DNA of 64,000 nucleotides from Pseudomonadota bacterium (GTDB lineage: Bacteria; Pseudomonadota; Alphaproteobacteria; Rhizobiales; Xanthobacteraceae), in the NCBI GenBank assembly GCA_003576765.1, contig QEVP01000001.1, positions 1 through 64,000 on the forward strand, written 5' to 3'. Of this stretch, positions 1 to 64,000 are shown in pieces (positions within the stretch are counted from its first letter, which is position 1; every line of letters begins with the position of its first letter). A program made the position numbers and the translations under genes. The notes beneath the pieces are model-generated. The model saw nothing but the letters and a program-made list of their open reading frames with translations, made no database searches and was not told the DNA's origin.

Positions 1-99
1 CTGATCGTGCCGATCGCCATGGAGGAGAAGCTGCGCTTCGCCATCCGCGAGGGCGGACGTACCGTCGGCGCAGGCGTCGTAGCTTCGATTATCGAATAA
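1..99 (+). CDS. tuf: Elongation factor Tu, C-terminal 32 residues (5' truncated)
   Basis: The frame is open from the first base and ends at TAA 97-99. The residues give the conserved end of EF-Tu domain 3, with the motif [15 protein letters not shown]-Tu delivers aminoacyl-tRNA to the ribosome in the cytoplasm. Sitting just before rpsJ is the standard alphaproteobacterial str-S10 arrangement. The start and the GTPase domain lie left of the window. Confidence 0.97.
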
Positions 100-117
100 A
101 GGACACGGTTGGAGCGC

Positions 118-146
118 GGGCTGCGGTGGGTTGAACCCCGCAGCCC
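118..146 (+). other. Stem-loop between tuf and rpsJ
   Basis: A 9-bp perfect stem (118-126 with 138-146, GGGCTGCGG/CCGCAGCCC) encloses an 11-nt loop. No run of T follows, so it is not a typical intrinsic terminator. It could be an RNA processing or stability element, or a Rho-independent attenuator of unusual type. The structure is seen in the sequence; the role is inferred. Confidence 0.5.
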
Positions 147-194
147 AAGCCTACACAGGACCAGCCTCGCGTTCTTGAGAGAAAGACCACGGCA

Positions 195-503
195 ATGAAC
201 GGCCAGAACATCCGTATCCGTCTCAAAGCGTTCGACCATCGCATCCTCGATACGTCGACGCGCGAGATCGTGAATACGGCGAAGCGGACCGGCGCGCAGG
301 TGCGCGGGCCGATCCCGCTGCCGACCCGCATCGAGAAATTCACCGTCAACCGTTCGCCGCACGTCGACAAGAAGAGCCGCGAGCAGTTCGAGATGCGGAC
401 CCACAAGCGCCTGCTCGATATCGTCGATCCGACGCCGCAGACGGTCGATGCGCTGATGAAGCTCGATCTCGCCGCCGGCGTCGATGTCGAGATCAAGCTC
501 TAG
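195..503 (+). CDS. rpsJ: 30S ribosomal protein S10
   Basis: 102 residues, the normal length for S10. The N-terminal stretch [14 protein letters not shown] and the central RGPIPLPT loop are family hallmarks. S10 sits in the 30S head and, in other bacteria, also acts with NusB in antitermination. It is the first gene of the S10 operon, 95 nt after tuf and 95 nt before rplC. Both gaps hold hairpins. Confidence 0.98.
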
Positions 504-518
504 GGCGTGATCCCGAAC

Positions 519-538
519 AGCGGGGACGTGACCCCGCT
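519..538 (+). other. Hairpin in the rpsJ-rplC spacer
   Basis: A 7-bp stem, AGCGGGG (519-525) with CCCCGCT (532-538), has a 6-nt loop. A second, weaker stem (GTCCG 559-563 with CGGAC 571-575) lies between it and rplC. There is no T-tract. In E. coli the S10 leader is the target of L4 autoregulation, but nothing here proves the same; the role is open. Confidence 0.4.
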
Positions 539-598
539 TCGGACCGTGAATTTGGATTGTCCGTCTCACGCGGACGGTAAGGAACAGGAAGCACGACG

Positions 599-1321
599 AT
601 GCGCTCCGGAGTGATCGCACAGAAGGTCGGGATGACGCGGGTCTTTACGGAGACCGGCGAGCACATCCCTGTGACCGTGCTGAAGTTGGGCAATTGCCAG
701 GTGCTGGGCCATCGCACCAAGGACAAGAACGGCTACGTCGCGCTGCAGGTCGGTTCCGGCACGCGCAAGACCGTGTACATGCCGAAGGCCGAGCGCGGCC
801 AGTTCGCTGCCGCCAAGGTCGAGCCGAAGCGCAAGGTCGTCGAGTTTCGCGTCTCCGAGGACGCGCTGCTGCCGGTCGGCGCCGAAATCATGGCCGACCA
901 TTTCGTCGTCGGCCAGTTCGTCGATGTCACCGGCACCTCGACCGGCAAGGGCTTTGCAGGCGGCATGAAGCGCTGGAATTTCGGCGGCCTGCGCGCCACC
1001 CACGGCGTGTCGGTGTCGCACCGCTCGATCGGTTCGACCGGTGGCCGGCAGGACCCCGGCAAGACCTTCAAGAACAAGAAGATGCCGGGCCATATGGGCG
1101 TCGATCGCATCACCACGCTGAACCTGCGCGTGGTCTCGACCGATGTCGAGCGCGGCCTCGTTCTGGTCGAAGGCGCGGTGCCGGGATCGAAGGGCGGCTG
1201 GATCATGGTCCGCGACGCCGTGAAGAAGCCGCTGCCGAAGGATGCGCCGAAGCCCGGCAAGTTCCGGGTTGCGGATGCGCCGGCTGCCGCTCCGGCCGCC
1301 GCGGAGAAGGAGGGCGCGTGA
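599..1321 (+). CDS. rplC: 50S ribosomal protein L3
   Basis: 240 residues, starting [16 protein letters not shown], the typical L3 N-terminus. The central loop [14 protein letters not shown] with its conserved Gln (methylated by PrmB in other bacteria) is present. L3 is a primary 23S rRNA binder near the peptidyl transferase centre. The last ~25 residues are a variable Ala/Pro/Lys tail. Its stop overlaps the rplD start by one base (TGATG), so translation is probably coupled. Confidence 0.98.
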
Positions 1322-1941
1322 TGGAACTGAAGGTCACCACCCTTGAGGGCAAGGACGCCGGCTCGGTCACGCTGAACGAGGCGATTTTTGGCCTCGACCC
1401 GCGCAAGGACATCATCCAGCGCTGTGTCAACTGGCAGCTCGCCAAGCGCCAGGCCGGTACGCACAAGGTCAAGGATCGCGGCGAAATCGCCCGCACCGGC
1501 AAGAAGATGTACCGCCAGAAGGGCACCGGCGGTGCCCGCCACGGCTCGGCTCGCGTGCCGCAGTTCCGCGGCGGCGGTCGCGCCTTCGGCCCGGTCGTGC
1601 GTAGCCATGCTTTCGACCTGCCGAAGAAGGTGCGGGCGCTGGCGCTGCGCCATGCGCTGTCGGCCAAGGCCAAGGCCGGCGGGCTGATCGTGATCGACAA
1701 CGCCAGCGTCGCCGAGGCTAAGACCAAGGTGCTGGCCGGACACTTTTCGACGCTCAAGATCACCAGCGCGCTGATCGTCGATGGCGCGGAGCTGAACGAG
1801 GGCTTTGCCATCGCCGCGCGCAACCTGCCCCATATCGATGTGCTGCCGATCCAGGGCCTCAACGTCTACGACATTCTGCGGCGCGACCAGCTCGTGCTGA
1901 CGCGGGCCGCCATCGATGCGCTGGAGGCGCGCTTCAAATGA
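1321..1941 (+). CDS. rplD: 50S ribosomal protein L4
   Basis: 206 residues from the ATG that overlaps the rplC stop. The exit-tunnel loop contains the conserved [18 protein letters not shown] block. L4 binds 23S rRNA and lines the tunnel; in E. coli it also autoregulates the S10 operon. The frame is open far upstream (from 694) but only antisense-like shadow sequence lies there; 1321 matches the family start MELKV. It overlaps rplW by four bases (ATGA). Confidence 0.97.
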
Positions 1942-2234
1942 CGATCGATCCGAAGTTTTACGACGTCATCGTCTCCCCGGTCATCACCGAGAAGGCGACC
2001 ACGGCCTCCGAGCAGAACAAGGTGCTGTTCAAGGTCGCGGCCAAGGCCACCAAGCCCCAGATTAAGGAGGCGGTGGAGAAGCTGTTCGACGTCAAGGTCA
2101 AGAGCGTCAACACGCTGGTGCGCAAGGGCAAGACCAAGGCGTTTCGCGGCACCTTCGGGACGCAATCGGACTCCAAGCGCGCGATCGTGACCCTCGAAGA
2201 GGGCCACCGCATCGACGTGACCACCGGACTGTAA
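1938..2234 (+). CDS. rplW: 50S ribosomal protein L23
   Basis: 98 residues with the family signature PVITEKAT near the N-terminus and the [11 protein letters not shown] loop. L23 sits at the tunnel exit, where trigger factor and SRP dock. It is translationally coupled to rplD by an ATGA overlap and followed by rplB after 12 nt. Confidence 0.97.
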
Positions 2235-2246
2235 GGCTCAACGGCG

Positions 2247-3086
2247 ATGGCACTGAAAAAGATCAATCCCACGACGCCGGGTCAGCGCCAGCTGATCATC
2301 GTCGATCGCGCCGCCCTCCATAAGGGCAAGCCGGTGAAGGCGCTGACCGAGGGCAAATCCTCGGCGGGCGGCCGCAACAACACCGGCCGCACCACCGTGC
2401 GCTTCCGCGGCGGCGGCCACAAGCAGACCTATCGCCTGATCGATTTCCGCCGCACCAAGGTGGATATGCCGGCGACCGTCGAGCGGCTCGAATACGATCC
2501 CAACCGCACTGCCTTCATCGCGCTGATCAAGTACGAGGACGGCGAGCAGGCTTACATCCTGGCGCCGCAGCGGCTCGCCGCCGGCGATACCGTGGTGGCC
2601 GGCAGCTATGTTGACGTCAAGCCGGGCAATTCCATGCCGCTCGGCAACATGCCGATCGGCACCATCGTCCACAACGTCGAACTGAAGATCGGCAAGGGCG
2701 GCCAACTCGCGCGCTCGGCCGGCACCTACGCGCAGATCGTCGGCCGCGACCACGACTACGTCATCCTGCGGCTCAATTCGGGCGAGCAGCGTCTGGTGCA
2801 TGGCCGCTGCGGCGCCACCATCGGCGCGGTGTCGAACCCCGACCATATGAATACCTCGATCGGCAAGGCCGGTCGCTCGCGCTGGCTCGGCCGCCGCCCG
2901 CACAACCGCGGCGTGACCATGAACCCGATCGACCATCCGCACGGCGGCGGCGAGGGCCGCACCTCCGGCGGCCGTCATCCGGTGACGCCGTGGGGCAAGC
3001 CGACCAAGGGCAAGAAGACGCGCGCGAACAAGTCCACCAACAAGTTCATTCTCGTGAGCCGCCACAAGCGGAAGAAGAAGAAGTAA
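2247..3086 (+). CDS. rplB: 50S ribosomal protein L2
   Basis: 279 residues, usual L2 length. The conserved [18 protein letters not shown] block and the C-terminal [13 protein letters not shown] motif, with the His important for peptidyl transfer and subunit association, are intact. It ends in a basic tail (KRKKKK). rpsS follows after 11 nt. Confidence 0.98.
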
Positions 3087-3097
3087 GGATCGCTGCC

Positions 3098-3376
3098 ATG
3101 GCACGCTCGGTGTGGAAAGGTCCGTTCGTCGAAGCCTCGCTGCTGAAGAAGGCAGATGCGGCGCGGGCAAGCGGCCGGCACGACGTCATTAAGATCTGGA
3201 GCCGCCGCTCGACGATCCTGCCGCAGTTCGTCGGCCTGACCTTCGGCGTCTACAACGGTCACAAGCACGTCCCCGTCTCGGTCAACGAGGAAATGGTCGG
3301 TCACAAGTTCGGCGAGTTCTCGCCGACCCGCACCTTCCACGGCCATGCCGGCGACAAGAAAGCCAAACGGTCCTGA
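3098..3376 (+). CDS. rpsS: 30S ribosomal protein S19
   Basis: 92 residues. The start at 3098 gives [12 protein letters not shown], the canonical S19 beginning; the longer open frame from 2990 is only overlap with rplB. The [21 protein letters not shown]-terminal region is typical. S19 binds with S13 in the 30S head. Confidence 0.98.
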
Positions 3377-3386
3377 GGACGAAGCG

Positions 3387-3770
3387 ATGAGCAAACCCAA
3401 GCGCGAACGGCGCCTGCCGGACAACGAGGCCAAGGCCGTGGCACGGATGCTGCGCGTCAGCCCGCAGAAGCTCAACCTGGTGGCGCAGTTGATCCGCGGC
3501 AAGAAAGCCTCCTCGGCGCTCGCCGATCTGCAGTTCTCGCGCAAGCGGATCGCGGTCGACGTGAAGAAGTGTCTGGAATCGGCGATCGCCAACGCCGAAA
3601 ACAACCACGACCTCGACGTGGACGCCCTCGTCGTGTCGGAAGCCCACGTCGGCAAGGGCATCGTGATGAAGCGTTTCGCGCCGCGCGGCCGTGGCCGCTC
3701 GGGCCGCATCTTGAAGCCGTTCGCGCAACTGACGATCGTCGTTCGTCAGGTCGAGAACGAGGCCGCGTAA
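3387..3770 (+). CDS. rplV: 50S ribosomal protein L22
   Basis: 127 residues from ATG 3387, 10 nt after rpsS. Conserved features include [17 protein letters not shown] and the beta-hairpin with RGRGRSGRI that reaches into the exit tunnel, a site of macrolide-resistance changes in other species. Nothing is altered here that I can see. Confidence 0.97.
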
Positions 3771-3787
3771 GGCGCGAGGAGAGAACG

Positions 3788-4486
3788 ATGGGTCAGAAGA
3801 TCAATCCGGTCGGGCTGCGGCTTGGCATCAACCGCACCTGGGACTCGCGCTGGTATGCCGGCAAGAACGAGTACGGCAAGCTGCTGCATGAGGACGTCAA
3901 GATCCGCGAGATTCTGCAGAAGGAACTGAAGCAGGCCGCCGTTGCGCGCATCGTCATCGAGCGCCCGCACAAGAAGTGTCGCGTCACCATTCACTCGGCG
4001 CGTCCGGGCGTGGTGATCGGCAAGAAGGGCGCTGACATCGACAAGCTGCGCAAGAAGGTGGCCGACATCACCGCCTCCGACGTGGTCATCAACATCGTCG
4101 AGATCCGCAAGCCTGAGCTCGACGCCACGCTGGTTGCCGAATCGATCGCCCAGCAGCTCGAGCGGCGCGTTGCGTTCCGCCGCGCCATGAAGCGCGCGGT
4201 GCAGTCGGCGATGCGGCTCGGCGCCGAAGGCATCCGCATCAACTGCTCCGGCCGGCTCGGCGGCGCCGAGATCGCCCGCATGGAGTGGTACCGCGAGGGC
4301 CGCGTGCCGCTGCATACGCTGCGCGCCGACGTCGATTACGGCGTCGCCACCGCGTTCACCACCTTTGGCACCTGTGGCGTCAAGGTGTGGATCTTCAAGG
4401 GCGAGATTCTGGAGCACGATCCGATGGCGCAGGACAAGCGCCTGGCCGAGGGCGAGGGATCGCGTCCGCGCCGCGACGCGGCGTGA
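3788..4486 (+). CDS. rpsC: 30S ribosomal protein S3
   Basis: 232 residues from ATG 3788 ([14 protein letters not shown]). The KH domain carries [12 protein letters not shown]3 sits at the mRNA entry of the 30S head. The open frame upstream to 3569 overlaps rplV and is not used. rplP follows after 32 nt. Confidence 0.98.
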
Positions 4487-4518
4487 CGAGAGCTGAGAAG
4501 GTTTGAGGGCGTAACGCC

Positions 4519-4932
4519 ATGATGCAGCCAAAGAAAACCAAGTTCCGCAAGGCGCACAAGGGCCGGATTCACGGCGTCGCCTCCTCGGGTGCGACGCTGG
4601 CGTTCGGCCAGTACGGCCTGAAGGCGATGGCGCCCGAGCGGATCACCGCGCGCCAGATCGAGGCCGCGCGCCGGGCGCTGACGCGCCACATGAAGCGCGT
4701 CGGCCGCGTCTGGATCCGCGTGTTTCCGGACGTTCCGGTGTCGTCGAAGCCGGCCGAGGTGCGCATGGGCTCCGGCAAGGGCGCGCCCGAGTTCTGGGTG
4801 GTGCGGGTCAAGCCCGGCCGCATCCTGTTCGAGATCGACGGCGTTGGCAGCGACACCGCGCGCGAGGCGTTGACGCTGGCCGCCGCCAAGCTGCCGATCA
4901 AGACGCGCTTCGTGGCGCGCATCGGCGAGTAG
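4519..4932 (+). CDS. rplP: 50S ribosomal protein L16
   Basis: 137 residues. [15 protein letters not shown] and the conserved [10 protein letters not shown] block, including the Arg hydroxylated by YcfD in some bacteria, are present. Two ATGs in tandem (4519 and 4522) can start it; the second gives the usual MQPKKT end. L16 helps organise the A-site of the 50S subunit. Confidence 0.97.
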
Positions 4933-4943
4933 GGAACACCGTC

Positions 4944-5153
4944 ATGAGCAAGCTCAACATCGACGACATTCGCGCGATGAGCGAAGACCAGATGACCGAC
5001 GCCATCGCCGGGCTGAAGAAGGAGCGCTTCAACCTGCGCTTTCAGCGCGCCACCGGCCAGCTGGAGAACACCGCGCGGCTGCGCGAGGCGCGCCGCGACA
5101 TCGCCCGCATCAAGACCGTTGCCGCGCAGAAGCGCGCCGCCAAGACCAAGTAA
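4944..5153 (+). CDS. rpmC: 50S ribosomal protein L29
   Basis: 69 residues, two helices, with the conserved [20 protein letters not shown] region. L29 lies next to L23 at the exit tunnel. It sits 11 nt after rplP and 10 nt before rpsQ. Confidence 0.97.
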
Positions 5154-5163
5154 GGGGCCAACG

Positions 5164-5409
5164 ATGCCGAAACGAACCCTTCAGGGCGTCGTCGTCAGCG
5201 ACAAGCAGAACAAGACCATTGTCGTGCGCGTCGATCGCCGCTTTACCCATCCGCTCTACAAGAAGACGATCCGGCGCTCGAAGAACTACCACGCCCACGA
5301 CGAGAACAACGAGTTCAAGGTCGGCGACGTGGTGTGGATCGAGGAATCCCGGCCGCTTTCGAAACAGAAGCGCTGGACCGTGGTCCAGAGCGAGAAGAAG
5401 ACAGCTTAA
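5164..5409 (+). CDS. rpsQ: 30S ribosomal protein S17
   Basis: 81 residues from ATG 5164 ([14 protein letters not shown]). The OB-fold protein contains the family stretch [19 protein letters not shown]. It binds 16S rRNA early in 30S assembly. The 44-nt spacer to rplN shows no clear structure. Confidence 0.97.
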
Positions 5410-5453
5410 CGCAGCGCTAGAGGCGCAGCAGAGAAAGAGGACGAGGTGCATCA

Positions 5454-5822
5454 ATGATCCAGATGCAGACCAACCTCGACGTGGCCGACAATTCAGGCGC
5501 ACGCCGTGTCATGTGCATCAAGGTGATTGGCGGGTCCAAGCGCCGGTATGCCACGGTCGGCGACGTCATTGTCGTGTCGGTCAAGGAAGCCATTCCGCGC
5601 GGCAAGGTGAAGAAGGGCGACGTCATGAAGGCGGTCGTCGTGCGCGTGGCGAAGGATATCCGCCGCCCCGACGGCTCGGTGATCCGCTTCGACCGCAACG
5701 CCGCCGTGCTGGTCAACAACCAGTCGGAGCCGGTCGGCACCCGCATCTTCGGACCGGTGCCGCGCGAACTGCGCGCCAAGAACCACATGAAGATCATTTC
5801 GCTGGCGCCGGAGGTGCTGTGA
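5454..5822 (+). CDS. rplN: 50S ribosomal protein L14
   Basis: 122 residues, exact family length, beginning [18 protein letters not shown]14 sits on the 50S face that meets the 30S and binds RsfS. Its stop overlaps the rplX start by one base. Confidence 0.98.
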
Positions 5823-6130
5823 TGGCCGCGAAAATCCGCAAGGGCGACAAGGTCGTCGTGCTGACCGGTCGTGACAAGGGCCGCACCGGCGAGGTGTTCG
5901 AGGTGCGCCCGGCCGAGGGCCGCGCGCTGGTGCGCGGCATCAACATGGTCAAGCGCCACCAGAAGCAGACGCCGAACCAGGAAGGCGGCATCATCTCCAA
6001 GGAGAGCCCGATCCACCTGTCGAATATCGCCATCGTGGGCAGCGACGGCAAGCCGACCCGCGTCGGCTTCAAGATCCAGGCGGACGGCAAGAAGGTGCGT
6101 ATCGCCAAGCGCACGGGAGCGGAAATCTGA
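5822..6130 (+). CDS. rplX: 50S ribosomal protein L24
   Basis: 102 residues with an N-terminal KOW motif ([18 protein letters not shown]). L24 starts 50S assembly by binding the 5' end of 23S rRNA. It overlaps the previous stop and the next start by one base each, so rplN-rplX-rplE are tightly coupled. Confidence 0.97.
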
Positions 6131-6687
6131 TGGCTGACACTGCTTACGTGCCGCGCCTGCGCGGCGAATACGATCGCAAGATCCGTGGCCAGCTGACGGA
6201 GAAGTTCGGTTACGCCAACGTCATGGAAGTGCCGCGCCTCGACAAGGTCGTCATCAACATGGGCGTCGGCGAGGCCGTCAACGACCGCAAGAAGGTCGAG
6301 CTGGCCGCCGCCGATCTCGCGCTGATCGCCGGCCAGAAGCCGATTATCACCTATTCGCGCAAGGCGATCTCCACCTTCAAGCTGCGCGAGAACCAGCCGA
6401 TCGGCTGCAAGGTGACGCTGCGCAAGGCGCGGATGTACGAGTTCATCGACCGCCTGGTGACGGTGGCGCTGCCGCGCGTGCGCGACTTCCGCGGGCTCAA
6501 CCCGAAGAGCTTCGACGGCCGCGGCAACTATTCGCTCGGCCTCAAGGAGCACATCATTTTCCCCGAGATCAACTTCGACAAGATCGCGGAGACCTGGGGC
6601 ATGGACATCACGGTCTGCACCACGGCGAAGACCGACGAGGAGGCGCGCGCATTGCTCGCCGCATTCAAATTCCCGTTCCGGCAGTGA
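6130..6687 (+). CDS. rplE: 50S ribosomal protein L5
   Basis: 185 residues. The NMGVGEA and FPEINFDKI motifs are typical of L5. It binds 5S rRNA and contacts the P-site tRNA and S13. It is coupled to rplX by a TGATG overlap. Confidence 0.98.
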
Positions 6688-6730
6688 GCCGCTGACAGCA
6701 GCTCAAACGCGGAAACGTAAGGAGCCACAC

Positions 6731-7036
6731 ATGGCGAAGAAGAGTTCGATCGAGAAGAACAACCACCGCAAGCGGCTGGTGAAGAACGCCGCCGCCAAGC
6801 GCGCGCGTCTCAAGGCGATCATCGCCGACAAGAAGCTGCCGCTGGAGGAGCGTTTCGCCGCGAGCCTCAAGCTCGCCGAGATGCCGCGCAATTCCTCGCC
6901 GACCCGCATCCGCAACCGTTGCGAGGTCTCCGGCCGTTCGCGCGCCGTCTACCGCCTGCACAAGCTCTCCCGTATCGCGCTGCGCGAGATGGGCTCCAAG
7001 GGTCTGGTGCCGGGCCTGGTGAAGTCGAGCTGGTAA
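6731..7036 (+). CDS. rpsN: 30S ribosomal protein S14, zinc-free type
   Basis: 101 residues, the long Cys-poor form found in proteobacteria. The C-terminal region has [15 protein letters not shown] with a single Cys, so it cannot form the CxxC zinc ribbon of the short S14 form. It is preceded by a 43-nt spacer with AAGGAG near 6720. Confidence 0.97.
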
Positions 7037-7050
7037 GGGGAGCGCAAGGC

Positions 7051-7449
7051 ATGTCCGTGAACGATCCGATCAGCGATCTCATCACCCGCATCCGCAACGC
7101 GCAGATGCGCAACAAGGCCAAGGTCTCCTCGCCGGGGTCGCGCATGCGCGCCAACGTGCTCGACGTGCTCAAGGCGGAAGGCTACATCCGCGGCTATGCC
7201 AGCGTGGAGCATGCCGGCGGCCGCAGCGAGCTGGAGATCGAGCTGAAGTATTTCGACGGCGAGCCGGTGATCCGCAACATCGAGCGGGTGTCGAAGCCGG
7301 GGCGGCGGGTCTATGCCTCGGTGAAGAACCTGCCGCGCGTCAACAACGGTCTCGGCATTTCGGTGCTTTCGACGCCGAAGGGAGTGATGGCCGACCACGA
7401 CGCCCGCGAGGCGAACGTGGGCGGCGAGGTCCTCTTCACGGTGTTCTGA
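7051..7449 (+). CDS. rpsH: 30S ribosomal protein S8
   Basis: 132 residues from ATG 7051. It begins [19 protein letters not shown] and carries the C-terminal [14 protein letters not shown] signature. S8 is a primary 16S rRNA binder and in E. coli the translational repressor of the spc operon; whether it does that here is unknown. Confidence 0.98.
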
Positions 7450-7470
7450 GGATTTTGAAGGGATAAAGCC

Positions 7471-8004
7471 ATGTCTCGTATCGGCAAGCGGCCGGTCGGC
7501 ATCCCCTCGGGCGTCACCGCGACGGTCGATGGGCAGACCGTGACTGTGAAGGGGCCGAAGGGCCAGCGCCAGTTCGTTGTTCACGACGACGTTGAGGTGA
7601 AGTTCGAGGACGGCGCCGTCACGGTGGCGCCGCGGTTCGAAACCAAGCGGGCGCGCTCGCTCTACGGCACTTCGCGCGCGCAGGTCGCCAACCTGGTCGA
7701 AGGCGTCACCAAGGGTTTTGAGAAGAAGCTGGAGATCGTCGGCGTCGGCTATCGCGCGGCCCTGCAGGGCAAGAACCTGCAGCTCACGCTCGGCTTCAGC
7801 CACGACGTGGTCTATCCGGTGCCGGAAGGCATCTCGATCGCCGTGCCGAAGCCGACCGAGGTGGTCGTCACCGGCAGCGATCTGCAGCGCGTCGGTCAGG
7901 TCGCGGCGGAAATCCGCGGTTATCGGCCGCCGGAGCCGTACAAGGGCAAGGGCGTCAAGTACGTCGATGAATTCGTCTTCCGCAAGGAAGGCAAGAAGAA
8001 GTAA
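7471..8004 (+). CDS. rplF: 50S ribosomal protein L6
   Basis: 177 residues, duplicated L6 fold. [15 protein letters not shown] and the C-terminal [13 protein letters not shown] motif are intact. L6 lies near the sarcin-ricin loop on the 50S subunit. Confidence 0.98.
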
Positions 8005-8015
8005 CGGAGCCGGTC

Positions 8016-8372
8016 ATGTCGAAGCTCAACGTCACCAACGCCCGGCGCAAGAAGCGCGTCCGGCTGTCGCTGCGCCGCGCCGGCAACGGTCATCCGCGGC
8101 TGTCTGTGTTCCGCTCGTCCAAGCACATCTATGCCCAGGTCATCGACGATGCCAAGGGCGAGACGCTGGCCTCGGCCTCGTCGCTGGAGAAGTCGCTGCG
8201 CGGCACGACCGGCGCCGATGTCGACGCGGCGCGCGCGGTCGGCAAGCTGGTGGCCGAGCGGGCGGTCAAGAACGGCATCAAGAACGTGGTGTTCGATCGC
8301 GGCGCCTATCTCTATCACGGCCGCGTCAAGGCGCTGGCCGATGCGGCGCGCGAGGGCGGGCTGACTTTCTGA
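8016..8372 (+). CDS. rplR: 50S ribosomal protein L18
   Basis: 118 residues. The basic N-terminus ([12 protein letters not shown]) and [14 protein letters not shown] region are family features. With L5 it binds 5S rRNA. The next gene is 81 nt away, the longest gap inside the spc block, and that gap holds a perfect hairpin. Confidence 0.97.
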
Positions 8373-8375
8373 ACA

Positions 8376-8399
8376 CGATGGGCGCAGCCGCGCCCATCG
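8376..8399 (+). other. Perfect 10-bp hairpin between rplR and rpsE
   Basis: CGATGGGCGC (8376-8385) pairs fully with GCGCCCATCG (8390-8399) around the 4-nt loop AGCC. It starts four bases after the rplR stop. The sequence after it is A/G-rich, not T-rich, so simple termination is unlikely. A processing or mRNA-stability role is inferred. Confidence 0.6.
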
Positions 8400-8453
8400 A
8401 GACGAACGGATTGAAGACAGAGGCGCAACGCCTCGCAAGGATTGGACAGCACC

Positions 8454-9029
8454 ATGGCAGGTGAACGCGAACGCGGCGGCCGGGACCGCAACAGGGATCG
8501 CGAGGAGCGCGACAGCGAGTTCGTCGACAAGCTCGTGCACATCAACCGCGTCGCCAAGGTCGTCAAGGGCGGCCGGCGCTTCGGTTTTGCGGCGCTGGTG
8601 GTCGTCGGCGATCAGAAGGGCCGCGTCGGCTTCGGCCACGGCAAGGCGCGCGAGGTGCCGGAGGCGATCCGCAAGGCGACCGACTCGGCCAAGCGCAACC
8701 TGACCCGCGTGCCGCTGCGCGAGGGTCGCACGCTGCATCATGACGTCGCCGGCCGTCACGGCGCCGGGAAGGTGTATCTGCGCGCGGCGCCGGCCGGCAC
8801 CGGCATCATCGCCGGCGGTCCGATGCGCGCGGTGTTCGAGACGCTGGGCATGGCCGACGTGGTGGCCAAGTCGGTCGGCTCGTCCAACCCCTACAACATG
8901 GTGCGCGCGACGTTCGATGCGCTCAAGCGCCAGGATTCGCCGCGGTCGGTTGCCAACCGCCGCAACCTCAAGGTTTCGACGCTGCAGGCGCGCCGCGTGG
9001 GCGGCGATGCCGAGGCGGCGGCCGACTGA
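8454..9029 (+). CDS. rpsE: 30S ribosomal protein S5
   Basis: 191 residues from ATG 8454 ([15 protein letters not shown]). An in-frame TTG at 8442 exists, but the ATG gives the usual alphaproteobacterial start. The N-terminal double-stranded-RNA-binding-like domain has [20 protein letters not shown]5 takes part in translational accuracy at the mRNA entry channel. Confidence 0.97.
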
Positions 9030-9054
9030 CGAATTTCGCCGGAGGGCTTAAGAT

Positions 9055-9249
9055 ATGGCCAAGGCCGCCAAAACCATCACGGTCGAGCAGACCGCGAGCA
9101 GCATCCGCCGCCACCAGTCGCAGCGTGCGACGCTGATCGGCCTCAAACTCAACAAGATCGGCCGCACCGCCGAGCTGCCGGACACGCCCGAGGTGCGCGG
9201 AATGATCTATAAGGTCCGCCACCTTGTGCGGGTGGTCGGCGACGCCTAA
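9055..9249 (+). CDS. rpmD: 50S ribosomal protein L30
   Basis: 64 residues, usual size for the short bacterial L30, with [20 protein letters not shown] and the [12 protein letters not shown]-terminal strand. It lies between rpsE (25 nt) and rplO (53 nt). Confidence 0.96.
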
Positions 9250-9302
9250 TTGTCCGCGTGGCTGAGCTGACGCGAGACCGCACGGGACGAAGGAACGGAA
9301 CG

Positions 9303-9794
9303 ATGAAACTCACTGACATTGCCGACAACGCCGGCTCGCGCAAGAAGCGCACGCGTATCGGCCGCGGCATCGGCTCGGGCAAGGGCAAGACCGGCGGCCG
9401 CGGCGGCAAGGGCCAGACCGCGCGCTCGGGCGTGCGCATCAAGGGTTTTGAGGGCGGCCAGATGCCGCTGCATCGCCGCCTGCCCAAGCGCGGCTTCAAC
9501 AACATTTTCCGGCTCGATTTCGCCGAGATCAACCTTGACCGTCTGCAGCAGGCGATCGACGCTAAGCGTCTCGATCCGGCCAAGACCATCGATGCGGCGG
9601 CGCTGGTTGCCGCCGGTGTCCTGCGCCGTGCCGGCGACGGCGTGCGGCTGCTCGGCCGCGGCGAACTCACCGCCAAGGTCACGCTTGAAGTTCATGGCGC
9701 CTCCAAGGCCGCGGCCGCCGCGGTCGAGAAGGCCGGCGGCTCGATCAAGATACTTGCGCGCGAGGCGGCGGGCGACGACAAGGCGGCCTCGTAA
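9303..9794 (+). CDS. rplO: 50S ribosomal protein L15
   Basis: 163 residues from ATG 9303. The Gly/Lys-rich N-terminal segment ([20 protein letters not shown]) and [17 protein letters not shown] are diagnostic. L15 is a late-assembly 50S protein. A 100-nt spacer separates it from secY. Confidence 0.97.
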
Positions 9795-9820
9795 GGGGCT
9801 TCCCCCGGCGGCGCGGCGCG

Positions 9821-9846
9821 TCATGCCCGATTGGCTTCGGACATGA
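9821..9846 (+). other. Imperfect hairpin in the rplO-secY spacer
   Basis: TCATGCCCGA (9821-9830) pairs with TCGGACATGA (9837-9846) with one mismatch and a 6-nt loop. It lies 48 nt before the secY start and lacks a T-tract. It resembles the common Hyphomicrobiales CGTCATGCCCG palindromic unit. Function unknown. Confidence 0.4.
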
Positions 9847-9894
9847 GGCGGATCGCCGGCGCGGCCGGGGACGCATGATAAGGATCTCGTGTCC

Positions 9895-11226
9895 ATGGCC
9901 TCTGCGGCGGAACAACTTGCGGCCAACCTGAACTTCTCGGCCCTTGCCAAGGCCGACGAACTGAAAAAGCGCATCTGGTTCACGCTGGGTGCGCTCGTCG
10001 TCTACCGGCTCGGCACCTACATTCCGCTGCCCGGCATCGACCCGGCGGTCTGGAGCCAGGTGTTCCGCCAGCAGGCCGGCGGCATTCTCGGCATGTTCAA
10101 CATGTTCTCCGGCGGTGGCATCGACCGCATGGCGATCTTTGCGTTGAATATCATGCCGTACATCTCGGCGGCGATCATTCTGCAACTTCTGCAATCGGTG
10201 TCGCCCAAGCTCGAGGCGCTGAAGAAGGAAGGCGAGGCTGGCCGCAAGGTCATCAACCAGTACACGCGCTATCTGACGCTGGTGCTGGCGGCGTTGCAGG
10301 CTTACGGCATCGCCATCGGTTTGCAGGGTGCCGGCAACGTCGTCAGCCAGCCGGGGCCGTTCTTCCTTCTTTCCACCACGATCACGCTGACCGGCGGCAC
10401 CATGTTCCTGATGTGGGTGGGCGAGCAGATCACCGCGCGCGGTATCGGCAACGGCATCTCGCTGATCATCATGGCGGGTATCGTCGCCGAACTGCCCTCG
10501 GCCATCGTCGGCACGCTGGAACTCGGACGGCAGGGCGCGCTGTCCACCGGGCTGATCCTCGGCATTCTGGTGATGGCGGTCGCCGTGATCGGCATCATCG
10601 TGTTCGTCGAGCGGGCGCAGCGCCGGCTCCTGATCCAGTATCCGAAGCGCCAGGTCGGCAACAAGATGTTCGAGGGCCAGTCCTCGCATCTGCCGCTGAA
10701 GCTCAACACCTCGGGCGTCATTCCGCCGATCTTCGCCTCCTCGCTGCTGCTGCTGCCCGGGACGGTCGCCAACTTCAACGCCGGCGCAGGGCCGGAGTGG
10801 TTCCAGTGGCTGACCACGCAGCTTAGTCACGGCCGGCCCGCCTACCTCATCCTGTATCTCGGGATGATCGTGTTCTTCACGTTCTTCTACACCGCCGTGG
10901 TGTTCAACCCGACCGAGACAGCCGACAACCTGAAGAAGCACGGCGGCTTCATTCCCGGCATCCGTCCGGGCGAGCGCACCGCCGAATACATCGATTATGT
11001 GCTGTCACGCATCACCGTGGTCGGCGCCATCTATCTGGCGCTGGTCTGCCTGGTGCCCGAAATCCTGATCTCGTACGCGTCGGTACCGTTCTACTTCGGC
11101 GGCACCTCGCTCCTGATCGTGGTCAGCGTGACCATGGATACGGTGGCGCAGGTTCAGGGCTACCTGCTGGCGCACCAGTATGAAGGGTTGATCCGGAAGT
11201 CGAAGGGGAAGGGGCGACGGCGATGA
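9895..11226 (+). CDS. secY: Preprotein translocase subunit SecY
   Basis: 443 residues from ATG 9895; an in-frame GTG at 9889 is the alternative. AAGGA at 9880-9884 could serve either, and the ATG matches the family start [12 protein letters not shown]. SecY forms the ten-helix protein-conducting channel of the inner membrane with SecE and SecG. Hydrophobic segments are spread through the chain. The cytoplasmic loop [12 protein letters not shown] and [20 protein letters not shown] are typical. It is coupled to adk by an ATGA overlap. Confidence 0.97.
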
Positions 11227-12293
11227 GGCTTATTCTTCTCGGGCCGCCGGGGGCCGGCAAGGGAACACAGGCCAAGCGGTTGGTGGAGCGCCACGGCATC
11301 GTCCAGTTGTCGACCGGCGACATGCTGCGGGCGGCCGTTGCAGCCGGCACGCCGGTCGGCCTCAAAGCCAAGGATATCATGGCGAGCGGCGGTCTCGTGC
11401 CGGACGAGGTGGTGATCGGCATTATCTCCGAGCGCATCGATCAGCCCGACGCGGCCGGCGGCTTCATCCTCGACGGCTTTCCGCGCACCGTGCCGCAGGC
11501 CGAGGCGCTGACCCGGCTTCTCAAGGAGAAGGGCCTCAAGCTCGACGCGGCCGTCGAACTGCGCGTCAACGAGGGCGTGCTGCTGCAGCGGGTCGAGACC
11601 CGTATCGCAGAGATGACCGCGCGCGGCGAAAGCGTGCGCGCCGACGATAATGCCGAGGCGCTGGCCAAACGGCTCGCTGCCTATCGCGCCCAGACCGCGC
11701 CGCTCGTGGACTACTACGCGGAGAAGCGTCTTCTCGCCACGGTGGACGGCATGAAGTCGGTCGAGGAGGTATCGGCCGATATCGCGGCGATGCTGGAGGC
11801 GATGACTGCTACCGCGTCGGTGCCCCGGTCGCGCGCGAAGGCCAAAGCCAGGAAAGCCAAAGCCAAGACGCCGGCCGTACGTCCGAAGGCCAAGGCGTCC
11901 AAGGCAAAGACGGCATCCGGGGCCAAGGTTTCGAAGGCCAAGGTTGCGAAGGCTAAAACCGCCAAGGCTGCCAAGGGGAAGGCTGCCAAGGGGAAGGCGG
12001 CCAAGGCGAAGGCGGCCAGGACAAAGGCGACCAAGACCCGGTCCGCTACGGCCAAGCGGGCTAAAGCCACGCCCGCAAAGGGTCGCAAGGCAAGTTCGGC
12101 AAAAGCTGTAAAGAAGCCAGCCAAGTCTTTGAAGTCGCCTACCAAAAAGAAGGTTGCCAAGGCCCGTAAGCCGGCCGCGGGAGCCACCAGAGGCAAGGCC
12201 GTGAAAAAGGCCAAAGCCGCCAAGCGCGCCCCGGTCCGCAAGGTCACGAAGAAGCGAGCGGGAGCGGCGAGGCGGTTGACGCGACGACGCTGA
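11223..12293 (+). CDS. adk: Adenylate kinase with a long histone-H1-like basic C-terminal tail
   Basis: 356 residues. Residues 1 to about 193 are a complete short-lid adenylate kinase (ATP + AMP to 2 ADP): P-loop GPPGAGKGT at 7-15, [10 protein letters not shown]-binding segment, LDGFPRT motif, RADDN near the lid. Residues 194-356 form an extension with no Asp or Glu by my count, about 45 Lys and 18 Arg, and many KAK/AKA steps, like bacterial H1-like proteins. The frame continues without a stop from the kinase into the tail, and codon use stays normal. Usual alphaproteobacterial Adk is about 190-220 residues. The start overlaps the secY stop (ATGA). The tail could bind nucleic acid or ribosomes; that is inference. 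Confidence 0.93.
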
Positions 12294-12304
12294 ATCCTTA
12301 TTAA
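12276..12304 (+). promoter_or_regulatory. Candidate sigma-70 promoter for rpsM-rpsK
   Basis: TTGACG (12276-12281) and TATTAA (12299-12304) are separated by exactly 17 nt. The -35 matches five of six consensus bases and the -10 four of six. The element straddles the last codons of adk and lies about 145 nt before rpsM, the first gene of the alpha operon. The bases are seen; promoter activity is inferred. Confidence 0.5.
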
Positions 12305-12447
12305 CACCGGCATCTATTGGACAGATTCCAACGATGCCGGGCCTCACGAGACTGATCGGGGCCGGCGTCGCGTTCGTGTTTGCGGGCCTCGTTCCCCAGA
12401 AATAACAGCATTGCCGGCCTCAATGGTCGGAAACAGGAGAGACAGCC

Positions 12448-12816
12448 GTGGCCCGTATCGCCGGCGTGAACATTCCGACCAACAAGCGCGTGCTGATCGC
12501 GCTGCAGTATATCCATGGCATCGGCCCCAAAAGCGCGGCCGAGATCGTGGAGAAGGTGAAGATTCCGCACGATCGCCGCGTGATGCAGTTGAGCGATCAG
12601 GAAGTGCTGCAGATCCGCGAAGTGATCGACCGCGACTACATGGTCGAGGGCGACCTGCGCCGCGAGGTCGGCATCAACATCAAGCGTCTGATGGACCTTG
12701 GCTGCTACCGCGGCCTGCGCCATCGTCGCGGCCTGCCGGTACGCGGCCAGCGTACCCACACCAACGCCCGTACCCGCAAGGGGCCGGCGAAGGCGATCGC
12801 GGGCAAGAAGAAGTAG
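12448..12816 (+). CDS. rpsM: 30S ribosomal protein S13
   Basis: 122 residues from a GTG start at 12448, with AGGAGA 8-13 nt upstream. The product reads [15 protein letters not shown] and has the [15 protein letters not shown]-terminal motif. S13 contacts P-site tRNA and L5. The 154-nt gap before it separates the alpha operon from adk. Confidence 0.97.
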
Positions 12817-12937
12817 GCAGGCGTCCGGTCCGGGCTTTTGGCAGGGCATGTCCCGGCCGTCCGCGCTGGTCCTGTTGTCTGCATTGGTGGAGCCGCTGGC
12901 ATAACGGCGGTGTCGAGATCGAAAGAAGGACCCTTTA

Positions 12938-13327
12938 ATGGCCAAGGAAGTCGCCCGCGTCCGCCGTCGCGAACGCAAGAATATCGCCTCCGGCGTGGCG
13001 CATGTGAACTCGTCGTTCAACAACACGACCATCACCATCACCGACGCGCAGGGCAATGCCATCGCCTGGTCGTCGGCCGGCACGATGGGCTTCAAGGGCT
13101 CGCGCAAGTCCACGCCGTATGCGGCGCAGGTCGCCGCCGAAGACGTTGCCAAGAAGGCGCAGGAACACGGCATGCGCACGCTGGAGGTCGAGGTCGCCGG
13201 TCCCGGTTCGGGCCGCGAATCGGCGCTGCGGGCGCTGCAGGCGGCGGGCTTCACCGTCACCTCGATCCGTGACGTGACCGCGATCCCGCATAACGGCTGC
13301 CGCCCGCGCAAGCGTCGGCGCGTTTAG
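12938..13327 (+). CDS. rpsK: 30S ribosomal protein S11
   Basis: 129 residues, family length. [14 protein letters not shown] and the final [13 protein letters not shown] are signatures; the Asn-Gly before Cys can form isoaspartate in other bacteria. S11 lies on the 30S platform. A terminator-like hairpin follows 10 nt after the stop. Confidence 0.97.
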
Positions 13328-13336
13328 AGGTAAGAC

Positions 13337-13369
13337 CCGCCGTTGTCACAAGGGCTTCGGCGGTTTTTT
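13337..13369 (+). terminator. Intrinsic terminator or attenuator between rpsK and rpoA
   Basis: CCGCCG (13337-13342) pairs with CGGCGG (13358-13363) and is followed directly by six T (13364-13369). This is the standard Rho-independent layout. It lies between two genes normally cotranscribed, so it may be leaky or regulated. rpoA starts 133 nt later. Confidence 0.65.
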
Positions 13370-13502
13370 GAATGCACGGTGCGCGGTCCGATCCGCGCGC
13401 TCCAGCGCCGGATGGTTGCGCGGCCGATCCGCAACGCGTCCGGCGAGGCAAGCCGGACAGATGGCCCCGTCCGGCGGCCTCTGACACAGGGCTGGCACAA
13501 GA

Positions 13503-14534
13503 ATGGGTGATACAGTGACGATCCAGAAAAATTGGCAGGAACTCATTCGTCCCAACAAGCTTCAGGTGACCCCGGGCAGCGACCCGAGCCGGCTTGCGAC
13601 GCTGGTCGCCGAGCCGCTTGAGCGCGGCTTCGGCCAGACACTCGGCAACGCGCTGCGCCGCATCCTTCTGTCGTCGCTGCAAGGAGCGGCGGTGCAGTCG
13701 GTGCACATCGACGGCGTGCTGCACGAGTTCTCCTCGATCGCCGGCGTGCGCGAGGACGTCACCGACATCGTGCTCAACATCAAGGACATCGCGATCAAGA
13801 TGCAGGGCGAAGGCCCCAAGCGCATGGTCGTGAAGAAGCAAGGGCCGGGCGCCGTCACTGCCGGCGACATCCAGACCGTCGGCGACATCGCGATCCTCAA
13901 CCCCGACCTGCAACTTTGCACGCTGGACGACGGCGCCGAGATCCGCATGGAGTTCACGGTCAACACCGGCAAGGGCTATGTCGCCGCCGAGCGCAACCGC
14001 CCCGAGGATGCGCCGATCGGCCTGATCCCGGTGGACAGCCTGTACTCGCCGGTGCGTCGCGTCTCCTACAAGGTCGAGAACACCCGCGAAGGCCAGATCC
14101 TCGACTATGACAAGCTGACGATGACGGTCGAGACCAACGGCGCGCTGACGCCGGAGGATGCGGTCGCCTACGCCGCGCGCATCCTGCAGGACCAGCTCAA
14201 CGTGTTCGTCAACTTCGAGGAGCCGCGCAAGGAAGTCGCCGCCGAAGTCATTCCCGATCTCGCCTTCAACCCGTCCTTCCTCAAGAAGGTGGACGAGTTG
14301 GAGCTGTCGGTGCGCTCCGCCAACTGCCTGAAGAACGACAACATCGTCTATATCGGCGATCTCGTGCAGAAGTCGGAAGCGGAGATGCTGCGCACCCCGA
14401 ACTTCGGCCGCAAGTCGCTGAACGAGATCAAGGAAGTGCTGGCCCAGATGGGCCTGCATCTCGGCATGGAAGTGCCGGGCTGGCCGCCGGAGAACATCGA
14501 CGAACTGGCCAAGCGCTTCGAGGATCACTACTGA
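13503..14534 (+). CDS. rpoA: DNA-directed RNA polymerase alpha subunit
   Basis: 343 residues. The N-terminal domain (to about 235) has [17 protein letters not shown] for dimerisation and beta/beta' assembly. The C-terminal domain (about 255-325) carries the helix-hairpin-helix [14 protein letters not shown] that binds UP elements and activators. Length and motifs are normal. It lies 175 nt after rpsK and 121 nt before rplQ. Confidence 0.98.
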
Positions 14535-14549
14535 TCCATTTTCATCGCC

Positions 14550-14571
14550 ATGGCCGGCACTATTCGGCCAT
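14550..14571 (+). other. Hairpin between rpoA and rplQ
   Basis: ATGGCCG (14550-14556) pairs with CGGCCAT (14565-14571) around an 8-nt loop. No T-tract follows. It is one of several hairpins in the longer gaps of this ribosomal block. Confidence 0.4.
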
Positions 14572-14655
14572 CGCATCCCGGGCGAACGCAGGAAGCCCAC
14601 CTGAATGGCCTGAGTGGCGTGCGCCGCGACATGGCAGACAAACGAGGATGACGAC

Positions 14656-15075
14656 ATGCGTCACGGAAAAGTCCACCGCAAGCTCAACCGCACTGCCGAG
14701 CATCGCCGCGCGATGTTCGCCAACATGGCGGCGGCGCTGATCAAGCACGAGCAGATCGTCACCACGCTGCCGAAGGCCAAGGAACTGCGCCCGATCGTCG
14801 AGAAGCTGGTGACGCTCGGCAAGAAGGGCGGGCTGGCGCTGCGTCGCCAGGCGATTGGCGAGCTGCGCGACCGGGATCAGGTCAAGAAGCTGTTCGAGGT
14901 GCTGGCTGAGCGCTACAAGGACCGCAACGGCGGCTATACCCGCATCATCAAGGCCGGCTTCCGCTATGGCGACAATGCGCCGATGGCCGTGATCGAGTTC
15001 GTCGATCGCGACGTCGATGCTAAGGGGCAGGATTCCGGTCCGGTGCCCGAGGCGGCTGAGACCGAGGCGGCATGA
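14656..15075 (+). CDS. rplQ: 50S ribosomal protein L17
   Basis: 139 residues from ATG 14656 ([20 protein letters not shown]). The open frame to 14614 is ignored because 14656 gives the invariant L17 start. The final ~20 residues are an acidic, alphaproteobacterial-type tail. Its stop overlaps the next gene (ATGA). Confidence 0.97.
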
Positions 15076-15800
15076 CGCGCCGGCCGAGGCCGGATGGACG
15101 ATCGAGGGCGGCGCGCGGCGTCGCCCTTTTCGTTTGGGCGGTGATCGGGCTGGCCGCGGCCGGCTGGATGGCGGAGGGATTGGGCATGGCGCAAGCGGAC
15201 AAGCAGGCGGGGATGGCGCTGATCCACGCGGCGGAGCGTGGCGATGTTGCCCGCGTCGCCGAGCTGGTGCGTGCCGGCGTTTCGCTCGACGCGCGCGACA
15301 CGCGTGGCCGCACCGCGCTGCTGGCGGCGACCGAAGGCGATCGCGTCGAGGTGGCGCGCGCACTGATTGCCGCCGGCGCCGACGTCAACGCCAAGGACCG
15401 TATCAGCGACAGCCCGTTCCTCTATGCCGGCGCCGAGGGCCGCAATGCGATCCTCAAGCTCATCCTGACCTCCGGCCGCGCCGATCTCGCCAGCACCAAC
15501 CGCTATGGCGGCACCGCGCTGATCCCGGCCGCCCATCATGGCCACGTCGAGACTGTGCGCATCCTGCTCGGCACCGCGATCGATATCGATCACGTCAACA
15601 ATCTCGGCTGGACCGCGCTGTTGGAAACCGTGATCCTCGGCGACGGCGGGCCGGTGCATACCGATATCCTGCGCCTCCTGGTCGAAGCCGGTGCTGACGT
15701 CAACATCCCCGACCGCAACGGCGTGACGGCGCTGGCGCACGCCCGCAGCCGCGGTTTTGCGGCGATGGCCGATAGTCTGATGCGCGCCGGGGCGCGCTGA
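15072..15800 (+). CDS. Exported ankyrin-repeat protein
   Basis: 242 residues. An Arg-rich start and a hydrophobic stretch (about 17-37) ending near MAQA look like a signal peptide or membrane anchor; an internal ATG at 15186 would remove it. From about residue 47 to the end there are five or so ankyrin repeats, with recurring units such as [20 protein letters not shown] and GADVNAKD. Such proteins mediate protein-protein contacts. It overlaps the rplQ stop by ATGA, so it is translationally coupled to the alpha operon. A gene for an HtrA protease follows 70 nt on. The partner is unknown. Confidence 0.85.
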
Positions 15801-15870
15801 GGAAGCTTTATCGCGCGGGCTACCGGCACCCCATAAAAGCGCTATATATCAGGGCTGTTCAGACGGAATC

Positions 15871-17271
15871 ATGCGCATGCCGACCGCTCCCGCCGCCCGC
15901 GTCATTCTCGCCGCCCTCGCTCTCCTGGTGGCCCTGCCGGCCGCCGCGCAGGAGCGCCGCGTGCCGGCGTCGGCGCAGGACGTGCGGCTATCCTACGCGC
16001 CGATCGTGCAGCGGGTGACGCCGGCCGTCGTCAACGTCTATGCGGCCAAGACCATGCCGCGCAATCCGCTGCTCGACGATCCGGTGTTTCGCCGCTTCTT
16101 CGGCGTGCCCGGCCAGTCGCCCGAGCAGGTGCAGCGCTCGCTCGGCTCCGGCGTCATCGTCGACGAGCGCGGCTTGGTCGTCACCAACAATCACGTCATC
16201 GAGGGCGCTGATCAGGTCAAGGTCTCGCTCGCCGACAAGCGCGAGTTCGAAGCCGAGATCGTGCTGAAGGATACCCGCACCGACCTCGCGGTGCTGCGCA
16301 TCAAGGCCCGCGAAAAGTTCCCGAAGCTCGACTTCGCCGATTCCGACGGCCTGCTGGTCGGCGACGTGGTGCTGGCGGTCGGCAATCCGTTCGGCGTCGG
16401 CCAGACGGTGACGCAGGGAATCGTCTCGGCGCTGGCGCGCACGCAGGTCGGCATCAGCGACTACCAGTTCTTCATCCAGACCGATGCCGCGATCAATCCG
16501 GGCAACTCCGGCGGTGCGCTGGTGGACATGGCCGGCAAGCTGGTCGGCATCAACACCGCGATTTTTTCGCGCTCCGGCGGCTCGCAGGGCATCGGCTTCG
16601 CGATCCCCGCCAACATGGTGCGGGTGGTGGTGGCCTCCGCCGAGCAGGGCGGCAAGGCGGTGGCGCGGCCCTGGCTGGGCGCGCGGCTGCAGACGGTGAC
16701 GGCCGATATCGCCGAGACGCTGGGGCTGGCGCGCCCGACCGGCGCGCTGGTGGTCAACGTGGTGCCGGGCAGCCCGGCGGCGCGCGGCGGCTTGAAGATG
16801 TCCGACCTCATCACGGCGGTGGACGGCCAGCAGATCGACGATCCCAATGCCTTCGGTTATCGCTTCGCGACCCGGCCGCTCGGCGGCACGGTGACGGTCG
16901 AGGTGATGCGGGGCGGGCGGGCGGTCAAGCTCGCCATTCCGCTTGAGGCTGCACCCGATACCGGACGCGACGAAATCACAATCGCGTCGCGTTCGCCGTT
17001 CCGTGGCGCGAAGGTCGCCAATATCTCGCCGGCATTGGCCGACGAACTGCGGTTGCAGGGCGATCCGGAGGGCGTGGTCATCGTCGATCTGCCTGACGAT
17101 TCCACCGCGGCCAATGTCGGGTTCCAGAAGGGTGACGTGATCCTCGCGGTCAACGGCCAGAAGATCGCGACCACCGCCGACCTCGCCCGCGCCACCCGTG
17201 AGCCGAGCCGGCTGTGGCGCATCACCGTGGTGCGGGGCGGCCAGCAGATTTCCGTCATGCTTGGCGGATAG
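15871..17271 (+). CDS. Do/HtrA-family periplasmic serine protease
   Basis: 466 residues. Signal peptide with likely cleavage after ALPAAAQ (about 27). The trypsin-like domain has the full triad: His108 in TNNHV, Asp138 in TDLAV, Ser213 in GNSGG. Two PDZ domains follow (about 270-350 and 375-460). HtrA/Deg proteases degrade or refold damaged envelope proteins. The short linker and lack of a long Q-loop are closer to DegQ/DegS-like forms than to E. coli DegP, so I give no symbol. The segment just before the start is A/T-rich (TATATA near 15843-15849) but no -35 is clear. Confidence 0.93.
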   Translation: MRMPTAPAARVILAALALLVALPAAAQERRVPASAQDVRLSYAPIVQRVTPAVVNVYAAKTMPRNPLLDDPVFRRFFGVPGQSPEQVQRSLGSGVIVDERGLVVTNNHVIEGADQVKVSLADKREFEAEIVLKDTRTDLAVLRIKAREKFPKLDFADSDGLLVGDVVLAVGNPFGVGQTVTQGIVSALARTQVGISDYQFFIQTDAAINPGNSGGALVDMAGKLVGINTAIFSRSGGSQGIGFAIPANMVRVVVASAEQGGKAVARPWLGARLQTVTADIAETLGLARPTGALVVNVVPGSPAARGGLKMSDLITAVDGQQIDDPNAFGYRFATRPLGGTVTVEVMRGGRAVKLAIPLEAAPDTGRDEITIASRSPFRGAKVANISPALADELRLQGDPEGVVIVDLPDDSTAANVGFQKGDVILAVNGQKIATTADLARATREPSRLWRITVVRGGQQISVMLGG

Positions 17272-17303
17272 GTCACTCCGGCCAACCACGTCCCCTTCCT
17301 TTT

Positions 17304-17407
17304 CCCTCCCCCGCAAGCGGGGGAGGGTAGGGTGGGGCGGGTGAGACGCGGATACCCGCGACATAGCCGTTCGATAGAACGCCGTTCTTCGAACGGTTAT
17401 GCGCGGG
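17304..17407. repeat. Two palindromic intergenic elements before rarA
   Basis: The first is an 11-bp stem, CCCTCCCCCGC (17304-17314) with GCGGGGGAGGG (17317-17327). The second spans 17355-17407: CCGTTCGA-t-AGAAC pairs with GTTCT-TCGAACGG around a GCC loop, flanked by CCCGCG/CGCGGG. These look like the REP-type palindromes scattered in Hyphomicrobiales genomes. They can also act as transcript ends for the HtrA gene. Confidence 0.65.
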
Positions 17408-17460
17408 CATGACGGAGGAGGGAATTTGCCGGACCTGCTTCGGCAACGACAGGTAGCAAC

Positions 17461-18792
17461 ATGGCGGAGCGGCGGAAGCAAGCATCACCAACCCTGTTCG
17501 CGGCGGCGGGCCTGGAGCGCGACGCGCCGCGGCCGTTGGCCGAAAAGCTGCGGCCGCGCACGCTCGCCGAGGTTGTCGGGCAGGATCATATCCTTGGTCC
17601 CGACGGGGCGCTGACCCGCATGCTGGACACGCGCACGCTCGGCTCGCTGATCCTGTGGGGACCGCCGGGCACCGGCAAGACCACCGTGGCGCGGCTGCTG
17701 GCGGACGCGACCGAACTGCATTTCGAGCAGATTTCAGCGGTGTTTTCCGGCGTCGCCGATCTCAAGAAGGTGTTCGATGCGGCGCGGGCGCGGCGCGAGA
17801 CCGGCACCGGCACGCTGTTGTTCGTGGACGAGGTGCATCGCTTCAACAAGGCGCAGCAGGATTCCTTCCTGCCGGTGATGGAGGATGGCACCGTGGTGCT
17901 GGTCGGCGCCACCACCGAGAATCCATCGTTCGAACTGAACGCGGCGCTGTTGTCGCGGGCGCGCGTCCTGGTGTTCAATTCGCTCGACCCCGACGACATC
18001 GAAAAGCTGTTTTCCCGCGCCGAGGCAATCGAGGGCCGCAAGCTGCCGCTCGATGCCGAGGCACGCGCCGTCTTGGTGCGCATGGCTGATGGCGACGGCC
18101 GCGCCGCGTTGACGCTTGCCGAAGAAGTGTGGCGCGCTGCGCGTGCCGACGAGGTGTTCGGCGCCGTCCAGTTGCAGGAGGTTTTGCAGCGGCGCGCGCC
18201 GATCTACGACAAGTCGGCCGACGGCCATTACAACTTGATCTCGGCGCTGCACAAGGCGGTGCGCGGGTCCGACCCGGACGCGGCGCTGTATTACCTAGCG
18301 CGGATGCTTGATGCCGGCGAGGACCCGTTGTTCCTCGCCCGCCGCGTCGTGCGCATGGCGGTCGAGGATATCGGCCTGGCCGACCCGCAGGCGCTCATTA
18401 TCGCCAATGCCGCCAAGGACGCTTACGACTTCCTCGGCTCGCCCGAAGGCGAACTCGCCCTTGCGCAAGCCGTAATCTACGTCGCGACCGCGCCCAAATC
18501 CAACGCCGGCTATAAAGCCTTCGGCGCGGCCATGCGCGCGGCAAAGGAGCATGGCTCTCTGTTACCGCCGCGCCACATCCTCAACGCTCCGACCAAGTTG
18601 ATGCGCGAGGAAGGGTACGGCGCGGGTTACGAGTACGATCACGACACCCCGGAAGGGTTTTCCGGGCAGGATTACTTCCCCGAGGCGATGGGGCGGCGAA
18701 CGTTTTACGACCCGCCGGAGCGCGGCTTCGAGCGCGAGATCAGGAAGCGGCTCGACTACTGGGCGAAGCTGCGCGCCGCGCGCAAGGCTTGA
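17461..18792 (+). CDS. rarA: Replication-associated recombination AAA+ ATPase RarA (MgsA)
   Basis: 443 residues. Walker A GPPGTGKTT (67-75), Walker B FVDE (121-124), sensor region GATTENPSF, and the C-terminal MgsA/RarA oligomerisation domain with YDKSADGHYN and LLPPRHILNAP. RarA/Mgs1-type ATPases work at stalled replication forks together with SSB. The N-terminal segment TLFAAAGLERDAPRPLAEKLRP is usual. Length agrees with the family (about 440). Confidence 0.96.
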   Translation: MAERRKQASPTLFAAAGLERDAPRPLAEKLRPRTLAEVVGQDHILGPDGALTRMLDTRTLGSLILWGPPGTGKTTVARLLADATELHFEQISAVFSGVADLKKVFDAARARRETGTGTLLFVDEVHRFNKAQQDSFLPVMEDGTVVLVGATTENPSFELNAALLSRARVLVFNSLDPDDIEKLFSRAEAIEGRKLPLDAEARAVLVRMADGDGRAALTLAEEVWRAARADEVFGAVQLQEVLQRRAPIYDKSADGHYNLISALHKAVRGSDPDAALYYLARMLDAGEDPLFLARRVVRMAVEDIGLADPQALIIANAAKDAYDFLGSPEGELALAQAVIYVATAPKSNAGYKAFGAAMRAAKEHGSLLPPRHILNAPTKLMREEGYGAGYEYDHDTPEGFSGQDYFPEAMGRRTFYDPPERGFEREIRKRLDYWAKLRAARKA

Positions 18793-18932
18793 GCCTCGCC
18801 TCTGCGCCGGCGAGAGGGCGGCCAAGAAGGACGTCGAGGGTTTTCATCGAACGAGGCGCAACCTAATTCGACCGAGCGTGTTGGGGGACATGAGGAACGC
18901 AGATCGGGGCTGGCTCATGAAGGAGGCTTCTG

Positions 18933-19385
18933 ATGTGCGACTACAGCCTGCAGCATGTTGCGTCCCGACCGGCTGCCGCCGGTCAGCGGCTGGTGACCAC
19001 CCGGTTTCCGACATCGATGACCCGCGGCTTCACCGAGGTCGGTGAGCCCAACGTCGCGATTTGCCTGATGCCGGGCACGGAGGTGGCGTTCGACCACGAT
19101 GTCGAGGCCGAGCCGAACTTCCCCTTGATGCCGAAACGGCAGATCGGCGAGCGGGTGGCGCGTTTCCGTCAGGTCGCGCTCGACAAGCCGGCCGCGCATC
19201 ACGATGCGCTGGAATTCGCCAGCGGGGAGATCGTGCTGCTCACCCGTCTGGTCGAAGGCCAGACTGCCACCGTCCTGCAACTTCCGCACGGAGCGGTGCG
19301 CGAGGCGGCTGCGCCCGAGCCGGGGATGACTCAAGCCGGGCCGGCACCGATTGCGGCCACGCCCCGGCCCGCGCCGGTACGCTGA
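18933..19385 (+). CDS. Small conserved protein of unknown function (MCDYS family)
   Basis: 150 residues starting MCDYSLQHVASRPA, an N-terminus I associate with uncharacterised proteins of this order. No transmembrane segment or catalytic motif is evident. Residues 1-110 look structured, with alternating polar strands; the last ~35 are Pro/Ala-rich and probably disordered. A Shine-Dalgarno AAGGAGG lies 8-14 nt upstream (18919-18925). It stands alone between rarA and the pseudouridine synthase. Function not known. Confidence 0.75.
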   Translation: MCDYSLQHVASRPAAAGQRLVTTRFPTSMTRGFTEVGEPNVAICLMPGTEVAFDHDVEAEPNFPLMPKRQIGERVARFRQVALDKPAAHHDALEFASGEIVLLTRLVEGQTATVLQLPHGAVREAAAPEPGMTQAGPAPIAATPRPAPVR

Positions 19386-19506
19386 CACGTCAAGGAGGCG
19401 CGCACGGTTCAGTCATGCGCGCCTTACCTGCGCGGGCATCGCGGTTTCGCAGTGACGCGGCCGTGGTTATGAGGTAACAGCGGACGCCACCAACGTGATC
19501 CGTCCG

Positions 19507-20679
19507 ATGAGCCGCCGCGTCCGCAAAGCGCCCACCTCCCGCGCGTCTTCCTCCGCTTCTTCGCCGCCGCGCCGTCCGCGCAAGGCGGGCGCGAAGCCGC
19601 GCGCGCCGTCGCCTGCCGAGGCGCCGCCCAAGACAAACAACAAGCCGAACAAGACAAAAACGCGAAGCGACGCGGAGCCGGCGCTGCCGACGGCGGTTGA
19701 GACCGTGACCGTGACGGCGGACGAAGCAGGCATGCGGGTCGACCGCTTCCTCGAAGCGCGCTTTCCGGGGCTGTCGTTCTCCCACATCCAGCGCATCGTC
19801 CGCAAAGGCGAACTGCGCGTCGATGGCCGTCGCGCCGACAGCAAGGATCGCCTCGACGCGGGCAGCCGCGTTCGCATTCCGCCGCTGCGGCTCGATGCCC
19901 CGCGCGCGCCGGGCCACCTCTCGGAGGTGGAACGGCGCACTCACGATGAATTGCGCGCCATGATCCTGTTCGAGGACGACGACGTCATGGTGCTCAACAA
20001 GCCGGCCGGCCTCGCGGTGCAGGGTGGCTCCGGCACGGTGCGCCATGTCGATCGCATGCTGGAGACGATGCGCGACGCCAAGGGGCAACGGCCGCGCCTC
20101 GTCCACCGCCTCGACAAGGACACCGCCGGCTGTCTGCTGGTGGCCAAGACCCGCTTTGCCGCCTCGGCGCTGACGGCATCGTTCCGACACCGCTCGGCGC
20201 GCAAGATTTATTGGGCGCTGGTCGCGGGCGTGCCCAAGCCGAAGCAGGGCCGCATCTCGACCTATCTCGTCAAGGAGGAGAACGAGGAAGACTCGATCAT
20301 GCGGATCGCGACGCATGGCGACGAGGGCGCGAGCCATGCCGTGACCTACTACGCGGTGGTCGAGACCGCCGCCCAGAAGCTCGCCTGGGTGTCGCTCAAG
20401 CCGGTGACGGGGCGCACCCACCAGTTGCGCGCGCATATGGCGCATATCGGTCACGCCATCGTCGGCGATCCAAAGTACTTCAACAAGGAGAACTGGCAAT
20501 TGCCCGGCGGGCTGCAGAACCGCCTGCATCTGCTGGCGCGCCGCATCGTCGTGCCGCATCCGCGCGGCGGGGTGATCGACGCGACCGCGCCGCTGCCGCC
20601 GCATATGCAGCAATCGTGGAACCTGCTCGGGTTCGATGCCACCCGTTTCGACCCGATCATCGAAGCGCCGGACGCGTGA
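19507..20679 (+). CDS. rluC: RluA-family ribosomal large-subunit pseudouridine synthase (RluC/D-like)
   Basis: 390 residues from ATG 19507; an in-frame GTG at 19495 would add four. Residues 1-65 are a Lys/Arg/Pro-rich disordered extension, longer than usual. An S4 RNA-binding domain follows (about 75-125), then the RluA catalytic domain with HRLDKDTAG at 200-208, the Asp203 nucleophile, and GRTHQLRAHMAHIGH. It isomerises uridines in 23S rRNA. RluC is the likely type from the S4 domain and neighbourhood; RluD is possible. Confidence 0.9.
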   Translation: MSRRVRKAPTSRASSSASSPPRRPRKAGAKPRAPSPAEAPPKTNNKPNKTKTRSDAEPALPTAVETVTVTADEAGMRVDRFLEARFPGLSFSHIQRIVRKGELRVDGRRADSKDRLDAGSRVRIPPLRLDAPRAPGHLSEVERRTHDELRAMILFEDDDVMVLNKPAGLAVQGGSGTVRHVDRMLETMRDAKGQRPRLVHRLDKDTAGCLLVAKTRFAASALTASFRHRSARKIYWALVAGVPKPKQGRISTYLVKEENEEDSIMRIATHGDEGASHAVTYYAVVETAAQKLAWVSLKPVTGRTHQLRAHMAHIGHAIVGDPKYFNKENWQLPGGLQNRLHLLARRIVVPHPRGGVIDATAPLPPHMQQSWNLLGFDATRFDPIIEAPDA

Positions 20680-20716
20680 GACGCGGCGCCTTGCGCCGGC
20701 CCGCCGCCGGCCCGAC

Positions 20717-21034
20717 ATGATCGTCATGAAACAAGATGTCTTGTCCGGCGCGCTCGCCGTCCTGATGATGCTGGCGTCGCCGGCAGCGGCCCAGCTTATA
20801 CCGCCGGCCGGCAGCCCGGCCGTAGTGCCGCCGCCGCCTCCACCCCCGCCGCCTCCGAAGATCGAGGTGCCCAAAGTGCCGCAGCTCGACGCGTCGCCGC
20901 GCAGGGTGCGGCCGGCGGCGCGGCCGGAAAGTTTCGGCGACCGCGTGACGCAGTGCCTGCACGAAGCCGCCGCCGCGGGGCTTGGCCCGAACGAGCGTGC
21001 GGCGTATTCACGCGCGTGCGCCAACCAGCAGTGA
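20717..21034 (+). CDS. Small secreted proline-rich protein, function unknown
   Basis: 105 residues from ATG 20717 (or 102 from ATG 20726). A signal peptide ends near ASPAAAQ (about 26). A run of ten prolines follows at about 39-48, then a basic segment. The C-terminal part has two Cys (QCLHEAAAAGLGPNERAAY and SRACANQQ), which could form a disulphide in the periplasm. The gene is followed by the ATP12 gene after 11 nt. Similar tails occur in hypothetical proteins of this order; no function is known to me. Confidence 0.7.
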   Translation: MIVMKQDVLSGALAVLMMLASPAAAQLIPPAGSPAVVPPPPPPPPPPKIEVPKVPQLDASPRRVRPAARPESFGDRVTQCLHEAAAAGLGPNERAAYSRACANQQ

Positions 21035-21045
21035 CGAGGGACGGG

Positions 21046-21822
21046 ATGCGCGAACTGTTCGAGGAGGGCCTTGGGCCATCGCCGCTCGACCCGCAGGAGG
21101 CGGCGCGGCAGTCGGCGCATGGGCCGCAGCGCAGGCGGTTCTATAAGGCGGCCGAGGTGGCCGCGAGCGAGGAGGGTTTTGCGCTGACCCTCGACGGCAG
21201 GCCGGTCAAGACGCCCGGCCGTCGTGCGGTCGCGGCGCCGGTCCGCTCCATCGCCGAGACGATGGCGGCGGAATGGAACGCGCAAGGCGAGATGCTCGAT
21301 CCGCTCAGCATGCCGATGACGCGGCTCGCCAACAGCGTGATCGATGGCGTCACCGATCGCCGTGAGGCCGTGGCCGACGACATCGCAAAGTATTTCGGCT
21401 CCGACCTCCTTTTCTATCGCGCCGGCCACCCCGAGGGGCTGGTGGCGCGGCAGGCGCAGCACTGGAACCCAGTGCTGGACTGGGCACGCGAGACGCTGGG
21501 CGCGCATTTCATGCTGGCGGAAGGCATCATCCATGTGCGCCAGCCAGACGCGGCGCTGGCTGCCGCACGTGCCGCGCTGCCGGCCGGGCCATGGCCGCTC
21601 GGCGCGCTGCATGTGGTGACGGCCATCACCGGCTCGGCACTGCTGGGACTGGCGCTGGCGCGGGGCGCGCGCGACGCCGATGCGGTGTGGGCGGCGGCGA
21701 ATGTGGACGAGGACTGGAATTTTGCCACCTGGGGCGAGGATGCCGAGGCGCTGGCGCGGCGCGCCGCAGCGCACCGCGATTTTTCCGCTGCGGCGGGGGT
21801 TTTGAAGGCGCTAGCCGGTTAA
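21046..21822 (+). CDS. ATP12-family F1-ATPase assembly chaperone
   Basis: 258 residues, beginning MRELFEEGLGPSPLDP. The ATP12 core has RRFYKAAEV, LTLDGRPVKTP, EWNAQGEMLDPLSMPMTRLANS and the C-terminal WGEDAEALARR. In mitochondria ATP12 holds the alpha subunit of F1 before assembly; alphaproteobacterial homologues are the bacterial counterparts. A GTG at 21031 is an alternative start but the ATG matches the family. Confidence 0.93.
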   Translation: MRELFEEGLGPSPLDPQEAARQSAHGPQRRRFYKAAEVAASEEGFALTLDGRPVKTPGRRAVAAPVRSIAETMAAEWNAQGEMLDPLSMPMTRLANSVIDGVTDRREAVADDIAKYFGSDLLFYRAGHPEGLVARQAQHWNPVLDWARETLGAHFMLAEGIIHVRQPDAALAAARAALPAGPWPLGALHVVTAITGSALLGLALARGARDADAVWAAANVDEDWNFATWGEDAEALARRAAAHRDFSAAAGVLKALAG

Positions 21823-21873
21823 CGCTGGCTTTACGACGGCTGGCTAGGGTCGGGGCCGAGCGAGGTCCGCCCG

Positions 21874-23424
21874 ATGCCCACGCCCATTCTGCCGATCAGT
21901 CCGGTGGCGGCCTCCGATGCCGCCGCGAGCGCGCTCGTGCTGCGTCCCGGTGCCGCGATCGACGCCACCGTCGTCAAGCTGCTCGAAGCCAATCTGGTCC
22001 GTATCGCCATTGCCGGGCTCACCCTCGACGTTGCCTCCGAGGTGCCGTTGCAGGCCGGACAGTCGCTGCGCTTCGTGGTGACGCCGGGCGCCGAGGGGCT
22101 GCGGTTCGTGATTGCGCAGCCGTCCGGCGAGGCATCGGCTGCCGCGACCGCGGCCACGGCTGCCGCGGTGGCGCAGGCTGCTGCGGCAAGGCCGCCCGCG
22201 GCTTCTCCGGTGTTGAGCGCCGTCGAGATGCAGGCGGTCACCGCGGCTGCCACCCAGGCCGCGACCCGGCAGGGGAGTCTTGGCCCCCTTTTTGCCGATC
22301 TGGCCGCGGCGCCGATGGCGGCGCTGGCGCCTGCGGTGCGGGCTGCCGTCGCGCAGGTGCTGACGACGCGCCTTCCCGCCGAGAGCCGTATCGACGGGGC
22401 CGGGTTCAAAGCGGCTGTCGCCCGGTCCGGCCTGTTTCTCGAACAGCATCTTGCGACCGGTTCGCCGCCGACTGCCGGTGCCCCAGACATGAAGGCGGCG
22501 CTGACCGTGCTGCGCCACGCGCTGGCGGTTGCCGCCGAGGCCGCCGGCCCGCCTCCGGCCGTCGCTGCGCAAGGGGCCCCGGTCGCACCCGCCGCAAGCA
22601 GGCCGCTGGCGCTGGCCGCTCCGCCGCTGGTGCCGGACGGTCCCGATCCGGTGCCCGCCCGGACTGGCGAAGGCGAGGGTGGATCGCGGGCGCTGGTGCC
22701 GGTGGCGGGGCAGCCGGCTAATCCCCGCCCGGTCGCGGTGGGCACGATGCTCGCGCTGGTGCGCGACGCGCTGGCCGGGATGCCCGCGCGGTCGCCAGCC
22801 GTGCTGCCGGCAGCGGCGCCGGAAGCCGGTGCTGTTGCCCGCACCGATCTGCCGCCGCCGCCCTATCGGGGTGCGGCGCCTGCGGCGCAGCCGGTGGCGC
22901 AGCCGACGCTGGCGCCGGACGCATCTGCGGCGGCTGTCATCCATCGCCTGCTCGCGGATACAGACGCGGCCCTGGCGCGCCAGACCCTGTTGCAGGTTGC
23001 CTCGCTGCCGGGGCCGGACGCCGTGCAGCCGCGTGCCGATCAGCAGGCGACGCGCTGGCTGTTCGAGGTGCCGATTGCCCTGCCGCAAGGCACCGCGGTG
23101 GCGCAGTTCGAGATTTTCCGTGACGGAGCGCGGCCTGACGATGGGGAAGTGCAGGGCGCCCACCGTATCTGGCGCGCGCGCTTCTCGCTCGATGTCGAGC
23201 CGGCGGGGCCGGTGCATGCGCTGGTGTCGCTCTCCGGCGGGGCGACCTCGGTGCGGATGTGGGCGGAGCGGCCGCTGACGGCTGCGCGGCTGCGGAACGA
23301 CGCCCCGGACCTGTCGCGGGCGCTGCGCGAGGCGGCGCTGGAGCCGGGCGACATCGTGGTCGGCGAGGGCGCGCCGCCGATGCCGGCCGCGCCGGCCGGG
23401 CATTTTTGGGACCGCGCGTCATGA
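21874..23424 (+). CDS. FliK-like flagellar hook-length control protein homologue
   Basis: 516 residues. A low-complexity Ala/Pro-rich region fills most of residues 80-390, as in FliK rulers. The C-terminal ~120 residues hold the conserved part: RWLFEVPIALPQG, then a beta-rich segment with SLSGGATSVRMWAERPLTAARL and EAALEPGDIVVGEG, resembling the Flg_hook domain that switches export specificity through FlhB. The next gene encodes an FlhB C-terminal-like protein and overlaps it by ATGA. No other flagellar gene is near, so the pair may be a detached or divergent export-switch module. Confidence 0.7.
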   Translation: MPTPILPISPVAASDAAASALVLRPGAAIDATVVKLLEANLVRIAIAGLTLDVASEVPLQAGQSLRFVVTPGAEGLRFVIAQPSGEASAAATAATAAAVAQAAAARPPAASPVLSAVEMQAVTAAATQAATRQGSLGPLFADLAAAPMAALAPAVRAAVAQVLTTRLPAESRIDGAGFKAAVARSGLFLEQHLATGSPPTAGAPDMKAALTVLRHALAVAAEAAGPPPAVAAQGAPVAPAASRPLALAAPPLVPDGPDPVPARTGEGEGGSRALVPVAGQPANPRPVAVGTMLALVRDALAGMPARSPAVLPAAAPEAGAVARTDLPPPPYRGAAPAAQPVAQPTLAPDASAAAVIHRLLADTDAALARQTLLQVASLPGPDAVQPRADQQATRWLFEVPIALPQGTAVAQFEIFRDGARPDDGEVQGAHRIWRARFSLDVEPAGPVHALVSLSGGATSVRMWAERPLTAARLRNDAPDLSRALREAALEPGDIVVGEGAPPMPAAPAGHFWDRAS

Positions 23425-23687
23425 CGGGGCCGTCGGACGGACGCCTTGCCGTCGCGCTGCATTACGACCGTGGCGGTGCGCCGCGCGTGGTCGCCAAGGG
23501 GCGCGGTCCGCTCGGCGAAAAAATCATCGAGGTGGCCCGGGCGCACGATATTCCCATCGAGGAAAACGAGGTGCTCGCGGGTGCGCTCGCGCATGTCGAA
23601 CTGGGCGACGAGATTCCCGAAGAACTCTACCGCGCCGTCGCCGAGGTGCTGGTGTTCGTGCTGCGACTGTCGCGGCCGCAGCGCTGA
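23421..23687 (+). CDS. Stand-alone FlhB C-terminal domain-like protein
   Basis: 88 residues resembling only the cytoplasmic domain of FlhB/YscU: AVALHYDRGGAPRVVAKG, then ARAHDIPIEEN and a final helix ELYRAVAEVLVFV. The NPTH autocleavage site of full FlhB is absent, as in FhlB/YlqH-type small proteins, which in some bacteria can partly replace the FlhB C-terminal domain. Its start overlaps the FliK-like stop. Confidence 0.8.
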   Translation: MTGPSDGRLAVALHYDRGGAPRVVAKGRGPLGEKIIEVARAHDIPIEENEVLAGALAHVELGDEIPEELYRAVAEVLVFVLRLSRPQR

Positions 23688-23756
23688 GACGAGACGGTCA
23701 TCATTCCACCATGAAGCGCCGCATTGTGGCCTGCGTCCCTCATTGACCGGAGCACG

Positions 23757-24593
23757 ATGCCGATGAATCGCCGCCAGGCCATCGGATGCCTTGCCGCCGC
23801 GGTGGCGCCGTTCCCCGCGATGGCCGCGTCCGTCACCTCGCACGAAACGGTGGACGAACGGCTTGCGCGGCTGTTTGCCGACGAAGACACACGCGGCGCG
23901 TTTGCTGCCTATCGGGCCGACGGGCGGCAACTGATCCTGAGCGACAAGGCGCGATGCGACGCGGCCATCCTGCCGGCCTCAACGTTCAAGATTGCCAACT
24001 CGGTCATCGCACTCGAAACCGGCGTGGTGAGCGATCCGGACAAGGACGTGTTCAAGTGGGATGGCGTGGAGCGTGCCTTCCCGGACTGGAACAAGGACCA
24101 TACGCTACGCTCGGCCATCGCCGCGTCCGCCGTGCCGGTCTATCAGGAGATCGCCCGGCGCATCGGCCCCGAGCGCATGCAACGCTATCTCGTTGCCTTC
24201 GATTACGGCAATCGCGCCATCGGCGGCGGCATCGATCGCTTCTGGCTGACTGGAGCCTTGCGGATTTCCGCACGCGAGCAGATCGCATTCCTCGACCGCC
24301 TGCGCCGCAACGCGCTGCCGGTGTCCACGCGAAGCCAGGAGCTTACCCGCGACATCATGCCGGTTACGAAGGTCGGCGATGCCATTATCCGCGCCAAGAG
24401 CGGGCTGGTCGGCGTCGATGATCGTTCGGTCGCGGGTGGCTGGCGCGCCACTGCAGGCTGGCTGGTCGGTTTCGCCGAGAGCGGTGGGCGCCTCGCCGTG
24501 TTCGCGCTGAATCTCGATATTGCCGACAAGCGGCATATCGCGGCCCGCATGCCGCTTGCGCAAAAAGCGCTGGCACTGGTCGGGTCAATCTGA
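23757..24593 (+). CDS. Class D (OXA-type) beta-lactamase
   Basis: 278 residues from ATG 23757 (second in-frame ATG at 23763). The N-terminus has a twin-arginine-like signal (NRRQAIG then a hydrophobic stretch ending at AMAAS). All class D motifs are intact: Ser75-Thr-Phe-Lys78, Ser124-Ala-Val126, Tyr150-Gly-Asn152, Lys214-Ser-Gly216, and the following GWLVGF. Class D enzymes hydrolyse penicillins through an acyl-Ser with a carboxylated Lys. No regulator, integron site or mobile element flanks it, so it looks like a resident chromosomal gene. Substrate range cannot be read from sequence. Confidence 0.93.
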   Translation: MPMNRRQAIGCLAAAVAPFPAMAASVTSHETVDERLARLFADEDTRGAFAAYRADGRQLILSDKARCDAAILPASTFKIANSVIALETGVVSDPDKDVFKWDGVERAFPDWNKDHTLRSAIAASAVPVYQEIARRIGPERMQRYLVAFDYGNRAIGGGIDRFWLTGALRISAREQIAFLDRLRRNALPVSTRSQELTRDIMPVTKVGDAIIRAKSGLVGVDDRSVAGGWRATAGWLVGFAESGGRLAVFALNLDIADKRHIAARMPLAQKALALVGSI

Positions 24594-24705
24594 CGGCGAG
24601 TTTCAGCACCCGTCTGCCGCAAGCCTCCGCCTCGAGCGGGAGCGCCAGGCTATTCCGTATTCCGATATGCCGTTATGCCATGTTTCCTTACCCGAAATTC
24701 GCGTG

Positions 24706-24812
24706 CTATAGCGTTTTCAAGCGAAGTGGACACCGCTTCGCGTGAAGAAAACGCGTCAAAACAAAACCCGAGAGCTTCGCTTCTGATTCCATCAGAAGCT
24801 AAAATGCTCTAG
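24706..24812 (+). repeat. Dispersed ~105-bp intergenic repeat, copy 1
   Basis: This block, starting CTATAGCGTTTTC and ending ATGCTCTAG, contains GAAGTGG, GAAGAAAACGCGTCAAAAC, and a hairpin CTTCTGATTCCATCAGAAG. A second copy lies in opposite orientation at 32533-32640. I recognise it as a repeat common between genes in Bradyrhizobiaceae genomes. It fills the bla-pccB gap, where no other feature is evident. Confidence 0.8.
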
Positions 24813-24878
24813 AAAACGCCATCTTGGAGGCCGGGGCAGGGCGCCTCGGGTTCGGTGAGGCACGGGCGGGACGACATC

Positions 24879-26408
24879 ATGGACATTCTGGACAGGCTCG
24901 AAGCGCGCCGCGCAGGCGCCAAGCTCGGCGGCGGCGAGAAGCGCATCGAGGCCCAGCATAATCGCGGCAAGCTGACCGCGCGCGAGCGCATCGAGGTGCT
25001 GCTCGACAAGGGCTCGTTCGAGGAGTTCGACATGTTCGTCGAGCACCGCTCGGTCGAGTTCGGCATGGACAAGACCCGGATTCCCGGCGACGGCGTCGTC
25101 ACCGGCTGGGGCACCGTCAACGGCCGCAAGACGTTTGTGTTCGCCAAGGACTTTACCGTGTTCGGCGGCTCGCTGTCGGAGACGCATGCGCTCAAGATCA
25201 CCAAGCTGCAAGACATGGCGATGAAGGCGCGCGCGCCGATCATCGGCCTGTACGATGCCGGCGGCGCCCGCATTCAGGAAGGCGTCGCGGCGCTCGCCGG
25301 TTATTCCTATGTGTTCCGTCGCAACGTGCAGGCGTCTGGCGTGATCCCGCAGATCAGCGTGATCATGGGGCCGTGCGCCGGCGGCGACGTCTACTCGCCG
25401 GCGATGACCGACTTCATCTTCATGGTGAAGAACACCAGCTACATGTTCGTCACCGGCCCCGACGTGGTGAAGACCGTAACCAACGAGATGGTGACGGCGG
25501 AAGAACTCGGCGGCGCCAGCGTGCATGCCACCAAGTCGTCCATCGCCGACGGCGCGTTCGACAACGACGTCGAGGCGCTGTTGCAGATGCGCCGGCTGAT
25601 CAATTTCCTGCCCGCCAACAATTCCGATGGCGTGCCGCACTGGCCGAGCTTCGACGACATCGAGCGTGTCGATCATTCGCTCGACACGCTGGTGCCGGAC
25701 AATCCGAACATTCCCTACGACATCAAGGAACTGATCCTGAAGGTGGCGGACGAGGGCGATTTCTTCGAGATCGCGGGAGCCTTCGCCAGGAACATCGTCA
25801 CCGGCTTCGGTCGCATCGCCGGGCGCACGGTCGGCTTTGTCGCCAACCAGCCGATGGTGCTGGCGGGCGTGCTCGACTCGGATGCCTCACGCAAGGCCGC
25901 GCGCTTTGTGCGGTTCTGTGATGCCTTCAACATTCCGATCGTCACCTTCGTCGACGTGCCGGGCTTTTTGCCGGGCACCGCGCAGGAATACGGCGGCCTG
26001 ATCAAGCACGGTGCCAAGCTGCTGTTCGCCTATTCACAGTGCACCGTGCCGCTCGTCACCGTGATCACCCGCAAGGCCTATGGCGGCGCTTTCGACGTCA
26101 TGGCGTCGAAGGAAATCGGTGCCGATGTGAACTATGCCTGGCCGACGGCGCAGATCGCCGTGATGGGGGCCAAGGGCGCGGTGGAAATCATCTTCCGCCG
26201 CGACATCGGCGATGCGGAAAAGATCGCCGCGCGCACCAAGGAATACGAGGACCGCTTCCTGTCGCCGTTCGTGGCCGCCGAGCGCGGCTATATCGATGAC
26301 GTGATCATGCCGCACTCGACGCGCAAGCGCATTGCCCGCGCACTTGCCATGCTGCGCGACAAGAAGGTCGAGGTGCCGGCCAAGAAGCACGACAACCTGC
26401 CGCTGTGA
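24879..26408 (+). CDS. pccB: Propionyl-CoA carboxylase beta chain (carboxyltransferase)
   Basis: 509 residues from ATG 24879 (GTG 24855 is in frame but less likely). It has the two crotonase-like carboxyltransferase halves, with [44 protein letters not shown] and [17 protein letters not shown]. With a biotin-carrying alpha chain it carboxylates propionyl-CoA to methylmalonyl-CoA. The whole protein follows the rhizobial PccB pattern. No pccA or mutase gene lies within reach in this window. Confidence 0.94.
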
Positions 26409-26435
26409 TGTAAGCATCCCCGCAGCAATATACTT

Positions 26436-26555
26436 CGTCATTGCCGGGCATAGCCCGTCAAAGACGGGCGTGAACGCCCTTATTACCCGGCAATCCCGAG
26501 TAGACAGGCATTGCGTTTGCTGTCGGGATGCGCGGGTCAAGCCCGCGCATGACGG
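26436..26555. repeat. Mosaic REP-like palindrome between convergent pccB and hydrolase genes
   Basis: The ends are inverted: CGTCATTGCCGGGC at 26436 and GCCCGCGCATGACG at 26541-26554. Nested inside are a GGGCGT/ACGCCC hairpin and a second inverted pair (CCCGGCAATCCCGA with TCGGGATGCGCGGG). It ends at the hydrolase stop codon. It may serve as a transcription end for both converging genes. Confidence 0.75.
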
Positions 26556-27254
26556 TTACCCCGCCGGCGTAATCTCGATGCGCAGTTTGCCGATGCCGTC
26601 GATGCCGGCTTCCACCTTGTCGCCCGGCGACAGCGGGCCGACGCCGGCGGGCGTGCCGGTCATGATGATGTCGCCGGCCGCGAGCCGCACCTGACGCGAC
26701 AGCCGCGCAATAATCTCCGGCACGCTCCAGATCATCTGGGCGAGGTCGCCGTCCTGCTTCTCCGTGCCGTTGACCTTGAGCCAGATACGGCCCTTGGCGG
26801 GATGGCCGATCTTTGTCGCCGGGCGCAGCGCGCCGACCGGTGCTGAAGCCTCGAACGATTTGCCGATCTCCCACGGCTGCTTCTTTTCGCGCGAGGCGAA
26901 TTGCAGGTCGCGTCGCGTCAGGTCGATGCCGACGCCATAGCCATAGACGGCGTCGAGCGCCGCCGCCTCGGCCAGATCGGTGCCGCCGTCTTTCAGCGCC
27001 ACCACCAGTTCGACCTCATGATGCAAGTCCTTGGTCAGCGGCGGGTAGAGCACGCGCGCGCCGTCCGGCACGATCATGTCGGCGTGCTTGGCGAAGAAGA
27101 ACGGCGGCTGCCGCTCGTCGTTGCCCATCTCGCGGACGTGTTCGAGATAGTTGCGCCCGACACACCAGATGCGGCGCACCGGAAAGGTTTCGCTCCGTCC
27201 GGCGACGGTGATGGCTGGCTGCGGCGGCTGGGCGATGACGTAAGGATTGCTCAT
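26556..27254 (-). CDS. Fumarylacetoacetate (FAA) hydrolase family protein
   Basis: 232 residues from ATG 27252-27254 (MSNPYVIAQPP). The FAA fold is shown by RIWCVGRNYLEHVREMG, HHEVELVVALKDGG with the metal-binding Glu residues, GIDLTRRDLQ, and IMTGTPAGVGPLSPGD. Members cleave C-C bonds of acylpyruvates or isomerise related diketo acids. Length and motifs suggest a fumarylpyruvate/acylpyruvate hydrolase; the substrate is not certain. It lies 20 nt after an ABC exporter gene on the same strand. Confidence 0.85.
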   Translation of the reverse strand: MSNPYVIAQPPQPAITVAGRSETFPVRRIWCVGRNYLEHVREMGNDERQPPFFFAKHADMIVPDGARVLYPPLTKDLHHEVELVVALKDGGTDLAEAAALDAVYGYGVGIDLTRRDLQFASREKKQPWEIGKSFEASAPVGALRPATKIGHPAKGRIWLKVNGTEKQDGDLAQMIWSVPEIIARLSRQVRLAAGDIIMTGTPAGVGPLSPGDKVEAGIDGIGKLRIEITPAG

Positions 27255-27274
27255 GAATGGATCACCTGGAAGAA

Positions 27275-29074
27275 CTACACGGACGCTGCGACCGCGCGCG
27301 GCCCGGCCTCGCGCTGTTGCAGGCGGAAGAACGAGGCGTAGCGGCCGCCCTTGGCGAGCAGGTCGGCGTGGCGGCCGGATTCGACCACCGCGCCGTTCTC
27401 TACCACGCAAATGGTGTCGGCGTGCATGATGGTGTGCAGGCGGTGGGCGATCACCAGTGTGGTGCGGCCGTGGCTCAAGCGTTCGAGCGCGGCCTGCACC
27501 AGCGTTTCCGATTCCGAGTCGAGCGCGGCCGTGGCCTCGTCGAGCAGGATGATCGGGGCGTCCTTGATCAGCGCGCGGGCGATGGCGATGCGCTGACGCT
27601 GGCCGCCGGAAAGTTGCGTGCCGTGCTCGCCGACCGGGGTATCGTAGCCTTGCGGGAAGGCCATGATGAAGTCGTGGGCGTTGGCCGCCTGCGCCGCCGC
27701 GACGATTGCATCCTCGCTCGCGTCCGGTCGGCCGAAGGCGATGTTGTCGCGGATGCTGCCGCGGAACAGGAATACGTCCTGTCCGACATAGGCGGTCTGC
27801 GCCCGCAGCGAGCGGCGCGACACGGTGGCGATGTCCTGCCCGTCGATCAGAACGGCGCCGCCGGTCGCATCGTAGAAGCGCAACAGCAGCGCCAGCACCG
27901 TGGACTTGCCGCCGCCGGAGGGGCCGACCAGCGCCGTCACCCGACCGGGCTCGGCCGTGAACGACATGCGTTGCAGCACCGGCTCGTCGTGACGATAGGC
28001 AAAATCGACCTCGCGCAGCTCGATGCGCGCTTCGCTTAACCGAAGCGGAGGCTTTGTCTCGTCGTCCGGTTCGGTCGCGGGTGCGTCGATCAGGTCGAGC
28101 AGCATCCGCGCCGGCACCAACTGGCTGTTGAGTTCAAGGTTGAGGCGGGCGAGCCGCTTGGCCGGCTCGTAGGCCAGCAGGAATGCGCCGACGAAGGTGA
28201 AAAACTGCCCCGGCGTCGCCCCGGTCGAAACCACCGCATAGCCACCATACATCAGGGCGCCGGCGACGGCGAAGCCGCCCAGCGTCTCCATCAGGGGGCT
28301 GGCGCGGTTCGACACCCGCGCCATCTTGTCGGCGTTGCGCTGCACCTCGCCGATGCTCTGGTCGATGCGCGCCCGCATCGTATCTTCGAGCGTAAACGCC
28401 TTGACGGTGCGGATGCCCTGCAGCGATTCCTGCATCGTCTCCAGAATGTCGGCGGTGCCGGTGAACTGCACATGGGCGAGCCGCTTGATGCGCTTGACCA
28501 GCTTGCGCAGCACCAGGAAGGCGGGCGGCGCGACGATGGCGCCGAACAGCGTCATGCCGGGGTCCTGATAGACCATGACGCCGACCAGCGCGATCAACGT
28601 CAGGAAATCGCGGCCGACCGAGGTGACGAGCAGGTTGAGGATCTGCGCCACCGCCGCAGCGCCTTGCGTCAGCCGGTTGAGAAATTCCGACGAATGGCGG
28701 TCGGAGAAGAAGCCGATGCTTTCGCGCATCAGCTTTGCGAACAGGCTGCGCTGGTTGTGGGCGACGATGGCGTTGGAAATCTGGCTCAGGATCACCGCCT
28801 GGCCGTAGGTGGTGGCGCCCTTGACCACGAACAGCGCCATGATCAAGAGCGACAGCGAGACGATAGCGCCGACGTTGCGGTCGATATAGGCCTTGTTGAT
28901 GACCTGGCCGAGCAGCCATGGCAGCGCCGCAGTGACGCCCGCGGCCGTCGCCATCAATATGGCGGCGACCATGTAGCGCCGCCAATAGGCCGCGCCCTGT
29001 TCGCGCAGCAGCCGGCTGATCAGCGTGGCTGCCGCGTGAGGGTCGTCGCTGATCGTCTTCGGCGTATCGGCCAT
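27275..29074 (-). CDS. ABC exporter half-transporter, MsbA-like (fused membrane and ATPase domains)
   Basis: 599 residues from the ATG at 29072-29074; the frame stays open to 29155. Six membrane helices fall between about residues 30 and 300. The ATPase domain has Walker A GPSGGGKST (384-392), signature LSGGQ (488-492), Walker B ILLDEAT and a final AHRLHT switch His. Its position next to LPS genes fits a lipid A/LPS flippase or other lipid exporter; a multidrug role is possible. It is followed by the FAA hydrolase. Confidence 0.88.
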   Translation of the reverse strand: MADTPKTISDDPHAAATLISRLLREQGAAYWRRYMVAAILMATAAGVTAALPWLLGQVINKAYIDRNVGAIVSLSLLIMALFVVKGATTYGQAVILSQISNAIVAHNQRSLFAKLMRESIGFFSDRHSSEFLNRLTQGAAAVAQILNLLVTSVGRDFLTLIALVGVMVYQDPGMTLFGAIVAPPAFLVLRKLVKRIKRLAHVQFTGTADILETMQESLQGIRTVKAFTLEDTMRARIDQSIGEVQRNADKMARVSNRASPLMETLGGFAVAGALMYGGYAVVSTGATPGQFFTFVGAFLLAYEPAKRLARLNLELNSQLVPARMLLDLIDAPATEPDDETKPPLRLSEARIELREVDFAYRHDEPVLQRMSFTAEPGRVTALVGPSGGGKSTVLALLLRFYDATGGAVLIDGQDIATVSRRSLRAQTAYVGQDVFLFRGSIRDNIAFGRPDASEDAIVAAAQAANAHDFIMAFPQGYDTPVGEHGTQLSGGQRQRIAIARALIKDAPIILLDEATAALDSESETLVQAALERLSHGRTTLVIAHRLHTIMHADTICVVENGAVVESGRHADLLAKGGRYASFFRLQQREAGPRAVAASV

Positions 29075-29193
29075 CGGCCCTGCTGTTCGCCACGGAGTGC
29101 CGTCCACGGCTATCATGGCGGCTGGACGGCTTATTGCCTGTGAATGCGGCGCCATTCAAGCGCCGGGGCCGCCCCGGGGAACCGGGCGGACGG

Positions 29194-30207
29194 TCAGGCC
29201 GGGCCGCCTTGGTGGGTCAAAAGGTCCGGCTCGCGGGCCAGCCGATCCTCCCAGGCGAGCGCATGGGCGACGATGGCGTCGAGGTCGTCGTAACGCGGCG
29301 TGAAGTCGAGCGTAGCGCGCATCAACGCGTTGTCGGCGATCATGGTCATGATGTCGCCCTCGCGGCGGCCGACATGGCGCACGGTGAAGTCGCGGCCCGA
29401 GACGCGGCGTACGGCGGCGATGGTTTCCAGCACCGAATAGCCGCGGCCGTAGCCGCAGTTGAGCGTTGCCGAATGGCCGCCGCCGCGCAAGTACACCAGC
29501 GCGGCACGGTGGGCTTCGGCGAGGTCCGAGACGTGGATGAAGTCGCGGATGCAGCTTCCGTCCGGGGTCGGATAGTCGGTGCCGAACACCTCGATGGCCT
29601 CGCGGCGGCCGAGCGCCGCCTCGACCGCGACCTTCAGAAGGTGGGTCGCGCCGGCGGTGGCCAGCCCGACGCGGGCTTTCGGGTCGGCGCCGGCGACGTT
29701 GAAGTAGCGCAGCACGACGTAGTGCAGCCCGTGGGCGCGCGCGGTGTCATGCAGCATGATCTCGGTCATCAATTTCGAGGTGCCGTAAGGCGACAGCGGT
29801 CGGGTCGGCGCATCCTCGCGCACCGGCATATGCTCCGGGTTGCCGTAGACCGCGGCGGTCGAGGAAAAGATGAAGCGGTCGATGCCGCGCCGCACCGCGA
29901 CCGCGATCAGGTTGCGGGCGGCCATGGTGTTGTTGCGATAGTAGCCGAGCGGGTCTGCGAGCGAGTCGGGCACCACCACGGAGCCGGCAAAATGGATGAT
30001 GGCGTCGATGCCGTGGGTGTCGATGGTCCGCTCGACCAGGGCCTCGTCGGCGACGTCGCCTGTGACCAGCGGCACGCCTTCAGGAACGAAGGCGGCAAAG
30101 CCGGTTGCGAGGTTGTCGAGCACGACCACGGCTTCGCCGGCCTCATGCAACGCCAGTACGGTGTGGCTGCCGATATAACCGGCACCGCCGGTTACGAGGA
30201 TTGCCAT
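29194..30207 (-). CDS. galE: UDP-glucose 4-epimerase
   Basis: 337 residues from ATG 30205-30207. Rossmann motif GGAGYIG at 7-13, catalytic Ser/Tyr141/Lys145 in PYGTSK, and GIDAIIHFAG, RYFNVAGADP, RDFIHVSDLA typical of GalE. It interconverts UDP-glucose and UDP-galactose for polysaccharide synthesis. It is divergent from waaC with a 175-nt promoter region holding an inverted repeat. Confidence 0.93.
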   Translation of the reverse strand: MAILVTGGAGYIGSHTVLALHEAGEAVVVLDNLATGFAAFVPEGVPLVTGDVADEALVERTIDTHGIDAIIHFAGSVVVPDSLADPLGYYRNNTMAARNLIAVAVRRGIDRFIFSSTAAVYGNPEHMPVREDAPTRPLSPYGTSKLMTEIMLHDTARAHGLHYVVLRYFNVAGADPKARVGLATAGATHLLKVAVEAALGRREAIEVFGTDYPTPDGSCIRDFIHVSDLAEAHRAALVYLRGGGHSATLNCGYGRGYSVLETIAAVRRVSGRDFTVRHVGRREGDIMTMIADNALMRATLDFTPRYDDLDAIVAHALAWEDRLAREPDLLTHQGGPA

Positions 30208-30223
30208 CTTTGTCGGGTCCCGA

Positions 30224-30265
30224 TCCACGGTAGAACTGAATCGGATTCTAGGGGCGGACCGTGGA
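30224..30265. promoter_or_regulatory. Nested inverted repeat in the galE-waaC divergent region
   Basis: Outer arms TCCACGGT (30224-30231) and ACCGTGGA (30258-30265) are perfect; next to them TAGAA and TTCTA also pair. TATAAC at 30272-30277 just after it could be a -10 for waaC, though no matching -35 is clear. It may be an operator or an RNA stem in a leader. The bases are seen; the role is inferred. Confidence 0.4.
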
Positions 30266-30382
30266 GTTAGATATAACGCGGCGGCGCGGGTGGCGATTCC
30301 GCCGGCGTTTTCGGCAGACGATGGCAATTATGGTTGCCAAATCCTCAACCGCATCGCTTCACCTCGGGATATCCTGACCGCC

Positions 30383-31348
30383 ATGGATACGATCCTGTTC
30401 GTCAAGACGTCCTCGCTCGGCGATGTCGTGCATAATATGCCGGCGGTGACCGACACGCGGCGGCGCTGGCCGCGGGCGCGAATATCGTGGCTGGTGGAGG
30501 AGACGTTTGCACCGCTGGCGCGGCTTCACCCAGGCGTGGACGAGGTGCTGACGGTAGCGACCCGACGCTGGCGCTCGCGGCTGTTGTCGCTGGCGACGTG
30601 GCAGGAGATTGCCGCGACCCGGCGGCAATTGAAGGCCCGCGCCTTCGACCGCATCGTCGATGCGCAGGGGTTGATACGCTCCGCGTGGCTGGCGCGCATG
30701 CCGAAAGGCGAACTGCATGGCTACGATGCCAAAAGCATCCGCGAGCCTGTCGCCACGCGCTTCTACGACGTTCGTCACGCGGTGCCGCGCGATCTTCATG
30801 CGGTTGCCCGCAATCGCCGGCTTGCAGCGCTGGCGCTGGACACGGATGCAGCAGCGCCGCTCGACTACGGGCTGCCACGGCCCGCGCCGGCGGCCGGCGG
30901 CGACGTGCCTTACGCGGTGCTGCTGCACGGCACCTCGCGGGTTGCCAAGGAATGGCGCGAATCCGACTGGATCGGGCTCGGCCAATGGCTGTCGCGGCGA
31001 GGGCTTGAGGTGGTGCTGCCATGGGGCACGGAGGCCGAGCGCATCCGCGCCGAGCGCGTAGCCGGCGCCATCAAGGGCGGCCGGGTGCTGCCGCGCCGGC
31101 CACTCGACGAGACAGCGGCGATGCTTGCCGGGGCGGCGCTGGTGGCCGGCGTCGATACCGGGCTGTTGCATCTGGCGGCGGCCTACCGGGTGCCGCTGAT
31201 CGGCATCTTCACCGCCTCCGACCCCGGCCTGACCGGACCGGTCGGCGCCGGGCCGATCGCCGTTCTGGGCGGTGTCGGGCAGTATCCCGGTTTTGCCCGG
31301 GCCATCGAGGCCGCGGAAGCGCTGCTGGCCGATCGGGCCAGAGGGTAG
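30383..31348 (+). CDS. waaC: LPS heptosyltransferase I
   Basis: 321 residues from ATG 30383 (MDTILFVKTSSLGDVVHNMP), the standard GT9 N-terminus. Other family features are DAQGLIRSAW, the LLHGTSRVAKEWRE nucleotide-sugar region, and GVDTGLLHLAAA. It adds the first heptose to Kdo of the LPS inner core at the inner membrane. It converges with waaF with only three bases between stop codons. Confidence 0.92.
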   Translation: MDTILFVKTSSLGDVVHNMPAVTDTRRRWPRARISWLVEETFAPLARLHPGVDEVLTVATRRWRSRLLSLATWQEIAATRRQLKARAFDRIVDAQGLIRSAWLARMPKGELHGYDAKSIREPVATRFYDVRHAVPRDLHAVARNRRLAALALDTDAAAPLDYGLPRPAPAAGGDVPYAVLLHGTSRVAKEWRESDWIGLGQWLSRRGLEVVLPWGTEAERIRAERVAGAIKGGRVLPRRPLDETAAMLAGAALVAGVDTGLLHLAAAYRVPLIGIFTASDPGLTGPVGAGPIAVLGGVGQYPGFARAIEAAEALLADRARG

Positions 31349-31351
31349 GCG

Positions 31352-32413
31352 TCAGGCGGCCGGGCGGGCTAGCAGGGTCGTCGCCACCTCGACCACGTCC
31401 GCTGGCGGAATGGCGCGGATATAGGACTCGTCGGTGCGGGCGGCGATCGAGTGGTAGGGCATTTGTGTGCCGCGCAGCGCCGGCGGCTGCACCACGGCCG
31501 CCAGCGGATTGAGCGGTGCCCAGTGCCATGGGCTGGTCGGCCCGAAGATGCCGATGGTCGGGGTGCCGATGGCGGCCGCGACATGCATCAGCCCGGAATC
31601 GTTGGAGATCGCCAGTCGCGCCGCTGCCAGCGCCAGGATCGCGGTGCGCAGGTCCGTCCCGGTCAGGTCGCGCACCTTTGCCCCGCCCTTGGCTACGATC
31701 TCGGCGGCAAGCGCCCGTTCCGAGGGGCCGCCGACCACCCAGACGTCGAACCCGGCCGCGGCCAGTGCCTGCGCGGCTTCGCCGTAATAAGGCCAGCGCT
31801 TGTGCGCCCCGACCGAGCCCGGCGCCAGTGCGACGGCCGGTCCGTCGCCGAGGTTTTGCGCCGCCCGCCATGTGGCCGCATCGGTGGCGGGAACGGCAAG
31901 CTGCGGCACCGGCCAGTCGGCGGGACAGGCGGCGCCGGCCGGCAACGCCAGCATCGCTGTCTTGTCGATCAGCCGGGGCAGCGCCCGCTCCCCCCAGCGC
32001 CAGCGGTTGATCAGGCCGAAACGCACTTCGCCGACGAAACCGACCCGTTCCGGGATGCCGGCCAGCGCCGGCGCGATGGCCGATTTCCAGGTCCGGGGCA
32101 TGATCAGCGCCGTGCCGTAATCGTTGGCGCGTAGCCGTGCCGCCAGCGCCGCCTGCCGGCCGAGCGCGAGCCGCGAGCGCGGCAGGTCGTGAACGATGGC
32201 GGCCCGCACGCCGGGCATATAATCGGCCAGCGGTGCGCACAGCGGCGTGGTCAGGACATCGATGGGCCGCTGGGGCCAGCGTTGCTTCGCAACCCGGACC
32301 ACGGTATGACCGCGCACGAAATCGCCGATCCAGTTGTAGGGAACGATCAACAGCGGTCGTGTGTCCGCCAGGTCCACCGAAGCCACTGGAGTATTGAGCG
32401 AATCTTGGTTCAT
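31352..32413 (-). CDS. waaF: LPS heptosyltransferase II
   Basis: 353 residues from ATG 32411-32413 (MNQDSLNTP). GT9 features: LLIVPYNWIGD, the ALAPGSVGAHKRWP motif, and SNDSGLMHVAAAIGTPTIGIFGPTSP. It transfers the second heptose. It lies on the strand opposite waaC and hldD, so the heptose genes are not one operon. The longer open frame to 32992 crosses the repeat region and is not expected to be coding. Confidence 0.92.
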   Translation of the reverse strand: MNQDSLNTPVASVDLADTRPLLIVPYNWIGDFVRGHTVVRVAKQRWPQRPIDVLTTPLCAPLADYMPGVRAAIVHDLPRSRLALGRQAALAARLRANDYGTALIMPRTWKSAIAPALAGIPERVGFVGEVRFGLINRWRWGERALPRLIDKTAMLALPAGAACPADWPVPQLAVPATDAATWRAAQNLGDGPAVALAPGSVGAHKRWPYYGEAAQALAAAGFDVWVVGGPSERALAAEIVAKGGAKVRDLTGTDLRTAILALAAARLAISNDSGLMHVAAAIGTPTIGIFGPTSPWHWAPLNPLAAVVQPPALRGTQMPYHSIAARTDESYIRAIPPADVVEVATTLLARPAA

Positions 32414-32532
32414 GCTTTGACGGATGCGAGCGCTGCGGCAACGGGCGAAGCGCCCTGCGGCGGTTTCGTCCGTCGGTAGCCGTTGCCAGCGCTGCGGTAA
32501 AGACGTTTGTCGCGATCCCGGCTCGGGGTGAT

Positions 32533-32640
32533 TTAGATCTTTCCGCTTCTGATTGAATCGGAAGCTGAGCTTTAGATCGTTGTTTTGACGCGTTTTCTTA
32601 ACGCAAGCCGGTTTCCACTTTGCCTGGAAACGCTCTAGAG
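32533..32640 (-). repeat. Dispersed ~105-bp intergenic repeat, copy 2 (inverted relative to copy 1)
   Basis: Read on the minus strand it starts CTCTAGAGCG, contains AAAGTGG and AAGAAAACGCGTCAAAAC, and ends with a CTTCCGATTCAATCAGAAG-type hairpin, matching the block at 24706-24812 along its full length. It occupies the waaF-hldD gap, so any hldD promoter must lie within or next to it. Confidence 0.8.
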
Positions 32641-32669
32641 TTCCCTGCTTCCAGCTGGAAGGATCGCAG

Positions 32670-33650
32670 ATGTATCTGGTTACCGGCGGCGCCGGCTTCA
32701 TCGGCTCGAACGTCGTTGCCGCGCTGAACGAGGCCGGGCATGGTGACGTGGTCGTGTGCGATACGCTCGGCCACGACGGCAAGTGGCGCAACCTCGCCAA
32801 GCGCCAGCTCGCGGATATTGTGCCGCCGCACGAGTTGTTCGACTGGCTGCAGGGGCGCCGGCTCGACGCGGTGATCCATCTCGGCGCGATCTCGGAGACC
32901 ACTGCGACCGACGGCGACCTGGTGATCGCCACCAATTTCCGGCTGTCGCTCAGCCTGCTCGACTGGTGCGCCGCGCAGGCCGTGCCGTTCATCTATGCCT
33001 CGTCCGCCTCGACCTATGGCGACGGCGCGGAAGGGTTCGCGGACGACAATTCGCTCGTCGCGCTGCGCCGGCTTAAGCCCATGAATCTCTACGGCTGGAG
33101 CAAGCATCTGTTCGACATGGCGGTGGTAGCTCGCGCGACTGAGGGTGGGGCAATGCCGCCGCAGTGGGTAGGACTGAAATTCTTCAATGTGTTCGGCCCC
33201 AACGAGTACCACAAGGGCGCGATGATGAGCGTGCTCGCCAAGCGCTTCGACGATATCCGGGCAGGGCGGGTGGTCGAACTGTTCAGGTCGCACCGCGAGG
33301 GCATTGCCGACGGCGAGCAGCGGCGCGACTTCATCCATGTCGACGACGTCGTGCGGGTGATGACGTGGCTGTTGGCAACGCCTTCGGTCAGCGGCATTTT
33401 CAACGTCGGCACCGGCAAGGCACGCAGCTTTCGCGATCTCATCCTGGCCGCCTATGCCGCGCTCGGGACCGCGCCGAACATTTCCTATGTCGATATGCCC
33501 GAGCATATCCGTGGCAGCTACCAGTATTTCACTCAAGGGGAGATGGAGCGGCTCGCGCGTGCCGGCTACAACGGCGGCTTCACCGCGCTGGAAGACGCGG
33601 TCGGCAGCTATGTGCGAAGCTATCTCGATGCACCCGATCGTTACCGCTAG
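32670..33650 (+). CDS. hldD: ADP-L-glycero-D-manno-heptose 6-epimerase
   Basis: 326 residues. NADP-binding GGAGFIG (6-12), catalytic Tyr141 and Lys145 in YGWSK, and the diagnostic segments [14 protein letters not shown] and [13 protein letters not shown]. It makes the final ADP-heptose used by WaaC and WaaF. It is followed 23 nt later by hldE in the same direction. Confidence 0.95.
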
Positions 33651-33673
33651 TGGTCCAGGGGGCAGGGCCTTTG

Positions 33674-35143
33674 ATGTTCGATTTCGATACCCTTGCGACT
33701 GCGATGTCCGGCCGGACGGTGCTGTGCGTCGGTGACCTGATGCGCGACGAGTTCGTCTATGGCGAGGTCGCGCGCATTTCCCCGGAAGCGCCGGCGCCGG
33801 TGATCGCTGCCACACGCAGCGAGCGCCATATCGGCGGCGCGGGCAATGTCGCGCGCAACATCGCCGCGCTCGGCGCGCGCTGTATCTTTGCCGGCGTCGT
33901 CGGCGATGACGAAGCGGGCCGGGCACTGCGCGCGGAGCTTGCCGCGGTGCCGGGGATCGAGGCGCATCTCGTCACCGATGCGAGCCGGCCGACGACGCGC
34001 AAGGTGCGCTTCGTCTCCGATCATTTTTCCACGCACATGCTGCGCGCCGACTGGGAAATCGCAACCCCGGTCGATGCCGCAGTGGAGAACGAGTTGATCG
34101 GTATTGTCGAGGCGGCGCTGCCGCGCGCCGACATCGTATTGTTGTCCGATTATGCCAAGGGCGTGCTGACTGTCGGCGTCATTCGCGCGACGATCGACGG
34201 TGCCCGCCGCCTCGGCAAACGGGTGGTGGTCGATCCCAAGAACGCCGATTTCACCGTCTATCGTGGCGCCAGCGTGCTCACCCCCAATCAGCGCGAGTTT
34301 GCCGCGGCCAGCCGTCGCCGCGCAACGACCACGCCCGAGATCGTGGCGGCGGCGCGGGAGGTGATGGGCGAGGGCGCGTTCGAGGCGATGCTGGTCACAC
34401 GCAGCGAGCACGGCATGACGCTGGTGCCGCGCGAGGGTGAGGCCGTTCACGTGCCCGCGCATCCGGTCAGGGTGCGCGATGTGTCGGGAGCAGGCGACAC
34501 CGTCGTCGGGGTGCTGGCGGTGGCGCTCGGCGCCGGCGCCGGCTGGGAGAGCGCGCTAAGGCTCGCCAATGCGGCCGCCGCCGTTGCGGTCGGCAAGCAG
34601 GGCACCGCAACGGTGTCGGCCGCCGAACTGCGGCGACGCGTGTTGCCGCCAGCGTCGCTCGCCGCGGAAGAGAAGATCGCCGCCGATCGCGCCATGCTCG
34701 ACGCACACCTCGCCGACTGGCGGCGTCAGGGGCTGCGCATCGGTTTCACCAACGGTTGCTTCGATATTTTGCACCCCGGTCATGTCCGGGTGGTGACGCA
34801 GGCGCGCGCCGCCTGCGACCGGCTGGTGGTCGGCCTCAACAGCGACGCCTCAGTGCGGCGGCTGAAAGGTGCGGATCGCCCGGTGCAGACCGAGCGTGCC
34901 CGTGCCGAGGTGCTGGCGGCGCTGGAGGCGGTGGACCTCGTGGTGATCTTCGATGAGGATACCCCGCTCGAATTGATCGAGGCGATCCGGCCCGGCGTGC
35001 TGGTCAAGGGCAGCGACTACCGGCCAGAGCAGGTGGTGGGCCACGATGTCGTGACGTCCTATGGCGGGCAGGTGGTGCTGGTCGATCTGCTGCAAGGTTT
35101 CAGCACCACGGCGCTGGTCGAGCGCGCGCGGAGGGCGCGATGA
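33674..35143 (+). CDS. hldE: Bifunctional D-glycero-beta-D-manno-heptose-7-phosphate kinase / 1-phosphate adenylyltransferase
   Basis: 489 residues from ATG 33674. The N-terminal PfkB kinase (about 1-320) has [23 protein letters not shown] and GAGDT near residue 273. The C-terminal adenylyltransferase (about 345-489) has [12 protein letters not shown] near 358-369. It phosphorylates heptose-7-P and later forms ADP-heptose. The frame upstream overlaps hldD and is not used. Its stop overlaps the next gene (ATGA). Confidence 0.95.
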
Positions 35144-36429
35144 CGCAGGGGGAGGCCGCGCAGGCAGCACCGGCGCACGCCGCTCTGCCGCGCTGGCGCG
35201 ACCGTCGAGCCTGGCTCAAGGTTGCCGACGTCTTTGCCATCCTTACCGTTGCGACCTTGCCGTGGTCGACCTCGCTGCCGTCGATCTGCGCGGCGATCTG
35301 GGTTCTGGTGCTGTTGCCGGCGATCGACCCGCGGCAGTTTCTCCAGTTGTGTCGCGATCCGGCCTGCTGGCTGCCGGCCGCGCTATTCGTGCTCGCGGTC
35401 GTCGGCATGCTGTGGTCGATCGCGCCATGGGACGAGCGGCTCCATGCCGTCAACCCGGTCGGCAAGCTCCTGATGCTGCCGCTGATCCTCTACCATTTCC
35501 GGCAATCGCCGCGCGGGCCCTGGGTGTTCGGAACCTTCCTGGTGTCGTGCACACTCTTGATGCTGCTGTCGTGGCTCACGGTCTATGACGCTCGCTTCAT
35601 GCTCAAAGCGGAGGGTGCGGTCCGCGGGGTGCCGGTCAAGAACTACATCGCCCAGAGTCACGATTTCGTCCTGTGCATCGCCGGCCTTGCCTGGCTGCTG
35701 CTGACGATGATCCGCCGCAAGCGGATGGTGCCGGCCCTGCTGTTCGCAGTTGTCGCCCTCGGCTTCCTTCTCAACATGATGTTCGTGGTCGTCGCGCGGA
35801 CTGCGCTGGTGACCCTGCCGCTGCTGCTGGTGGTTTTTATCCTGCTTCACTTGAAGCTGCGCGCGATCCTTGCGACCGCAGCGGTGATGGTGGCTGCGGT
35901 GGCGCTGTTGTGGGCGACATCGCCGAATTTTCATAAACGGTTGGCGAGCATCGCCAGCGAGGCGGCAAAATATCGGACCTCAGACGCCGTCACCTCCGGG
36001 GGGCTCCGGCTGGAGTATTGGCGCAAATCCCTGCACTTTTTTGCCGAGGCGCCTCTCTTTGGCCATGGAACCGGCTCGACCAGGACCCTGTTCATAGGGG
36101 CCGCCGAGAACCAGACCGGCATCCGCGCTGAAGTCATCGGCAATCCGCACAACCAGACCCTCAACGTGGCGGTGCAGTGGGGCCTGCTTGGCGTTGTGCT
36201 GCTCTATCTGATGTGGCTGCGCCACCTGATGCTGTTTGGCGAGCCGTCGCCGGGGCAGGAACTGGCCGTCTGGATCGGGCTCGCGGTCGTGCTGCAGAAT
36301 GTGACGAGTTCGCTGTTCAACTCTCATCTTTTTGATTTTCACGAAGGTTGGATGTACATCATCGGAGTCGGCGTCGCCGGCGGCATGATGCTGCAAGCCG
36401 GAAGCCGCGCCACTCGTGGCGTGGGCTGA
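35140..36429 (+). CDS. O-antigen ligase family membrane protein (WaaL/Wzy-C type)
   Basis: 429 residues, strongly hydrophobic, about ten to twelve membrane helices. The periplasmic loop near residues 285-345 holds the family motifs GHGTGSTR and [14 protein letters not shown]; the His in PHNQ is essential in studied WaaL ligases. These enzymes join undecaprenyl-linked O-antigen to the lipid A core. It could instead be a polymerase of the same fold. Coupled to hldE by an ATGA overlap. Confidence 0.85.
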
Positions 36430-36470
36430 GCGGTTCTCGTGCCGATATTCCAGTTGATCCTAGCTCATCC

Positions 36471-38381
36471 ATGACCAGTATCTTCAAATTCACATGGCGC
36501 AACTGGGTTATCGCGGCCCACGATGCGGTTGTCACGGCGCTTGCGGTGCTGGCAAGCTTCTGGCTCCGCTTCGACGGCAGCGGGCTGATGGACCGGATGC
36601 CGCTGCTGTTGCGGATCCTGCCGTACTTCATCGCCTTCAGCGTGGTCGTCTGTTATCTGTTCCAGTTGACCACCACCAAGTGGCGGTTCGTCTCGCTGCC
36701 CGACCTGTTGAATATCGTGCGGGCATCGAGCGTGCTGACGGTGGCGCTGCTGGTGCTCGACTATATTTTTGTCGCGCCGACCGTCTATGACGGGTTCTTC
36801 TTCGGCAAGACCACCATCATCATCTACTGGTTCCTCCAGATTTTCTTTCTGTCTGGCGGCCGGCTGGCCTACCGCTACTTCCGCTACACCCGCACCCGCA
36901 ACCGGGCGCGGGTGGGGGGCGCCGTCCCGACGCTGCTGATCGGCCGGGCGGCGGATGCCGAGGTGTTTCTGCGCGGCGTCGAAAGTGGTGCGGTGAAGCG
37001 GCTGGTGCCGGTCGGCATTCTGTCTCCGGCCTATTCCGACCGCAGTCAGGTGCTGCGCGGCATCCCGGTGCTTGGCGGCATCGACGATCTCGGCGACGTG
37101 GTTGCCGATTTTGCGTCAGGCTCGCGCAAGATCAGGCGCGTCGTGATGATGCCGTCGGCGTTCGAAGCCGATGCGCAGCCGGAGGCGGTGTTGATGCGTT
37201 CGCGCAAGCTCGGCCTCGAGGTGAGCCGGCTGCCGTCGCTCGGCGAAAGCCGCGATACGCCACAGCTTGCGCCGGTCGCGGTCGATGACCTGCTGCTGCG
37301 CCCCAGCGTCAAGATCGATTACGACCGGCTGGAAGCGTTCATCAAGGGCAAGGCGGTGGTCGTTACCGGTGGTGGCGGGTCGATCGGCTCGGAAATCTGC
37401 GACCGCATGGCGACGTTCGGCGCCGCGCGGCTTCTGGTGATCGAGAACTCCGAGCCGGCGCTGCACGCGGTGACCGAGAAGCTCGCGGGCAAGGTCAATC
37501 CGGTTGCCGTCGAGGGGCGCATCGCCGACATCCGCGACCGCGACCGCATCCGCCAGCTCATCGTCGGCTTTGCGCCCGACATCGTCTTTCATGCCGCTGC
37601 GCTCAAGCACGTCCCGATCCTCGAGCGCGACTGGGACGAGGGCGTGAAGACCAATATCTTCGGCAGCGTCAATGTTGCCGATGCCGCCGTCGAGGCCGGC
37701 GCCGAAGCGATGGTGATGATCTCGACCGACAAGGCCATCGAGCCGGTATCCGTGCTCGGTCTCACCAAGCGCTTCGCGGAGATGTACTGTCAGGCGCTCG
37801 ACCGCGAACTGGCCGGCAAGACCAACGGCAAGCGGCCGATCCGGCTGATCTCGGTGCGGTTCGGCAACGTGCTTGCCTCGAACGGCTCGGTGGTGCCGAA
37901 GTTCAAGGCGCAGATCGAGGCCGGTGGCCCGGTCACCGTCACGCACCCCGATATGGTGCGCTACTTCATGACCATTCGCGAGGCCTGCGACCTCGTGGTC
38001 ACCGCGGCGACGCACGCCATGAGCGGCGGACGCAGCGACGTCTCGGTCTACGTGCTCAACATGGGCCAGCCGGTGAAGATCGTCGATCTCGCCGAGCGTA
38101 TGATCCGGCTGTCGGGGCTACAGGTCGGCTACGACATCGACATCGTGTTCACCGGTATCCGGCCGGGCGAGCGGCTGCATGAAATCCTGTTCGCCGAACA
38201 GGAGCCGACCAGGGATATCGGGATCGACGGCATCGTGGCCGCGCAGCCGAAGGAGCCGCCGCTTGCAGCGCTGCGGCAATGGCTGGCCGAACTGGAACGT
38301 GGCGTCGAGGGCGACCGGCAGGGCGTCATCGCCGACGTGCTCAAGGAGGCCGTGCCGGAGTTTCGGGCCGGCGCCACTTAA
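36471..38381 (+). CDS. Membrane-bound nucleotide-sugar 4,6-dehydratase/epimerase (FlaA1/CapD/WbpM family)
   Basis: 636 residues from ATG 36471. Four or five membrane helices (about 15-135), a CoA-binding-like domain (about 145-260), then an extended SDR domain with GGGGSIGSE near 299-307, HAAALKHVP and STDKAIEPVSVLGLTKR, in which Met/Leu replaces the usual Tyr as in WbpM-type dehydratases. These make UDP-4-keto-6-deoxy sugars from UDP-GlcNAc. Length matches the large membrane form. Confidence 0.88.
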   Translation: MTSIFKFTWRNWVIAAHDAVVTALAVLASFWLRFDGSGLMDRMPLLLRILPYFIAFSVVVCYLFQLTTTKWRFVSLPDLLNIVRASSVLTVALLVLDYIFVAPTVYDGFFFGKTTIIIYWFLQIFFLSGGRLAYRYFRYTRTRNRARVGGAVPTLLIGRAADAEVFLRGVESGAVKRLVPVGILSPAYSDRSQVLRGIPVLGGIDDLGDVVADFASGSRKIRRVVMMPSAFEADAQPEAVLMRSRKLGLEVSRLPSLGESRDTPQLAPVAVDDLLLRPSVKIDYDRLEAFIKGKAVVVTGGGGSIGSEICDRMATFGAARLLVIENSEPALHAVTEKLAGKVNPVAVEGRIADIRDRDRIRQLIVGFAPDIVFHAAALKHVPILERDWDEGVKTNIFGSVNVADAAVEAGAEAMVMISTDKAIEPVSVLGLTKRFAEMYCQALDRELAGKTNGKRPIRLISVRFGNVLASNGSVVPKFKAQIEAGGPVTVTHPDMVRYFMTIREACDLVVTAATHAMSGGRSDVSVYVLNMGQPVKIVDLAERMIRLSGLQVGYDIDIVFTGIRPGERLHEILFAEQEPTRDIGIDGIVAAQPKEPPLAALRQWLAELERGVEGDRQGVIADVLKEAVPEFRAGAT

Positions 38382-38554
38382 GAAAGCCGAGAGCGTCGGC
38401 GAGCGGCTGCCGGCGCGGTCTGCGGGGTGGCTTTGGCTACGAAAGTAGGCTAATTCCAGCCGACCGTCGGCAGGATTGGGCATCGGTGCATTCGTCGTTC
38501 GATCCGGCATATCCCCTGGCGTGCTGCCGCGACGGCAGCCCGGAACCGAATGCC

Positions 38555-39001
38555 ATGAGACAGCTTTTTGCCCGCCTTGAGCGCGCCTGGCGCGAGCGTG
38601 CCGTGGTGCTCAAGGCGGCAAGTTTTGCGATGATCGGCGTCGTGAACGCGGCGGTCGATCTCGCGGTGTTTCTCGCGGCCTACGATATTGCCGGCGTGCC
38701 GCTGGTGCCGGCCAACGTGCTCGCCTGGCTGGTCGCGGTGTCGTTCTCCTATGTGATGAATACCTACATCACCTTCGGACCGGAGAGCGGCCGGACCTTG
38801 CGGCTGCGCGACTATTTTGCGTTCGTGCTGTCGGGAGTCGCCGGCGTCACCGCCACCACGATCACGCTGGTGGTGCTGTCGCATTACGTCAGCGTGCTGG
38901 CCGCCAAGTTGCTGTCGATCATCGTCAGCTTCGTGGTCAATTTCTCGCTGTCGCATTTTGTCGTATTTCGCCGCCGGCCCGCCGGCAAATCTCTCGATTG
39001 A
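38555..39001 (+). CDS. GtrA-family four-helix membrane protein
   Basis: 148 residues from ATG 38555 (MRQLFARLERAW). Four hydrophobic helices follow the GtrA pattern: KAASFAMIGVVNAAVDLAVF, NVLAWLVAVSFSYVMN, FAFVLSGVAGVTATT and KLLSIIVSFVVNFSLSH with the final FVVFRR. GtrA proteins are thought to flip lipid-linked glucose or other sugars in cell-surface modification. The start lies 173 nt after the previous gene; the open frame upstream is not conserved-looking. Confidence 0.85.
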   Translation: MRQLFARLERAWRERAVVLKAASFAMIGVVNAAVDLAVFLAAYDIAGVPLVPANVLAWLVAVSFSYVMNTYITFGPESGRTLRLRDYFAFVLSGVAGVTATTITLVVLSHYVSVLAAKLLSIIVSFVVNFSLSHFVVFRRRPAGKSLD

Positions 39002-39049
39002 CAGGCCGATGACGATCCGAGCGGCGAGGCGGTGCGGGGCCGGGGCAAG

Positions 39050-40057
39050 ATGCAAAATCGCGGCATACTGATTACCGGCGTTGCCGGCTTCATCGGCTTT
39101 CATCTCGCCGAGCGGCTGCTGCGCGAGGGCTGCCGCGTGGTCGGCCTCGACAATCTCAATGCCTATTACGATCCAGGGTTGAAAGAGGCCCGGCTGGCGC
39201 GGTTGCGCGCGCATGACGGCTTTACGTTCGCCAAGGTCGATATCGCCGAGCGCGATCAGATCGAGGCGGTGTTCGCGGCCGAGCGCTGCCCGGTGGTCGT
39301 CCATCTCGCCGCGCAGGCCGGCGTGCGCTACTCGCTCGATCATCCGCTGGCCTATACGCGCGACAATCTCGTCGGCTTCAGCCATGTGCTGGAGGGCTGC
39401 CGGCATCACGGCTGCGAGCATCTGTTGTTCGCATCGTCGTCGTCGGTCTACGGCGGCAACACCAAACTGCCGTTTTCGACGCAGGATAGCGTCGATCATC
39501 CGATCAGCTTTTACGCCGCCACCAAGCGCGCCAACGAGCTGATGGCGCACAGCTACTGCCACCTCTACCGTTTCGCGGTCACCGGCCTGCGCTTCTTCAC
39601 CGTGTACGGACCGTTGGGGCGGCCGGACATGGCGCTGTTTCTGTTCGCCGATGCCATCGTCAAGGGGCGGCCGATCCGGCTGTTCAATCGCGGCGACATG
39701 GCGCGCGATTTCACCTATATCGATGATGTGGTGGAAGCGGTGACGCGTCTGATCGACCACCCGCCGCAGGGCGTCGCGCCGGAAGCGGTCGGCCCCCCGA
39801 CGGGCACCGCGCCGTTCCGCATCCATAACATCGGCAACAGCCAGCCCGAGACCATCCTGCGGATCGTCACGCTCCTGGAGAAGGAACTGGGGCGCAAGGC
39901 AACTACGGAGCTAGCGCCGCCGCCGCGCGGCGACGTGCTGGCGACGTTCGCCGACATCGACGATCTTGCGGCTGCGATCGATTTCCGGCCGACGACGAGC
40001 ATCGAGTCGGGCGTGGCGAAGTTCGCCGCGTGGTATCGTGATTACTATGGCGTGTAG
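39050..40057 (+). CDS. NAD-dependent epimerase, UDP-glucuronate 4-epimerase-like
   Basis: 335 residues from ATG 39050. GVAGFIGFH (NAD site), DNLNAYYDPGLKEARL and AQAGVRYSLDHP are typical of the UDP-GlcA 4-epimerase branch (LpsL/CapI). The catalytic Tyr-Lys pair is in FYAATKRANE and SSSSVYGGN precedes it. It would supply UDP-galacturonate for LPS core or O-chain. manC follows 9 nt later. Confidence 0.85.
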   Translation: MQNRGILITGVAGFIGFHLAERLLREGCRVVGLDNLNAYYDPGLKEARLARLRAHDGFTFAKVDIAERDQIEAVFAAERCPVVVHLAAQAGVRYSLDHPLAYTRDNLVGFSHVLEGCRHHGCEHLLFASSSSVYGGNTKLPFSTQDSVDHPISFYAATKRANELMAHSYCHLYRFAVTGLRFFTVYGPLGRPDMALFLFADAIVKGRPIRLFNRGDMARDFTYIDDVVEAVTRLIDHPPQGVAPEAVGPPTGTAPFRIHNIGNSQPETILRIVTLLEKELGRKATTELAPPPRGDVLATFADIDDLAAAIDFRPTTSIESGVAKFAAWYRDYYGV

Positions 40058-40066
40058 GGTGTATCG

Positions 40067-41476
40067 ATGACCCAGCCGATCGTCCCGCTGATCATGTGTG
40101 GAGGGGCCGGTACGCGGCTGTGGCCGCTGTCGCGCGAGGGCTGGCCCAAGCAGTTCATCGCCCTGTTCGGCGAACACTCGACGTTTCAGGATACGATGCT
40201 GCGCGTTGCCGATCGCGCGCGCTTCGCGCGGCCCGTCATCGTCACCAATGCCGCCTATCGCTTCATCGTGCGCGAGCAACTGGACGAGATCGGCGCCGAT
40301 GCCGACATTCTGCTGGAGCCGATGCGCAAGGATTCCGGCCCGGCGATTGCAGCCGGAACGGCATTCGCGGTGGCGCGCGAGGCGGATGCGGTGGTGCTGG
40401 CGCTTGCCGCCGATCATGTCGTGCGTGATCGCGATGCTTTCACCGCCGCCTGCGCGGCGGCGCTGCCGGTCGCCCGCGACGGCCATATCGTCACCTTCGG
40501 CATTGCGCCGACGCAAGCCTCGACCGCCTACGGCTATATCCGGCCCGGCAAAGCGATTGCCGGCGCGGTGCGCAAGGTCGCGCAGTTCGTCGAAAAGCCG
40601 GATGAGGCCATCGCGGCGCGTTATGTCGCAGACGGCTATTTCTGGAACAGCGGCAATTTCATGTTTCGGGCCGAGACGCTGCTTGAGGAATATCGCAGCG
40701 TCGATGCCGACAGCGTTGCCGCGGTGACGGCGGCGGTCGAAACCGCCGGCCGCGATCTCGGTTTCGTCACGCTCGATCCCGAGGCGTTCGCCCGCGCCAA
40801 GCCGATTTCCATCGACTATGCCGTGATGGAGACCACCGCGCGGGCCGCCGTCATCGCGCTTTCCTGCGGCTGGTCGGATGTCGGGTCGTGGCGCGCGGTC
40901 TGGGAGTTGTCGCCGAAGGACGCGGATGGCAACGCCGCGCGCGGCACCGCGGTGTTCGACGATGCGCGCGATTGCAACGTGATCGCCGACGATGCGGTGG
41001 TGGCCTTGGAGGGAGTGGATGACCTCGTGGTGGTTGCGACCGGCGACGCAGTGCTGGTGGCGCGCCAGCAGAACGGCGGCCTCAAGCGGCTGGTGGCGAA
41101 GCTCAAGGCTGTCGTACCGCGGGTCACCGAAAGCCACCTCAAGGTGCATCGGCCGTGGGGGTCGTACCAGTCGCTCGACGCGGGCGACCGGCATCAGGTC
41201 AAGCGCATCGTGGTGAAGCCGGGAGGGCGGCTGTCGCTGCAGAAGCATCACCACCGCTCCGAGCACTGGATCGTGGTGCGCGGCACCGCGGCGGTCACAG
41301 TGGACGAGACCGTCAGGACGGTGCACGAAAACGAGTCGGTCTATATTCCGATCGGCGCCACGCACCGGCTGGAAAACCCCGGCAAGATTCCACTGGAACT
41401 GATCGAGGTGCAGACCGGCAGCTATCTCGGCGAGGACGATATCGTTCGTATCGAGGACGATTACCGCCGGCCGTAA
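40067..41476 (+). CDS. manC: Mannose-1-phosphate guanylyltransferase / mannose-6-phosphate isomerase
   Basis: 469 residues, bifunctional type II length. N-terminal nucleotidyltransferase: GGAGTRLWPLSREGWPKQF, EPMRKDSGPAI, FVEKPD, WNSGNFMF. C-terminal cupin isomerase: RPWGSYQSLD, KPGGRLSLQKHHHRSEHW. It makes GDP-mannose. No GDP-mannose dehydratase or mannosyltransferase lies in the window, so the end sugar is unknown. A GC-rich palindrome (GGGCGGCCGCCC, 41512-41523) lies soon after it. Confidence 0.93.
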   Translation: MTQPIVPLIMCGGAGTRLWPLSREGWPKQFIALFGEHSTFQDTMLRVADRARFARPVIVTNAAYRFIVREQLDEIGADADILLEPMRKDSGPAIAAGTAFAVAREADAVVLALAADHVVRDRDAFTAACAAALPVARDGHIVTFGIAPTQASTAYGYIRPGKAIAGAVRKVAQFVEKPDEAIAARYVADGYFWNSGNFMFRAETLLEEYRSVDADSVAAVTAAVETAGRDLGFVTLDPEAFARAKPISIDYAVMETTARAAVIALSCGWSDVGSWRAVWELSPKDADGNAARGTAVFDDARDCNVIADDAVVALEGVDDLVVVATGDAVLVARQQNGGLKRLVAKLKAVVPRVTESHLKVHRPWGSYQSLDAGDRHQVKRIVVKPGGRLSLQKHHHRSEHWIVVRGTAAVTVDETVRTVHENESVYIPIGATHRLENPGKIPLELIEVQTGSYLGEDDIVRIEDDYRRP

Positions 41477-41687
41477 CCGCTGCCGCACCGGCGGGATCGC
41501 TTCGGCGGGCAGGGCGGCCGCCCGCGGGCCATGCGACGAAAATCCGCATTTCCTTGTAATTTTTTGAATCAAAACGTGTTTGTACGGGCGTCCCGACCCT
41601 TCGCGCGGCCTGCGAGGGCATGCTACACAGCCTCCGCCTTGCGTCGCGGTTCACTGCGGCGAACGATTCCGAAACGGTTTTTTTTTG

Positions 41688-42683
41688 ATGGATTCCAAGC
41701 CACCAGCAGATAGCGGCCCGCTGCGGATCGGTGTCGTCGGCGCCGGCGTAATGGGCACCAACCATGCGCGGGTCCTCGCCACGCTGCCTGATGTCCGTCT
41801 CGTCGGCATCGTCGATCCTCTCGAGGAGCACCGCGCCCGCGCCACCGACCTCGTTGGCTGCGCCACTTTCGCCACGCTCGACGCGTTGCTTGCCGAAGGC
41901 ATCGATGCCGCCACCATCGCCGCGCCGACGCATCTCCATCACGAGATTGCGCTCACCTGCATCGGGCGCGGCATCCATGTGCTGGTCGAAAAGCCGATCG
42001 CCTCTACCGTTGCCGAAAGCCATGCCATCGTCGATGCCGCGCACCGCGCCGGCGTGACGCTGATGGCCGGCCATGTCGAGCGCTTCAATCCGGCAGTGGC
42101 GGCGATCAAGCGTGCCATCGCGGGTGAGGATATTTTGTCGATCGCCATCGAACGGGTCGGCCCGTTTCCGCCGCGCATGTCCAATGTCGGCGTCGTCATT
42201 GATCTCGCCGTGCACGACATCGATCTGATCCGCTGGTTCACCGAGTCGGAGATCGTCGAGGTGCAGCCGCAGCTCTCCAGCGCCGTGGCGGAGCGCGAGG
42301 ACATCGCGCTGTTGCAGTTTCGCACGGCCTCCGGCGTGCTTGCGCACATCAACACGAACTGGCTGACGCCGTTCAAGGCACGCAGCGTGACGGTGGCGAC
42401 GCGCGAAAAATACATCATGGGCAACCTGCTGACGCGACAGGTCAGCGAATGCTTCGGCTTTCAGCCCGACGGCAGCTATTCGATGCGCCATCTGTCAGTC
42501 GGCCACGACGAGCCGCTGCGCGCCGAGCTGATGGCATTCATCGCCTCGGTCCGGGATGGCTCGACGCCGCCGGTGACCGGCGAGCAGGCGTCCGCCAGTC
42601 TCGAAATCGCGATCCAGTGCCTTGAATCCCGCAATACGTCGGTGGCGGCCCGGCCGGCCCTGCCACGTCGCGCCGCCGGCTGA
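41688..42683 (+). CDS. Gfo/Idh/MocA-family oxidoreductase, GnnA-like UDP-GlcNAc 3-dehydrogenase
   Basis: 331 residues from ATG 41688. The NAD-binding GVVGAGVMG (15-23), EKP at 101-103, and GHVERFNP plus DLAVHDIDLIRWF are family features. Paired with the next aminotransferase gene it resembles GnnA/GnnB, which turn UDP-GlcNAc into UDP-GlcNAc3N for lipid A with amide-linked chains at both positions. The alternative is a WlbA/WbpB-type UDP-GlcNAcA dehydrogenase. Nine T (41678-41686) lie two bases before the ATG and leave no Shine-Dalgarno; the frame also stays open upstream to a TTG at 41580. Confidence 0.78.
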   Translation: MDSKPPADSGPLRIGVVGAGVMGTNHARVLATLPDVRLVGIVDPLEEHRARATDLVGCATFATLDALLAEGIDAATIAAPTHLHHEIALTCIGRGIHVLVEKPIASTVAESHAIVDAAHRAGVTLMAGHVERFNPAVAAIKRAIAGEDILSIAIERVGPFPPRMSNVGVVIDLAVHDIDLIRWFTESEIVEVQPQLSSAVAEREDIALLQFRTASGVLAHINTNWLTPFKARSVTVATREKYIMGNLLTRQVSECFGFQPDGSYSMRHLSVGHDEPLRAELMAFIASVRDGSTPPVTGEQASASLEIAIQCLESRNTSVAARPALPRRAAG

Positions 42684-42705
42684 GTCCACCGTCAAGGAAG
42701 ACCCG

Positions 42706-43860
42706 ATGAACCAGCATGCGCCTGTTTCCTCCATCGCCTTCATCGATCTCGAAGCGCAGCGGCACCGGCTTGGCCGGGCGATCGACGATGCCGTCGGCCG
42801 GGTGCTGACGCATTGCCAGTTCATCAACGGGCCAGAGGTCGGACAGCTTGAGGCGGAGCTTGCGGCGTTTTGCGGCGCCAAGCATGTCGTGAGCTGCGCC
42901 AGCGGCACCGACGCGCTCCTGATGGTGCTGATGGCGAAAAACATCGGTCCCGGCGACGCGGTGATCTGCCCGTCGTTTACGTTCTGCGCAACGGCGGAAG
43001 TGGTGGCGCTGGCCGGCGCCACCCCGGTGTTCGTCGATGTCGACGAGGCGACCTTCAACATCGACATCGCCTCGCTTGTGCGCGGCATTGCCGCCGCGCG
43101 CAAGACGGGGCTCAAGCCGAAGGCGATCATCCCGGTCGATCTGTTCGGCCAGAGCGCCGATCACGATGGCGTTGCCGAAGTGGCGCGGGCGGAAGGGCTG
43201 TTCGTGCTCGACGACGCCGCACAAAGCTTTGGCGCCACATTCAAGGGGCAAAAGCTCGGCACGCTGGCAGACGCCACCACCACGAGCTTTTTCCCGGCCA
43301 AGCCGCTCGGCTGCTACGGCGACGGCGGCGCGATCTTCACCGACAACGACGAATTGGCGCAGACGTTGCGCAGCATCCGCGTCCATGGGCAGGGTTCGGA
43401 CAAGTACGACAACGTGCGCCTCGGCCTGACGGCGCGGCTCGACACTGTGCAGGCCGCGGTACTGCGGGAGAAGCTGAAGATTTTTGACGACGAGATCGCA
43501 GCCCGCGATGTCGTCGCGGAGCGTTATGCACAGGCGCTCGGCAATATCGTCGATGTGCCGCGTCTGATGGCCGGCAACACCTCGACCTGGGCGCAGTATA
43601 CCGTCCGTGTTCCGGGAGGGCATCGCGCCGCGCTGGCCGCCGCGCTGAAGGCGCGCGGTGTGCCGACCGCGATCTACTATCCAAAGCCGCTTCACCGCCA
43701 GACCGCCTATCGGCATTTCCCTGTCGCCGCGGACGGCCTGCCGGTCAGCGAGCGGCTGTCGGGGGAGGTACTCAGCCTGCCGATGCACGCCTATCTCGAC
43801 GAGCCGACGCAGGCGCGCATCATCGCAGCCGTCGGCGATGCGATGGCGGAGATCGCCTGA
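42706..43860 (+). CDS. DegT/DnrJ/EryC1 aminotransferase, GnnB-like
   Basis: 384 residues from ATG 42706, with AAGGA 10-14 nt upstream. PLP enzyme: SGTDALLM, PSFTFCATAEVV, DDAAQSFGA, and the Schiff-base Lys199 in FFPAKPLG followed by YGDGGA. The VPTAIYYPKPLHRQTAY C-terminal motif is typical of sugar 3-aminotransferases. It lies 22 nt after the dehydrogenase gene; together they would add a 3-amino group to a UDP-sugar, most likely for diaminoglucose lipid A. Confidence 0.82.
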   Translation: MNQHAPVSSIAFIDLEAQRHRLGRAIDDAVGRVLTHCQFINGPEVGQLEAELAAFCGAKHVVSCASGTDALLMVLMAKNIGPGDAVICPSFTFCATAEVVALAGATPVFVDVDEATFNIDIASLVRGIAAARKTGLKPKAIIPVDLFGQSADHDGVAEVARAEGLFVLDDAAQSFGATFKGQKLGTLADATTTSFFPAKPLGCYGDGGAIFTDNDELAQTLRSIRVHGQGSDKYDNVRLGLTARLDTVQAAVLREKLKIFDDEIAARDVVAERYAQALGNIVDVPRLMAGNTSTWAQYTVRVPGGHRAALAAALKARGVPTAIYYPKPLHRQTAYRHFPVAADGLPVSERLSGEVLSLPMHAYLDEPTQARIIAAVGDAMAEIA

Positions 43861-43900
43861 CCCGGTTTCGTCCGTCTTTCGGATACGGTAGCCTCTGCCG

Positions 43901-45433
43901 ATGCTGGGACGCATTTTCACCGTCGGCGGCTATACCCTGTTGTCGCGCATCACCGGGTTTGCGCGCGACATCATGCTGGCCGCGATCCTCGGCGCCGGCC
44001 CGGTGGCGGATGCCTTCTTCGTCGCGCTCAGGCTGCCCAACCATTTTCGCGCGATCTTTGCCGAGGGGGCCTTCAACGCCGCCTTCGTGCCGGCCTATGC
44101 CCATGTGCAGGAGGCCAAAGGCTCGATCGCCGCACAACTGTTCGCCAGCCGGATCTTTACGCTGCTCCTGGCTTCGCAACTCGTGCTGCTGGCGGTGGCA
44201 TGGCTGTTCATGCCGCAGGTCATTACGCTGCTCGCGCCCGGCTTTTCCGACGATCCGGCGCAGCGCGAACTGGCCATCGAGCTGACGCGCATCACCTTTC
44301 CCTACCTTCTGCTGATCACGCTGGTGACGCTCTACGGCGGCATGCTCAATGTCGCCAACCGTTTCGCCTCCGCCGCCGCCGCGCCGATCCTGCTCAACCT
44401 GTCGATGATCGCGGCGCTGGCGCTCGCCGTGTTCTTCCCGACCGCCGGCCATGCTGCGGCGTGGGGCGTGCTCGTCTCCGGTGTGCTGCAAGTCGTGCTG
44501 CTGGCTGGCGACACCGCGCGCCATGGCGACCTGCCGCGCCTTGCGCCGTTCCGGCTCGATGCTGACGCGCGCGCGTTCTTCCGTGCGCTGGGTCCGGCGA
44601 CGGTCGGGTCGATGGGCGTGCAGCTTGCGCTGTTCGCGGACACCATCATCGCCACTTTCCTCGCCAGCGGCGCATTGTCGACCCTTTATTATGCCGATCG
44701 CCTCAACCAGTTGCCGATCGGCGTCATCGGCATCGCCATCGGCACCGTGTTGCTGCCGGACATGGCGCGGCGGCTGGCGGCCGGCGATCATGCCGGCGCG
44801 CTGGCCGCGCAGCGCCGTGCCTTCGACTTTACGCTGTTGTTTGCCGTGCCGTTCGTGGCGGCGTTTCTCACCGTTCCCGATGTGGTGATGCGGGCGATGT
44901 TCGCCCGCGGCGCCTTCACCAGCGCCGATGCCGCAGCGGCCGGAGCCACGCTTGCCGCCTATGCCTTGGGCCTGATCCCGTTCGTGCTGATCCGCAGCGC
45001 GGTTGCCACGTTCTACGCCCGCAAGGATACGCTTACGCCGGTCAAGGCATCGCTCGCCGGGCTTGTCGTCAACCTCGCGCTCAAGGTGGCCCTGATGGGG
45101 TCGCTGGCGCAGGTCGGGCTTGCGCTCGCCACCGCCGTCGGCGCCTGGGTCAATCTGGTGCTGGTGCTCGTCTTCGCGGTTCGCCTGGGCCATGTCGTGC
45201 TCGATCGGCCATTGTGGATCGCGGTGGCGAAATTCGCCGCGAGCGGTGTCGTGCTGGCGGCCGCGCTGTGGCTCACCGCGCGCGCGCTTGGCGTGGCGCT
45301 CGCCGACTGGACGGCGCTGCGTGACGAGACAACGCTCGGCGGGCTGATCGTGGTCGGCGCGGTCGTCTATGCGGTAGCGATCTGGCTTCTGTTCGGCCGT
45401 CGCTGGCTCAAGGCGCTTTTGACCGGGCGGTAG
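43901..45433 (+). CDS. murJ: Lipid II flippase MurJ
   Basis: 510 residues, about 14 membrane helices. MOP-family motifs: RITGFARDIMLAAILG, ADAFFVALRLPNHFRAIFAEGAFNAAFVP, and YYADRLNQLPIGVIGIAIGTVLLP. It moves lipid II across the inner membrane for peptidoglycan synthesis. It ends the envelope block, 40 nt after the aminotransferase gene. Confidence 0.95.
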   Translation: MLGRIFTVGGYTLLSRITGFARDIMLAAILGAGPVADAFFVALRLPNHFRAIFAEGAFNAAFVPAYAHVQEAKGSIAAQLFASRIFTLLLASQLVLLAVAWLFMPQVITLLAPGFSDDPAQRELAIELTRITFPYLLLITLVTLYGGMLNVANRFASAAAAPILLNLSMIAALALAVFFPTAGHAAAWGVLVSGVLQVVLLAGDTARHGDLPRLAPFRLDADARAFFRALGPATVGSMGVQLALFADTIIATFLASGALSTLYYADRLNQLPIGVIGIAIGTVLLPDMARRLAAGDHAGALAAQRRAFDFTLLFAVPFVAAFLTVPDVVMRAMFARGAFTSADAAAAGATLAAYALGLIPFVLIRSAVATFYARKDTLTPVKASLAGLVVNLALKVALMGSLAQVGLALATAVGAWVNLVLVLVFAVRLGHVVLDRPLWIAVAKFAASGVVLAAALWLTARALGVALADWTALRDETTLGGLIVVGAVVYAVAIWLLFGRRWLKALLTGR

Positions 45434-45582
45434 CCGGTCACCAAACCCGCGTTTGCCAAACAGTATCGATGCGCGAGGACACGATCGGTTTCCGTTTGTG
45501 TTCTGACAAGGTGTTGATTTGCGTGAGTTCCGATTTTACGGCTTCCTCCATGGATTAGAATGATTTCAACCTGGAGATGTTG

Positions 45583-46053
45583 ATGAATCGCGTGGGTTTT
45601 TTCGGGCTGTCGCTATCCGCGCTGGCACTCGGTACGCTTCTGTCCGGTTTCGGGGCCATGGCGCAGGATGACGTGGTGGCCAAGCGCAAGGATGCCATGA
45701 AGGCGGCCGGCAAGAGCATGTTCGGCACGCTCGGCCAGATGTCCCGCGACCGCAAGCCCTACGACCAGGCGGAGGTCGATGCGGCGCTGGCGCAACTGGA
45801 AACCTTCAGCAAGTCGATTGCGCCGCTCTATCCCGAGAGCACCAAGGGCGCCCCGAAGACCGGCGATTACAGTGCCTCCGACAAGGTCTGGGAGGACCGT
45901 GCCGGCTTTGAATCCCATATCGCCGACCTCGACAAGGCCATTGCCGACAACAAAAGCAAGATCAAGGACCTCGATAGCCTGAAGGCGGTGTTTCCCGTCA
46001 TGAGCAAGGGCTGCTCCGGCTGCCACGAGACATATCGCCTGAAGAATAGCTGA
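45583..46053 (+). CDS. Cytochrome c' / c-556 family protein
   Basis: 156 residues from ATG 45583; the ATG at 45577 abuts the GGAG motif and is too close. A signal peptide ends near GAMAQ. The mature part is a four-helix bundle with the heme site CSGCH (Cys144, Cys147, His148) at the C-terminus, as in class II cytochromes c. TAGAAT (45556-45561) upstream may be a -10. It lies 3 nt-scale close to the next cytochrome gene, so they form an operon for periplasmic electron transfer. Confidence 0.92.
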   Translation: MNRVGFFGLSLSALALGTLLSGFGAMAQDDVVAKRKDAMKAAGKSMFGTLGQMSRDRKPYDQAEVDAALAQLETFSKSIAPLYPESTKGAPKTGDYSASDKVWEDRAGFESHIADLDKAIADNKSKIKDLDSLKAVFPVMSKGCSGCHETYRLKNS

Positions 46054-46055
46054 TC

Positions 46056-47009
46056 GTGTCCACGCGTTCCGTGCCGCGCCGGCGCAGAACCGTGCTTCGC
46101 GTGCTGGCTGGCCTCGTCGTGCTCGCCGGCCTCGCTGCCGGCGGCATCTACTGGCTGCTGACGGTGCCGCGCGTGGTCGCTGCGTCCGCGCTGCCCCCGC
46201 ATACGCCCGACCTCGCCAATGGCGAGACGGCATTCAATGCCGGCGGCTGCGCATCGTGCCATGCCACGCCGGGCCAGCAGGACCAGCTGGCCCTTGGCGG
46301 CGGATTGGCGCTCGCTTCGCCGTTCGGCACGTTTCATGTGCCCAATATCTCGCCCGATCCGAATGACGGCATCGGGGGCTGGAGCGAGGCGGAGTTCGTC
46401 ACCGCGATGGTTGAGGGCACGGCGCCCAACGGCTCGCACTACTATCCGGCGTTTCCCTATCCGTCCTACAGGAACGCCAGCGTCAGCGATCTGCGCGACA
46501 TGTTCGCTTATCTCAAGACGCTGACGCCGGTTGCCGGCAGGGTCCGCGATCACGACTTGGCATTTCCGTTCAACATCCGGCGCAACGTCGGCATCTGGAA
46601 GGCGCTGTTCCTGAACGGCGAGCCGTTCAAGCCCGATGCCACGCAGTCGGCCGAGGTGAAGCGTGGCGCCTATCTGGTCAACGGTCTCGGCCATTGTGCA
46701 GAGTGCCACAGCCCGCGCAACGCGCTCGGTGGCATCGTTGCCGCGCAACGCTTCGCCGGCGGTCCCGATCCCGAGGGCAAGGGGTTCGTTCCCAACATCA
46801 CCGCCAAAGGCCTCGGCGACTGGAGCGCGGACGATTTGTCCTATTTCCTCAAGACCGGCGAGACGCCCGACGGCGACACCACCGGCGGATCGATGGTGGC
46901 GGTGGTGCGCAACCTGTCGCATTTGAGCGAGGACGACCGTGCCGCGATGGCCGCCTATCTCAAATCGCTGCCGGCGGTCGAGGGACCGGCACGGCCGCCG
47001 CGGAAATAG
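46056..47009 (+). CDS. Membrane-anchored diheme cytochrome c
   Basis: 317 residues from a GTG start two bases after the cytochrome c' stop. One N-terminal membrane helix (about 13-36), then two class I heme domains with CASCH (Cys65-His69) and CAECH (Cys214-His218). NISPDPNDGIGGWSEAEF and NITAKGLGDWS repeat a pattern seen in cytochrome subunits of membrane alcohol and aldehyde dehydrogenases. It may take electrons from a PQQ or molybdenum dehydrogenase encoded elsewhere. Confidence 0.9.
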   Translation: MSTRSVPRRRRTVLRVLAGLVVLAGLAAGGIYWLLTVPRVVAASALPPHTPDLANGETAFNAGGCASCHATPGQQDQLALGGGLALASPFGTFHVPNISPDPNDGIGGWSEAEFVTAMVEGTAPNGSHYYPAFPYPSYRNASVSDLRDMFAYLKTLTPVAGRVRDHDLAFPFNIRRNVGIWKALFLNGEPFKPDATQSAEVKRGAYLVNGLGHCAECHSPRNALGGIVAAQRFAGGPDPEGKGFVPNITAKGLGDWSADDLSYFLKTGETPDGDTTGGSMVAVVRNLSHLSEDDRAAMAAYLKSLPAVEGPARPPRK

Positions 47010-47023
47010 AGCATCCGTTCCGC

Positions 47024-47100
47024 CGTCATGCCCCGACTTGATCCGGGCATCCATCCCTCTCGAAGGAAGATGGATTGCCGGGTCAAGCCCGGCAATGACG
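47024..47100. repeat. REP-like palindrome
   Basis: The 77-bp element starts CGTCATGCC and ends GGCAATGACG, and its arms pair over about 30 bp with few mismatches around a TCTCGAAGGAAG centre. It is the same class as 26436-26555. It lies after the diheme cytochrome gene, before a strong terminator. Confidence 0.8.
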
Positions 47101-47121
47101 AATTTCACGGCGAAAAGAAAA

Positions 47122-47151
47122 CCCGGACCGCCATCAGCGGTCCGGGCTTTT
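47122..47151. terminator. Bidirectional intrinsic terminator
   Basis: CCCGGACCGC (47122-47131) and GCGGTCCGGG (47137-47146) form a perfect 10-bp stem with a 5-nt loop. CTTTTG follows on the + strand; on the minus strand the stem is followed by TTTTCTTTTC. It lies between the convergent cytochrome and binding-protein genes, 21 nt from the latter's stop, and should end both transcripts. Confidence 0.85.
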
Positions 47152-47171
47152 GTTCAGGGTCGCCTGCTGGT

Positions 47172-48368
47172 TTACTTCGTCAGCGGGCAGCCGCTGTCCT
47201 TCGCGGACGGATAGGCGGTGTCGCCCGGAACGGTGGCAAGCACCTTGTAGTAGTCCCACGGGCGCTTGCTTTCCTCAGGCTTCTTGACCTCGAACAGATA
47301 GAGGTCGGCGACCATGCGGCCGTTGGCGAGCACCTTGCCGTTCTGCGTGAACGAATCATTGACCGGCAACTCCTTCAGCTTCTTGGCCACGGCGTCGCTG
47401 TCCTTCGTCCCGGCGGCCTTCACGGCCTTGAGGTAGGACAGTGTCGCCGAATAGGTGCCGGCCTGAATCATGCTCGGCATCCGGCCGGTCCGCTTGAAGA
47501 ATTCTTCGGAGAACTTGCGGGTCTTGTCGTTGAGGTCCCAGTAGAAGCTCTCGGTCAGCACCGTACCTTGTGCCGCCTTGAGGCCGAGGCCATGCACTTC
47601 CGATGCGGTCAGCAGCAGCGCTGCGAGCTTCTGGCCGCCGGCAACGATGCCGAATTCGGCGGCCTGCTTGATGGAGTTGATGGTGTCCGCGCCGGCATTG
47701 GCCAAGCCAACCACCTTGGCCTTCGAGCCTTGCGCCTGCAACAGGAAGGAGGAGTAGTCGGAGGTGTTGAGCGGGGTGCGCACGGCGCCGAGCACCTTGC
47801 CGCCCGAAGCTTTCACCACCTCGCTGGTGTCCTTCTCCAGCGCGTGACCGAAGGCGTAGTCCACGGTGAGGAAGAACCAGGTATCGCCGCCTGCCTTCAC
47901 CATCGCGCCGCCGGTACCGACCGCGAGCGCGTGGGTATCGAACGCCCAGTGGAATCCATAAGGCGAGCAGGCCGAGCCGGTGACCGCCGACGAGGCCGCG
48001 CCGACCACGATGTCGATCTTCTTCTTTTCCTTGGTGACTTCCTGCACCGCCAGCGCCACCGAGGAGGTGGTGAGCTCGGTGATCATGTCGACACCGTCGG
48101 TGTCGTACCATTTGCGGGCGATGGTCGAGGCGAGGTCGGGCTTGTTCTGATGGTCGGCCGCGACCAGTTCGATCTTGTGGCCAAGCACTTCGCCGCCGAA
48201 TTCCTCGATCGCCATCCTGGCCGCCTCGATCGAGGTCTTGCCGCCGTAGTCGGCGTAGACGCCGGACTGGTCGTTGAGGATGCCAATCTTGACGCCCTGC
48301 GCGGCCGCCGGAACGCTGAGCGCCAGCGTGGTGGCCGCGACGGCGGCGGAAAGAGTTTGCAGTTTCAC
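47172..48368 (-). CDS. Orphan Liv-type ABC substrate-binding protein
   Basis: 398 residues from GTG 48366-48368, preceded by GGGAGG. A signal peptide ends near SVPAAAQG (about 24). The type I periplasmic binding fold shows KIGILNDQSGVYADYGG, ELVAADHQNKPD and GAASSAVTGSACSPYGFHW. Relatives bind branched-chain amino acids, amides or aromatic acids; the ligand is unknown. No permease or ATPase gene adjoins it. It lies just downstream of the pqq operon on the same strand (102-nt gap), so a link to PQQ-dependent metabolism is possible but unproven. Confidence 0.88.
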   Translation of the reverse strand: MKLQTLSAAVAATTLALSVPAAAQGVKIGILNDQSGVYADYGGKTSIEAARMAIEEFGGEVLGHKIELVAADHQNKPDLASTIARKWYDTDGVDMITELTTSSVALAVQEVTKEKKKIDIVVGAASSAVTGSACSPYGFHWAFDTHALAVGTGGAMVKAGGDTWFFLTVDYAFGHALEKDTSEVVKASGGKVLGAVRTPLNTSDYSSFLLQAQGSKAKVVGLANAGADTINSIKQAAEFGIVAGGQKLAALLLTASEVHGLGLKAAQGTVLTESFYWDLNDKTRKFSEEFFKRTGRMPSMIQAGTYSATLSYLKAVKAAGTKDSDAVAKKLKELPVNDSFTQNGKVLANGRMVADLYLFEVKKPEESKRPWDYYKVLATVPGDTAYPSAKDSGCPLTK

Positions 48369-48470
48369 ATGGACCTCCCTTGAGTTTTTCCGGTGCGATC
48401 TTATTGAACGAGCCCGCCGGAGCCTACAGGCGTATCGGCCCGGCAAATTAGACTTTATGCGAATAATCGC

Positions 48471-49109
48471 TCAGTTTCCTGCGGGCAAGAGACGGTGTGC
48501 GCTGTCGTGCAGCTTCGGCCGGTAGCCCGCCGCGAGCGCGCGCAGGGTGGACGGCGGCGTCAGCAGCAGGGCGGATGCCGGCGGCGCGCGCGATGCCTCG
48601 TAGCCGTGCTCGCTCCAGCGCAGCGCCCGGCCGCCGCTCATCAGGTAGGCACGATCGTTGCCTGCGATCATTGCGCCGTCGGGCAGCGCCGCAACTGCCA
48701 TCGGCAGCGGGTGCAACCTCTTGCGGCGGCGCTCATCGAGACGTTCGCGGTGCAACACGGCATCGATCTCAAGCGCGCGTGGCAGGGCGCCGCCATTGCC
48801 TTCCACCCACGCCGCGCGGAAGGCGAGCGCATCGGCGCGGCGGCAGGTGAAGCAGGGGCGGTGGCCGGCGGCCAGCGCGGTTGCCTCGTCGAGGAAGAAC
48901 AGTTCGGTCCAGCTTCGTGTCGCCATCACCTCACGGCGACGGCCTTTGAAGTCGCAGACGCAAGCGATCCACGCCCGCGTGGTCCAGCGTCGTCGCAGCA
49001 GGGTGCGCGTGGCGGGGTCGTGAATGATGCCGCGGTTGCCGGTGAACAAGCCGCGCTGGTCGATGGCAACGATATCGCCGAACGGCGTGACGCGATTTTG
49101 CAGTGGCAT
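48471..49109 (-). CDS. Conserved protein of unknown function at the end of the pqq operon, possible Ada-like Cys motif
   Basis: 212 residues. It starts 11 nt after the pqqE stop, so it is in the operon. The N-terminal half reads TPFGDIVAIDQRG, FTGNRGIIHDP and WTTRAWIACVCDF. Then comes ATALAAGHRPCFTCRRADA, which strongly resembles the second zinc-binding segment of the Ada N-domain (EALAAGFRPCKRC). Cys50, Cys52, Cys86 and Cys89 could form a metal site. The C-terminal half has HRERLDERRRKR and no known domain. I recall similar hypothetical proteins in related genomes; the function is not known. Confidence 0.82.
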   Translation of the reverse strand: MPLQNRVTPFGDIVAIDQRGLFTGNRGIIHDPATRTLLRRRWTTRAWIACVCDFKGRRREVMATRSWTELFFLDEATALAAGHRPCFTCRRADALAFRAAWVEGNGGALPRALEIDAVLHRERLDERRRKRLHPLPMAVAALPDGAMIAGNDRAYLMSGGRALRWSEHGYEASRAPPASALLLTPPSTLRALAAGYRPKLHDSAHRLLPAGN

Positions 49110-49120
49110 GGTGTGGCCGG

Positions 49121-50323
49121 TCAGCGGCGCCGGCCGCCGCCTTCGGCGGTGCCCCCGGAGAAATTGCGGTAGACGAATTCTGCGGCGCCCGCCGTTGCCT
49201 CATGCTCGGCGGTGGCGAACAGCCGCTCGTGCAGCGGCGACAGCGTGCAGGCGGGATCGGTGTTGGCGGCATCGCCCGTCAGCGCGAATGCCTGGCAGCG
49301 GCAGCCGCCGTAGTCGATCTCGCGGTAGGCGCAGCTTTGGCACGGCTCCGGCATCCAGTCCGTACCGCGAAAGCGGTTGAGCGCTTCGGAATGCTGCCAG
49401 ATCCAGGCGACGGAGCGATTGCCGCGCACCGAATCGAAATCGAGGCCGGTGATCGTTTCGGCGGCGTGACACGGCAGGATCTTGCCCGAGGGCGAGATGT
49501 TGAAGAACTGCCGGCCCCAGCCGCCCATGCACTTCTTCGGCCGCACCGCGTAATAGTCGGGGATGACGTGATCGATCACCAGAGTTCCGGCGAGCCGCTC
49601 GCGGGCCGCCTCGACGATCGCGACGGCGTCCTCGACCTGCGCCGGCGTCGGCATCAGGGCTGCCCGGTTCTTCAGCGCCCAGCCGTAATACTGGACGTTG
49701 GCGACCTCGAGGCGGTCGGCATCGAGATCGACCGCCATGGCGATGATGTCGGGCAATTGCTCGATGTTCTGGCGATGGATCACCGCGTTGACGGTGAGCG
49801 GCAGATCGAGGTCGCGTGCAAGGCGGGCGGCGGCGATCTTCTTGGCGTGCGCACCGTTCAGGCCGGCAACCCGGTCTGCTGCCTTCGGCACGCTGCCCTG
49901 GAAGCTGATCTGGATGTGGCACAGCCCGGCGTCAGCGAGCGCAGCTAGCGAATCGCGGTCGAGCAGCACGGCCGAGGTGATGAGGTTGGTGTAGAGACCG
50001 ACGTCGCTGGCGTGTCGCACCAGTTCGGCGAGATCGCGCCGCGCCGTCGGCTCGCCGCCGGACAGGTGAAACTGCAACACGCCGAGGTCGGCCAGTTCCG
50101 ACATCACCCGCTTCCATTCGGCCGTGGTCAACTCGGCCCTGGCGCGCTCAAGCTCCAGCGGGTTCGAGCAGTAGGGGCATTGCAGCGGGCAGCGATGCGT
50201 CAGTTCGGCCAGCACCGCGAGCGGGATGCCATAGGCTACGCTGCCGGCGTGCGGCTCCAGCACGGCCACGCCATCGGCCGGATCGGCCAGCGCCGGGGGC
50301 ACGTCGGTGGGGGAGGGGCTCAT
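49121..50323 (-). CDS. pqqE: PQQ biosynthesis radical SAM protein PqqE
   Basis: 400 residues. Radical SAM cluster motif CPLQCPYC (Cys45, Cys49, Cys52), LSGGEPTARRD, and a SPASM domain with CMGGWG, LPCHAAE and CQSCAYREIDYGGCRCQAF. PqqE makes the first Glu-Tyr carbon-carbon link in the PqqA peptide, held by PqqD. The start overlaps the pqqD stop (ATGA). Length and order match standard pqqABCDE clusters. Confidence 0.97.
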   Translation of the reverse strand: MSPSPTDVPPALADPADGVAVLEPHAGSVAYGIPLAVLAELTHRCPLQCPYCSNPLELERARAELTTAEWKRVMSELADLGVLQFHLSGGEPTARRDLAELVRHASDVGLYTNLITSAVLLDRDSLAALADAGLCHIQISFQGSVPKAADRVAGLNGAHAKKIAAARLARDLDLPLTVNAVIHRQNIEQLPDIIAMAVDLDADRLEVANVQYYGWALKNRAALMPTPAQVEDAVAIVEAARERLAGTLVIDHVIPDYYAVRPKKCMGGWGRQFFNISPSGKILPCHAAETITGLDFDSVRGNRSVAWIWQHSEALNRFRGTDWMPEPCQSCAYREIDYGGCRCQAFALTGDAANTDPACTLSPLHERLFATAEHEATAGAAEFVYRNFSGGTAEGGGRRR

Positions 50324-50637
50324 TCGGCTGTGTCCCGTGCCGCGACGACAAAGCCCTTGTCAGCGAGGTCCTGCAACAGGGCAACGACGTCGGTGGCGAT
50401 GGTAGCACGCGGCGCGGCATATTTGGCAGCGAGCGCGTCGACGATGTCATCAACTCGTCGTGCGCCGTCGCAGAGTTTCAGGATCTCCACCGCGATGTCG
50501 TCCGGCGCCAGCACGCGCTCCGGCACCAGCAGCACCCAGGCTTGCCTTGTGTCGTCGAAGCGCAGCCGGGCGTGGCGCGGCAGTTGCGGCCGTGTCTCGC
50601 CGTCGATGCGGATGCGGCGGGGGCGGGCGGGATTCAT
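50320..50637 (-). CDS. pqqD: PqqA-binding chaperone PqqD
   Basis: 105 residues from ATG 50635-50637; the open frame further upstream overlaps pqqC. Features of the RRE fold: PRHARLRFDDTRQAWVLLVPERVLAPDDIAVEILKLCDG and the helical C-terminus. PqqD presents PqqA to PqqE. It overlaps pqqC and pqqE by four bases on each side. Confidence 0.95.
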   Translation of the reverse strand: MNPARPRRIRIDGETRPQLPRHARLRFDDTRQAWVLLVPERVLAPDDIAVEILKLCDGARRVDDIVDALAAKYAAPRATIATDVVALLQDLADKGFVVAARDTAE

Positions 50638-51398
50638 CGCGCGTCGTCGGGCACGAAGGCCCCGGGTGGGATGTGGCCATGGACATAGGCATGGTGCAGC
50701 GCATCGAGTTGCGCCCACAGCACGTTGGTCTTGAAGATCAGCGCATTGCAGACCGCCGCGCGCTCGGCCGGCGTGGTCGCGTGGCGCTTGACGTAGTCGA
50801 GCGCAAACAGCGCGTCGCGCGGCGCCTGTTCGAGCCGCCGGGTGAAATAGGTCATGATCTCCGGATTGATAAAGTCGTAATGCGACAGCATGCCGGCGAT
50901 GCGTTCTTCATGCAGGCGTGGTGCGAACAGTTCGGTCAGCGACGAGGCGATGGCTTCGAGCGGCGTGCGCTCGCGCACGAAATGGACATAGGCTTCGACC
51001 GCAAAGCGCGTCGCCGGCAAAATGCCCTCGGTCGATTCGACGTAAGCCGTATCGAGACCAAGCCCCTCGGTCAGCTTGAGCCAGCGCGCGATGCCGCCCT
51101 CATGCGCGGCGTCGCCGTCGTGATCCTCGATGCGGTGCCGCCATTCCAGCCGGATCGCCCGCTCGCGGAAGCGCGACAGCACCACCGCATCCTTGATCGG
51201 GATCGTGCTCTGATAATAGTAGCGGTTGAGCGCCCAAGCCTGCACCTGACCTTTGTTCAGCTCGCCGCCGTGCAGCATGCGGTGAAACGGGTGCAGGTTG
51301 TGGTAGCGCGCTGCGCCGATGGCGCGCAGCCGCGCCTCAAGTTCGTCCGCGGACTCAATCGGCGCCCCGCGCACCGAAAAGGCGGTCATGGCCGTCAT
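50634..51398 (-). CDS. pqqC: Pyrroloquinoline-quinone synthase PqqC
   Basis: 254 residues from ATG 51396-51398. The heme-oxygenase-like fold includes ARYHNLHPFHRMLHGG, LNRYYYQSTIPIKDA, EDHDGDAAHEGGI and the C-terminal FKTNVLWAQLDALHHAYVHG. It carries out the final eight-electron ring closure to PQQ without a cofactor. Overlaps pqqB and pqqD by four bases. Confidence 0.97.
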   Translation of the reverse strand: MTAMTAFSVRGAPIESADELEARLRAIGAARYHNLHPFHRMLHGGELNKGQVQAWALNRYYYQSTIPIKDAVVLSRFRERAIRLEWRHRIEDHDGDAAHEGGIARWLKLTEGLGLDTAYVESTEGILPATRFAVEAYVHFVRERTPLEAIASSLTELFAPRLHEERIAGMLSHYDFINPEIMTYFTRRLEQAPRDALFALDYVKRHATTPAERAAVCNALIFKTNVLWAQLDALHHAYVHGHIPPGAFVPDDAR

Positions 51399-52315
51399 AG
51401 CGTCAGCTCCATGCCGTCGTCGGGGATTTCCCAGCCGGCATCCTCCGCCATGCGCCGCTCCTCGGAGTCCGACAGCAGCACCGGGTTGGAGTTGTTGATG
51501 TGCAGGAACATTTTGCGCCCGATCGCAAGGCCGGCCAAGGCCGCGATGGCCCCGTGATCGCCTGACATGGCGATGTGTCCCATCTGTTGTCCGGTTTTCT
51601 GGCCGAGATGGGACGCGATCAGTTCGTCGTCGCGCCACAGCGTGCCGTCGAACAGCACCAGTGCCGCGCCGTCGAGCCGGGCCTTCAGCTCGGGCGTGAC
51701 GGCGGCGCAGGCGGCGACGACGACCAGCGCGCGGCGGCTGTGCATGTCCCTGATTTCGAGGCCCAGGGTGTCGCCCGGCCTTGTGCCCCGTGCGGTGTCG
51801 CCGAGATACCACGCCGGCTTGCCGGGGACCGGGAACGGCACGATCTCGATCTGCGCTTGCGTGCCATCGGGCAAGCGCGGCGAGAAGGCGACGTCAGGCT
51901 CGATCGCAACGCGGGGGACGCGGGACCGGTCGAGCACGTTGAAGATGCTGTTGGCGTCCAGCGTCGCCAGCACGTCGGCATGCGCATAGATCGTGAACGG
52001 CGAGCCTTCGCGCAGCGTCAGCAGGCCGGCGATCGCATCGATCTCGCCGTTGGTCAGGATGACCCCGGCAATCGGGCTATGGCGCAACTCGCCGCGTGCC
52101 GGATGAAGCCGGGGCGTGGCATTGACCTGCGCGCGCAGGTCGGGCGAGGCGTTGATCAGAAACCAGTGGTGGTCGTCGGCGCTGACGGCGATGGATGTCT
52201 GCGTGCGCTGCAGGGCGGGTGGGTCGGCGCGTGCCGCGCCGCACACCCGGCAGCCGCAATTCCATTGCGGGACGCCGCCGCCGGCGCCGCTCCCAAGAAT
52301 GATAACCCGAAGCAT
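51395..52315 (-). CDS. pqqB: PQQ biosynthesis protein PqqB
   Basis: 306 residues. Metallo-hydrolase fold: GSGAGGGVPQWNC near the start with the CGCRVC zinc site, INASPDLRAQV, LTNGEIDAIAGLLTLRE, and SGDHGA near the end. PqqB is thought to hydroxylate or process the cross-linked diaminoacid before PqqC acts. It starts 84 nt after pqqA. Confidence 0.96.
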   Translation of the reverse strand: MLRVIILGSGAGGGVPQWNCGCRVCGAARADPPALQRTQTSIAVSADDHHWFLINASPDLRAQVNATPRLHPARGELRHSPIAGVILTNGEIDAIAGLLTLREGSPFTIYAHADVLATLDANSIFNVLDRSRVPRVAIEPDVAFSPRLPDGTQAQIEIVPFPVPGKPAWYLGDTARGTRPGDTLGLEIRDMHSRRALVVVAACAAVTPELKARLDGAALVLFDGTLWRDDELIASHLGQKTGQQMGHIAMSGDHGAIAALAGLAIGRKMFLHINNSNPVLLSDSEERRMAEDAGWEIPDDGMELTL

Positions 52316-52399
52316 GGCAGCATTCCCGCGCCGCCACCAGGATGATGGTATCGCCGCCAGACGACGGGGAGGTTACGATATCCAGTCCAGGCGTCGCGG

Positions 52400-52480
52400 T
52401 TATTTGCGCGCCGCGCAGGCGTACATGTTGATTTCCATGCCCACCGGAAGCTCGACGATTTTTGGTGTTTTCCAAGCCAT
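52400..52480 (-). CDS. pqqA: PQQ precursor peptide PqqA (26 residues)
   Basis: The minus strand from ATG 52478-52480 to TAA 52400-52402 codes for 26 residues beginning [16 protein letters not shown] and ending in MYACAARK. Glu16 and Tyr20 have the E-x3-Y spacing cross-linked by PqqE. GGAGG lies 7-11 nt upstream. It is too short for common gene finders. It heads the pqqABCDE operon, which is divergent from ilvD. Confidence 0.95.
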
Positions 52481-52735
52481 GGCAAATCCTCCGTGCGGCA
52501 GTCGGCCGCCGCTTTCAGAAGATTAGGACGCTTCGGCCCCTCTGTCACGGACCAAACGCGCCGGGCGGTACGATTTTGCCCGACGAGCGCCGGCGCCGCA
52601 GGCACAGTCGGGCGCAACGGCGCGGGGCAGCCATGCGGTCGGCGGCGCATGGTTGACGCCGTAACGCTGACGCGGGAAGACAGGCGGAATCGGCCATGGG
52701 CCGATTTCCCCCGGATTTTCAGACAGAGACCCGCC
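52481..52735. promoter_or_regulatory. Divergent pqqA-ilvD intergenic region
   Basis: The 255-bp gap must hold promoters for both genes. GCCCGAC (52578-52584) and GTCGGGC (52607-52613) form a perfect inverted repeat around a spacer holding the self-complementary GGCGCC. I cannot find a convincing -35/-10 pair. No coding sequence is evident, although the ilvD frame stays open across it. Confidence 0.45.
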
Positions 52736-54574
52736 ATGCCCGCATATCGCTCCCGCACCTCAACCCACGGCCGCAATATGGCGGGTGCGCGCGGCCTGTG
52801 GCGCGCGACGGGAATGACGGACGCGGATTTCGGCAAGCCGATCATCGCCATCGCCAACTCGTTCACGCAGTTCGTGCCCGGCCATGTCCACCTCAAGGAC
52901 CTCGGCCAGATGGTCGCCCGCGAGATCGAAAAGGCCGGCGGCGTCGCCAAGGAGTTCGACACCATCGCGGTGGACGACGGCATCGCCATGGGCCACGACG
53001 GCATGCTCTACAGCCTGCCGTCGCGCGAACTGATCGCCGATAGCGTCGAATACATGGTCAATGCCCATTGCGCCGACGCGCTGGTGTGCATTTCCAACTG
53101 CGACAAGATCACGCCCGGCATGCTGATGGCGGCGCTGCGCCTCAACATTCCGACCGTGTTCGTCTCCGGCGGCCCGATGGAGGCCGGCAAGGTCAAGTGG
53201 CACGGCACCACCCGTGCGGTGGACCTGATCGATGCCATGGTGGCCGCCGCCGACGACACCGTGAGCGATGACGAGGTGCAGGCGATCGAGCGGTCGGCCT
53301 GTCCGACCTGCGGCTCGTGCTCGGGCATGTTCACCGCCAACTCGATGAACTGCCTGACCGAAGCGCTGGGGCTGGCGCTGCCCGGCAACGGCTCGACGCT
53401 CGCCACCCATGCCGACCGCAAGCGGCTGTTTGTCGAGGCCGGACACCTCGTCGTCGATCTGGCGCGGCGCTACTACGAACAGGACGACGCCTCCGTGCTG
53501 CCGCGCAACGTCGCCAACCGCGACGCCTTTGAAAATGCGATGACGCTCGACATCTCGATGGGCGGCTCGACCAACACCGTGCTGCACCTTCTGGCCGCGG
53601 CCTTTGAGGGCGAGATCGACTTCACCATGGCCGACATCGACCGGCTGTCGCGGCGCGTGCCGGTGCTGTGCAAGGTCGCGCCCTCCGTCGCCAACGTTCA
53701 CATGGAGGACGTGCATCGCGCCGGCGGCATCATGGCGATTTTGGGCGAACTCGACCGCGCCGGCCTCATCAAGACCGACGTCGGTTCGATCCACAGTGGC
53801 ACGCTGGCAGAGGCGCTGGAGCGCTGGGACGTCCGCCGCACGTCAAGCGAGTCCGTGCAGTCGTTCTATCGCGCGGCCCCCGGCGGCATTCCCACCACGG
53901 TCGCCTTCAGTCAGGAGCGCCGCTACAAGGACCTCGACCTCGACCGTGAGAACGGCGTGGTGCGCAGCGTTGCCCACGCCTACAGCAAGGATGGCGGCCT
54001 TGCCGTGCTCTACGGCAATATCGCGCTTGACGGCTGCATCGTGAAAACCGCCGGCGTCGACGAGAGCATTCTCACCTTCGCAGGCCCGGCGCGAATCTTC
54101 GAAAGCCAGGACGACGCGGTGGACGCCATTCTCGGCGACCGCATCAAGCCCGGCGATGTCGTGCTGATCCGCTACGAGGGACCGCGCGGCGGGCCGGGGA
54201 TGCAGGAGATGCTGTATCCGACCAGCTATCTGAAATCGAGGGGCCTCGGCAAGGCATGCGCGCTGATCACCGACGGCCGTTTCTCCGGCGGTTCCTCGGG
54301 ACTGTCGATCGGCCATGTCTCGCCCGAGGCGGCCGAAGGCGGCGCCATCGGCCTGGTCGAGGAGGGCGACCGGATCGAGATCGACATCGCGCAGCGTCGC
54401 ATTCACCTCGCGGTTTCCGATGAGGAGCTTGCCCGGCGGCGCGAGGCGATGGTGGCGCGTGGCGGCCAGGCCTGGCAGCCGCGGGAACGGGCGCGCAAGG
54501 TATCGCGCGCATTGCGTGCATATGCCCACTTCGCCACCAGCGCCGCGCGTGGTGCCGTGCGCGAAGTGCCGTAA
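52736..54574 (+). CDS. ilvD: Dihydroxy-acid dehydratase
   Basis: 612 residues from ATG 52736 ([19 protein letters not shown]), close to the 616 of E. coli IlvD. Iron-sulphur ligands sit in CISNCDK and [40 protein letters not shown] and [19 protein letters not shown] are family signatures. It dehydrates 2,3-dihydroxy acids in valine and isoleucine synthesis. The frame is open to 52493 but that part is not conserved-looking. Confidence 0.95.
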
Positions 54575-54967
54575 CGGCGCGCGACCCGTTCTTACTTTCC
54601 AAGCCGTCTTTTCTTTCCACACGTCTTTATCTTTGCAGGTCGTGCCGACCCTTCGGATGGGCTGTTTCGGCGCGTGCGTCCCGCAGTTTTCTTGCATCCT
54701 TGCGGCCGGCTTGCGCGACGGGACGCGACCGAACAAGCGGCAATCGCGCAGGCGGAAAACGTCAATAGTCATTTCGTCTTATAAGCGTTTGCACAACGTA
54801 TCTTGCGACCAAAGTGGGATTGACGGATCAGGCCACGTCAGCGCGCAATGGCAGACATCGATCAGGGTCGGTTCGGTGTTGCCCACGCGATGCCCTCCGA
54901 TCTTTTTTTGGTTGTATCCGCCGACCGAAATCGCGGCGGCTGAAGAATTCAATCCGGGAGGAAATTC
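54575..54967. other. 393-bp intergenic region before the + strand ABC importer
   Basis: No gene is evident. The first part has three tandem imperfect 17-18-nt repeats starting CGTTCTTACTTTCC (54587), CGTCTTTTCTTTCC (54605) and CGTCTTTATCTTTG (54622). Lower down are TATAAG (54780-54785) and a TTGACG (54820-54825) without a good partner, and a T7 run near 54903-54909. GGGAGGAAATTC gives a strong ribosome binding site for the next gene. The region likely holds its regulated promoter. Confidence 0.55.
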
Positions 54968-56317
54968 ATGGCGAACAACAATCACGATCGTGGTTTTCGC
55001 ATCTCGCGACGGAAGCTGTTGCAGGCCAGCGCCGGCTTTGCCGGCGGCGCCCTGCTGCCGGCCGGGCTGGCGATGCCGGCGATCGCGGCTGACAAGCCCG
55101 CGATCGGCACCTGGCCCGCTGGGTCGCAGGGCGACACGGTCTATATCGGCTCGGCATCGCCGCGCACCGGCACCTACGCCGTGCAGGGTGAAGACGAAAT
55201 CAAGGGGGCCGAACTTGCCGTCGAGCACCTCAACACCGCTCATGATCTGGTCAAGAAGCTGTCGCCGAAGACCAAGAAGGGCGTGCTCGGCAAGGAAGTC
55301 AAGCTGCTGGTTGCCGATAGTGCCGCCAAGCCGAACCAGGCCGTGCAGGCGCAGCAGCGTTTCATCACCGAGAACAAGATCGTGCTGATGACCGGCTCGA
55401 CCTCCTCGGCGGTCGCGGTGGCGCTCAACAAGCTCGCCCAGCGCGAGAAGGTGCTGTACATCGCCCAGATCTCCGGCTCCAACGACACCACCGGCAAGGA
55501 CTGCGTACGCTACGGTTTCCGTCAGTGCTTCTACGGCGAGATGGCCGCCAACGCGATCGGCCCGGTGGTCGTCAAGGCTTTCGGCAAGAACAAGAAGGCC
55601 GCATATCTGACGCCGGATTACACCTACGGCCACACCACGACGGCATCGGTGGAAAATTATCTGAAGTCGCAGGGTTGGACCACCGTGACCAATCAGGTAT
55701 CGCCGCTCGGCGCCCCCGACTATTCGTCCTATCTGCTCAATGTCGCCAACTCCGGCGCCGACGTTCTCATCAACGTCAACTGGGGCAACGACTGCGTGCT
55801 GTCGACCAAGCAGGCCAAGCAGTTCGGCGTGCTCGACAAGATGAAGCTCGTCGTTCCCTATCAGGTGCCGTTCCTGGCGCGTGAGACCGGCGGTCTGATG
55901 GAAGACGTCTACGCCGCCACGGACTACTGGTGGACCCTCGAAGACAAGTTCCCGCTTGCCAAGATGTTCAACGAGTCGTTCGAGAAGAAGTACGGCTACA
56001 AGCCCGAGTGGGGCGCCGAGAATGCCTATATGGGCATCGTTCACTGGGCTCGCATGGTCGAGGAAACCGGCAGCTTCTATCCGCCGGATGTCATCAAGAC
56101 CTGGGAAAAGGGCGAGACCATCCCCTCGCTGGTCGGCGACGTCCACTATCGCCCCGAGGATCACCAGTGCATTCGCCCGGTGATTATCGTCAAGGGCAAG
56201 AAGAAGGCGGACATGAAGAACAAGGAAGACTGGTACGATATCGTCGATATCGTCCCGGGAGACGGCGTGATCCAGAAGCCCGACGCGTTCGGCTGCAAGC
56301 TCGGCGATTACACCTGA
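54968..56317 (+). CDS. Liv/urea-type ABC substrate-binding protein with Tat signal
   Basis: 449 residues. A twin-arginine signal (SRRKLLQASAGF, cleavage near MPAIAA) precedes a type I binding fold with IGSASPRTGTYAVQGEDEIKG, MTGSTSSAVAVALN and YTYGHTTTASV. Its insert of about 60 residues between strands 1 and 2, relative to LivJ, recalls FmdD/UrtA amide and urea binders. It is followed at 39 nt by the permease, making an operon of four genes to 59780. The substrate is unknown. Confidence 0.9.
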   Translation: MANNNHDRGFRISRRKLLQASAGFAGGALLPAGLAMPAIAADKPAIGTWPAGSQGDTVYIGSASPRTGTYAVQGEDEIKGAELAVEHLNTAHDLVKKLSPKTKKGVLGKEVKLLVADSAAKPNQAVQAQQRFITENKIVLMTGSTSSAVAVALNKLAQREKVLYIAQISGSNDTTGKDCVRYGFRQCFYGEMAANAIGPVVVKAFGKNKKAAYLTPDYTYGHTTTASVENYLKSQGWTTVTNQVSPLGAPDYSSYLLNVANSGADVLINVNWGNDCVLSTKQAKQFGVLDKMKLVVPYQVPFLARETGGLMEDVYAATDYWWTLEDKFPLAKMFNESFEKKYGYKPEWGAENAYMGIVHWARMVEETGSFYPPDVIKTWEKGETIPSLVGDVHYRPEDHQCIRPVIIVKGKKKADMKNKEDWYDIVDIVPGDGVIQKPDAFGCKLGDYT

Positions 56318-56356
56318 TCCTGCTTCCGTAATGTCACTCCGTGCGCGAGGTCCACA

Positions 56357-57232
56357 GTGATCAACTGGCCTAATTTTGTTTCGCAACTGTTCAACGGACT
56401 GGTGCTCGGCGCGCTGCTTGCGCTGATCTCCTCCGGTCTGACGATCATTTACGGAACGCTCGGTGTCCTGAACCTTGCGCACGGTGCGATGTTCATGCTC
56501 GGCGGCTACGCCGGGTATGTCGCCTACACCTATACGGACTCCTTCATCCTCGCGGTGATCGCCGGATCACTGTTCGTGATGGTGGCGGGCGTCGTCATGG
56601 AGCGGGTCATCATCCGGCACTTTTATAGTCGGTCGGATGAAGACCAGCTCCTGGTGACGTTCGGCATCGGCATCGTTATGGTCGAGGTGGTCCGGTTCTT
56701 CTTCGGCAGCCTGTCGATGAACGTGCCGCCGCCGGCGGCCCTGTCGGGCATCACCTCGCTCGGCTTCATGTTCTACCCGACCTACCGTCTGGCGCTGGTC
56801 GGCATTATCGCTGTGGCGCTGCTGGCGCTGTTCCTCGTGCTCTACCGCACCCGGATCGGCATGATCGTGCGGGCCGGCATCGAGGATTCGGTGATGGTCG
56901 ATTCGCTCGGCATCAACGTCTACCGGGTGTTCATGGTGGTATTCGGCATCGGCGCGATGGCGGCGGGCTTCGCCGGCATCGTCAACGCCCCGGTGGTGTC
57001 GCTGACCCCGGATATGGGTGACTCAATTCTGGTGCAAACTTTCGTGGTCGTCGTGATCGGCGGCGTCGGGTCGTTCCCAGGCGCCATCATCGGCGGGCTG
57101 ATCGCCGGTGAGATCATCAGCATCACCTCGATGATCAACCCCGGTTACTCCTACGTCATGCTCTTTGCGGCGATGACCCTCGTTCTGGTGCTCCGGCCGC
57201 ACGGTCTCCTGGGCTCCCAGAGTCGTGCATAG
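56357..57232 (+). CDS. Liv-type ABC importer permease 1 (LivH-like)
   Basis: 291 residues from a GTG start. About eight membrane helices; FNGLVLGALLALISSGLTIIYGTLGVLNLAHGAMFMLGGY and the GIEDSVMVDSLGINVYRVF coupling-loop region are typical of LivH/UrtB. It forms half of the membrane channel with the next gene product. Confidence 0.93.
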   Translation: MINWPNFVSQLFNGLVLGALLALISSGLTIIYGTLGVLNLAHGAMFMLGGYAGYVAYTYTDSFILAVIAGSLFVMVAGVVMERVIIRHFYSRSDEDQLLVTFGIGIVMVEVVRFFFGSLSMNVPPPAALSGITSLGFMFYPTYRLALVGIIAVALLALFLVLYRTRIGMIVRAGIEDSVMVDSLGINVYRVFMVVFGIGAMAAGFAGIVNAPVVSLTPDMGDSILVQTFVVVVIGGVGSFPGAIIGGLIAGEIISITSMINPGYSYVMLFAAMTLVLVLRPHGLLGSQSRA

Positions 57233-57246
57233 AAACAGCCACGGTC

Positions 57247-59081
57247 ATGATCAAACAACGGCCCTTCCTCGTCGAGACGCTGACCGCCATCGGGCTGATT
57301 CTCGCACCTCTCATCCTGCCGCACCTCGGCTTCGCGCCGAATACGGTCAACCGCATTCTGATCTGGGGCCTGTTCGGCATCGGCTTCGACATCCTGTTCG
57401 GCTTCACCGGCCTGTTGTCGTTCGGCCAGTCGGCACTGTACGGCACCGGCGGTTTTGTCGCGGCCTATCTGCTGACCCGCGCCGGCTTCCCGCATGTGGT
57501 GACGGCGCTGTTCATCGGCATGGTCGCGGCGGCGGCGGTCGGCTATCTGGTCGGCCTGATCGCGCTGCGCCGTACCGGCATCTATTTTGCGATGATCACG
57601 GTCGCGATCGCCGAGGTGTTCTACTTCGTCGAGTTCAACCCGCTGGCCGAATGGACCGGCGGCGAGAACGGTTTGCCGGGCGTGCCGAGTCCGTCGTTCG
57701 ATCTCGGCTTCACTCAGATATCGTTCTCCAGCGGCTGGTCGCTCTACGGCTTCCTGGCCTTCTGGTTCTTTATCGGGATCGTGATCGGCCTCCGCATCAT
57801 ACGCTCGCCGGTCGGCGCGGTGTTCCGTGCGATCCGCGACAATCCGCTGCGCGCCGCCGCAGTCGGCCACAATATTCACAGCTACAAGCTGACGGCGTTC
57901 GTCATCGCCGCCGCCTATGCCGGCTTCGCCGGCGGGTTGCTCGGCGTCATGCAGGCATTCATGCCGCCTGATGCCTTTATGTTCCACACCTCCGCCGAAC
58001 TGATCATGATGACGGCGATCGGCGGCACGGGGACCTTGTTCGGTCCGCTGGTCGGCGCCGCCGTCTGGCTGTTCCTGCAGGATTTTCTTCAGGCGGCCCT
58101 CGGCCTCGGCGCGGCCTGGAAGCTGGTGCTCGGCATCATCTTCGTGCTGCTGGTCTGCTTCCTGCGTCGTGGCATCGTTGGCGGCATCCACGACCTCTAT
58201 CTGTGGCTGACCCGGCGCGGCGAGAGCGAGCCGGACGCGCCCGAAGGGGTACCCCTGCCGCTCGGCGCCGACGTGACGGCATCGGATACACCGGCGATGC
58301 CGCCGCAGCCGCGCGCCACGAACGGCTATGACGGCCCCATCCTGCAGGCGGCCGGCCTCACCAAGCGCTACGGCGGCTTGGTTGCCAACAGCGACATCGA
58401 CTTCACCGTTAACCACGGCGAGGTGCGGGGCATCATCGGGCCGAACGGCGCCGGCAAGTCCACCTTCTTCAAGATGCTGACCTGCGAGGTGCCGCCCACC
58501 TCCGGCCGGATCGTGTTCGAGGGCAACGACATCACCGGCCGCAACGTCACCGACGTCTGCCAGCTCGGCCTGACCAAGAGCTATCAGGTCAACCAGTTGT
58601 TCTCGCGCCTGACCGTTCGCGAAAATCTGATCATTGCTGTGCTCGGCGAGTTGCGCGGCAAATTCCGCCTCGACATGTTCCGCAAGATCGACAACGTGCC
58701 CGGCCTGACCGAGCAGGTGGAGCGGACGCTGGCGATGGTCAACCTCAGCGCGCGCGCCGATACGCCGGTGACGGCGCTCGCGTATGGCGAGAAGCGCCGT
58801 CTCGAGATCGGGCTGGCGCTGGCCAGTTCACCGAGCCTCTTGCTGCTCGACGAGCCGCTGGCCGGCATGAGCCCGCAGGAGCGCGTGGAGACGGTCAAGC
58901 TGCTCAAGTCGATTAGCAGGGGGCGCACCATGATCGTGATCGACCACGACATGGACTCGCTGTTCGAACTGGTCGAGCGCGTGACGGTGTTGCAGGAAGG
59001 ACGTGTTCTCGTTGAAGGCACTCCGGAGGAAATCAAAGGCAATCCCGCTGTGCAGGAAGCCTATCTTGGCGGAGTGCTCGA

Positions 59082-59085
<4 letters not shown>
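57247..59085 (+). CDS. Fused Liv-type permease 2 and ATPase (LivM-LivG in one chain)
   Basis: 612 residues. Residues 1 to about 315 are a LivM permease (GFTGLLSFGQSALYGTGGFV, RAIRDNPLRAAAVGHNIHSYKL). A roughly 40-residue Pro/Asp-rich linker leads to a LivG-type ATPase from about 358, with Walker A GPNGAGKST (398-406), the LivG motif TKSYQVNQLFSRLTVREN, AYGEKRRLEIG and LLLDEPLAGMSP. Such fusions are known but uncommon; separate chains are usual. The frame is continuous and base use uniform. Overlaps the next gene by ATGA. Confidence 0.93.
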
Positions 59086-59780
<695 letters not shown>

Positions 59781-59793
59781 CGCAGGCTCCCCT

Positions 59794-59855
59794 CGCGGCG
59801 AGAGTATTTTTGCTTTCGACAAAATCGAAACTACAAATACTCAGTTCTCGCCGCG
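59794..59855. terminator. Long interrupted hairpin between convergent genes, probable terminator
   Basis: Three nested paired segments: CGCGGCGAGA (59794-59803) with TCTCGCCGCG (59846-59855), GTATTT (59804-59809) with AAATAC (59835-59840), and TTTCGA (59814-59819) with TCGAAA (59825-59830). It starts 13 nt after the ATPase stop and overlaps the last codons of the opposing thioesterase gene. The pairing is seen; the terminator role is inferred. Confidence 0.6.
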
Positions 59856-60269
59856 CAGCAGCGCGAGGAAGGCGGAGTCCACGGCGGCGCCCTTGATCGC
59901 GCCGGCGGCATCGATCAAGGCCCAGGCCCGCACCTCGTAGCCGTTGCCGATCGGCCTGCCGCCGCAACTCATCCGATAATTGATGCGGAAGCGGCGGTTG
60001 CCGACCAGATCGACCCCGGCGTCGATATCGAGCACGTCGTCGTAGCGCGCCGGCGCCCTGAACTCGGCGTGGACATCGACAATCGGCGTCACCGCGCCGA
60101 ACCGCTTGCGAACGTCGCGCTGGCTTAAGCCCCGCGCCCGCAACAGCCGCTGGAAGGTGCAGTCGAACCAATAGAAGTAGTTCGGATAGAAGACGATTCC
60201 CGCTTCGTCGCAATCGCCCCACTCGATCGTGAACGTTGCTCTGAACATCGTGGTGATGGCGTCCTCCAT
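59841..60269 (-). CDS. Hotdog-fold acyl-CoA thioesterase (4-hydroxybenzoyl-CoA thioesterase/YbgC type)
   Basis: 142 residues from ATG 60267-60269; ATG 60246-60248 would give 135. The active-site motif GDCDEAGIVFYPNYFYWFD is typical of the 4HBT family, with the Asp before the EAG turn. VDVHAEFRAPARYDDVLDI and RFRINYRM are the central strands. These enzymes hydrolyse acyl-CoA thioesters, possibly aromatic ones. It is divergent from the phosphatase-like gene (83 nt apart). Confidence 0.87.
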   Translation of the reverse strand: MEDAITTMFRATFTIEWGDCDEAGIVFYPNYFYWFDCTFQRLLRARGLSQRDVRKRFGAVTPIVDVHAEFRAPARYDDVLDIDAGVDLVGNRRFRINYRMSCGGRPIGNGYEVRAWALIDAAGAIKGAAVDSAFLALLRGEN

Positions 60270-60352
60270 GCGGGGGATGCGGGCGCGGCGTGTGGCCGGG
60301 CTTGCCGGGCGCCGGCCGCGGACCATATTATCCGCGCAGCAGAGGAATGCCC

Positions 60353-60787
60353 ATGCACGTCGTAAAAATCACCGATAAACTGTCGGTTGCCAAGCAGCCG
60401 GCGGTCGAGGAGTTCGGCGAGATCGCCAAAGCCGGCTTCAAGGCCCTCATCAACAACCGCCCCGATGGCGAGGATCAGCTTCAGCCGGGCAGCGCCGCGG
60501 AAGCCGACGCCGCCGGTGCCGCGGGGCTCGCCTATGCGCACATCCCCGTCACCGGCGCGACGATTACTGCGGCGGACGTGCACAAGTTTCAGGAGACGGT
60601 CGCGGCCGCCGAGGGACCCGTGCTGGCGCACTGCAAGGGCGGTACGCGCTCGCTGTCGCTGTTCGTGATTGGAGAGGTGCTGGCCGGCCGTATGCGTCCT
60701 GACGAGGTGCGCGATTTTGGTGCGCGCCACGGCTTCGACCTTGCGGGCGCCGAGGCGTGGCTGAAGTACAACGGCTATGCCGAGTAA
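60353..60787 (+). CDS. PTP-like phosphatase of the beta-lactamase-hydrolase-like (TIGR01244) family
   Basis: 144 residues from ATG 60353; ATG 60347 abuts the AGAGGA site. The catalytic loop HCKGGTRS (93-100) gives the Cys94-x5-Arg99 signature of dual-specificity-like phosphatases. KITDKLSVAKQP at the start is typical of the family. Relatives are linked to sulphide metabolism (Blh) or are stand-alone; the substrate is unknown. Confidence 0.85.
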   Translation: MHVVKITDKLSVAKQPAVEEFGEIAKAGFKALINNRPDGEDQLQPGSAAEADAAGAAGLAYAHIPVTGATITAADVHKFQETVAAAEGPVLAHCKGGTRSLSLFVIGEVLAGRMRPDEVRDFGARHGFDLAGAEAWLKYNGYAE

Positions 60788-60811
60788 GGCGGCCTTGCGC
60801 GCGTCGCGCAT

Positions 60812-62305
60812 TCACAGATAGTCGGCGCCGGCCTCGGCGGCAAAGCGCGCGGGATCGCCTTCCCAGACGATTCGGGCGTGCTCCAGCACATAGACGCGGT
60901 CGGCGTGCGGCAGGGCGAAGGTGACGTTCTGCTCGCCGAGCAGCACGGTGATCGGCGTCGTCTGCCGCAGCTTTTCCAGCGCCTTCGACAGTTGCTCCAG
61001 GATCACCGGGGCAAGCCCCAGCGTCGGCTCGTCGAGGATCAGGAGGTCGGGGCGCATCATCAGGGCGCGGCCGATCGCCAGCATCTGCTGCTCGCCGCCG
61101 CTCAGGGTCTGCGCCATCTGGCCCTGGCGCTCCTTGAGGATCGGAAACAGCGCGAACAGCCAGGCGAGCTGTTTGGCCTTCTCGCCGCTCTCGAGGTGCT
61201 GACCGCCGAGGTCGAGGTTTTCGCGCACCGTCATCTCGCCGAACAGTTCGCGCGTTTCCGGGCACTGCACGATGCCGTGCCGCGCGATATGCGCTGCACT
61301 GTGGCCGCGCAAGGGTTGGCCGCCGCGCAAAATCTCGCCGGAATAGGGCAGGAGCCCGGAGATGGTGTTGAACAGCGTGGTCTTGCCGGCGCCGTTGAGG
61401 CCGACGACGGAGACGAACTCGCCCTGATGGACGTGGATCGACACGTTGTCGAGCGCCTGCGCCTTGCCGTAGTGGACGCTGACATTCTGCACGTCGAGAA
61501 TCGGCATCTTGCCCTTGAAATCGACCTCCGGCCGCGCCGAAGTCTCGATGGCGCCGCCGAGATAGACGTGGCGCACGGTCTCGTTGCGCATCACCTCGTC
61601 GGCCCGCCCGGTGACGATCTCCTCGCCCAGGTACATCGCCAGCACGCGATCGACCAATGCCGCGACGCTCTTGACGTTGTGATCGACCAGCAGCACGGCG
61701 CGGCCTTCGTCGCGAAAACCGCGGATCAGGTTGGAGAAGGTCGCGACCTCCGCGAGCGTGAGGCCGGCGAATGGCTCGTCCACCAGCACCACCTTTGGAT
61801 CGCGGGCGATCGCCTTGGCCAGTTCCAGCCGGCGCAGATCGGCAAACGGCAGCGTCGGCGGGCGGCGGCCGATGACGGGACCTAATCCGACGCGCTCGGC
61901 GATGCGGCGGGCATTGGCGGCAAGCGAGCGGTCCGGCAGCACCTTGGTGAGACTGTCCGGCAACAGCGCCACCATGATGTTCTCCAGCACCGTTTGCCGG
62001 TTGAGCGGCCGTGAGTGCTGGAACACCATGCCGAAGCCGCGCCGCGCGATCCTGTGCGCGGGCAGGCCGGCGAGGTTTTCGCCCTGGAAGATGACGTCGC
62101 CGGCGGTCGGGCGTTCGATCCCCATGATGCTTTTCATCGCGGTCGATTTGCCCGAGCCGTTCGGGCCGATCAGGCCAAAGATCTCGCCGCCGTAGAGGTC
62201 GAGGCTCAGGTTCTTGACGGCGGTTAATCCACCGAAGCGTTTTGTCAGCCCGCGCACCTGCAGGAGGGGCGCGGCGCGGTCCGCCGTGGCAGGCGCTGGC
62301 GTCAC
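60812..62305 (-). CDS. Fused double ATPase of a Liv-type ABC importer (LivG-LivF in one chain)
   Basis: 497 residues from GTG 62303-62305, whose GTGA overlaps the livM stop. The first ATPase has Walker A GPNGSGKST (47-55), FQHSRPLNRQTVLEN and VLVDEPFAGL. The second starts near residue 265, with Walker A GLNGAGKTT (about 301-309), LSGGEQQML and LILDEPTLGLAP. The first half is LivG-like and the second LivF-like. The normal LivG signature is replaced by PFADLRRLELA in the first half. Separate genes are the rule, so this is a second fusion type in the same window. Confidence 0.92.
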   Translation of the reverse strand: MTPAPATADRAAPLLQVRGLTKRFGGLTAVKNLSLDLYGGEIFGLIGPNGSGKSTAMKSIMGIERPTAGDVIFQGENLAGLPAHRIARRGFGMVFQHSRPLNRQTVLENIMVALLPDSLTKVLPDRSLAANARRIAERVGLGPVIGRRPPTLPFADLRRLELAKAIARDPKVVLVDEPFAGLTLAEVATFSNLIRGFRDEGRAVLLVDHNVKSVAALVDRVLAMYLGEEIVTGRADEVMRNETVRHVYLGGAIETSARPEVDFKGKMPILDVQNVSVHYGKAQALDNVSIHVHQGEFVSVVGLNGAGKTTLFNTISGLLPYSGEILRGGQPLRGHSAAHIARHGIVQCPETRELFGEMTVRENLDLGGQHLESGEKAKQLAWLFALFPILKERQGQMAQTLSGGEQQMLAIGRALMMRPDLLILDEPTLGLAPVILEQLSKALEKLRQTTPITVLLGEQNVTFALPHADRVYVLEHARIVWEGDPARFAAEAGADYL

Positions 62306-63228
62306 GAGCGTGCCCCCCGCGCCAGGATCGAACCGAGGAAGCCGTTCGGGAAGAACAGGATGACCAACAGCGCCACGGCGGACACGATAAAGGTGGCGAT
62401 CTCGCCGGTCGGCCGCAAAAACTCGCCGGCGACGATGAGGAAGATGGCGCCGAGCGCGGCGCCGATCACCGTGCGCCGCCCGCCCAGCACGGCGGCGACG
62501 ATCACCTGTACGCCGACAGCGATGTCGACCACGGTGCCGACCGAGGCGGTGCCCATGTAGAACACCAAGAGCGCGCCCGACAGCCCGGAGAAGAACGCGC
62601 TGACGACGAAGGCCGCCAGCTTGTGCTTGATGATGTTGAAGCCGAGCGCGCCGGCCTGCACCGGGTCTTGTCCGCTCGCCTGCAGGATCAAGCCGACCGG
62701 CGACTGCGCCAGCCCGAACATGATCAGGCCGCTCACCGTCATGAACACGAGCGCGATCCAGTAATTGACGCCGGCGTCGATCGACAGCACGTCGGGAATG
62801 GTGAGGCCGATCTCGCCGCCGGTGAGGTCGGCGAACACCACGACGAAGCTTTGCAGGATCAGCACCGCGACCAGCGTGGTCAGGCCGAAATAGGGGCCGC
62901 GCACGCGCAGCGCCGGCACCGCCAGCACCAGCCCGGCCACGACGGCGGCGAGCGCGCCGATGGCGATGCACAGGATGGGCGACAGACCATAAAGATTGTT
63001 GAGGATGCCCGACGCATAGGCGCCGACCCCGATCAAAAAGGTCGGGCCGAAATTGACTTCGCCGGCAAAGCCGAACAGCAGGTCCCAGCCCATGGCGAAC
63101 ACGCCGAAGTAATAGGCGACCGTCAGGATACCGAGAATGTAGGCCGAGACGTACCACGGCAGCACCGCGGCGACGGCGAGCGCAACGAGCGTTATCCAGG
63201 TCAGCGGCGAGCGGATCATGTCGCGCAC
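62302..63228 (-). CDS. Liv-type ABC importer permease (LivM-like)
   Basis: 308 residues from GTG 63226-63228, with GGGAGG 8 nt upstream; ATG 63217-63219 would give 305. About nine membrane helices, with GWDLLFGFAGEVNFGPTFLIGVGAYA, RVRGPYFGLTT and the coupling-loop region GQDPVQAGALGFNIIKHKL. It starts two bases after the livH stop and overlaps the ATPase gene. Confidence 0.93.
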   Translation of the reverse strand: MRDMIRSPLTWITLVALAVAAVLPWYVSAYILGILTVAYYFGVFAMGWDLLFGFAGEVNFGPTFLIGVGAYASGILNNLYGLSPILCIAIGALAAVVAGLVLAVPALRVRGPYFGLTTLVAVLILQSFVVVFADLTGGEIGLTIPDVLSIDAGVNYWIALVFMTVSGLIMFGLAQSPVGLILQASGQDPVQAGALGFNIIKHKLAAFVVSAFFSGLSGALLVFYMGTASVGTVVDIAVGVQVIVAAVLGGRRTVIGAALGAIFLIVAGEFLRPTGEIATFIVSAVALLVILFFPNGFLGSILARGARS

Positions 63229-63230
63229 GG

Positions 63231-64000
63231 TCAGCGCCTCCCGAGCAGGCCCTGCGGCCGGACGTAGACGACGATGACCAGCAGCAGCAGGGCGGGAATG
63301 GTGCGATAGGCCGGCGAGATCAGATAGGCGGTCATGGTTTCGAGATAGCCCACGACGTAAGCCGCGATCAGCGAGCCGGACACACTGCCGAGCCCACCCA
63401 GCACCACGATGGAGAACGCGCTCGCGGTGAGGGGCCCGATGCTGTAGGAGCTGACGCCGAGGAACATGCCGAGCAGCACGCCGGCGATGCCGGCAAGTAC
63501 GCCGTAGATCACCCACACCACGATGTAGACGTTGGTGAGTTCATGGCCGAGCAGTGTCACGCCGCGCGGGTTCATCGAGGCCGCTAGCACGGTCTTGCCC
63601 ATCTTGGTGCGATTGACGAGCAGCCACAACAGGCCGATGGCCAGCCAGCAGACGATCGCGGTGAAGATCTCGTTGGTCGGCGTGCGCACCTCAAAAATCC
63701 GCACCACACCCTCGACGATCGGGCGCACCGTCTTGGCATTGTTGGTGAAGAAATAGGCGATCAGCTCCTGCAGCATGATCCCCCACAACAGCGTCGCGGT
63801 GAGGATGAAGATTTCCTTCTCCTCGTTGGGGATGCGGGTAGAGCGCTGGATTGGCTGAACGACGGCGAAGTAGGTGGCGAGCGCCGCCACCAGCGCGGCG
63901 GCGATTCCGATCAGCGAGCTTGCATAGCTGTCGAGTTGCAGCAGGCTGCCCGCCGCCCAGGCGGCCACTGCCGCCAGCACCATGATGGCGCCGTGCGACA
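63231..64000 (-). CDS. Liv-type ABC importer permease (LivH-like), N-terminus beyond the window
   Basis: The minus frame ends at 63231 and is open through the right edge; 256 residues are visible. The leftmost internal ATG (63981-63983) lies inside the family motif SHGAIMVLAA, so the true start is beyond 64000. Features: NRTKMGKTVLAASMNPRGVTLLGHELTNVYIVVW, VVLGGLGSVSGSLIAAYVVG, and the ending YVRPQGLLG. It belongs to the second importer operon, whose binding protein is not seen. Confidence 0.93.
   Translation of the reverse strand, partial: SHGAIMVLAAVAAWAAGSLLQLDSYASSLIGIAAALVAALATYFAVVQPIQRSTRIPNEEKEIFILTATLLWGIMLQELIAYFFTNNAKTVRPIVEGVVRIFEVRTPTNEIFTAIVCWLAIGLLWLLVNRTKMGKTVLAASMNPRGVTLLGHELTNVYIVVWVIYGVLAGIAGVLLGMFLGVSSYSIGPLTASAFSIVVLGGLGSVSGSLIAAYVVGYLETMTAYLISPAYRTIPALLLLVIVVYVRPQGLLGRR

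Follow-up and report, generated by a model that had tools for sequence, protein, structure and literature searches.

A terminator-like hairpin and a conserved leader in the rpsK-rpoA gap of an alphaproteobacterial alpha operon

The gene for the alpha subunit of RNA polymerase, rpoA, stands among genes for ribosomal proteins in the locus described here, which raises the question of how its expression could be set apart from theirs. In the stretch of 64,000 nt that was analysed (the window), rpsM, rpsK, rpoA and rplQ follow one another on the + strand; the genes were named by their sequence features. The first-pass annotation had pointed to a GC stem followed by six T between rpsK and rpoA, and had suggested that it could separate the level of alpha from that of the ribosomal proteins by partial termination or by autoregulation. 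The source assembly is a draft of 2.44 Mb that is 74% complete, and the nearest kin of its rpoA are found in Bradyrhizobium, Rhodopseudomonas, Tardiphaga and related records. The genes that frame the question are:

12448-12816, + strand: rpsM (open reading frame)
12938-13327, + strand: rpsK, encoding ribosomal protein S11, the cistron upstream of rpoA (open reading frame)
13505-13510, + strand: GGGTGA, probably the Shine-Dalgarno sequence of rpoA (unvaried throughout alignment A1, 34 sequences)
13515-14534, + strand: rpoA, with a probable GTG start at 13515 (start position compared over 107 gaps)

The comparison is based on 107 rpsK-rpoA gaps (105 distinct), of which 80 come from public genomes, 26 from genomes of the family and order, and one from the window. 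An rpoA match was present in 39 of the 41 family and order genomes, and the loci of 30 of those 39 were used; besides that of the window's own genome these are 29 loci, of which L108, L110 and L112 yielded no gap, leaving the 26. Control gaps were drawn from the same 107 loci (rpsM-rpsK, n=96; rpoA-rplQ, n=94). After exclusion of gaps shorter than 60 nt and reduction to sequences under 80% identical in their first 60 nt, the non-redundant sets comprised 62 rpsK-rpoA, 52 rpsM-rpsK and 50 rpoA-rplQ gaps. All 107 gaps have a GTG or ATG at the position of 13515. In the 30 nt before it, an ATGG is in frame in 67, out of frame in 6 and absent in 34. Since the start at 13515 is universal and the upstream ATGG is not, we read GGGTGA as the Shine-Dalgarno sequence and rpoA as probably beginning at GTG 13515 rather than at ATG 13503. 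The gap of 175 nt given by the first-pass annotation is thus correct up to ATG 13503, and becomes 187 nt with the probable GTG start.

The hairpin itself, hereafter H1, and its T-tract lie exactly where they had been placed, at 13337-13369, and both the fold and the scan back the hairpin:

13337-13363, + strand: H1 hairpin, CCGCCG-TTGTCACAAGGGCTT-CGGCGG, six G-C pairs (sequence, fold and scan)
13364-13369, + strand: T6 tract, following the H1 stem with no spacer (sequence)

The 5' arm of H1 starts 9 nt past the rpsK stop codon, and the loop of 15 nt contains an inner stem of 3 bp. The 33-mer made up of H1 and T6 folds at -15.7 kcal/mol, compared with -6.97 (sd 2.22) in 200 shuffles, none of which was as stable (z -3.93); with flanks included (13328-13375) the z value weakens to -2.07, and 6 of 200 shuffles were equally stable. 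When both strands of the 64 kb were scanned for perfect stems (at least 6 pairs including at least 5 G-C, loop 3-16 nt, at least 5 T), H1 was the sole site on the + strand and the - strand had none, the shuffle expectation per strand being 0.6 for five T and 0.11 for six T. A standard terminator scan of positions 5000-20000, restricted to loops of 3-8 nt, gave 11 sites against 11.5 expected, that is, no excess, and H1 is missing from it because its loop exceeds that limit. A looser scan of the window (stem of at least 5 pairs, four T) listed 14 entries, one palindrome accounting for two of them. Elsewhere in the window, at 47119-47149, we observed a strong palindrome (10-13 pairs) that has T-runs on either strand and is a candidate bidirectional terminator. 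The terminator score of H1 is 29.6 by the d'Aubenton-Carafa formula. H1 therefore has both a stable GC-rich stem-loop and a U-tract directly after the stem, as an intrinsic terminator would. No sigma-70-like promoter was found on the + strand of positions 5000-20000 in a scan that covers only the E. coli consensus; with no promoter visible, rpoA probably depends on read-through. The 74% complete assembly contains no clear second copy of the rpsK-rpoA gap, and one weak match of 77% elsewhere in it covers gap positions 65-117, outside H1.

A strong stem is present in 54 of the 62 non-redundant rpsK-rpoA gaps, compared with 11.6 in shuffles. It is accompanied by a run of at least four T within 9 nt in 20 of the 62 (0.7 in shuffles) and by a run of at least five T in 8 (0.15 in shuffles); the combination with at least four T is missing in 42, and the T-tract is thus kept in a minority of relatives. 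Terminator scores exceed 0 in 28 of 62 gaps and 20 in 12 of 62, compared with 8.1% and 1.1%, respectively, of 186 shuffles. The 5' arm begins at a median of 9 nt from the rpsK stop (IQR 7-11), and 47 of the 54 strong stems lie at 5-15 nt. The conserved position, T-tracts far above those of shuffles and a positive terminator score bear out the earlier reading of a terminator-like element between rpsK and rpoA. The stem sequence of H1 diverges rapidly among relatives, and four consecutive T soon after the stem occur in two of ten close relatives (L010 and L017), the other eight being without them. The linker that separates H1 from the next hairpin, H2, is rich in T and A in many relatives.

The two other gaps of the operon show how far these features belong to rpoA. 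Strong stems were found in 38 of the 52 rpsM-rpsK gaps and in 40 of the 50 rpoA-rplQ gaps, with a run of at least four T in 4 and 7 of them, respectively; such a run is commoner after rpsK than after rpsM (p 0.001) or rpoA (p 0.03). Terminator scores above 0 occur in 21 of 52 rpsM-rpsK gaps, no different from the 28 of 62 in rpsK-rpoA gaps (p 0.70), and in 14 of 50 rpoA-rplQ gaps, which differ weakly (p 0.08). The mean folding z over the first 50 nt is -2.54 in rpsK-rpoA gaps and -2.66 and -4.13 in the other two. The 5' arm is nearer the stop codon in rpsK-rpoA gaps than in the others (medians of 9 nt versus 18.5 and 14 nt). Within the window, the score is -10.8 for the rpsM-rpsK gap, and no terminator candidate exists in the rpoA-rplQ gap. 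The rpsM-rpsK and rpoA-rplQ gaps contain similar hairpins, followed by conserved blocks. Because strong stems are also frequent in these gaps, intercistronic hairpins are a habit of the whole operon, and a hairpin of the H1 type is not special to rpoA. It is plausible that H1 separates the level of rpoA from that of the ribosomal proteins. Repeat-like palindromes were also seen in the other gaps of several relatives.

The part of the gap that is most specific to rpoA is a leader block further downstream of H1, which in many relatives follows the same plan: H2, CTCCAACGCC, a hairpin H3 closed by GCC/GGC, GGGTGA and the GTG start. In the window it comprises:

13378-13401, + strand: H2, first hairpin of the rpoA leader (covariation in alignment A3, model R2)
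13400-13409, + strand: leader motif, here CTCCAGCGCC, the commonest form being CTCCAACGCC (motif count in gaps)
13410-13495, + strand: GC-rich palindromic stretch where relatives have H3 (folds and gap lengths)

This leader was absent from the first-pass annotation. CTCCARMGCC occurs in 70 of the 107 gaps and exact CTCCAACGCC in 65; no gap is longer than that of the window, which measures 193 nt up to a conserved Ile codon (the others, 44-151 nt). RNAalifold on alignment A1 gave 8 pairs, 2 of them with two-sided change; the hairpins were judged to be misaligned in A1, and trimmed alignments were therefore used instead. Alignment A3 holds 32 of 37 trimmed sequences (L034, L058, L063, L068 and L069 were excluded as having a long linker or being near copies), and L087 yielded no stem for the trimmed alignment. 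In A3, two-sided changes affect 3 of the 6 pairs of H2 and number 5 cells, compared with 1.3 in shuffles, a value reached by 1 of 500 shuffles; a control with the partners slid by -3 columns also gave 5 two-sided cells, on fewer cells.

The covariance model R2, built on H2 together with the motif, has the window among its rows and matches it at 13381-13411 with 36.3 bits. Over 96 sources, 32 of which built the model, R2 gave 80 matches, 75 in the rpsK-rpoA gap and 5 elsewhere. The rpoA block is thus a conserved, covarying RNA structure directly 5' of the gene. Over 40 family genomes, R2 matched in 13. The matches between rpsK and rpoA are those of the window's own genome, G352, G018, G015, G005, G354, G366 and G023, at E of at most 1.2e-5, a cut that was chosen after seeing the list and above which stand the seven best-scoring other genomes; the remaining six, at E 9e-5 to 1e-3 and including a second match in G023, lie outside rpsK-rpoA. 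Two of the genomes with a match in place, G018 and G005, are model rows, and G015 shares its form with row L047, which leaves G352, G354 and G366 as clearly new. The family search missed G024, although its gap (L087) has the motif. The element seems to be restricted to part of the family. Rfam gave no match anywhere in the window at gathering scores, and nothing in 12800-13600, which includes the rpsK-rpoA gap, at E up to 5. Mimicry of rRNA or antisense pairing with it was considered and set aside: three forms of the leader were compared with L115 (the 16S gene together with a 6.5-kb stretch starting with it, the remainder being assumed to be the rRNA operon), and the forms of the window and L033 were unremarkable, while the similarity of the L019 form was reached by 10-36 of 200 shuffles.

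We propose a punctuated operon, to which we assign a probability of about 0.5: a leaky terminator (or 3'-end former) at H1 would be followed by a separate leader that sets rpoA independently. What is observed is H1 with its T-tract, a conserved location close to the stop codon, a frequency beyond that of shuffles and, in relatives, a conserved leader containing a hairpin that covaries; we infer that termination occurs and only in part, that rpoA is thereby lowered relative to rpsK, and that the leader has a regulatory role. According to this proposal, the alpha operon of this lineage would be punctuated cistron by cistron. Just past rpsK, H1 with its T-tract would act as a leaky intrinsic terminator, or would form and protect a 3' end, so that only some transcripts would continue into rpoA, and the read-through RNA would bear its own rpoA leader (H2, CTCCAACGCC and H3), allowing independent expression of rpoA. 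A possible refinement is that transcription of rpoA is coupled to translation of rpsK: a ribosome finishing rpsK would come within reach of the 5' arm, some 9 nt beyond the stop codon, so that translation may hinder H1. From the sequence, leaky termination or 3'-end formation appears to be the likeliest role of H1.

The main rival is that H1 is a processing or stability hairpin that shields the 3' end of rpsK mRNA after cleavage of the linker, with H2 shielding the 5' end of rpoA, so that the two half-lives would differ. The absence of a run of at least four T from 34 of the 54 strong stems, the like hairpins after rpsM and rpoA, and the T/A-rich linker of many relatives are in keeping with such a role; the T-runs directly after the stem, 20 versus 0.7 in shuffles, would be needless for the mere guarding of a 3' end, and we hold this explanation possible but tentative. 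For H1 as a partial terminator, the odds are about even. H1 could also be an incidental or mobile palindrome that is tolerated in the gap and has no effect on rpoA, as the fast divergence of the stem sequences and the repeat-like palindromes of the other gaps would suggest. However, place, stem and T-tract all exceed shuffles over the 62 non-redundant gaps, and no clear second copy of the gap turns up in the 74% complete assembly; we regard this explanation as unlikely.

A different view of the leader is that it sequesters the Shine-Dalgarno sequence, CUCC pairing with the GGG of GGGUGA and closing H3, in which case a ligand or ribosome must open it. UCCA-UGGG pairing appears in local folds of many sequences, and in Rhodopseudomonas (L007 and L017) the motif TTCC is matched by the site GGAAGGTGA, a corresponding double change. 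When 60 nt of rpoA are added to the fold, most of the site is paired, though with varying partners (34 sequences, mean unpaired value per base 0.09-0.41, no shuffle control). In the local fold, however, the site is more open than it is with the upstream part shuffled (mean unpaired 0.54 versus 0.37; below its own shuffles in only 5 of 40), so that shuffles contradict sequestration by CUCC in this fold, and we consider it unlikely.

The punctuated-operon proposal leads to the signals at the neighbouring genes:

12353-12480, + strand: Alpha_RBS-like (S4 leader) match over the rpsM start (RF00140, 34 bits, E 2.4e-6)
12880-12927, + strand: rpsK leader block, kink-turn-like, core 12886-12920 (model R1, 61.4 bits, the window being a model row)
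14580-14640, + strand: block before rplQ, GGGCGAACGCAGGAAGCCCACCTG (14580-14603) and the next stretch (element in 73 of 94 rpoA-rplQ gaps)

The match over rpsM stays below the RF00140 gathering score of 38 and is not assigned to Alpha_RBS; sub-threshold matches over the rpsM start occur in four of four further loci (E 0.0005 to 0.14), and in seven of eight other loci a sub-threshold match occurs anywhere in the locus. Despite this Alpha_RBS-like match, rpsD is not located between rpsM and rplQ here. The block before rplQ has no match in Rfam at E up to 10, and is possibly the L17 leader predicted in PMC7247131.

The block just 5' of rpsK has the form GGTG(G/T)AGCCGC...GCGG(C/T)GNN(N)GA(G/T)ATC in 74 of the 96 rpsM-rpsK gaps and is missing in 22, of which 9 have another hairpin form with a common loop. 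A CCCCAGCGTCCGGCATTACGGACGCGCTTGAAGGA-type block was seen in place of the kink-turn form in L041, L047, L056, L064, L068, L069, L072, L086 and L087; it has a similar loop, an altered stem and lacks the GGTG/GATC strands. The model of the rpsK block (R1) matched 10 of 41 order genomes at E of at most 1.8e-6, with one match each; its rows include the window's own genome, G029, G034, G036 and G037, and G329, G335, G339 and G351 are new. An rpsK N-terminus adjoins the match in seven loci, the match of the window lies before rpsK, L127 was read likewise, and the match locus L124 is the same place as L104, one of the gaps extracted, so that the block precedes rpsK in all 10. Class-wide, R1 matched 3 of 289 genomes, namely the window's own and two weak cases (E 6e-4 and 8e-4) whose loci are without an rpsK N-terminus; as the filters were strict and 21 candidates were scored per genome, the lack of further matches carries little weight. 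The helices of the block are paired in 100% of cells, with two-sided change in 1 of 10 pairs, a result reached by 18 of 500 shuffles.

Among the loci selected by the kink-turn pattern, which demands both the GA and an initial G in the bulge, and with some genomes represented twice, position 1n is A in 87 of 87 and position 2n is T in 70 and G in 17, with a bulge of 3 nt in 44 and of 4 nt in 43; the window, L104 and L124 were dropped from this count by the N-terminus filter, though rpsK follows in them. The block is therefore Kt-23-like, having A at 1n, U or G at 2n, and GA at 1b-2b after the bulge. In L115 the plan has a single match, at position 685 within 16S. The window has three over both strands, the rpsK block among them, and a stricter pattern gave two matches there against 0.07 expected. 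We take the stretch of L115 around 685 to belong to helix 23 of 16S. In PMC4316175 and PMC5061560, folding of Kt-23 of 16S rRNA by S11 is cited as unpublished data. Compared with Kt-23, the rpsK block shares the plan (a bulge of 3-4 nt, G/A at 1b/2b, A at 1n, U/G at 2n) and differs in sequence: for the three forms compared, plain similarity to 16S in the sense direction does not exceed that of shuffles, and in antisense 13 and 22 of 200 shuffles reach the level of the L005 form. Given the thin covariation and the lack of significant linear similarity to 16S, control by S11 is a lead only, and the block is a possible S11 autoregulatory leader. As such, it is a directly testable candidate site for S11 autoregulation.

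These signals can be joined to the proposal made for rpoA in a wider and more doubtful reading, in which the alpha operon of Hyphomicrobiales would be run gene by gene: by an S4-type signal at rpsM, a kink-turn mimic of 16S h23 for repression by S11 at rpsK, a new leader with UCCAACGCC at rpoA, and a leader at rplQ, the last three each placed after a leaky terminator hairpin, so that the supply of alpha would be uncoupled from that of the ribosomal proteins at the RNA level. If true, gene-by-gene RNA control would explain independent regulation of rpoA inside a ribosomal operon in Hyphomicrobiales, and a conserved leaky terminator, combined with a leader of its own for rpoA, would provide a concrete and testable means of separating the supply of polymerase from that of ribosomes.

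Methylosinus sporium, for which Term-seq data exist, is a member of the Hyphomicrobiales. In that study (PMC12403871), stem-loop ends with U-tracts make up 22% and those without them 78% of high-stability ends. No title among the papers found describes rpoA/rpsK terminators, S11 leaders or kink-turn leaders of these kinds, and rpoA is not mentioned in the main text of the Bradyrhizobium transcription start site paper (PMC4842269) or, by word search, in that of the Zymomonas paper (PMC7566282). Table 1 of PMC7247131, which is separate from that paper's list of earlier leaders, has none before rpoA and none for S11; it names Alphaproteobacteria for the L2 motif only and gives the L17 motif for Proteobacteria.

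Compared with intrinsic (Rho-independent, L-shaped) terminators, H1 shares the GC stem, the immediate U-tract and the place past a stop codon, and differs in its location inside an operon upstream of rpoA, in its long loop, and in that a run of at least four T is kept in a minority of relatives; being inside the operon, it should be leaky if it is a terminator. With ribosomal-protein leaders, such as the L17 leader predicted before rplQ in PMC7247131, the rpoA block has in common that it is a conserved structured RNA directly 5' of an operon gene. However, the product of the adjacent gene is RNA polymerase alpha, with rplQ next in the operon, and as this product is not a ribosomal protein we do not class the block as a ribosomal-protein leader. 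In E. coli, rpoA likewise lies in a ribosomal operon, where it escapes control by S4 and is independently regulated, and rpsD is sited elsewhere in Alphaproteobacteria, the cause of such diversity being called open, as stated in PMC10931766. This precedent of an S4-independent rpoA makes the present idea a sensible one, though it is no test of it. The locus shares with the alpha operon of E. coli the same neighbours, a possibly set-apart rpoA and, here below the cut-off, an Alpha_RBS-like signal at rpsM; it differs in having no rpsD between rpsK and rpoA, and in the hairpins and conserved blocks present in each gap.
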